Shown one piece after another: positions 1-26,727 of a DNA stretch of 26,727 nucleotides (positions are counted from its first letter, which is position 1; each line of letters opens with the position of its first letter). Origin of the DNA: a virus; IMG/VR virus record IMGVR_UViG_3300003187_000009, positions 9,961-36,687 of that record; one strand, given 5' to 3'. Below the pieces are notes generated by a model that saw nothing but the letters and a program-made list of their open reading frames with translations, was not told where the DNA came from and searched no databases. Position numbers and translations under genes: made by a program.

Positions 1-135
1 TGGCAGCGCCGGAGTAGCCCGAAGCGGTGGCAGCGCCGGAGTAGCCCGAAGCGGTGGCAGCGCCGTAGTAGCCCGAAGCGGTGGCAGCGCCGGAGTAGCC
101 CGAAGCGGTGGCAGCGCCGTAGTTGCCCGAAGCGG
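1..135. repeat. Five tandem 27-bp coding repeats
   Basis: Five head-to-tail copies of a 27-bp unit start at 1, 28, 55, 82 and 109, with no spacers, and the array probably continues beyond the left edge. Each unit encodes nine residues (ASG-x-x-GAAT) on the minus strand. Copies differ only at bases that change the two middle residues (YS, YS, YY, YS, NY in plus-strand order). Confidence 0.95.
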
Positions 136-547
136 TGGCTGACTCGTTGCGCCCCTTTGCCGTCACGGCTGCGTTTTCCAGGTGAGAATCCTTGCCTTCA
201 ACCGGTGTGCAACGCTTCGTGCGCCACTCAATGCCAGCCTTAACCAGTCCAACGATGTCGATTTCCGCCTTGATCGTGATCTTGCGGCTAGCGACCTTCG
301 AATCTTCCTCGTGGCGGCTCAGATCGCCGGACTGTTCCACGATGGCGAAACGGGACTTCGATGCGTTGTAGTAGCGCAGAACGTGTAGCGGGTCTTCGCA
401 AGCGTGGAAGCCGCCAGCACATGCCTCGACTTCGCCCTTGTGCTCATACGATTCGCCCAGCGCATATTGGAATCCTCGGCACGTCCAGTCCTTGTTGAAG
501 CCCTTATAGCTGGTGATGACTTCGGCTTCGGTCTTGTTCTCTTGCAT
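1..547 (-). CDS. DUF7666-like repeat protein (C-terminus cut by window edge)
   Basis: Leftward gene read from an ATG at 547 with an AGGGGA ribosome site just upstream; it runs off the left edge after about 182 codons. The N-terminal part (about residues 10-115) contains YKGFNKDWTCRGFQY, ACAGGFHACEDPL and SRFAIVEQSGDLSRHEEDSK, which I recall as typical of the DUF7666 proteins found in many prophages. From about residue 136 it becomes perfect 9-residue repeats of the form ASG-x-x-GAAT. The function of this family is not known to me. It is the last visible gene of a leftward operon whose promoter is at 1106-1134, so it is probably an early or accessory product under repressor control. The family name comes from memory of the motif pattern; the gene itself is clear. 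Confidence 0.75.
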   Translation of the reverse strand, partial: MQENKTEAEVITSYKGFNKDWTCRGFQYALGESYEHKGEVEACAGGFHACEDPLHVLRYYNASKSRFAIVEQSGDLSRHEEDSKVASRKITIKAEIDIVGLVKAGIEWRTKRCTPVEGKDSHLENAAVTAKGRNESATASGNYGAATASGYSGAATASGYYGAATASGYSGAATASGYSGAA

Positions 548-573
548 CGATTTCCCCTCTGATTTGTGATTGG

Positions 574-753
574 TCACTGCTTGATGCCGTAGAAATTGGC
601 TGCCATATCAGCGTCGTCCAGAGCCGACATGCGATAGATGCATGCCTGACCACAGACCTCTTGACGCTTCTCGATGTGCAGAACGTTGCCGAAGTCATCG
701 ATCACGTCGAAGACCATCGGATAGCTGCGGTCGCCGTAGTGGTGGAGGATCAC
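574..753 (-). CDS. Small hypothetical protein, GTG start (59 aa)
   Basis: A GTG-initiated frame of 59 codons ending in TGA at 574-576. It starts 2 bp after the stop codon of the upstream leftward gene, so translation is probably coupled; no strong ribosome site of its own is visible. The product begins VILHHYGDRSYPMVFDVIDD and ends MAANFYGIKQ. It looks like a compact folded protein with two Cys (CGQAC) and no membrane segment. I do not recognise a family. The close spacing and the protein-like composition support it over the alternative frame on the same strand (504-698), which is Ser/Arg-rich and looks like a shadow. Confidence 0.6.
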   Translation of the reverse strand: MILHHYGDRSYPMVFDVIDDFGNVLHIEKRQEVCGQACIYRMSALDDADMAANFYGIKQ

Positions 754-755
754 GA

Positions 756-1067
756 TCAGTGCATCCGCTCGGTGGTCAGCTCGCGGTAGTCGCTGCGAGC
801 GTGGCGGCGATCCTCGGCATCAGCCTCGATCACGTAGTCCACGTTGTCCGATACGATCTGGTCGCAGAACTCAGACAGGCGCCCGGAGATCTTCAGATTC
901 ACCTGGCGCAGATGCTCGATCAGCGGAACGCCAATCTTGGCCGGCGTGTTGAACAGCTTCACGATCTCGCCCAGCATTTCGAGCGCGGTATCGCCGTCCA
1001 CGTATTCCTCAACCGCGCCAACGCGCAGGTTGCGTTCAATCACTTCCTCGGCTTGGTAGCGGTCCAT
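756..1067 (-). CDS. Hypothetical early leftward protein (103 aa)
   Basis: First gene of the leftward early operon. I place the start at the ATG at 1067 because CCGGAG lies just upstream of it; the in-frame start at 1115 lies inside the operator and promoter and would be upstream of the likely transcription start. The product (MDRYQAEEVIERNLRVGAVE...) is mostly acidic and helical, with no recognisable catalytic motif or membrane segment. It is followed after 2 bp by the 59-codon gene. Its position directly behind the leftward promoter is where lambda-like phages keep antitermination or recombination genes, but it lacks the basic Arg-rich stretch expected of an N protein. Function unknown. Confidence 0.7.
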   Translation of the reverse strand: MDRYQAEEVIERNLRVGAVEEYVDGDTALEMLGEIVKLFNTPAKIGVPLIEHLRQVNLKISGRLSEFCDQIVSDNVDYVIEADAEDRRHARSDYRELTTERMH

Positions 1068-1105
1068 CGCTTGCTCCGGTGGTTCGTTGCTGTTTCGATG
1101 GGTGT

Positions 1106-1134
1106 ACTTTAGCAAGCTAAATTGAACGACGCAA
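1106..1134 (-). promoter_or_regulatory. Leftward early promoter (PL-like)
   Basis: On the minus strand, TTGCGT (1129-1134), a 17-bp spacer and TAAAGT (1106-1111). The predicted start near 1099 lies about 30 bp upstream of the ATG at 1067. The -10 box overlaps a perfect operator palindrome. The layout is the same as the rightward promoter at 1918-1946. Confidence 0.65.
1108..1121. promoter_or_regulatory. Operator OL1 candidate
   Basis: Perfect palindrome TTTAGCAAGCTAAA (6-2-6) overlapping the -10 box of the leftward promoter. It is the best match in the window to the shared pattern TTTAGCNNGCTAAA. Confidence 0.7.
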
Positions 1135-1141
1135 GAAATAT

Positions 1142-1155
1142 TTTAGCCCACTGAA
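1142..1155. promoter_or_regulatory. Operator OL2 candidate
   Basis: TTTAGCCCACTGAA matches 10 of the 12 fixed positions of TTTAGCNNGCTAAA. Its centre is 34 bp from OL1, upstream of the leftward -35 box. Confidence 0.4.
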
Positions 1156-1167
1156 TTAAGCGGGCGC

Positions 1168-1192
1168 AAAAAAGCCCGCTCGAAGGCGGGCT
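1168..1192 (-). terminator. Intrinsic terminator of the repressor gene
   Basis: On the minus strand AGCCCGC, a 6-base loop, GCGGGCT and then a run of six T. It lies 23 bp past the repressor stop codon and separates the repressor transcript from the leftward early operon. Confidence 0.9.
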
Positions 1193-1214
1193 ATGGGTTG
1201 TCGGGGAGGCGAGC

Positions 1215-1907
1215 TTACAGGCGCGAGCCCATCCAGAAGACGCGACCGATGATAGTCAGCAGGTCTTCCTTGTCAGCGGTGATGTGGATGTCCGGGTAAC
1301 GATGCTTGTCCTGGTTGTCGGAGACGATCACGATGCCGCCGCCAACTTCTCTTCTGAGGCGTTTTACCAACACCTCACCTTCCAACCGGATCACAAAGAT
1401 CCCGTTATTGACGAACTCGGGCCGTCCGACATTGACCAGCAGCACAGCTCCATCAGGAATTGTCGGTTCCATGCTGTGTCCATCGGCGTAGCAGACCAGG
1501 GCTTCCCCTTCCTTTGCCCCTTCTGCCTTTAGAAAATCCCGGCGAAAAGCCAACTTCCCCTTGTCCGACTCGTAGAACACTAGGTTGCCATTGCCGGCCG
1601 ATGCCTTAACGTCCAGGCGGCGAAGCATGGCGAACTCAGCGAACTCGTCTTCTGGCTCGTCGTCCGGTTCCATCGGGCCGAGACCTTCCTTCAGCCATTC
1701 GACGCGGACACGGAGCCCTTTAGCCAGCTTGAGCAGGGTGTCGGCACCCAGATTGGCGGTGTCTCCGGTGAACCATTGCGTGACGGCGCCTGGCGATACG
1801 CCGGCCATTTCCGCCAGTTCCTTCTTGTAGCGAATGTCGCGCAACTTCATTGCGCGAGCGAGTCTGTCTGCGAGCGATTCCATTTTAGCGATCTTAAACA
1901 AAACCAC
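1215..1907 (-). CDS. CI/LexA-type phage repressor with S24 autoprotease domain
   Basis: Lysogeny repressor of 230 aa. The N-terminal helix-turn-helix domain (about residues 9-75) contains KKELAEMAGVSPGAVTQWF. The C-terminal S24 peptidase domain has GHSMEPTIPDG with the likely nucleophile Ser145 and the partner Lys182 (VLVKRL). An Ala104-Gly105 pair (KASAGNG) is a plausible RecA-stimulated self-cleavage site, as in CI and LexA, so SOS induction is expected. The start is a GTG at 1907 because AAGGAGG lies 5 bases upstream (1913-1919); the ATG at 1883 is an alternative that would skip eight residues. The gene is divergent from the Cro-like gene and ends before its own terminator. Several operator-like sites around it support autoregulation. 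Confidence 0.93.
   Translation of the reverse strand: MVLFKIAKMESLADRLARAMKLRDIRYKKELAEMAGVSPGAVTQWFTGDTANLGADTLLKLAKGLRVRVEWLKEGLGPMEPDDEPEDEFAEFAMLRRLDVKASAGNGNLVFYESDKGKLAFRRDFLKAEGAKEGEALVCYADGHSMEPTIPDGAVLLVNVGRPEFVNNGIFVIRLEGEVLVKRLRREVGGGIVIVSDNQDKHRYPDIHITADKEDLLTIIGRVFWMGSRL
1884..1897. promoter_or_regulatory. Operator OR3 candidate
   Basis: TTTAGCGATCTTAA matches 10 of 12 fixed positions of the operator pattern. It is centred about 24 bp from OR2 and covers the first codons of the repressor if the GTG start is used. Confidence 0.45.
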
Positions 1908-1921
1908 TTTAGCCTCCTTGC
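1908..1921. promoter_or_regulatory. Operator OR2 candidate (weak right half)
   Basis: TTTAGCCTCCTTGC has a perfect left half; its right half coincides with the repressor ribosome site read on the other strand, which may explain the divergence. The centre-to-centre spacings of 23 and 24 bp to its two neighbours support it. Confidence 0.4.
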
Positions 1922-1946
1922 GCTTTGCGATTTAGTGCGCTAAAGT
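1918..1946 (+). promoter_or_regulatory. Rightward early promoter (PR-like)
   Basis: TTGCGC (1918-1923), a 17-bp spacer and TAAAGT (1941-1946). The transcription start predicted 6-7 bases past the -10 box falls on the ATG of the Cro-like gene at 1953, so the message would have no leader. OR1 overlaps the spacer and -10 box. Confidence 0.65.
1931..1944. promoter_or_regulatory. Operator OR1 candidate
   Basis: TTTAGTGCGCTAAA matches 11 of 12 fixed positions of the operator pattern and overlaps the -10 box of the rightward promoter in the same register as OL1 in the leftward promoter. Confidence 0.65.
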
Positions 1947-1952
1947 CCGTCC

Positions 1953-2180
1953 ATGGACAAGACCTCTACCCACCCCGAAACGGTCCGGCTCATTGATGAG
2001 CTGGGGGGAACCGGGAAAGTCGCGGAGATCTGCGATCTGACGCCTAGCGCGATTTCGCAATGGCGTTCGAACGGAATTCCCCACGGCTATTTCAAGTTCC
2101 TGCGCCACAAGTTCCCCAAGGCAACTTGGGCGGGTGTTCTTGTCGCCAAGCGGTCGAAGTCTGATCGCCTGGCTGCTTGA
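1953..2180 (+). CDS. Cro-like HTH regulator (75 aa)
   Basis: Small DNA-binding protein divergent from the repressor. Residues about 20-44 form a helix-turn-helix (KVAEICDLTPSAISQWRSNG followed by IPHGY), the usual look of short Cro or YdaS-type regulators. The C-terminus is basic (KRSKSDR). By position it should repress the early promoters during lytic growth. No ribosome site precedes the ATG, and the predicted transcription start coincides with it, which suggests a leaderless message. The protein family is clear; whether it acts as Cro or as a YdaS-type toxin-like regulator cannot be told from sequence alone. Confidence 0.85.
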   Translation: MDKTSTHPETVRLIDELGGTGKVAEICDLTPSAISQWRSNGIPHGYFKFLRHKFPKATWAGVLVAKRSKSDRLAA

Positions 2181-2243
2181 GACGAACTGTATTTGTGCCA
2201 AGCAGCAACTGCACTCAATCCACTTTGCGGGCCATTGCCAATC

Positions 2244-2522
2244 ATGTCTAAACCCAATATCGAACGCGCTTTGCGGGACATCCTCACGGGGCCGGAGCGT
2301 AAGAGCGCAGCCGAAAAGCTCGGGTGGGACCCGTCCGAGGTCAGCCGCTTCCTAAGCGGTCAGCGCGGTGTTCTGATCTCCGAGATCGACCGAGCGATCG
2401 AAATCGCCGAATACGCACTGGTCAGCCGACCGTATCTCGACGCCATTGCCACCCTGTGCAAAGTCGGTGCAGCCTGCGAATGTGCGCGTGCCGGCGCTGG
2501 TGAATGCGGTTCCCGCCGCTGA
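2244..2522 (+). CDS. CII-like transcriptional activator (92 aa)
   Basis: Residues 6-60 resemble lambda CII: an N-terminal helix (ERALRDILTGPERK), then a helix-turn-helix SAAEKLGWDPSEVSRFLSGQ and a hydrophobic helix. Its place directly after cro and before the replication genes is the CII position. I chose the ATG at 2244 because the family usually starts close to this helix; an in-frame TTG at 2193 is less likely, and neither has a good ribosome site. The C-terminus carries four cysteines (C72, C78, C80, C88), which lambda CII does not have; this could be a metal site or family-specific tail. No obvious CII-type direct repeats were found nearby. Confidence 0.65.
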   Translation: MSKPNIERALRDILTGPERKSAAEKLGWDPSEVSRFLSGQRGVLISEIDRAIEIAEYALVSRPYLDAIATLCKVGAACECARAGAGECGSRR

Positions 2523-2530
2523 GGTAGGCC

Positions 2531-2689
2531 ATGAAGCCGAACGATCCCCTCAGGTTCGACAAGGCGCAGCAGCAATTTGCTGAGGCGCACCGTGTCGCTC
2601 GCAAGATGGCGAGCCAGGGCGCAACCAAGAAGCGAGTCCACAAGTGGGCTGAGTCGATGCTTGCCGCGCTCAAGGCGCCTCGGGGATAG
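2531..2689 (+). CDS. Small basic hypothetical protein (52 aa)
   Basis: ATG at 2531 preceded by GAGG at a good distance and 8 bp after the CII-like stop; ends with TAG 4 bp before the initiator gene. The product starts MKPNDPLRFDKAQQQFAEAH and is a basic helical protein with no membrane segment. It has no recognisable family. Good ribosome site, tight spacing and balanced composition support it as a real gene of the early rightward operon. Confidence 0.65.
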   Translation: MKPNDPLRFDKAQQQFAEAHRVARKMASQGATKKRVHKWAESMLAALKAPRG

Positions 2690-2693
2690 GCAC

Positions 2694-3569
2694 ATGCGCG
2701 AATACAGCAGGGTCGGCCCGAAGTTCTGGCTGGGCAAAACAGGTAAGGAACTACGCAAAGCCGGTGCGGAAGCGCAGGTCGTTGCCATGTATCTCATGAC
2801 ATCACCTCACGCGAACATGCTTGGCCTCTATTGGGTGCCAACCATGTACATAGCTCACGAAACTGGCCTTGGCATGGAAGGGGCATCGAAGGGGCTTCAA
2901 AGGGCCATCGAAGCAGGGTTTTGTGAGTACGACGAGGCTTCGGAGGTGGTGTGGGTCTACGAGATGGCGCGGTTCCAGATCGCCGATTCACTTGTGGCCA
3001 CAGACAAGCGGTGTATTGGCATCCAGAACGAGTACAACTCGCTCCCCGCTAACCCTTTCCTGGCGCGGTTTTTCGCCAAATACAGCGTGGCTTTCAACAT
3101 GGCAAAGCAGCGCGGAAACACAAGCCCCATCGAAGCCCCTTCGGAGGGGCTTGGAAGCCAAGCACAAGCACAAGCGCAGGAACAAGCGCAGGAACATATT
3201 CCTAACCCTGACGGGTTAGGTGTCGCCAGCGAGGCTGGCAACGATTCTCATGCCGGCACGAAGCACGTCAACTGCCCGCATCAGGAAATCATCGAGGCGT
3301 ATCACGAACTGCTGCCTGCAAGCCCGCGCATGCGGGACTGGACACCGGCCCGTCAGGCGCAGCTGAGAGCGCGGTGGAACGAGGATCGTGACCGGCAAAA
3401 CATCGACTACTGGCGCCGGCTGTTCGCCTACGTGGCTGAAAGCCGGTTTTTGACTGGCCGCACCAGCTCGAACGGCCGAGAGCCGTTCCACGCCAGCCTG
3501 GACTGGATCGTGAAGTCGGAGAACTTCGCCAAGATCCGTGAAGGCCGCTACCACAAGGAGGCTGCATGA
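2694..3569 (+). CDS. O-like replication initiator (291 aa)
   Basis: Likely phage replication initiator. The start at 2694 follows GGATAGG. Residues 1-140 look like a winged-helix DNA-binding domain (for example GLYWVPTMYIAHETGLGMEG and ASKGLQRAIEAGFCEYD), as in lambda O and DnaT-like proteins. Residues 150-190 are a low-complexity linker rich in Gln and Ala (SQAQAQAQEQAQE). Residues 195-291 form a second domain (RNIDYW-like stretch QNIDYWRRLFAYVAESRFL and a FHASLDWIV motif) common in phage initiators that recruit DnaB. The next gene is a DnaB-type helicase that overlaps by 4 bp. The linker DNA holds hairpins and repeats, which is where lambda keeps its origin. Confidence 0.8.
   Translation: MREYSRVGPKFWLGKTGKELRKAGAEAQVVAMYLMTSPHANMLGLYWVPTMYIAHETGLGMEGASKGLQRAIEAGFCEYDEASEVVWVYEMARFQIADSLVATDKRCIGIQNEYNSLPANPFLARFFAKYSVAFNMAKQRGNTSPIEAPSEGLGSQAQAQAQEQAQEHIPNPDGLGVASEAGNDSHAGTKHVNCPHQEIIEAYHELLPASPRMRDWTPARQAQLRARWNEDRDRQNIDYWRRLFAYVAESRFLTGRTSSNGREPFHASLDWIVKSENFAKIREGRYHKEAA
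2880..2913 (+). repeat. Iteron-like 11-12 bp repeats in the initiator gene
   Basis: Three nearly contiguous copies, GGGGCATCGAAG (2880-2891), GGGGCTTCAAAG (2891-2902) and GGGCCATCGAAG (2902-2913), recur every 11 bp. Two related copies lie at 3124-3135 and 3146-3157. They are possible initiator-binding sites. Confidence 0.5.
3124..3239. other. Candidate replication origin (hairpin and repeat cluster)
   Basis: In the linker-coding part of the initiator gene there are three perfect inverted repeats: AAGCCCCT-TCGG-AGGGGCTT (3133-3152), CCTAACCC-TGAC-GGGTTAGG (3201-3220) and GCCAGC-GAG-GCTGGC (3225-3239). Between the first two are two CAAGCA units and a 12-bp unit, CAAGCGCAGGAA, repeated twice (3171-3194). 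Lambda-type origins sit in the same part of the O gene. Function as an origin is inferred. Confidence 0.5.
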
Positions 3570-4930
3570 CCGCCCGCGAGGATTTCGTGGTGCCGCACAG
3601 CGTCGAAGCCGAACAGGCCGTGTTGGGTGCGCTGATGATGCAAAACGACGCGCTTGACGCGGTAGGCGACCTGGCGCGCGAGCATTTCTACCGTGCAGAC
3701 CATGCCGCAATCTTCGCCCAGATCTGCGAACTGGTCGCCTCGCAAGTTGGCGCTGATGCCTTGACGGTATTCGAGCGCTTCCAGGCTAAGGGGCAAGCGG
3801 AACAGGTAGGCGGCCTCGGCTACCTGCAATCGCTGGTGCTGAACACCCCGACCGTGGCGAATGTCGCCCGATACGCGGCCGTTATCCGGGACAAGGCAAC
3901 CAAGCGCCAACTGCTGGTTCTGTCGTCGGACTTGCAGGACATGGCGACCGGCCCGGATGAATCCCGTATCGTGGTTGACCGAGTGCAGGCCCGTTTGGAA
4001 GGAATGGCACAAGAGCGTGCTCGGTCAGAGCCAGTCATGGCTTGCGAGGATCTTGGCAACTACTTCGACCAGTTGCAGGCAGAGGTGGAAGGAACCATAT
4101 CCGCCGTTCCCACCGGGTTTCGTGACCTTGATGAGAAGCTGGGCGGGGGGCTACGCGGCGGTGAACTGGTGATCGTTGCTGGCCGGCCAGCGATGGGCAA
4201 GACGGCCTTTGCGCTGAATATTGCCAATGCTGTTGCGGAAACGGGCGGCGCGCTGGTGCTCTCGATGGAAATGCCCAAGGCACAACTCCACCAGCGGAAT
4301 GTGGCAATGCTCGGCAAGATCCCGCTGAACCATCTTCGGCTGCCTGCCAACATGACCAACCAGGACTGGGACAACGTGACAGAGGCGACGAAGCATATTG
4401 CTTCGCTGCAGTTGTGGCTGGACGACCAGCCCGGTCTGACGGCGTTGGAAGTGCGCGCCAAAGCCAGACTGGTGAAGCGGAAAAGCGGCCTCAAACTGTT
4501 GGTCGTCGACTATCTCGGCCTGATGACGGGTGGCCCCAGCGAGAACCGCAACCAAGAAGTCGGCAGTTATTCGCGCGGGCTCAAGGCGCTGGCAAAAGAG
4601 CTGGACATCCCAGTCATTGCGCTGGCCCAGCTTAACCGCGGGCTGGAAAACCGCCAGAACAAGCGCCCGACCATGGCAGACCTACGGGATTCGGGCGAGA
4701 TTGAGCAAGACGCCGACATCATCATGTTCCTGTATCGGGATGAGGTCTACAACCCGAACACCCAGGCTAAGGGCGTCTGTGAGGTTCTGGTGGAAAAGCA
4801 ACGGATGGGCGAAACCGGAATGGTGCCGCTCAACTACCAAGGCGAATTCACGCTGTTCACGAACCTGGCGCGCGGGTATATGCCACCGCCTCAGATCGAG
4901 CCGCGCCGCACGTTCCGGGATGACCTATGA
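3566..4930 (+). CDS. DnaB-type replicative helicase (454 aa)
   Basis: Hexameric replicative helicase, here phage-encoded. The N-terminal DnaB domain (about residues 8-110) has HSVEAEQAVLGALM. The RecA-like C-terminal domain has Walker A GRPAMGKT (206-213), Walker B LLVVDYLGLM with Asp315, the AQLNRGLE segment (354-361) and the ADLRDSGEIEQDAD to RDEVY stretch (371-395) typical of the family. The length fits DnaB. Its ATG overlaps the stop of the initiator gene (ATGA), so the two are translationally coupled and the initiator probably loads this helicase. The last residues are basic and proline-rich. No key residue appears to be missing. Confidence 0.95.
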   Translation: MTAREDFVVPHSVEAEQAVLGALMMQNDALDAVGDLAREHFYRADHAAIFAQICELVASQVGADALTVFERFQAKGQAEQVGGLGYLQSLVLNTPTVANVARYAAVIRDKATKRQLLVLSSDLQDMATGPDESRIVVDRVQARLEGMAQERARSEPVMACEDLGNYFDQLQAEVEGTISAVPTGFRDLDEKLGGGLRGGELVIVAGRPAMGKTAFALNIANAVAETGGALVLSMEMPKAQLHQRNVAMLGKIPLNHLRLPANMTNQDWDNVTEATKHIASLQLWLDDQPGLTALEVRAKARLVKRKSGLKLLVVDYLGLMTGGPSENRNQEVGSYSRGLKALAKELDIPVIALAQLNRGLENRQNKRPTMADLRDSGEIEQDADIIMFLYRDEVYNPNTQAKGVCEVLVEKQRMGETGMVPLNYQGEFTLFTNLARGYMPPPQIEPRRTFRDDL

Positions 4931-5667
4931 CCGACGCCCAGTTCGAATCGATCATGACTTGCGCTGATCCGGAGCCGGACTGCTGGTGCGAAACATGCCG
5001 CCCCATCACCATTTCCGACATGCGCATGGTGCTGTGCCCCACATGCGGCAACAAACGCTGCCCGCACGCCAGTGACCACCGGAACGCATGCTCTGGCCGC
5101 AACGAGGTCGGGCAAAAGGGCATTCCATGGGAAAACGTCAAGCCATGGAAGCCCGCAGAAACGGGTACGGCGCACGCATCGCGCGCGAGCACGATCCTCG
5201 CCATCGATCCCGGCACGACGGAAAGCGGCTGGTGCCTCTACCACACCGAGAGAGGCATCTTGGGTGCCGGCGTAAAGCCGAACGATTTCATTCTGGACGA
5301 GATCCGCTATCAGCCTGTCGATCACCTGGCTATCGAGATGATCGCTTCATACGGAATGGCTGTCGGTCGAGAGGTGTTCGAGACCTGTGTGTGGATTGGG
5401 CGCATGGTCGAGACCTTCCGGTATCCCAGCGCCGTGCGTCTGGTCTACCGCCGCGACGTGAAGCTGCACCTGTGCGGCAGCCCGCGCGCCAAGGACGCAA
5501 ACATTCGCCAGGCGCTGCTCGACATGTTCCCAGCTACTGGCGGAGGCAAGACGCCACAGATCGGTACGAAGCTCTGTCCTGGCCCCCTGTACGGCGTTTC
5601 GTCGCACGCATGGGCGGCGCTGGGCGTGGCCGTGACAGCGGCGCATCAGATGAAGGAGGAGACATGA
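4927..5667 (+). CDS. Zinc-ribbon / RuvC-like resolvase fusion (246 aa)
   Basis: Two domains in one frame. Residues 1-75 are Cys-rich (C19, C21, C24, C37, C40, C45, C55) with LCPTCGNKRCPHASDH, which I recall as a separate small phage protein in other genomes. Residues 88-246 resemble phage RuvC-like nucleases: TILAIDPGTTESGWCLY with Asp94, HLAIEMIASYGM with Glu137, and AKDANIRQAL with Asp190. The C-terminal helix has SSHAWAALGVAV, where classical RuvC carries an Asp after the His, so the fourth acidic ligand may be absent or replaced by Asp190. There is no internal ATG or GTG just before the nuclease domain, so a true fusion is likely. It overlaps the helicase stop by 4 bp and probably acts on branched DNA. 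Confidence 0.75.
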   Translation: MTDAQFESIMTCADPEPDCWCETCRPITISDMRMVLCPTCGNKRCPHASDHRNACSGRNEVGQKGIPWENVKPWKPAETGTAHASRASTILAIDPGTTESGWCLYHTERGILGAGVKPNDFILDEIRYQPVDHLAIEMIASYGMAVGREVFETCVWIGRMVETFRYPSAVRLVYRRDVKLHLCGSPRAKDANIRQALLDMFPATGGGKTPQIGTKLCPGPLYGVSSHAWAALGVAVTAAHQMKEET

Positions 5668-5891
5668 CCAGCGACCGAGAATTTGACTTGGCTTGCGCGG
5701 CGGCATTGATAGCGCCTGGCTACGAGATTGCCGCCGCGATGCAACAGAACGTGTTGCACATCATGGAACAGCAACTGAAACGGGCGCGAGACGAGAAACA
5801 GATGGCCGAGGCCAATGCAGAACACTACCGTCTGCGCGCTGAGTACGCGGAGAAGCGTTTGCAGCAGCTGACTACAACCGATCCGTTGTAA
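5664..5891 (+). CDS. Small coiled-coil hypothetical protein (75 aa)
   Basis: ATG at 5664 overlaps the stop of the resolvase-like gene (ATGA) and has a strong GAAGGAGGA site. The product begins MTSDREFDLACAAALIAPGY; from about residue 30 it is a charged helix (QQLKRARDEKQMAEANAEHY), predicted by eye to form a coiled coil. No family is recognised. The stop codon overlaps the inverted repeat at 5873-5905. Confidence 0.75.
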   Translation: MTSDREFDLACAAALIAPGYEIAAAMQQNVLHIMEQQLKRARDEKQMAEANAEHYRLRAEYAEKRLQQLTTTDPL

Positions 5892-5914
5892 ATCGGAAAT
5901 ACAACCTTTGTGAT
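5873..5914 (+). promoter_or_regulatory. Alternating inverted repeats with a possible promoter
   Basis: TACAAC (5873-5878), GTTGTA (5885-5890) and TACAAC (5900-5905) give two mutually exclusive hairpins. TTGTAA (5886-5891), a 17-bp spacer and TGTGAT (5909-5914) could be a weak promoter for the downstream small genes. Both readings are uncertain. Confidence 0.35.
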
Positions 5915-5927
5915 GTAGGGAGAGAAC

Positions 5928-6221
5928 ATGGGCATCGAGGAACTTGCGCAGGCCATGCACGACGCGGCGATCCGATACGCGAACGGGCACACCGTGGACT
6001 TCCAGCACGAGGCGCGGGAGTTCGTTCTGAAGCATGACAAGGCAGAGCAAGAAGATGCCGCCATGTTCCGCTGGCTGGTCGGAGGTTTCCGCACGTGCTC
6101 AGTAGACATCGGCGGCCAGCATTCGTATGCACCAACCGGGCCTGTGATGCGCTTGCGGGGGCCGTCATTCCGCCAAGCTATTCGCGCCGCCATGTCCAAC
6201 GACCAAGGCACTGAGCCATGA
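5928..6221 (+). CDS. Hypothetical early protein (97 aa)
   Basis: ATG at 5928 with a GGGAGAG site 4-10 bases upstream. The product (MGIEELAQAMHDAAIRYANG...) has a segment with AAMFRWLVGGF near residues 43-53 and looks soluble. I recall similar small accessory proteins in phage early regions but no function. It overlaps the next gene by 4 bp (ATGA), so it belongs to the same operon. Confidence 0.75.
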   Translation: MGIEELAQAMHDAAIRYANGHTVDFQHEAREFVLKHDKAEQEDAAMFRWLVGGFRTCSVDIGGQHSYAPTGPVMRLRGPSFRQAIRAAMSNDQGTEP

Positions 6222-6373
6222 CCACGCCCAAGATCACCAAGTGCCCGAGCACGAAGTACCAGGAATACCGCGCTGACAAGGCACTGCGCATGGCTCAGGA
6301 GCGCGCGAGGCAATCGCAACCGCCGATGATGTCGCTGGCGTCGAAGGTGCCGAACTACCGGATTGGAGAGTGA
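6218..6373 (+). CDS. Small basic hypothetical protein (51 aa)
   Basis: ATG at 6218 overlaps the previous stop. The product is basic (MTTPKITKCPSTKYQEYRAD...), helical in its middle and ends YRIGE. It has no membrane segment and no family I recognise. The coupling on both sides and lack of an alternative frame support it. Confidence 0.6.
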   Translation: MTTPKITKCPSTKYQEYRADKALRMAQERARQSQPPMMSLASKVPNYRIGE

Positions 6374-6374
6374 C

Positions 6375-6575
6375 ATGACCACCACGCAAATCGTGATCCT
6401 CGCAATCGTAGCGATCGGCCTCCTGTGCGTTGGCCTGATGGGCTGGGGCCTGTGCATGGCCGCAAAGCTGGGCGAGGACGACCCGGAACAGCCTTACGCC
6501 GACGCGGACGGGGAAACGACACCCAGCCGGCACCAGTGGAAGAACGCCGGGGCCAAGGCGTTTCACGCGGAGTAG
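6375..6575 (+). CDS. Small single-pass membrane protein (66 aa)
   Basis: ATG at 6375, one base after the previous stop, with GGAG upstream. Residues 5-30 (IVILAIVAIGLLCVGLMGWG and following) form one hydrophobic helix; the rest is acidic then basic (LGEDDPEQPYADADGE). It is probably an inner-membrane protein with a cytoplasmic tail. Function unknown. Confidence 0.7.
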   Translation: MTTTQIVILAIVAIGLLCVGLMGWGLCMAAKLGEDDPEQPYADADGETTPSRHQWKNAGAKAFHAE

Positions 6576-6578
6576 GCG

Positions 6579-6797
6579 ATGAGCAGATTCAAATTTTCCG
6601 CGATGGATCCGGGCGAGATCGAATTCACGCTGACTGCGACGCTAACGCTGAACGAGTGGCAGAAGATCCGCGCTGTCCTAGAACCTCGCCACTACGGACC
6701 GACCGGGTGGCTTGACGAAGCCATTTCCTTCATGGTGCGCCAGGCTCAGGAGTCGTACGGCTTCACGCCGGCCACTCCGCTGGAGGACGGAGAATGA
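6579..6797 (+). CDS. Hypothetical early protein (72 aa)
   Basis: ATG at 6579 preceded by GGAG. The product (MSRFKFSAMDPGEIEFTLTA...) has an N-terminal beta-rich part, then NEWQKIRAVLE and WLDEAISFMVRQAQESYGF, which look like helices. It is soluble and without a recognised family. It overlaps the next small gene by 4 bp. Confidence 0.7.
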   Translation: MSRFKFSAMDPGEIEFTLTATLTLNEWQKIRAVLEPRHYGPTGWLDEAISFMVRQAQESYGFTPATPLEDGE

Positions 6798-6880
6798 GCC
6801 CACTCTATTGGCCCGCACTGGCCTGGTACATCGCCGCTTCCTTCATCCTCGGGCGCGGCAGGACGAAGGAGAACGACTGA
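6794..6880 (+). CDS. Tiny membrane peptide (28 aa)
   Basis: ATG at 6794 overlaps the previous stop (ATGA) and its own stop overlaps the next start (TGATG). The product MSPLYWPALAWYIAASFILG followed by a charged tail is one short hydrophobic helix. The double coupling supports translation; function unknown. Confidence 0.5.
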   Translation: MSPLYWPALAWYIAASFILGRGRTKEND

Positions 6881-7071
6881 TGCGAGTCTGGGTGACATTC
6901 GAGACCGACGAAGGCTTCAAGAAAGAGCGCGTGCCAGGCGGCGTCTGGACCGACGACTACGCCTACGTGCAGAAGAACTCCCCGCGCTGGAAGTGGGAGG
7001 AACGCACGATGGTTGAACTGCCGGCTGGCGTGGTGCTGCAGAGATTGCCGAACAATGCAGTCCAAGAATAA
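6880..7071 (+). CDS. Hypothetical early protein (63 aa)
   Basis: ATG at 6880 with AAGGAG upstream and overlapping the previous stop. The product (MRVWVTFETDEGFKKERVPG...) looks like a small beta-rich protein ending in a hydrophobic strand (AGVVLQRLP). No family recognised. Its last 17 bases overlap the start of the HNH/Ref-like gene in another frame. Confidence 0.65.
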   Translation: MRVWVTFETDEGFKKERVPGGVWTDDYAYVQKNSPRWKWEERTMVELPAGVVLQRLPNNAVQE

Positions 7072-7327
7072 GGCGCGCCCAACCGTTGCGGAGCAGCAGC
7101 ACATCCTGCGCATCAAGAGCATGGACTGCGGCTGCTGCGGTGCGGCCGGCCCGAGCGAGGCCCATGAGATCGAGCAGGGAATGTGGTGGACCTCTCTCCC
7201 GTTGTGTCCTGACTGCCATCGGGGCAGCTTCAACGGGATCCACGGTCAGCAGCGCATGTGGAAGGTGCTGAAGAAGGACGAAATGTCGGTGTTGAACGAC
7301 ACCATCCGGTTGTTGATGGAAGATTGA
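7055..7327 (+). CDS. HNH/Ref-like zinc-binding protein (90 aa)
   Basis: A compact Cys/His protein: C25, C27 and C28 (MDCGCCGAAGP), His37 (SEAHEIEQG), and LPLCPDCHRG with C51, C54 and His55, then His63. The order resembles the Ref recombination-enhancement nucleases and other short HNH proteins in the nin-like region of phages. A role in recombination or DNA processing is likely, but the HNH assignment is from motif order only. The start at 7055 lies inside the end of the previous gene, a common arrangement here. The C-terminal helix is KDEMSVLNDTIRLLMED. Confidence 0.65.
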   Translation: MQSKNKARPTVAEQQHILRIKSMDCGCCGAAGPSEAHEIEQGMWWTSLPLCPDCHRGSFNGIHGQQRMWKVLKKDEMSVLNDTIRLLMED

Positions 7328-7341
7328 ACGGGGAGCGGGAA

Positions 7342-7758
7342 ATGTACACAGCAACGCCAACGAAGCCGGTAGAGAGACAGTCGGCCCTTGCCGCGTACAG
7401 ATACGACGCGCTGGACGAACTCCTGTACGACTGGTTCTGCCGGGAGCAGGGCTACCAACCGGTGGAAGGTTACGCCCGTACGGCGGTGGCTTGCGACCAG
7501 TCGGTAAGCTCGCGCCAGTGGGACAGCATCGAGGAAGTGCTGGAAAGCCGCGTGGAGGCGTTCGTGATGCCGACTATCGCGTCAGCCATCGATGAACTGG
7601 ACGGTGATGACCGGCTCGCAATCATGATCGAGATGCGCAACCGGATGGGGCCGCAGGTCTGGCGCAATCCTCGGGTGGGGGCGAATCAGCCGGCCGCGTA
7701 CCAAGCGGCTAAGCTGGCGGTTTCTGTGATCCTGAGGCGTAAGGGGGTGGAATGGTAA
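7342..7758 (+). CDS. Possible late-gene regulator, Q-like by position (138 aa)
   Basis: ATG at 7342 with GGGAG upstream. The product is largely helical. It has AAYRYDALDELLYDWFCREQ near the N-terminus, an acidic middle and the C-terminal stretch VWRNPRVGANQPAAYQAAKL ending RRKGVEW, which is reminiscent of Q or RinA-type late regulators I have seen in beta-proteobacterial phages. The strongest argument is position: it is the last sizeable gene before a promoter followed at once by an intrinsic terminator (7837-7929), the arrangement on which lambda Q acts. The function is therefore inferred; the coding region is sound. Confidence 0.6.
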   Translation: MYTATPTKPVERQSALAAYRYDALDELLYDWFCREQGYQPVEGYARTAVACDQSVSSRQWDSIEEVLESRVEAFVMPTIASAIDELDGDDRLAIMIEMRNRMGPQVWRNPRVGANQPAAYQAAKLAVSVILRRKGVEW

Positions 7759-7832
7759 GCCCAACGATTGGATTTGCTTTCGGGTTGGTGGTGGGCATGA
7801 TTTTCATGGCGTGGCAATGCCGCGACCGGTAA
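7752..7832 (+). CDS. Tiny membrane peptide (26 aa)
   Basis: ATG at 7752 overlaps the end of the previous gene and follows AAGGGGGTGG. The product MVSPTIGFAFGLVVGMIFMA followed by WQCRDR is a single hydrophobic helix with a charged end. Its TAA is 4 bp before the -35 box of the late promoter. Function unknown. Confidence 0.45.
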   Translation: MVSPTIGFAFGLVVGMIFMAWQCRDR

Positions 7833-7836
7833 GGAC

Positions 7837-7865
7837 TTGTAAACCACTTTGTTTTGTTCTATGAT
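7837..7865 (+). promoter_or_regulatory. Late promoter candidate (PR'-like)
   Basis: TTGTAA (7837-7842), a 17-bp spacer and TATGAT (7860-7865), a good sigma70 match. The predicted start is near 7872. It directly precedes a stem (7876-7891) and an intrinsic terminator, then the tRNA and the virion genes. Confidence 0.75.
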
Positions 7866-7897
7866 CCCGCGCAGAGGGGCGAATTGTCCCCAAAAAC

Positions 7898-7929
7898 AGC
7901 CCGGAAGCGAGAAATCGCCCGGGCTTTTT
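7898..7929 (+). terminator. Leader terminator after the late promoter (tR'-like)
   Basis: AGCCCGG (7898-7904) pairs with CCGGGCT (7919-7925); a nested GCGA-GAAA-TCGC adds a GNRA-type loop, and five T follow. It would stop most late transcripts about 55 bases after initiation unless an antiterminator acts. Confidence 0.85.
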
Positions 7930-7938
7930 GCTTTCCAA

Positions 7939-8011
7939 GGCGGTGTAGCTCAGTTGGTAGAGTAGGAGGCCCATAACCTCTCTGTCGCTGGTTCGAGTCC
8001 AGCCACCGCAA
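7939..8011 (+). tRNA. tRNA with CAT anticodon (Met or lysidine-type Ile)
   Basis: Complete cloverleaf: acceptor GGCGGTG, D stem GCTC/GAGT, anticodon stem GGAGG/CCTCT with loop CCCATAA (anticodon at 7972-7974), T stem GCTGG/CCAGC with loop TTCGAGT, and acceptor strand CACCGCA. Two oddities: position 33 is C instead of the near-universal T, and position 1 (G) faces A at position 72. The 3' CCA is not encoded (A followed by CCC). Elongator Met and Ile2 cannot be told apart here. It lies between two terminators in the late leader. Confidence 0.85.
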
Positions 8012-8049
8012 CCCGTCTCCTCCACGATGGCGTGAACCGCCTCGTTCCA

Positions 8050-8071
8050 GCCGCCTTCGGGCGGTTTTTTT
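8050..8071 (+). terminator. Intrinsic terminator after the tRNA
   Basis: CCGCC-TTCG-GGCGG stem with a stable tetraloop followed by seven T (8065-8071). It lies 14 bp before the start of the first virion gene. Confidence 0.85.
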
Positions 8072-8084
8072 ATTCTCCGACGCC

Positions 8085-8684
8085 ATGCCATCTACTGGGA
8101 TCGAAACCAAGCTGCTTACCGACCGCAGCGGCCCCAGCACGCGTGTGCGCGTCGATCCCGGACAGACCGGGTTCTTTGCCGGGCGCTTCTTCCGAAGCTA
8201 TCTGGAATCCGTGATCCCGGTTGCCGGACCTTCCGTAAGTGCGCGCCTGACCAGCCCGGTCGACTTCATCCTCTGGAGCCAGGTGCTGACGCTTACCCAG
8301 GGTGCATTGCGCTGCGAGATCTTCCCGCTTGCAACTGGCGTAGTTCCGGCTGGATCGTGGACACAACTGCCGGTGATCGGCGTGAATCGCATGTCCGAGC
8401 GGCCGACCTACAACGGCGCTCAATATGCCGCGCTCACCACGCTGGAGACGGGCGGAAGCTTCACGGGCGGTACTGCGACCGATCTGCTGATGGTCCGGGC
8501 AGCCGGGCAGAATGGCCAGGCCTCGAACGTCGGCATCTCGCAGTCTGAGCGTGGTTTGCCGGCTGGCACCTACTACATCCGATTCAGCACGCTTGCTGGT
8601 GGCCTGACGGTCAATGACGCAGCTCAGATGGTCTATGCCATCGAGTGGGAAGAACGCGTGCCGAATCTGAACGGGGCGCAGTGA
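8085..8684 (+). CDS. Putative virion protein, first gene of the late operon (199 aa)
   Basis: ATG at 8085; no clear ribosome site, because the U-run of the terminator lies just upstream. The product (MPSTGIETKLLTDRSGPSTR...) looks beta-rich with many small and polar residues and no membrane segment. It sits between the late leader and the terminase genes, where several podoviruses carry a head-decoration or accessory virion protein. I do not recognise a specific family, so the virion role is inferred from position and composition. Confidence 0.7.
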   Translation: MPSTGIETKLLTDRSGPSTRVRVDPGQTGFFAGRFFRSYLESVIPVAGPSVSARLTSPVDFILWSQVLTLTQGALRCEIFPLATGVVPAGSWTQLPVIGVNRMSERPTYNGAQYAALTTLETGGSFTGGTATDLLMVRAAGQNGQASNVGISQSERGLPAGTYYIRFSTLAGGLTVNDAAQMVYAIEWEERVPNLNGAQ

Positions 8685-8691
8685 ATCTGCC

Positions 8692-9003
8692 ATGTCAGAC
8701 ACTAAACAAGTGACAAATACTGTCACCCGCAAGCCTCCTGCAGCTGGAAAGGGTAGGCCGAAGGGCGCCGTGAACAAGACTACGCGCGCGGCCAAGGATG
8801 CGATTGCCCAGGCTGCCGAAGCGCTGGGTGGTGCGGAGCGGCTCACCGAGTGGGTAAAGGAAGACCCAGCGAACGAGCGCGTCTTCTGGGGCACGATCTA
8901 CCCGAAGTTGCTGCCGCTGCAGTTGACCGGCCAGGACGGCGCTCCGATGCAGTTCGAGAAGGTGGTGCGGGAAATTGTCGACCCTTCGAATAAAGACGCC
9001 TAG
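8692..9003 (+). CDS. terS: Terminase small subunit (103 aa)
   Basis: The small terminase subunit binds the packaging site and hands DNA to TerL. The segment GKGRPKGAVNKTTRAAKDAI (residues 19-38) is a characteristic N-terminal stretch of one small-subunit family in podoviruses, followed by GGAERLTEWVKEDPANERVF and YPKLLPLQLTG. It is shorter than P22 gp3 but within this family's range. The ribosome site is weak. It overlaps the start of TerL by 29 bp in another frame, supporting the pairing. Confidence 0.85.
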   Translation: MSDTKQVTNTVTRKPPAAGKGRPKGAVNKTTRAAKDAIAQAAEALGGAERLTEWVKEDPANERVFWGTIYPKLLPLQLTGQDGAPMQFEKVVREIVDPSNKDA

Positions 9004-10213
9004 GGTCTTTGCGCCACTGCTGCAGTCCGCTCGTTATAAGGGCGCACACGGCGGCCGAGGATCTGGCAAGTCCCACTTTTTCGGGGAGTTGTGGCTAGAG
9101 GAAAACGTCAGCGAAAAGCTCGATTTCGTCTGTGTGCGGGAAACGCTGAAGTCGCTGGAGTTCTCGGTAAAGAAGCTGCTGGAATCGAAGATCGAGGCGT
9201 TCAACGCCGGGGACTACTTCGAGGTGCAAGACCGTCGCATCCTGTCAAAGAAAGGCGGCGTGACGATCTTCGAGGGTATGCAGAACCATACGGCCGAGTC
9301 GATAAAGTCGCTCGAAGGCTTTGACCGGTCGTGGTTCACAGAGGCGCAAAACGCCACTGACAAGAGTCTGACGATTCTGCGGCCGACGATCCGCAAACCT
9401 GGCTCACAGCTCTGGTTCGACTGGAATCCGGATCTGGCGACTGATCCGATCGACAAGCTACTGCGCGGGCCTGTGGTGCCTCCTGATGCCATCGTAGTTC
9501 AGGCGAACTACATGGATAACCCGTGGTTGCCGGATGAACTGCGCGCGGAAATGGAGTTCGACCGCTCGCGCGATATGGACAAGTACGAGCATGTGTGGCT
9601 CGGAAAGTACCGGCAGAGCAGCCAGGCGCGAGTGTTCAGGAACTGGACCGTCGAGGAATTCGACGTCGATCCGACAGCGGTTCTCAGGCAAGGCGCGGAC
9701 TGGGGCTTCAGCATCGATCCAACGGTGCTGATTCAGTGCTACATCGTCGGGCGCAAGCTGTACGTGCCATACGAAGCTTATCGCGTTGGCTGCGAGATCG
9801 TGGACACGCCAGATCTGTTTATGTCGGTGCCGGACGCCGAGAAGTGGTCGATTACGGCCGACTCGGCGCGACCCGAAACGATCAGCCACCTGCAGAAGCA
9901 TGGATTCCCGAAGATCCGGCCTGCAATCAAGGGGGCAAGGTCACTGGAAGAAGGCGTCGAGTTCCTTAAGTCGTTCGACATCGTGGTGCATCCGCGGTGC
10001 AAACATCTCATCGACGAACTGACGCTATATCAATACAAGCAAGACCCGCTGACGAACGAGGTTCTCCCGGTCCTAGAGGACAAGAACAACCACGTCATCG
10101 ATGCGTTGCGCTATGCCTGTGAAAGTGCTAGGCGAGCCATGAATGTGAAGCGCAAGGAAGAAACGCCCAAACGGGAACGCGTGCCGGCCGTAGCTGGCGG
10201 ATGGATGAGCTAA
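8975..10213 (+). CDS. terL: Terminase large subunit (412 aa)
   Basis: Packaging ATPase and nuclease. Walker A is GGRGSGKS (residues 26-33). Walker B and catalytic Glu lie in EGFDRSWFTEAQN (Glu123). The C-terminal RNase H-like nuclease has GADWGFSIDPT (Asp242), TADSARPETI (Asp296) and NNHVIDALRYA (Asp376). The start is a TTG at 8975 preceded by GGTGCGGGAA; it restores the usual N-terminus (STLRIKTPRVFAPLL) and overlaps TerS by 29 bp. The length and motifs fit the PBSX/Terminase_3-type family rather than P22 gp2 itself, although the rest of the head is P22-like. Confidence 0.95.
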   Translation: MSTLRIKTPRVFAPLLQSARYKGAHGGRGSGKSHFFGELWLEENVSEKLDFVCVRETLKSLEFSVKKLLESKIEAFNAGDYFEVQDRRILSKKGGVTIFEGMQNHTAESIKSLEGFDRSWFTEAQNATDKSLTILRPTIRKPGSQLWFDWNPDLATDPIDKLLRGPVVPPDAIVVQANYMDNPWLPDELRAEMEFDRSRDMDKYEHVWLGKYRQSSQARVFRNWTVEEFDVDPTAVLRQGADWGFSIDPTVLIQCYIVGRKLYVPYEAYRVGCEIVDTPDLFMSVPDAEKWSITADSARPETISHLQKHGFPKIRPAIKGARSLEEGVEFLKSFDIVVHPRCKHLIDELTLYQYKQDPLTNEVLPVLEDKNNHVIDALRYACESARRAMNVKRKEETPKRERVPAVAGGWMS

Positions 10214-10217
10214 GAGA

Positions 10218-12323
10218 ATGGCCAACGAAAACTCTGACGACAAACTGGTAGCAGAGGCGAAGAAGCGGTTCGCCCGTTGCCAGGACGCCGAAAGCGATTT
10301 CCGCAAGCTGTTCTTGGAAGACCTGCGCTTCGCCCATGGGGACTCGGACAACGGCTACCAGTGGCCAGACCTGATCCGCAACTCGCGCCAATTGGAAAAG
10401 CGGCCTTGCCTGACGATCAACAAGACGATCCAGCACAACCGCCAGATCACGAACGAGACGCGGCAGAACAGCCCGGCCGTGCGCGTGCAGCCGGTTGATG
10501 GTGGTGCAGATCGCAAGACCGCCGACATCCTGAACGGCATCATTCGACACATTGAAGCCAATTCGTCGGCCGATGTCGCCTATGAAACGGCATCGGAGTT
10601 CGCTGTCGACGCTGGGATCGGTTACTGGCGCGTGACGACTGACTATGTCAGCGATGACTCGTTCGACCAGGAAATCTATATCCGGCGCGTCAAGAACCCG
10701 TTGATGGTCTATCTGGACCCGGATATTCAGGAGGCCGACGGCTGCGACGCCAACTTCGGCTTTGTGTTCGAGGACATCACAAAGGACGAGTACGAGGCGC
10801 GTTTCCCTGGACAAGAGGTCGTCAGTTGGCCAATGGATGGTCAGGGCGACGAATGGCTGCGCTCTAACATGATCCGCCTGGCTGAGTACTTCCACGTTGT
10901 CGAGAAGAAGGACACGCTGGTCGCCGACGAGATGGGCAACGTGATCCGCCTGGGCGATCTGGCGGAGGAGCAGCGCGAGGCGGCCAAAGCTATGGCGACG
11001 CGCACCCGGACGGTGAAGCGCCGGGAAGTTAAGTGGGATCTCATCGCGGGCGACAAGGTGCTGGAGCGGAAGGATTGGGCCGGCACATACATTCCAATCG
11101 TCCGCGTGGTGGGCGAAGAAGTCGACATCGACGGCAAGACGGAGCGCAAGGGACATACCCGGCACGTCAAAGACCCGCAGCGGATGTACAACTACTGGTC
11201 GTCGTCGGCCACTGAGTTTGTGGCGCTTCAGGGCAAGACGCCGTATGTTGGCCCGGCAGCGGCGCGCGAAGGCTATGAGGCGTATTGGAACACCGCGAAC
11301 ACGGCGAACCACTCGTATCTGCCGTTTAATCACGTCGACAACGAAGGCAACCCGATCCCGCCGCCGCAGCGTCAGCAGCCCCCGGTGATGGCCGCAGCCT
11401 ACATGCAGGGTATGCAGGTAGCTGCCGAAGAGATGAAGATGGCTACGGGCCAATACGATGCCTCAATGGGCGCTCGCTCAAACGAGACAAGTGGCCGCGC
11501 CATCCGTGCGCGCCAGGCTGAAGGCGACGTGGCGACGTTCCATTTCATCGACAACCTATCGCGTGCGATCCGCTACACCGGAAAGATTCTCGTCGAGTTG
11601 ATCCCGAAGATCTACGACACGCCGCGCGTGGTCCGGATCTTGGGAGAGGACGGCAAGGAAGATACGGTGAAGCTCGACCCGAATCAGCCGCAATCTGTGG
11701 TGGAGCGCAAGAACGACATGACGGGCGCCATCGAGCGTATCTACAACCCAGGTGTCGGTCGTTATGACGTAACGGTGGCCGTCGGTCCGTCCTATACGTC
11801 GCGCCGCGCAGAAGCCTTCGACGCAATGACGCAAATGGTGCAGGGCAACCCGCAACTGATGGACAAGGCCGGCGACCTGATCATGAAGGCCGCAGACTTC
11901 CCAATGGCCGAGGAACTATCTGAGCGTCTGGCAAAGTTCCTGCCGCCTGGCGTGGCGGACGACCAGCAATCGCCGGAAGTCGCCAAGCTGAAGCAGGATC
12001 TGCAGCAATGCCAGGCGCAATTGCAGGCACTCGGCGCGGAGTACAACAAGGCAGTCGAATCGAAGGACAACGACGCGCAGAAGATCCTGACGGACAAATA
12101 CAAGGCCGAGACCGAGCGCCTGAAGATCATCGCGCCGACGCTTGGACCGGAACTGGCCGCAGCGATTGCAGCCGAGTTTGGCATTCAGGTGCTGGCGTCC
12201 CCAGACATCTACCCGGGTGGTCAGCCCGACATAGACATGCAGCAAGAGCAACCCGCTTCGGCGGGTTTTTTTTCGCCCCCAGATTCCGCAGGCCAACCGG
12301 CCCCGGATCAGATGCCCGTCTAG
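10218..12323 (+). CDS. P22-type portal protein (701 aa)
   Basis: The portal forms the dodecameric ring through which DNA is packaged and ejected. At 701 residues it is close to P22 gp1 (725 aa). The N-terminal half has the P22 portal pattern: GYQWPDLIRNSRQLEKRPCL, NETRQNSPAVRVQPVDGGAD and NPLMVYLDPDIQEADG. Residues near 395-430 include EEMKMATGQYDASMGARSNE, and the region around residues 590-640 is a long charged helix, as expected for the barrel. The last 25 or so codons contain a complete intrinsic terminator (12250-12273), so the tail (SAGFFSPPDSAGQPAPDQMPV-like) may be a recent extension. The start follows AAGAGA, 5 bp after TerL. Confidence 0.95.
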   Translation: MANENSDDKLVAEAKKRFARCQDAESDFRKLFLEDLRFAHGDSDNGYQWPDLIRNSRQLEKRPCLTINKTIQHNRQITNETRQNSPAVRVQPVDGGADRKTADILNGIIRHIEANSSADVAYETASEFAVDAGIGYWRVTTDYVSDDSFDQEIYIRRVKNPLMVYLDPDIQEADGCDANFGFVFEDITKDEYEARFPGQEVVSWPMDGQGDEWLRSNMIRLAEYFHVVEKKDTLVADEMGNVIRLGDLAEEQREAAKAMATRTRTVKRREVKWDLIAGDKVLERKDWAGTYIPIVRVVGEEVDIDGKTERKGHTRHVKDPQRMYNYWSSSATEFVALQGKTPYVGPAAAREGYEAYWNTANTANHSYLPFNHVDNEGNPIPPPQRQQPPVMAAAYMQGMQVAAEEMKMATGQYDASMGARSNETSGRAIRARQAEGDVATFHFIDNLSRAIRYTGKILVELIPKIYDTPRVVRILGEDGKEDTVKLDPNQPQSVVERKNDMTGAIERIYNPGVGRYDVTVAVGPSYTSRRAEAFDAMTQMVQGNPQLMDKAGDLIMKAADFPMAEELSERLAKFLPPGVADDQQSPEVAKLKQDLQQCQAQLQALGAEYNKAVESKDNDAQKILTDKYKAETERLKIIAPTLGPELAAAIAAEFGIQVLASPDIYPGGQPDIDMQQEQPASAGFFSPPDSAGQPAPDQMPV
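12250..12273 (+). terminator. Intrinsic terminator inside the portal coding sequence
   Basis: AACCCGC-TTCG-GCGGGTT, a perfect 7-bp stem with a tetraloop, followed by a run of eight T. It lies about 50 bp before the portal stop codon and is read in frame as part of the C-terminal tail. Confidence 0.8.
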
Positions 12324-12374
12324 GGCAGACAACCGTACCGGCGCGTATCACCGGGCTAAATCCCTTGGGAAACC

Positions 12375-13121
12375 ATGAGCGAAGAAACGCAAGACGTCAC
12401 TCCGACGGGCGCCGAACAGGCCGAACAGGTGCAAGAGGTCGAAACACAGCAAGGCTCTGAAGCGACCGCAGAGCAGGCAGCGGAGCAGCAAACCGAGCAG
12501 CAGCAGGACGATGGCACCCAGAAAAAGGAGCCGTGGTTCCAGAAGCGAATCGGCGAACTGACCCGTGAAAAGTACGAGGCACGTCGCAGTGCTGACGACC
12601 TGAGGCAAGAGAACGAGCGGCTTCGCCAGGCTCTTGCAACCGGTGGCCAGCAAGGCGAGGGGCAGCCGAATAACCAGGACATCGACAGCCTGGTGAAAAC
12701 GGAAGCCCAAAAGCTTGTCGAGAGTCAGGATTTCGACCGCGCCGTCGGAAAGGTGTTGGAGGAAGGGAGGGGCGAATTCAAGGAATCGTTCCCGACCTCG
12801 ATCCGCAACCTGACGATGGTGGGCATGAATGATGACTTCATTCGACTCGCCTTGGACACGGATGCGCCGCACAAGCTCATCCATCACCTGGGGCAGGAAG
12901 AAAACCTCGACGAAGCGGCTCGCATCCTGTCGCTGCCCCCTACGAAACAGGCGCGCGAACTGTTCAAGCTGGAGCAAAAGCTTACGCAGCCCGCCGCTAA
13001 ACCTGTCTCTAAGGCGCCCGCCCCCATTACGCCGCTTGGCTCGGGGAAGGCTGCTAGTGAAGGCCTGTCTGACGATCTGCCGATTGACGAGTGGATGCGA
13101 CGACATAGCCAGCGCAAGTAG
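12375..13121 (+). CDS. Scaffolding protein candidate (248 aa)
   Basis: In P22 the scaffold gene lies between portal and coat, and this gene has that place. The N-terminal 55 residues are very acidic and Gln-rich, followed by a coiled-coil (GELTREKYEARRSADDLRQE) and a helical C-terminus ending in a basic tail (WMRRHSQRK), which fits a coat-binding end. Such sequence evolves fast, so the call rests on position and composition. It would be present in the procapsid and leave on packaging. The start at 12375 has a GGGAAA site upstream. Confidence 0.8.
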   Translation: MSEETQDVTPTGAEQAEQVQEVETQQGSEATAEQAAEQQTEQQQDDGTQKKEPWFQKRIGELTREKYEARRSADDLRQENERLRQALATGGQQGEGQPNNQDIDSLVKTEAQKLVESQDFDRAVGKVLEEGRGEFKESFPTSIRNLTMVGMNDDFIRLALDTDAPHKLIHHLGQEENLDEAARILSLPPTKQARELFKLEQKLTQPAAKPVSKAPAPITPLGSGKAASEGLSDDLPIDEWMRRHSQRK

Positions 13122-13142
13122 CCCGGCGCTTCAACAACCATC

Positions 13143-13166
13143 AGCCCGCCTTTGAGCGGGCTTTTT
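13143..13166 (+). terminator. Intrinsic terminator between scaffold and coat genes
   Basis: AGCCCGC, a 6-base loop, GCGGGCT and five T. It lies 22 bp after the scaffold stop and just before the coat ribosome site. The 7-bp arms are the same as in the repressor terminator at 1168-1192. Confidence 0.85.
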
Positions 13167-13182
13167 GTTTTGGAGCCTTCAA

Positions 13183-14379
13183 ATGGCAAACTCGATCCTT
13201 ACACCCACAGCCGTCACGCGCAAGGCGCTGGCGATCCTGCACCAAAAGCTGAACTTCATCGGTTCGATCAATCGCCAGTACGACGACTCGTACGCCCAGG
13301 CTGGCGCAAAGATCGGCGATACGCTGAAGGTGCGTCTGCCGAACCAGTACACGATCCGGAACGGCAAGACACTGTCGACCCAGGACACGACCGAAACGAG
13401 CGTGTCGATCCAGATGGCAACGCAGAAGGGCGTCGACGTGAACTTTTCGTCCGCCGAGCTGACCCTGTCGCTGGACGACTTCGCAGACCGCGTGCTGGAG
13501 CCGGCAATGGCTGTGCTGGCTGCGAACATCGAGGCTGACGCCTTCAACATGGCGCTGGACGTCTATAACGCCGTCAACAACATCGGCCAGCCGATCACGC
13601 TCAACAAGGCGCTGCAGGCCCGAAAGCTGCTGGTTGACAACCTGGCGCCATCTAGCATGCGCACCCTTATCCTGAACACTCAGGATAACCTAGACCTGGT
13701 CGACGGTCTGAAGGGTCTGTTCCAGGATTCGACGGAAATCGCGCGCCAGTACCGCGAAGGCAAGGTCGGCCGCACGGCTGGCTTCGGTGACATCTACGAG
13801 AACACGCTGCTGGCCTCGCAGACCACCGGCACCGCAGCTTCGGCGACCGGCTACACGGTCAATGGTGCTGTGACCACCAACGGCTCGACCACTGTCGTGC
13901 TGGCTGCTGGAGCGACGACCTTCAAGAAGGGCGACGTGTTCACGGTGGTGGGCTGCAACCGCGTTCACCCGGAAACGAAGGCGGATACCGGCGTCCTGCA
14001 GCAGTTCGTGGTGACGGCCGACTACGCTGGCGGTGCCGGCACGCTGTCGTTCGCCCCGGCGATCTACACCACGACCGGTCTGCAGAACGTCACGGCAACG
14101 GGTATGCCGAACGGCGCAGCTCTGACCAAGGTCGGCGGTGCTTCGGCGGTCTACAAGCCGTCGCTGGCATTCCACAAGGATGCTTTCGCTTTTGTGACGG
14201 CCGATCTGGTGATGCCGAAGGGTGTCGACTTCTCGGCCCGCGAGGTCTACGACGGTGTGTCGATGCGTATCGTGCGTCAATACGACATCAACAGCGACAA
14301 CCTGCCGTGCCGTATTGACGTGCTGTACGGCTACAAGACGATCCGCGCCCAGTTGGCCGCGCGCATCCTCTCCAACTAA
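13183..14379 (+). CDS. P22-type major coat protein (398 aa)
   Basis: Major capsid protein, HK97 fold. I start it at the ATG at 13183 (MANSILTPTAVTRKALAILH), 9 bp after GGAG; an in-frame ATG at 13165 lies in the terminator. The N-terminal region (INRQYDDSYAQAGAKIGDTL, KVRLPNQYTIRNGKTL) and the C-terminal region (DFSAREVYDGVSMRIVRQYD, LYGYKTIRAQLAARI) match the P22 gp5 family. Residues about 240-300 (FKKGDVFTVVGCNRVHPETK and following) correspond to the inserted I-domain. At 398 aa it is a little shorter than P22 gp5 (430 aa). Confidence 0.93.
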   Translation: MANSILTPTAVTRKALAILHQKLNFIGSINRQYDDSYAQAGAKIGDTLKVRLPNQYTIRNGKTLSTQDTTETSVSIQMATQKGVDVNFSSAELTLSLDDFADRVLEPAMAVLAANIEADAFNMALDVYNAVNNIGQPITLNKALQARKLLVDNLAPSSMRTLILNTQDNLDLVDGLKGLFQDSTEIARQYREGKVGRTAGFGDIYENTLLASQTTGTAASATGYTVNGAVTTNGSTTVVLAAGATTFKKGDVFTVVGCNRVHPETKADTGVLQQFVVTADYAGGAGTLSFAPAIYTTTGLQNVTATGMPNGAALTKVGGASAVYKPSLAFHKDAFAFVTADLVMPKGVDFSAREVYDGVSMRIVRQYDINSDNLPCRIDVLYGYKTIRAQLAARILSN

Positions 14380-14391
14380 GCGGAGGCCGCC

Positions 14392-14709
14392 ATGTCCGGA
14401 ATCATCATGGGCAATGTGGCGGCTCTGGGCGTGATCTCGGTCACGCTCAGCCCCGCCCAGGTTGCCGCCAACACCACCGCAGAGCAGACCTTCACGGTTC
14501 CCGGCCTCAAGGTTGGCGACTTCGTGGATGTCAACAAGCCGACGGCGCAAGCCGGCCTCGGTATTGCCGCAATTCGCGTCTCCGCGGCGAACACGCTCGC
14601 CATTACCTTCAGCAACAACACCGCTGCGCCGATCACGCCGACCGCGTCTGAGACCTACTTGGTCCAGTACGCGCGTACGGACTCGACGATTTCTGGCGTT
14701 GTCGCCTGA
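14392..14709 (+). CDS. Putative head decoration protein (105 aa)
   Basis: ATG at 14392 with GGAGG upstream, 12 bp after coat. The product has a beta-sandwich look: ISVTLSPAQVAANTTAEQTF, PGLKVGDFVDVNKPTAQAGL and SETYLVQYARTD. I recall similar small proteins beside coat genes of many phages, where they are thought to be capsid accessory or cement proteins. The virion role is inferred. Confidence 0.65.
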   Translation: MSGIIMGNVAALGVISVTLSPAQVAANTTAEQTFTVPGLKVGDFVDVNKPTAQAGLGIAAIRVSAANTLAITFSNNTAAPITPTASETYLVQYARTDSTISGVVA

Positions 14710-14715
14710 TACCCG

Positions 14716-14731
14716 GCCCGCTTTGGCGGGC
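14716..14731 (+). terminator. Weak terminator-like stem
   Basis: GCCCGC-TTTG-GCGGGC, a 6-bp stem related to the other terminators, but followed by TGCCTCTC rather than a clean T run. It is probably a degraded or inefficient terminator. Confidence 0.4.
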
Positions 14732-14753
14732 TGCCTCTCTTCTGGAGACTGAC

Positions 14754-14993
14754 ATGCAGGAATTCCCCAAGATCCTCTATATGGATGGCGCGCTCGATGC
14801 TGAGACAGTGATCGTCCATGACGAAGACCAAGAAGCAGAAGCCCGCGTTAATGGCTTCGAGTCGCTGGGTGAAGGCGAGCCGGCATACGATGTCGACGCG
14901 CTGCGCGCCGAAGCCGAGTCGCTGGGTGTGAAGGTCGATAAGCGCTGGAAGGCTGAACGCCTAGCCGAAGAAATTGCGAAGGCGAAGGGCTGA
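14754..14993 (+). CDS. Small head-module protein with LEM/HeH-like C-terminus (79 aa)
   Basis: ATG at 14754 after TGGAG. The product is acidic. Its C-terminal 35 residues (DVDALRAEAESLGVKVDKRW then KAERLAEEIAKAKG) read like a short helix-extended-helix (HeH) motif found in some phage head proteins. It sits between the decoration-like gene and the gp4-like gene. A structural or assembly role is inferred from position. Confidence 0.65.
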   Translation: MQEFPKILYMDGALDAETVIVHDEDQEAEARVNGFESLGEGEPAYDVDALRAEAESLGVKVDKRWKAERLAEEIAKAKG

Positions 14994-14995
14994 AC

Positions 14996-15706
14996 ATGGC
15001 TACGGTCAGCAAGGTCATGAACCTGGCGGCGCTGGATGCCGGGATTGTGGGCAACGGACAGACCCTGTCTGGCGAGGACACGGAAACCGTGTTCGAAACG
15101 TTCCTGCAGATGCTGGCGTTATGGCGGACTGACGACCTTCAGGTCTACTGCCATAAGAATGTCACCGTTCCCATGACTGGCGCGCTGACTTACTCCATTG
15201 GCACTGGAGGAACGGTGGACACGGACCGGCCGCCCACCATCGAGCAAGCAGTCTTCCTCGACACGCCGAATACGACGAGCTACCCGCTCAGCATCATCCA
15301 GTCGCTGGAAGACTGGCAACGGATCGCGGTCAAGGCGCTTCCGGGAAACATTCCGACTGCTGTTCGCTATGAACCGACATATCCGCTCGGCACTTTGTAT
15401 GTTTGGCCACAACCTGCGGCCGGGCAGATCCAGATCACAGTTAAGCAGCCGTTCCCACTGTACGCGAGCATCGGAGACGACCTGATCCTGCCGCCCGAGT
15501 ATGAAGCGCCGATTCGCTTCAACCTCGCTAAATGGCTGGCAGCTGCGTTCAGCACACCGCTGCGCCCAGACATTGCTCAATTGGCGGCCGGAACTCTTCG
15601 GCAACTGAAGCGGGTCAACATGCGCGTGCGCGAGTTGGAAATGCCTGAGCGTCTGCCAATGGGTGGATGGATCTACGGCTTCAACGTCTATACGGATCAG
15701 CCGTAA
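14996..15706 (+). CDS. P22 gp4-like head completion / tail accessory factor (236 aa)
   Basis: P22 gp4 closes the portal and forms the first ring of the tail. The N-terminus (VMNLAALDAGIVGNGQTLSG and ETFLQMLALWRTDDLQVYC) and the C-terminus (LKRVNMRVRELEMPERL) fit this family, and the gene lies between coat and gp10-like genes. P22 gp4 is 166 aa, so this version is longer. In P22 gp4 also has a muramidase activity; no matching catalytic site can be named here. The gene is immediately followed by the gp10-like ATG. Confidence 0.85.
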   Translation: MATVSKVMNLAALDAGIVGNGQTLSGEDTETVFETFLQMLALWRTDDLQVYCHKNVTVPMTGALTYSIGTGGTVDTDRPPTIEQAVFLDTPNTTSYPLSIIQSLEDWQRIAVKALPGNIPTAVRYEPTYPLGTLYVWPQPAAGQIQITVKQPFPLYASIGDDLILPPEYEAPIRFNLAKWLAAAFSTPLRPDIAQLAAGTLRQLKRVNMRVRELEMPERLPMGGWIYGFNVYTDQP

Positions 15707-17125
15707 ATGGCCCGCTACCCGCTGATCACTGCCGCCTACACAGCGCGCAGCAAGAAGGCGTCCGCCCAGCGCTGCGTGAACCTGTTCCCCGAGCAGAATC
15801 CGCAGGATGCGCCGGCGCCGTTCACGTTCTACGGCACGCCTGGCTACACGCTGTGGAGCACGGTGCCGGGAGACGGGGCGGTGCGGCTGGAATACGTGTC
15901 GAGCAACGGCATCCTGTTTGCCGTGCGTGGCGCGCGGGTCTATCGCTACAACGCCGGGACGTGGGCGGTAGCTGGCGCGCTTGGCACGACGGATGGCCGT
16001 GTGGTGGCCGCCGACAACGGCACCAACGTGGTGTTTGTCGACGGAACCATTCTGGCGCCTACCGTCAACCTGAACACCTTCACGGTGGGGGCGATGAGCG
16101 GTGACGGATGGTACGGCGCCGATTTCGTCTATTTCCTGAATGGCCGGCTGGTTTTCAACAAGCCTGGCACTCAGCAGTTCTACTGGACCGGCCTTTACGC
16201 GCTGACGCTCGATCCGCTGGACTTCTCCAGCGCGGAAGGCTCGCCGGATTCCATCGTGGCCATGCTGGTCGACCACGCGGAACTGTGGTTCTGGGGCCCG
16301 CAAAGCCTGGAAATCTTCTACGACAGCGGTGATGCGGACGCGCCGTACCAGCGCGTGCAGGGCGCATTCAACGAAGTAGGGTGCGTGGCACCGCACTCGG
16401 TGAACCGCCTGGACAACACGATCTACTGGCTTGGCCGGGACAGGAACGGCGGCAACATCGTCTTCCGCGCGGCCAATTACCAGCCCCAGCGGGTGAGCAC
16501 GCACGCGATCGAGAAGGAGTTCGACGGCTACAGCCGCACCGACGACGCCTTCTCGTGGACCTACCAGCAGGAGGGGCACACCTTCTACGTGCTGGTGTTT
16601 CCGACTGCCAGCAAGACGTGGGTGTTCGACGTGGCCACCGGCCTGTGGCACGAACGGGCATACCGGAAGTCGGATGGGGCGCTGATCCGCCACCGTGGCA
16701 ACTGCCACGCCTATTTCGACAGCAAGCACCTGGTTGGCGACTTCGAGAACGGCAACGTCTACCAGCTGAGCATGGACGTCTACCAGGACAACGGCGACGA
16801 CATCGAGCGGTTCAAGGACTCGGCGCACACGTCAAACGGCGTGCGCACCTTCTATTCGCGCTTCCGGCTGGATTGCGAGGTCGGTGTGGGCAACGAGACG
16901 GGATCAGACCCCAATGTGTGGATCCAGTGGAGCGACGACGGCGGCTATTCGTGGTCGTCCTCTTTGATCCGCTCGCTGGGCAAGATCGGGGAGACGAAAA
17001 AGCAGGTCGACGTGACGCGCTGCGGATCGGGGCAGGACCGCATCTTCCGCGTCGGTACCAGCGCCAATGCGCGGATCTCGTTCAGCGGGGCATTCGTGAA
17101 CGTGGTGCCCGGGGTGGGTAACTGA
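15707..17125 (+). CDS. P22 gp10-like packaged-DNA stabilisation protein (472 aa)
   Basis: P22 gp10 forms the hexameric hub below gp4. The length (472 aa) equals that of the family, and the N-terminus (MARYPLITAAYTARSKKASA, QRCVNLFPEQNPQDAPAPF) is characteristic. Later segments such as WFWGPQSLEIFYDSGDADAP, AFNEVGCVAPHSVNRLDNTI and ATGLWHERAYRKS are also typical. The start codon follows directly on the gp4-like stop, and the stop overlaps the next start (TGATG). Third positions are even richer in G/C than in the early genes. Confidence 0.93.
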   Translation: MARYPLITAAYTARSKKASAQRCVNLFPEQNPQDAPAPFTFYGTPGYTLWSTVPGDGAVRLEYVSSNGILFAVRGARVYRYNAGTWAVAGALGTTDGRVVAADNGTNVVFVDGTILAPTVNLNTFTVGAMSGDGWYGADFVYFLNGRLVFNKPGTQQFYWTGLYALTLDPLDFSSAEGSPDSIVAMLVDHAELWFWGPQSLEIFYDSGDADAPYQRVQGAFNEVGCVAPHSVNRLDNTIYWLGRDRNGGNIVFRAANYQPQRVSTHAIEKEFDGYSRTDDAFSWTYQQEGHTFYVLVFPTASKTWVFDVATGLWHERAYRKSDGALIRHRGNCHAYFDSKHLVGDFENGNVYQLSMDVYQDNGDDIERFKDSAHTSNGVRTFYSRFRLDCEVGVGNETGSDPNVWIQWSDDGGYSWSSSLIRSLGKIGETKKQVDVTRCGSGQDRIFRVGTSANARISFSGAFVNVVPGVGN

Positions 17126-17769
17126 TGGCGCAGATCTCGCTGCCCGGCTACCGGGAGCCGCTGACCGACCCGGATGGCAACATTTCCCGCGCGTGGTGGC
17201 GGTTCTTTCAGGGGCTGGCCACGCTGACGGGTGGTGGAGACATCCCGGACCTGAGCGCAATCATCGCCGCCATTGCCGATCTGCGTAGCCAGGTGCAGGA
17301 GCAGGAAGTGTCGTTGCAGCCAGCGGCGGCACTGGAAGCGCTTCAGCAGATCGAAGAACTGGCGACCCGCCTGCGCGACGCCGAGAACCTGACCGGCTTC
17401 AAGTCGAAGATCACCGAACTGGAAGACTTGCTGCTCTCGCTTCAGACGCCGGCCGTACCGAATCAGGTGGAGTCGATCACGTTTCCGACATTGGGCAATT
17501 CGTGGGCCAACACGGCGGGGCGCCCAGTGGGCTACTACAAGGACCCGAACGGCATCGTCCGGCTGCAGGGCTTCCCGACTTCAGGTGTCATTGGCACCGC
17601 GCTTTTCACGCTTCCTGTGGGCTATCGACCTGCCTTCCGCCAGTTCTTCGCGGTGGTGAGCAACGACTTGTTCGGCGCCTGCTACGTCGACTCCAACGGC
17701 GATGTCGTTGCCTACAAAGGCAGCAACGCCTATTTCAGCCTGGACGGCGTTTCGTTCCGTTCAGCATAG
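17125..17769 (+). CDS. Tail needle candidate, gp26-like by position (214 aa)
   Basis: In P22 the gene after gp10 is gp26, the trimeric tail needle (233 aa). Here the product has an N-terminal segment (GYREPLTDPDGNISRAWWRF), a long coiled-coil (residues about 50-110, with LRSQVQEQEVSLQPAAALEA and KITELEDLLLSLQ) and a C-terminal knob-like domain (GYYKDPNGIVRLQGFPTSGV, FTLPVGYRPAFRQFF). The knob resembles C-terminal domains of tail tips and fibres. A needle plugging the tail and touching the membrane is the best reading; a short fibre is the alternative. Confidence 0.7.
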   Translation: MAQISLPGYREPLTDPDGNISRAWWRFFQGLATLTGGGDIPDLSAIIAAIADLRSQVQEQEVSLQPAAALEALQQIEELATRLRDAENLTGFKSKITELEDLLLSLQTPAVPNQVESITFPTLGNSWANTAGRPVGYYKDPNGIVRLQGFPTSGVIGTALFTLPVGYRPAFRQFFAVVSNDLFGACYVDSNGDVVAYKGSNAYFSLDGVSFRSA

Positions 17770-17777
17770 GAAAGACC

Positions 17778-18125
17778 ATGGCAATCACTTACACCAAGCT
17801 CTTCCAGCCCACGATGCTTACCACGTCGGACGTGACGATCTTCACGGCCGGCAGTGGCGTGCCGCCGACGGCAGTGCTGCGCGGCGGGCGCGTCCGGCTC
17901 ACGAACGTGACGACTACCCCGCAGACCTACCGCCTGACATTCGTCCCCAGCGGCGGTTCGGCGTCCGACACCAATATTTCCCCGAAGGACAAGTCGCTCG
18001 GCCCGCTCGATGTCATCGATATCGACCTGCCGACGCTCGTCAATGGTGACGCCATGCTGGCGCGCGCCGGCGCAGCGTCTTCCATCAACATTCAGTTCAT
18101 CAGCGGAGCCTACTTCACCCCATGA
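17778..18125 (+). CDS. Hypothetical beta-rich virion-module protein (115 aa)
   Basis: ATG at 17778 with AGGAAAG upstream, 8 bp after the needle-like gene. The product looks like a beta-sandwich (VLRGGRVRLTNVTTTPQTYR, GPLDVIDIDLPTLVNGDAML). It takes the place of P22 gene 14, but I see no similarity that would prove this. The stop overlaps the start of the oxygenase gene (ATGA), so the two are coupled. Confidence 0.65.
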   Translation: MAITYTKLFQPTMLTTSDVTIFTAGSGVPPTAVLRGGRVRLTNVTTTPQTYRLTFVPSGGSASDTNISPKDKSLGPLDVIDIDLPTLVNGDAMLARAGAASSINIQFISGAYFTP

Positions 18126-18703
18126 AGAATTTCATGCAACTAGCCGGCGGAGTCGACGTCCTCCCGCTGCTGCTGGCCATTCAGCGCCGTCCCGAACTCT
18201 GGCAGGAAGACGACTTCCTGCGGAACTACCCGCAAGGCCCGTTCGGCGAGGTGGAAACGATTTTCCTGCGCTTCCCGAAGCGGCTGGTTGGGATCTCCGA
18301 CGAGGATGTCGAGCGCTACAAGCAGAATCTGCTACCCGGCTGGGATCAGCACGAATCGATCGATTACCCGGCATACGCCACGCTGCATGAGGCCAGGCCA
18401 CTGGTTATGAACCTGATGTCGCGCGTGCAGGGCGAGCGCTTGGGCCGCGTGATGATCAACAAGATCAACCCCGGTGGCCGGATCTACCCGCATGCTGACA
18501 CGCCGGAGCATGCGAACTACTACAGCCGCTTCCATGTCGTCCTGCAGTCGGCACCTGGCTCTGACTTCCGGTGCGAAAACGAGCACGTGAACATGAAACA
18601 GGGCGAAGTCTGGTGGTTTAACAACAAGCTTGAGCACGAGGTGGTGAACAACAGCGCCGTTGCTCGCATCCACATGATTGTCGATATCCGGACCTCGCAA
18701 TGA
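18122..18703 (+). CDS. Asp/Asn beta-hydroxylase-like 2OG-Fe(II) oxygenase (193 aa)
   Basis: The C-terminal half carries the double-stranded beta-helix metal site of the aspartyl/asparaginyl hydroxylase family: His124-x-Asp126 (YPHADTPEHANYYSRFHVVL), His138, His172 (WWFNNKLEHEVVNNS) and Arg182 (ARIHMIVDI), the latter suited to bind 2-oxoglutarate. Expected activity is hydroxylation of an Asp, Asn or similar residue in a protein, using iron, oxygen and 2-oxoglutarate. The substrate is unknown; coupling to a virion gene suggests a tail or host-surface target. Such genes occur in phages, but here it is inside the gp26-gp7 interval. The next gene overlaps by 4 bp. Confidence 0.85.
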   Translation: MKNFMQLAGGVDVLPLLLAIQRRPELWQEDDFLRNYPQGPFGEVETIFLRFPKRLVGISDEDVERYKQNLLPGWDQHESIDYPAYATLHEARPLVMNLMSRVQGERLGRVMINKINPGGRIYPHADTPEHANYYSRFHVVLQSAPGSDFRCENEHVNMKQGEVWWFNNKLEHEVVNNSAVARIHMIVDIRTSQ

Positions 18704-19158
18704 TCACCTTCCACGTCGAACGCTTCGCTGATGTCTACGCCGAGATGTACCCGCTGCTGGTCGAGCACTACGACGAAATCAGCCAGCACAAGGAGCAGGG
18801 CATTCCGCTTGACCCGCAGGCCGAGGTCTACCAGGCGCGCGAGGATAGCGGCAACCTGCTGATGGTGATCGCGCGGGATAGTGGCCGCGTTATCGGGTAT
18901 TTCGTTGCGATCATCGCCCCGGCGCTGCATTACAAGTCGTGCCTGACCTGCTCGCCGGACATCTTCTACGTGCAGCAGGAGTATCGGCGCGGCGGTGCTG
19001 CCATGGGCATGTTCCAGTTCGTGGAAGCGGAGCTGCGCCGGCGCGGCGTGAAAGCGTGGATGGTGGGCAGCAAGGTCGCGCACGACGTGACGAAGCTGTT
19101 TGGACACCTCGGCTTCGCGCCGTTCGAAGAGATTCACGTGAAGTGGCTGGGGGACTGA
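18700..19158 (+). CDS. GNAT-family acetyltransferase (152 aa)
   Basis: The GNAT fold is visible as LLMVIARDSGRVIGYFVAII (strands 2-4) and the acetyl-CoA motif in IFYVQQEYRRGGAAMGMFQF followed by VEAELRRRGVKAW; the C-terminus has KLFGHLGFAPFEEI. It probably acetylates an amine on a protein or small molecule. Its ATG overlaps the oxygenase stop (ATGA), so the two enzymes are made together. Substrate unknown. Single GNAT genes are common in phage late regions. Confidence 0.85.
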   Translation: MITFHVERFADVYAEMYPLLVEHYDEISQHKEQGIPLDPQAEVYQAREDSGNLLMVIARDSGRVIGYFVAIIAPALHYKSCLTCSPDIFYVQQEYRRGGAAMGMFQFVEAELRRRGVKAWMVGSKVAHDVTKLFGHLGFAPFEEIHVKWLGD

Positions 19159-19159
19159 C

Positions 19160-19963
19160 ATGTTCGAATGGAAACGGAAACTCCTGCCGCTCAGCGGCCC
19201 TCAGGTGGCTGCTGCTGTCGCAGGCGGCGCAATCGTCGGGGGCGTGGCTTCTGGCGCGCTGGGGGCCAAGGGCGCCAAGGATGCGGCGAATGCCCAGGCG
19301 GATGCCGCGCGTGACTCGGCGCAGCTGCAATACGACATCTACCAGCAGCAACGCGAGGATCAGGAGCCGTTTCGTCAGACAGGTCTTGGTGCGCTTAACC
19401 AGTTGGCCTATCGACTCGGAATCGGTGCAGGATCAAGCAATGACCTGTTGCGCCGGTTCTCGATGGATGACTTCCAGACCGATCCCGGCTATCAGTTCCG
19501 TCTGGAGCAGGGGCAGAAGGGTCTGGAATCCTCAGCAGCGGCGCGTGGCGGCCTGCTGTCCGGTGCAGCTGCCAAGGCGCTGACCAAGTACAACCAAAAC
19601 TTCGCCTCCAACGAGTACTCAAACGCCTACAACCGGTTCAACAACGACCAGAACACGCTGTTCAACCGTCTGGCGTCGCTCGCTGGTGTAGGGCAAACGT
19701 CCACGAATGCCATTGGAAATGCCGGGCAGAATTACGCGACCGGAGCGGGGAACGCTCTTCAATACGGCGGTGCAGCGCGGGCATCGGGATACACGAACAC
19801 AGCAAATGCCATCAGCGGCGGTCTCGGATCTGCAACCGGTGGCCTGATCGGGTATGGAAACATGACAGGCTGGGGCAATACTGGCGGCTATGGCTACGGC
19901 GGGTCTACCTCATACCCGGTCACTGACTATTATTCCGGTGTCAATGGCACCCCTATCGCATAA
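19160..19963 (+). CDS. Ejection protein, gp7-like by position (267 aa)
   Basis: First of three internal virion proteins ejected with the DNA. The N-terminus has a small hydrophobic stretch (AAAVAGGAIVGGVASGALGA), then QADAARDSAQLQYDIYQQQR, EDQEPFRQTGLGALNQLAY and LESSAAARGGLLSGAAAKAL, which are characteristic of DNA-transfer proteins in P22-like phages. The C-terminus is Gly, Asn and Tyr rich. P22 gp7 is 229 aa. The neighbouring gp20-like and gp16-like genes confirm the context. Confidence 0.85.
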   Translation: MFEWKRKLLPLSGPQVAAAVAGGAIVGGVASGALGAKGAKDAANAQADAARDSAQLQYDIYQQQREDQEPFRQTGLGALNQLAYRLGIGAGSSNDLLRRFSMDDFQTDPGYQFRLEQGQKGLESSAAARGGLLSGAAAKALTKYNQNFASNEYSNAYNRFNNDQNTLFNRLASLAGVGQTSTNAIGNAGQNYATGAGNALQYGGAARASGYTNTANAISGGLGSATGGLIGYGNMTGWGNTGGYGYGGSTSYPVTDYYSGVNGTPIA

Positions 19964-19972
19964 GGGCGCATC

Positions 19973-21115
19973 ATGGCAGAGATCAATCCACTGGCCTTCC
20001 AGCAAGCCCAGCAAGCCGCTATCGGGGTCGCGGACAACGTTCGGCAGAACAGGCTGCAGCAGTTGGCCCTGCAGCGCGCCGAGGATGCCTATCAGCAAGA
20101 CCAGTCGGCGAATCGCTTGTATGCGGCCGCGCTCGGTCCGGATGGGACCATCGACCGCACCAAGCTGATCACCGGCTTCGCGCAGGGCGGTCTCGGCTCC
20201 AAGATCCCAGCGCTCCAGACGCAATTCGCTGCGCAGGACAAGGCATTGCGCGAGGCTGACAAGGCGAAGCTGGAGAGCATCAAGCAACATGTCGAGCTTC
20301 AAGGGCAGCTTCTTGGCGGTGTGCGCGACCAAGCCAGCTACGACGCGGCGCGCCAGCAGGCGGCGGCGGCCGGCATCGATGTCAGCCAATTGCCACAGCA
20401 GTACGATCCCGCATTCGTTCAGCAGGCCACGCAAAAGGCCCTTACGGCAGCGCAGCAAGTCGAGCAGATGTGGAAGCAGAAGGGCTACGACCTCGACCAG
20501 CAGAAGTTCGCCTATCAGCAGGGGAACGATGCGGCCAATCGTGGTGTGCAACTGCGCGGGCAAGACCTGAGCGCCGACACACAACGGCGTGGGCAGGATA
20601 TCACGCTACGTGGTCAAGATCTGACAGATGCCCGCGCCCGCGATACGTTGGCTCAGAACGCGTCCAATAAGGCGCCGACCGAGTTCCAAGGCAAGTCGGC
20701 TGGCTATGGAGCACGCGCCGAAGAAGCCGATCGCATCATCAATCAGCTTGGGAACGATGTCAGTCCCATGGCCGTGAATGCAAAGCAGGCTGCCGGCCGT
20801 GTTCCGCTTGTGGGAGGGGTTCTGGAGACCATTGGGAATGCCGCGCTCAGCCCGCAGAACCAACAACTGGAACAGGCCCAACGAGATTTCGTGAATGCCA
20901 CGCTCCGCCAGGAATCTGGCGCAGCCATCAGCCAAAGCGAATTCGAGAACGCCAAGCGGCAGTATTTCCCGCAGCCCGGTGACTCCAAGGAAGTTATCGC
21001 ACAGAAGGCAGCGAACCGTAGGCTGGCGATTGAGGGATTCAAGCGTTCTGCGGGAAAGGCCGCGTTCAGCGCACCTGGCGGCAAGCCATCCCTAGCTGAC
21101 ATCTTCGGCAACTGA
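19973..21115 (+). CDS. Ejection protein, gp20-like (380 aa)
   Basis: Long, alanine- and glutamine-rich helical protein (QQAQQAAIGVADNVRQNRLQ, QLALQRAEDAYQQDQSANRL). Residues about 195-225 hold repeated RGQDL units (LRGQDLSADTQRRGQDITLR), which I associate with this class of internal virion protein. The C-terminal half has VNATLRQESGAAISQSEFEN and QYFPQPGD, also seen in other phage DNA-transfer proteins. P22 gp20 is 471 aa. It follows the gp7-like gene after 9 bp and precedes the gp16-like gene by 2 bp. Confidence 0.82.
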   Translation: MAEINPLAFQQAQQAAIGVADNVRQNRLQQLALQRAEDAYQQDQSANRLYAAALGPDGTIDRTKLITGFAQGGLGSKIPALQTQFAAQDKALREADKAKLESIKQHVELQGQLLGGVRDQASYDAARQQAAAAGIDVSQLPQQYDPAFVQQATQKALTAAQQVEQMWKQKGYDLDQQKFAYQQGNDAANRGVQLRGQDLSADTQRRGQDITLRGQDLTDARARDTLAQNASNKAPTEFQGKSAGYGARAEEADRIINQLGNDVSPMAVNAKQAAGRVPLVGGVLETIGNAALSPQNQQLEQAQRDFVNATLRQESGAAISQSEFENAKRQYFPQPGDSKEVIAQKAANRRLAIEGFKRSAGKAAFSAPGGKPSLADIFGN

Positions 21116-21117
21116 TC

Positions 21118-23532
21118 ATGGATAACGTCAAGCGTTTCGCGGAACAGTACGGTCCGCTGGCGGCTGATGTCGGCCGCAAGATCGGCGTCGCGCCTGACGT
21201 GCTGCTCGGCCAGTGGGGGCTGGAGACCGGCTGGGGCAAGTCAGTGATCCCCGGGACGAACAATCTCGGCAACATCAAGGACTTCTCCGGTAGCGGCACC
21301 CGCGCGGTCGACAACATGACGGGCTCGAACGACGCCTACCGGACGTACTCCACGCCGGGCCAGTTCGGCAGCGACTTTGCTGACCTCATCTCGCGCCGGT
21401 ACAAGGGTGCGGTCGGTTCGGGAGCAGATGCCAGCAAGTTCGCCAGCGCTCTGAAGGCAGGCGGCTATGCAGAAGATCCCGCCTATGTCTCCAAGCTGTC
21501 CGGAGCCACGAACCTCGTAAGGAAATTCGCAGACATGGCACTCAGTTCCGTATCGGGCACGGCCAACGCGTCCACCGGCGATCTGGCGGCCAAGGTGAAG
21601 CAAGCCAGGGACGCCGGATACTCGGACGACGAGATTTTCCAGCATCTCGGCCAAAGTCAGGGATTCGCCGACAAGCTGAAGCAGGCGCGCGATGCCGGGT
21701 ACAGCGACGCGGAGATCAGGCAGCACTTCGGGCTGGGAGCGGCAGCCCCAGCTAAGGCGCCTGCGGCAGCGCCAGCCAAAGCGCCAGCCAAGGCGACAAA
21801 GGAAGAGCCCGGCGTGCTGGCATCCTTCGGCGCCAATGCCGGCAAGGGATTCGGCAATGCCGTGCTGGGCGCACAACAGCTGATCGGCAAGGGGCTGCAG
21901 CAGGTGGGGGCCACCACCGCGGGCGACTGGCTGGTGAAGGACGCCACCGAGGGCGCGCGCCGTCTGGAGGAACAGGCTCGCCCGTACGCTGAGGCTAACC
22001 CTGTGACGTCCGTTGCCGGTGAGCTCGTTGGCGCCGTGGCGAACCCGCTGAACCGCGTGGTGCCTCTTGCCGGAGCTGGCGGGCTGGCCGGTACCGCGCT
22101 GCGCGCCGGTGCCCAGGGTGCTATCTCCGGCGCCGTGACCCCGGTCACCCAGGATGACGGCAATTTTGCCGGCAACAAGCTGGCACAGATTGCGACCGGC
22201 GCGGGCATTGGCGCTGCCATCCCTGTCGCTGGCCGGGCTGTCTCCGCCGGTGGCCGCTATGTTGGCAATGCGCTGCGGTCGCTGGTTGATCCGTTCACGG
22301 AATCCGGGCAGACCCGGATTGCAGGGAACATTCTGCAGCGTTTCGCCGGTGACGCGCCGGTGACTGGCAATACAGCTGCGCTGGTGCCGGGCTCACAGCC
22401 GACGCTGGCGCAAGCTACCGGAAATGCTGGGCTGGCGACTCTGGAACGCGGGATTCAATCGTCCACGCCGCAGGGTGCAAACGCCTTCGCGGAGCGCGCG
22501 GCGCAGAATGCTGCTGCCCGCGGGGCGGCGCTGGAAGGCGCGACCGGAACGGCAGCGGACATTGCTACGGCGGAAGGCGCGCGCGGTGCTAAGGCATCTC
22601 AGCAACTGGCAGCAGCGTTCCAGAACGCACAGCCAGCCAATCCTCAGGGGTCGCTCGGGGTGATCGATTCCATCCTGAACGGCCCGAGCGGAAAGCGCGA
22701 TGCGGTGCGTGCTGCACTCAACAATATCCGTTCGAAGATCGTTGACGCACAAGGCAATCTCGAAACTAACCCCGAAACGCTCTACAACAGTGTGCGCAAG
22801 CAGATTGGCGACTTGCTCGATTCCCGTATGGCGGCGAGCAATCCGGCCGGCCTACAGGCTTCCCGCGAGCTGATCGCGGTGCGCGACGCACTGGATCAGG
22901 ACATCGCGGCAGCTGCTCCGGGTTTCGGGCAGTACCTATCCGACTACGCTGCAGCCTCCAAGCCGATCAATGCGATGGAGTTTTTGCAGGGGCTTCGCCT
23001 GACGGATGCTCAAGGAAATATCACCTTGGCCAAGGTGCAGAATGCCATTGCCAATATCACCAAGCAACGCGGGGCTTCCGGGGCCAATGGAGCGAAGGCT
23101 GTCAGCCAGGGGCAATTGGACGCACTGACGGCCATCCGTGATGACTTGCTTCGCGCGGCGAACTCTGGTGGCGGCAAGTCCATCGGTTCCAACACCTTCC
23201 AGAACCTGGCCACGAACAACATCGTGGAGAACGCGATTCCGGGCCCGGTGCGCGCATTAACTGGCGGCACGAACGGTCCGCTTGGGACGCTGGCCGGAAA
23301 GGTGGGGAATCTGGTCTATGGCGGGTCGAACGAGGCAATCCAGAACCGCCTTCTGGAAATGCTGCTGCAGCCCGGATCAGGGCTCGCGGCGCTCCATAAC
23401 GTCCGCGGCAATCAGGCGACCGGCGCGCTTGGCGGCAATGCGCTGCTTCAGCGTCTGGCGCCGCAGCTCGTCCCAGCGGGAGCCATCGGCGCAAACATGC
23501 TCGCGCGTCCCACCGGGTCGAATCCCCAGTAG
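21118..23532 (+). CDS. gp16-like ejection protein with N-terminal glucosaminidase-type domain (804 aa)
   Basis: Largest internal protein. Residues 1-140 form a peptidoglycan hydrolase domain of the FlgJ/glucosaminidase type: LLGQWGLETGWGKSVIPGTN with the likely catalytic Glu36, NLGNIKDF and YRTYSTPGQFGSDFADLI. Residues 157-206 contain two copies of a unit KQARDAGYSD-x-EI-x-QH. An Ala/Pro/Lys linker follows (207-230). Residues 230-410 are rich in Gly and Ala and weakly hydrophobic, suited to crossing membranes during ejection. The rest is helical. The domain set fits cell wall and inner membrane passage of DNA. P22 gp16 is 609 aa and lacks such a clear hydrolase domain. Confidence 0.88.
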   Translation: MDNVKRFAEQYGPLAADVGRKIGVAPDVLLGQWGLETGWGKSVIPGTNNLGNIKDFSGSGTRAVDNMTGSNDAYRTYSTPGQFGSDFADLISRRYKGAVGSGADASKFASALKAGGYAEDPAYVSKLSGATNLVRKFADMALSSVSGTANASTGDLAAKVKQARDAGYSDDEIFQHLGQSQGFADKLKQARDAGYSDAEIRQHFGLGAAAPAKAPAAAPAKAPAKATKEEPGVLASFGANAGKGFGNAVLGAQQLIGKGLQQVGATTAGDWLVKDATEGARRLEEQARPYAEANPVTSVAGELVGAVANPLNRVVPLAGAGGLAGTALRAGAQGAISGAVTPVTQDDGNFAGNKLAQIATGAGIGAAIPVAGRAVSAGGRYVGNALRSLVDPFTESGQTRIAGNILQRFAGDAPVTGNTAALVPGSQPTLAQATGNAGLATLERGIQSSTPQGANAFAERAAQNAAARGAALEGATGTAADIATAEGARGAKASQQLAAAFQNAQPANPQGSLGVIDSILNGPSGKRDAVRAALNNIRSKIVDAQGNLETNPETLYNSVRKQIGDLLDSRMAASNPAGLQASRELIAVRDALDQDIAAAAPGFGQYLSDYAAASKPINAMEFLQGLRLTDAQGNITLAKVQNAIANITKQRGASGANGAKAVSQGQLDALTAIRDDLLRAANSGGGKSIGSNTFQNLATNNIVENAIPGPVRALTGGTNGPLGTLAGKVGNLVYGGSNEAIQNRLLEMLLQPGSGLAALHNVRGNQATGALGGNALLQRLAPQLVPAGAIGANMLARPTGSNPQ

Positions 23533-23610
23533 GCCCTGCAACAAGCCCTTGACGAAGCAGAAAGAGAGATAGACGCCGCCAACCAGTAGCATCTTGTCCA
23601 AGAAGTCCAT
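23377..23610 (-). CDS. Possible antisense small membrane protein gene (77 aa)
   Basis: A minus-strand frame overlaps the 3' end of the gp16-like gene and covers most of the 110-bp gap after it. From the ATG at 23610 it reads MDFLDKMLLVGGVYLSFCFV then KGLLQGLLGI, a convincing N-terminal membrane helix, and then a basic charged tail. A GTG at 23628 with GGATGG upstream is an alternative start. Neither start has a strong ribosome site, and the 3' two thirds is antisense to a gene, where chance frames are common. It could be a moron or exclusion protein, but this is weak. Confidence 0.3.
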   Translation of the reverse strand: MDFLDKMLLVGGVYLSFCFVKGLLQGLLGIRPGGTREHVCADGSRWDELRRQTLKQRIAAKRAGRLIAADVMERREP

Positions 23611-23634
23611 TCCGAAAGAGTAGCACACCCATCC

Positions 23635-23659
23635 AGCCGGCCATGCGCCGGCTTTTTTT
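23635..23659 (+). terminator. Intrinsic terminator 1 before the tailspike
   Basis: AGCCGGC-CATGC-GCCGGCT stem followed by seven T (23653-23659). Confidence 0.88.
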
Positions 23660-23662
23660 CAT

Positions 23663-23686
23663 GCCCGCCAAAAGAGCGGGCTTTTT
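23663..23686 (+). terminator. Intrinsic terminator 2 before the tailspike
   Basis: GCCCGC, a 7-base loop, GCGGGC and five T (23682-23686). It lies 3 bp after the first terminator, giving a tandem pair 20 bp before the tailspike start. Confidence 0.82.
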
Positions 23687-23705
23687 CATTTCTGAGGTCG
23701 CCCAA

Positions 23706-25337
23706 ATGGTAATGAGCCTGCTCCCTGAACCGGTGCAATCCTACGAGGACAGCAACGGTCGCCCCCTGAATGGAGGCAAGCTGTACACGTATGCTGCAGG
23801 CACCACCACGCCCAAGGCCACCTATCAGGATCAGGCCGGCACGATTCCCAACACGAACCCGATCATCCTGAACGAGCGCGGCGAAGCCACGGTATGGGGG
23901 ACTGGCACCTACCGCTTCATCCTGAAGAACGCCTTCGACGCGACGATCTGGGACCGCGACAACATTCAGGCGCCTGGCTCCGCGCTGGATGACGCCATCG
24001 CAGCGTTGCGGGCTGATCTGGCCAATACCAGCGATGTGGGTAAAGGTGACGCGCTAGTCGGCGTGAAGCAGCCTGTTGCCGGCTCGGTTGCGCGCACCCA
24101 ACACACCAAGAACACCGAGATCATCAGCGTCTTGGACTTCGGCGCGGTGGGCGATGGCGTGGCCGACGATACGGCGGCATTCGTGGCGGCGGTGACTGCC
24201 ATGGCAGGAAAGGCGATCTTCGTGCCCGATCCGCCGGTCAAGTACATCCTGAGTTCGCTTGTCACGCTGCCCGCTAACACCTCGCTATATGGCGAATCGA
24301 AGTTCACCACCCGGATTGACAAGAGTGGCAACAACGACATGTTCTCGCTGGGCGATGGCGCGGTGCTACGCGATCTGTTTATCGAAGGTCGCGGGGACAC
24401 AAACACCGGCGGCCGGGGCATTCTTATCACAGGCAGCGATGGCCATCAGAACCTGATCAACTGCCGAGTGGTAGACTTCCCTGCGGACTGCGTGACGTTC
24501 ACCACCACCACGGCAGGGTCACAGTTCGCAGCAGTAAATTGCGAATTCAACCAGTACAACGCAGCGACGGGCAGCGGCAAGTTCGCCATCAACATCGTGG
24601 ACGGCGTGCAACTGGGTGCGGTCCCGCGCAAGTTCATTGGCTGTGAGTTTCAGGGGTCTCCGTCGTTCAACTTCGGGGGCTGCAATGACCTCTTCATCAG
24701 TGCTTGCTTCCTCGGGGACCTGAACTTCACGTTGAATTCTCGCGGCGTCTTGATCAACGAGAGCCGGATTGCGAACCAGTCTGCCCTGTCGATCTACGGT
24801 CACAACCACGCAATTGTGGGCTGCGACATCAACCCGCAGGTCACCATCACGCCGGGCGCTGACAACATCCACATCGGTCCGGGCAGTTTCAACAATATCC
24901 CCGTAATCGACAACAGCGGCAACGGGCGAAACCAGATTTCCCACTGGAACGTCAACTACACGCCGGCCTTCACCTCCGGCGGCACGCAGCCCGTTCTCGG
25001 CAACGGCGTTCTGAATGGCCGTTGGTCGCGCCAGGGCAATCGCGTGGCCGTCGTCATCGAACTTACCGTTGGTGGCACTACGACGCTTGGCACCGGAGAT
25101 CTCCGCTTCAGCCTGCCGACGCAAGCTCCCAATACACATGACCTCAGCCAGAGTTGCGGGATCGCATCGCTCACGCGCAGCGGCACATTCTATTCGGCAG
25201 TTTGCATTGTCCCGCCAACTACGCAATACGTGACGATGGCGCGCGATACGACTGGGTCTGTTATTGCAACTTCGCCCGGCACATCGGCGGTCGGAGATAC
25301 ATACCGGCTGGAGTTCGAATATACGGTCGGCGTCTGA
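23706..25337 (+). CDS. Tailspike with pectate-lyase-like beta-helix (543 aa)
   Basis: Receptor-binding and probably polysaccharide-degrading tail protein. The start at 23706 has GAGGT at a good distance; in-frame starts upstream lie in the terminators. Residues 1-90 form an attachment domain (PEPVQSYEDSNGRPLNGGKL, NPIILNERGEATVWGTGTYR). From residue 140 comes VLDFGAVGDGVADDTAAFVA, the classical entry into a pectate-lyase-like beta-helix, with coils up to about residue 410. The C-terminal domain (NYTPAFTSGGTQPVLGNG, GRWSRQGNRVAVVIELTVGG) looks like a trimerisation or sugar-binding cap. The substrate, probably a capsule or O-antigen, cannot be read from the sequence. Confidence 0.88.
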   Translation: MVMSLLPEPVQSYEDSNGRPLNGGKLYTYAAGTTTPKATYQDQAGTIPNTNPIILNERGEATVWGTGTYRFILKNAFDATIWDRDNIQAPGSALDDAIAALRADLANTSDVGKGDALVGVKQPVAGSVARTQHTKNTEIISVLDFGAVGDGVADDTAAFVAAVTAMAGKAIFVPDPPVKYILSSLVTLPANTSLYGESKFTTRIDKSGNNDMFSLGDGAVLRDLFIEGRGDTNTGGRGILITGSDGHQNLINCRVVDFPADCVTFTTTTAGSQFAAVNCEFNQYNAATGSGKFAINIVDGVQLGAVPRKFIGCEFQGSPSFNFGGCNDLFISACFLGDLNFTLNSRGVLINESRIANQSALSIYGHNHAIVGCDINPQVTITPGADNIHIGPGSFNNIPVIDNSGNGRNQISHWNVNYTPAFTSGGTQPVLGNGVLNGRWSRQGNRVAVVIELTVGGTTTLGTGDLRFSLPTQAPNTHDLSQSCGIASLTRSGTFYSAVCIVPPTTQYVTMARDTTGSVIATSPGTSAVGDTYRLEFEYTVGV

Positions 25338-25362
25338 AGTCCTTTAGATCCGGGGGGAAGTC

Positions 25363-25686
25363 ATGGAAGCAGTACAGGGCAAGCGCAAATGGTTCGACAC
25401 CACGATCAGCCTTCAATGGCTGGTCGGTGCCGCAATCAGCGCCATTGCGGCGGCAGGGGCAACTGCTGCCGTCTGGTTCAGCCTGGTCGGACGGGTCCAG
25501 GCGCTGGAACTGAAGGACATCGATCACGCTGCGCACTTCTCGCGCATCGAGGCGGATCTTCGGCAACAGCGCGCGGACGTGAAAGAGCAGCTGAAGGGTA
25601 TCGGGCAGGACGTGAAGGAGATTCGCGGCTACCTGATGGACAACGCGGCCGGCAATCGGCCTGACATGCGGAGGTGGTCCCGATGA
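25363..25686 (+). CDS. Lysis-module membrane/coiled-coil protein (107 aa)
   Basis: ATG at 25363 with GGGGGGAAG upstream. After a basic N-terminus (KRKW) there is one membrane helix (residues about 18-43, LVGAAISAIAAAGATAAVWF) and then a charged coiled-coil (FSRIEADLRQQRADVKEQLK). It opens the lysis cassette and overlaps the next gene by 4 bp. It could be an accessory holin, an antiholin or a membrane anchor; no family is recognised with confidence. Confidence 0.7.
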   Translation: MEAVQGKRKWFDTTISLQWLVGAAISAIAAAGATAAVWFSLVGRVQALELKDIDHAAHFSRIEADLRQQRADVKEQLKGIGQDVKEIRGYLMDNAAGNRPDMRRWSR

Positions 25687-25955
25687 TCAGTAAATGGCGG
25701 ATCGGGCTGGCAGACAACTGGCGGCGGTTACACCGCAAAAGCACGGTCATTGCTGGGGTTCTCTTTACAACGGTGATGAGCACTGGGCCGCTGCTGTCGC
25801 AGGCGTGGGGCGCTATGCCTGCCGAATTGAAGGCGGTGATCCCGCAGAACGTGCAGCAGTGGATCGCCTACACCATGTTCGGACTGACGTTCCTGGCGCT
25901 GCGCTACACGGCGCTGCGCAAGAAGGAAAAGGAGGGCGATGATGCTGGCGCGTGA
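25683..25955 (+). CDS. Holin candidate with two membrane segments (90 aa)
   Basis: The start at 25683 overlaps the previous stop (ATGA). The product has a basic N-terminus (ISKWRIGLADNWRRLHRKST), a first membrane helix (VIAGVLFTTVMSTGPLLSQA), a short loop and a second helix (WIAYTMFGLTFLALRYTALR), then a highly charged end (KKEKEGDDAGA). I recall this pattern as the DUF7940-type holin-like proteins. It is followed by the endolysin, which has no signal sequence and therefore needs a pore-forming holin. Confidence 0.78.
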   Translation: MISKWRIGLADNWRRLHRKSTVIAGVLFTTVMSTGPLLSQAWGAMPAELKAVIPQNVQQWIAYTMFGLTFLALRYTALRKKEKEGDDAGA

Positions 25956-26436
25956 ATTCATCGCTGGCCCTCTGGCCGATGCTTTGGCGATCCTGCCGGC
26001 GCCTATGGACACCCCACAGGCAAAGGTAATGGTGACGACCATCTGCCTGCAGGAGTCCGGCCTGATCCATCGAAAGCAGATGGGCAACGGTCCGGCGCGT
26101 GGTTTCCCGCAGTTCGAGCTCGGCACGCGCAAGACGCGCGGCGGGGTCTGGGGCGTCTACATGCATGAGGCGTCCCGCTACTGGCTCGACCAGCTTTGCG
26201 CTTCACGCGGCGTGCAGTTTCTGCCGGAATCGATCTGGCGGGCGCTGGAGACCGACGATGTGCTGGCGGCCGGCGTGGCGCGGCTGCTGCTGTTCACCGA
26301 TCCGCTGCGGCTGCCGGCAATGGACGACCCGGATGGCGCGTGGGGCCTGTACCTGCGCACCTGGCGCCCGGGGAAACCCCGCCCCGAAACGTGGGCCGGC
26401 AACCACATGCTGGCACGACTGGAGGTGATTCGATGA
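25939..26436 (+). CDS. Endolysin, lysozyme-like fold (165 aa)
   Basis: Cell-wall hydrolase. TTICLQESGLIHRKQMGNGP supplies the likely catalytic Glu39, and GPARGFPQFELG is the second conserved stretch of a lysozyme-like/SLT-type endolysin group that I recall as common in phages of proteobacteria. The C-terminal part has TWRPGKPRPETW. There is no signal peptide or N-terminal anchor, so export needs the holin. The start lies 17 bp inside the holin gene after GGAGG; the second of two ATGs (25942) may be the one used. The stop overlaps the Rz start. Confidence 0.85.
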   Translation: MMLAREFIAGPLADALAILPAPMDTPQAKVMVTTICLQESGLIHRKQMGNGPARGFPQFELGTRKTRGGVWGVYMHEASRYWLDQLCASRGVQFLPESIWRALETDDVLAAGVARLLLFTDPLRLPAMDDPDGAWGLYLRTWRPGKPRPETWAGNHMLARLEVIR

Positions 26437-26727
26437 TCGCCGCACTCATATCCGTCCTATCGGACGCGTGGCCTGCGCTGCTGGCCGGCTTAGTAGCCAT
26501 CGCAAGCCTTCTGTTCGGGTGGGGACGTCACAAGCAGGCACAGACCACCGAGGCGCAAGCCAAACAGAAGGAAGCCGAGGCTGACGCCAAGGTGGCGCAG
26601 ATTCAGAAATCGGAAGCTGAGGCTAATGCCGCAGCTGCGCGGGAAGGTGGCGCCGCGGTAAAGGAGAGAACAGATGCCGAAAACCGGATTGCTGCTGGCC
26701 CTTCTGGCGAGTCTTCTCGCATCCTGC
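26433..26727 (+). CDS. Rz: Rz-like inner-membrane spanin (cut by window edge)
   Basis: ATG at 26433 overlaps the endolysin stop (ATGA). The N-terminus has a membrane helix (AWPALLAGLVAIASLLFGWG, residues 12-31) followed by a long charged coiled-coil (KQKEAEADAKVAQIQKSEAE), the plan of lambda Rz. It connects to the outer-membrane partner to fuse the membranes at the end of lysis. The C-terminus is beyond the window. The partner gene lies inside it in the +1 frame. Confidence 0.85.
   Translation, partial: MIAALISVLSDAWPALLAGLVAIASLLFGWGRHKQAQTTEAQAKQKEAEADAKVAQIQKSEAEANAAAAREGGAAVKERTDAENRIAAGPSGESSRIL
26674..26727 (+). CDS. Rz1: Rz1-like outer-membrane lipoprotein spanin, nested in Rz (cut by window edge)
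   Basis: An ATG at 26674 in another frame than Rz, with AAAGGAGAG upstream, encodes MPKTGLLLALLASLLASC up to the last base of the window. This is a lipoprotein signal peptide ending in a lipobox (LASC) with the Cys to be acylated as the last codon seen. An embedded Rz1 inside Rz is the lambda arrangement. The mature part is outside the window. Confidence 0.82.
   Translation, partial: MPKTGLLLALLASLLASC

Follow-up and report, generated by a model that had tools for sequence, protein, structure and literature searches.

A hydroxylase and GNAT acetyltransferase pair beside the DNA-ejection genes of short-tailed phages and its possible role in modifying ejection proteins

Introduction

Hundreds of short-tailed phages, spanning at least three builds, carry a PF05118-family hydroxylase and a GNAT-superfamily acetyltransferase as a pair beside their DNA-ejection genes. 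We propose, at a probability of roughly 0.4, that the two form a late-expressed, functionally linked enzyme pair that modifies ejection proteins, above all the gp7-like one. We infer joint catalysis, a protein rather than a small-molecule substrate, and an ejection protein as the target.

Both enzymes had been taken to be known singly in phages, and published annotations bear this out (PMC12195039, PMC10142737): the hydroxylase of a Limnohabitans phage was annotated singly, among auxiliary genes (PMC12195039), and a phage GNAT stands directly before the internal virion protein gp14 (PMC10142737). In the searchable papers, which exclude most subscription journals, we found no description of an oxygenase and GNAT phage pair or of modified ejection proteins, nor any paper that assigns gene 14 to the GNATs or notes a concentration of enzymes before gp7. 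What appears to be undescribed is the conserved pairing, together with the hotspot and the link to gene 14; the two enzyme families themselves are familiar. If the proposal is true, enzymatic modification joins the building of the conduit through which short-tailed phages pass their DNA across the host envelope, and P22 gene 14, a classical morphogenesis gene, gains a testable molecular role. Public virus sequences contain many copies of the pair, and the proposal predicts that virion proteins should show simple shifts in mass. Were the target a host molecule, the finding that phages of different build keep an oxygenase and an acetyltransferase in nearly obligate association would still point to an undescribed two-enzyme function.

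Results and Discussion

The enzyme pair in a P22-like late operon

The window, that is the whole stretch of 26,727 nt that was analysed, covers positions 9961-36687 of a 36,687 bp IMG/VR virus record. By gene order and by Pfam and PHROG profile matches its late operon is P22-like, running from a gp10-like protein through the needle-position protein, a beta-rich protein, the hydroxylase, the GNAT and the gp7-, gp20- and gp16-like proteins to the tailspike (Table 1). The ORF coordinates, the four active-site residues and the ATGA overlap between the two enzyme genes given by the sequence-only reading all agreed with the sequence, and its P22-type location for the pair was correct, directly before the gp7-like ejection gene. 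The coupling that it described between the beta-rich ORF and the hydroxylase was also found, as an ATGA overlap like that between hydroxylase and GNAT. The gp26 (needle) label is based on position only. The beta-rich ORF has no Pfam or PHROG match and is probably a virion or fibre-type protein; in many relatives a homologue of it stands before the enzyme place. The gp20-like ORF has no Pfam match and a weak PHROG match.

Table 1. Late-operon features of the window around the enzyme pair
Feature	Position	Strand	Basis
gp10-like head-closure (Hc3) protein	15707..17125	+	phrog_578, E=3.8e-117
Needle-like (gp26 position) protein	17125..17769	+	Position; weak minor-tail PHROG matches
Small beta-rich protein, 115 aa	17778..18125	+	ATGA overlap with hydroxylase start
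PF05118 2-oxoglutarate/Fe(II) hydroxylase, 193 aa	18122..18703	+	Pfam, AF2 model, residue conservation
GNAT-superfamily acetyltransferase, 152 aa, at the P22 gene 14 place	18700..19158	+	Acetyltransf_1; conserved residues
ATGA overlap, hydroxylase stop/GNAT start	18700..18703	+	Sequence
gp7-like DNA ejection protein, proposed substrate	19160..19963	+	phrog_598 'DNA ejection', E=2.3e-46; N-terminal comparison
gp20-like ejection protein, candidate substrate	19973..21115	+	Gene order
gp16-like ejection protein with N-terminal glucosaminidase domain, candidate substrate	21118..23532	+	PF01832, E=1.4e-18

The hydroxylase and GNAT genes behave as integral late genes. Their GC contents (0.59 and 0.62) are close to that of the window (0.61), and no promoter or terminator of their own gave a signal above chance, which led us to reject a free-standing moron. 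PADLOC models gave no match and thus no indication of a role in anti-phage defence. Against the nearest relative, L010, the hydroxylase has a dN/dS of 0.016 and the GNAT one of 0.018, compared with 0.023 for gp10, and the two ORFs are therefore not chance reading frames. In the proposed mechanism the overlapping, translationally coupled genes would allow both enzymes to be made together with the virion proteins.

Family and active site of the hydroxylase

The hydroxylase matches Asp_Arg_Hydrox (PF05118) with E=3.8e-16 (59.8 bits against a curated cut-off of 22.6), and its active site is complete: H124, D126 and H172 are present in 192/192 distinct relatives and R182 in 191/192. The AF2 model has a pLDDT of 90.6; among solved structures the hydroxylase is matched best by L-proline cis-4-hydroxylase (4p7w) and next by human AspH. 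With the former it shares the fold and the HxD...H...R active site, but 4p7w acts on a free amino acid, is about 280 aa long and 19% identical, and is found outside phage late operons. With human AspH it shares the PF05118 domain and fold, whereas AspH has Gly at the position of Asp126 (HTG in the alignment) and its solved constructs are longer, with a TPR domain; the architecture of AspH proper (TPR plus oxygenase, HxG motif) is thus not that of the window protein, a single domain with HxD. Pfam scans of the neighbouring proteins found no EGF-like domain, the substrate type of human AspH. The earlier label of Asp/Asn hydroxylase therefore stands for the family; the substrate specificity in it does not follow, given the full HxD...H triad and a nearest solved fold that is a free-proline enzyme.

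Two observations on other family members may be recorded here. At L089:5001-5582, on a contig shared with L156, the hydroxylase ORF is interrupted and falls into two parts, possibly as a decayed copy or through an assembly error. Distant PF05118 relatives occur outside phage context on alphaproteobacterial contigs (L212-L216), and in L214 and L216 the gene clusters with an ABC transporter and two uncharacterised genes.

Conserved pairing of the two genes

Relatives were gathered with the hydroxylase, the GNAT and alignments of each as queries. In the first survey a GNAT lay directly downstream in 116/132 distinct hydroxylases, the others having a GNAT on the other strand (6), lying at a contig end (3) or having no GNAT in the locus (7), and a hydroxylase was present in 70/70 loci fetched by the GNAT query; these are nearest relatives, so neither figure is unbiased. 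The 4-nt overlap was seen again in 71 distinct relatives. Prophage copies come mostly from Burkholderiales hosts, Acinetobacter and Rhodanobacter being among the others; cultured phages with the pair include Pseudomonas phage PfAn1 and Limnohabitans phage DC33.

As a control, loci anchored on gp10 were gathered independently of either enzyme. Among the 81 with at least 4.5 kb downstream, 6 had both enzymes, 6 the GNAT only, none the hydroxylase only and 69 neither (Fisher p=2.8e-6, which overstates independence because the loci are related to each other); all six GNAT-only loci carried GNATs of more distant types. The pair is thus an accessory module in the tail type of the window, and there the hydroxylase implies the GNAT. 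Outside the gp10 set this GNAT type occurs alone, a hydroxylase not being seen in 18/20 GNAT-bearing phage records. Conversely, ctXG1253 (L003) has a hydroxylase and no detected GNAT, and its hydroxylase gene lies directly 5' of a 'DNA ejection' gene.

A second, deeply diverged lineage from freshwater and marine phages has hydroxylases about 33% identical to that of the window, in the order TerL-hydroxylase-GNAT-107 aa protein-portal, and keeps the adjacent pair in 77/80 loci. The sequence-only reading had named a survey of co-occurrence as a test that could overturn its proposal; the pairing is clear in both lineages, and this supports a functional pairing of the two enzymes in the late operon. 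A whole-genome comparison of the window phage with three second-lineage members, in which the ORF caller masked the window GNAT, gave one common gene besides the pair, outside the structural region. The GNATs of PfAn1 and of a Burkholderiales prophage match the GNAT in 2/3 of these members, and the GNAT profile finds it in 3/3.

Moreover, the pair holds together where its arrangement does not. In four Burkholderiales prophages (L201, L204, L206 and L207) the enzymes are on opposite strands about 4 kb apart, both retained, with the hydroxylase adjoining TerL on the other strand; after the GNAT come a different 123 aa protein and the portal, and the gp7-like gene is elsewhere. Partners have also been swapped independently: L011 is 84% identical to the window in the hydroxylase and 42% in the GNAT, and in L205 and L208 the hydroxylases are 44% and the GNATs 94% identical. 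The last two are prophage fragments, on contigs 50 and 51 of Cupriavidus basilensis KF708. A linkage that outlasts both separation and partner exchange points to a shared function. We consider it very improbable that the two genes are accessory cargo (moron or auxiliary metabolic genes) with no joint role, as might be thought from their presence in a minority of phages with a related gp10 and from the authors of the Limnohabitans phage counting the hydroxylase as an auxiliary gene (PMC12195039); besides the near-obligate pairing, partner exchange and survival after separation, the window-like GC, the lack of promoter and terminator signals above chance and dN/dS of about 0.02 speak against it.

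The ejection protein as the preferred substrate

In both lineages the gene after the GNAT is a gp7-like gene or encodes a short protein with a similar N-terminus. The gp7-like protein of the window has a 15-residue leader, MFEWKRKLLPLSGPQ (19160-19210), joined exactly at the conserved VAAAV start, and several relatives carry other leaders at the identical VAAAV junction. In most lineage-1 loci the protein after the GNAT starts MVAAAV, and in all of lineage 2 it starts M[GAV] followed by a hydrophobic Ala/Val stretch. The window leader is reminiscent of the 20-residue leader of P22 gp7, which is cleaved by host OpdA. This shared N-terminal pattern and the likeness of the leader lead us to favour the small ejection protein, and other ejection proteins next. 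According to the proposed mechanism, an ejection protein, foremost the gp7-like product of the gene directly downstream, would be modified before or during packaging, by hydroxylation on a side chain and acetylation on the N-terminus or a lysine, and the modification might tune solubility, packaging or membrane insertion at infection. For phage virion proteins there is precedent for acetylation, phosphorylation and methylation (PMC13288928). Two points weigh against the proposal: the separated prophages have their gp7-like gene away from the GNAT, and the enzyme closest in fold to the hydroxylase uses free proline.

A virion protein such as the needle or tailspike, or else a host surface target, had earlier been suggested as the target. 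Neither of the two named virion proteins is the conserved neighbour of the pair, which in two lineages is the small gp7-like ejection protein. We judge the needle, the tailspike and the beta-rich protein improbable as targets: the beta-rich ORF does overlap the hydroxylase by ATGA and its homologues often lie 5' of the enzyme place, but the needle and beta proteins are absent or replaced in several pair-bearing phages and went undetected in the second lineage, whose pair comes after TerL.

A target in the host is a serious rival to the ejection protein, because the two lineages have no recognisable substrate protein in common, though on balance we regard it as unlikely. Here the pair would act in late infection on an envelope component, a ribosomal or other host protein or a metabolite, and its site in the late operon would serve timing only. 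With no other structural-region protein detected in common, a substrate shared by both lineages is more readily imagined in the host; the nearest hydroxylase fold is that of free L-proline cis-4-hydroxylase, and chromosomal PF05118 relatives in alphaproteobacteria adjoin an ABC transporter. The position of the pair directly upstream of ejection genes across lineages argues the other way, as do the enzyme-rich place before these genes (see below), the hydroxylase that abuts an ejection gene in a phage with no detected GNAT, and selection on the pair that matches gp10 in strength.

The GNAT and its counterparts before the first ejection gene

The GNAT matches Acetyltransf_1 (PF00583) with E=3.4e-5 (24.5 bits, curated cut-off 20.7) and also PF13673 (23.9 bits, cut-off 23.6). 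Across 175 distinct relatives H23, Y67 and K125 are invariant, and E26, Y44, H77, Y78, D87 and R96 are each present in at least 174; such near-invariant residues suggest that an active site is maintained. In the acetyl-CoA loop, R/Q-x-x-G-x-G/A, the window has RRGGAA, and among the same relatives R96 is kept in 174 and G/A at position 101 in 169, while position 99 is mostly not glycine, and for this reason catalysis by the GNAT is not certain. In a small tree of weak support, GNATs from phages without the hydroxylase fall between the two pair-bearing lineages, a placement that would fit either two gains of the hydroxylase or a loss. The GNATs of Vibrio Zobellviridae, GP100 and ct2os315 phages (phrog_1249) are alike in type and in their place before small ejection or coil proteins, but no hydroxylase was detected in those genomes.

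The place itself was surveyed by scanning with Pfam 71 proteins directly 5' of gp7 in gp10-anchored loci. They included Cupin_2 (15), GNAT (at least 10), SET (6), DUF2824 (5) and 2OG-FeII_Oxy_3 (1) proteins. In L518 a 2OG-FeII_Oxy_3/DUF6445 oxygenase and a GNAT have the same 4-nt overlap directly before gp7, but this oxygenase is from another Pfam family and the GNAT is distant, and the pair looks like an independent assembly of an oxygenase with a GNAT. The SET-domain proteins, of 270-295 aa and directly 5' of gp7-like genes (L443:8120-8932, L461:8746-9594, L480:10595-11461, L482 and L514), lie in podovirus-type contigs and are possibly lysine methyltransferases.

The P22 gene 14 protein (DUF2824, PF11039) resembles the window GNAT in its place before gp7 and in length (151 against 152 aa); P22 differs in having no hydroxylase there. 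One protein of the survey, L552:3828-4289, matches both DUF2824 and Acetyltransf_3 above cut-off; L541, L532 and L519 also match DUF2824 and GNAT families, other bridging matches being weaker than those of L552, and P22 gp14 aligns with the bridging proteins. In addition, all 50 best matches of an AF2 model of gp14 (pLDDT 44, low confidence) were GNAT structures. We therefore conclude that P22 gp14 probably belongs to the GNAT superfamily, a link carried mainly by the proteins that match both Pfam families, to which the low-confidence fold model adds support rather than proof. The window GNAT gave no profile match to DUF2824 at E up to 10, and the profile-profile comparison was negative. The earlier statement that this place in P22 holds gene 14 was right about the place, but any contrast with a GNAT falls if gp14 is itself one: that place is then taken by a GNAT in both phages, and only the hydroxylase is extra. 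In the proposed mechanism the hydroxylase would have joined a GNAT already standing there.

T7 gp13 (PF11090, internal virion protein A/probable scaffold) similarly comes from a small gene that immediately precedes gp14, the first of the ejection genes, but its sequence relation to the window GNAT is not detectable, neither a profile match nor the profile-profile comparison being positive. Annotations at these places do not speak of enzymes: P22 gp14 is recorded as a virion stability/head factor and T7 gp13 as a probable scaffold required for gp6.7 incorporation. Together with the grouping of gp14 with GNATs by the bridging sequences and the variable loop position 99, they would suit a GNAT-fold protein that serves chiefly in the assembly of ejection proteins rather than as a catalyst, the hydroxylase acting on the GNAT or independently. 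We hold this, too, to be rather unlikely, as the near-invariant polar residues H23, E26, H77, Y78, D87, R96 and K125 resemble a maintained active site and the SET proteins and 2OG oxygenases at the gp7-upstream place argue for chemistry. Returning to modification of ejection proteins, a wider version of it is conceivable but doubtful: the place before the first ejection gene may hold a dedicated, interchangeable set of protein-modifying enzymes (GNAT, 2OG hydroxylase, SET) that matures the ejection machinery, with P22 gene 14 as one version.

Observations on second-lineage phages

Limnohabitans phage DC33 (PQ492659.1, L387) is filed as Inoviridae, a placement that looks wrong for a phage whose 39 kb double-stranded genome encodes a terminase and a head-tail connector. 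Further, second-lineage phages encode a giant structural-region protein of about 2,800-3,125 aa, as at L387:22242-31619.
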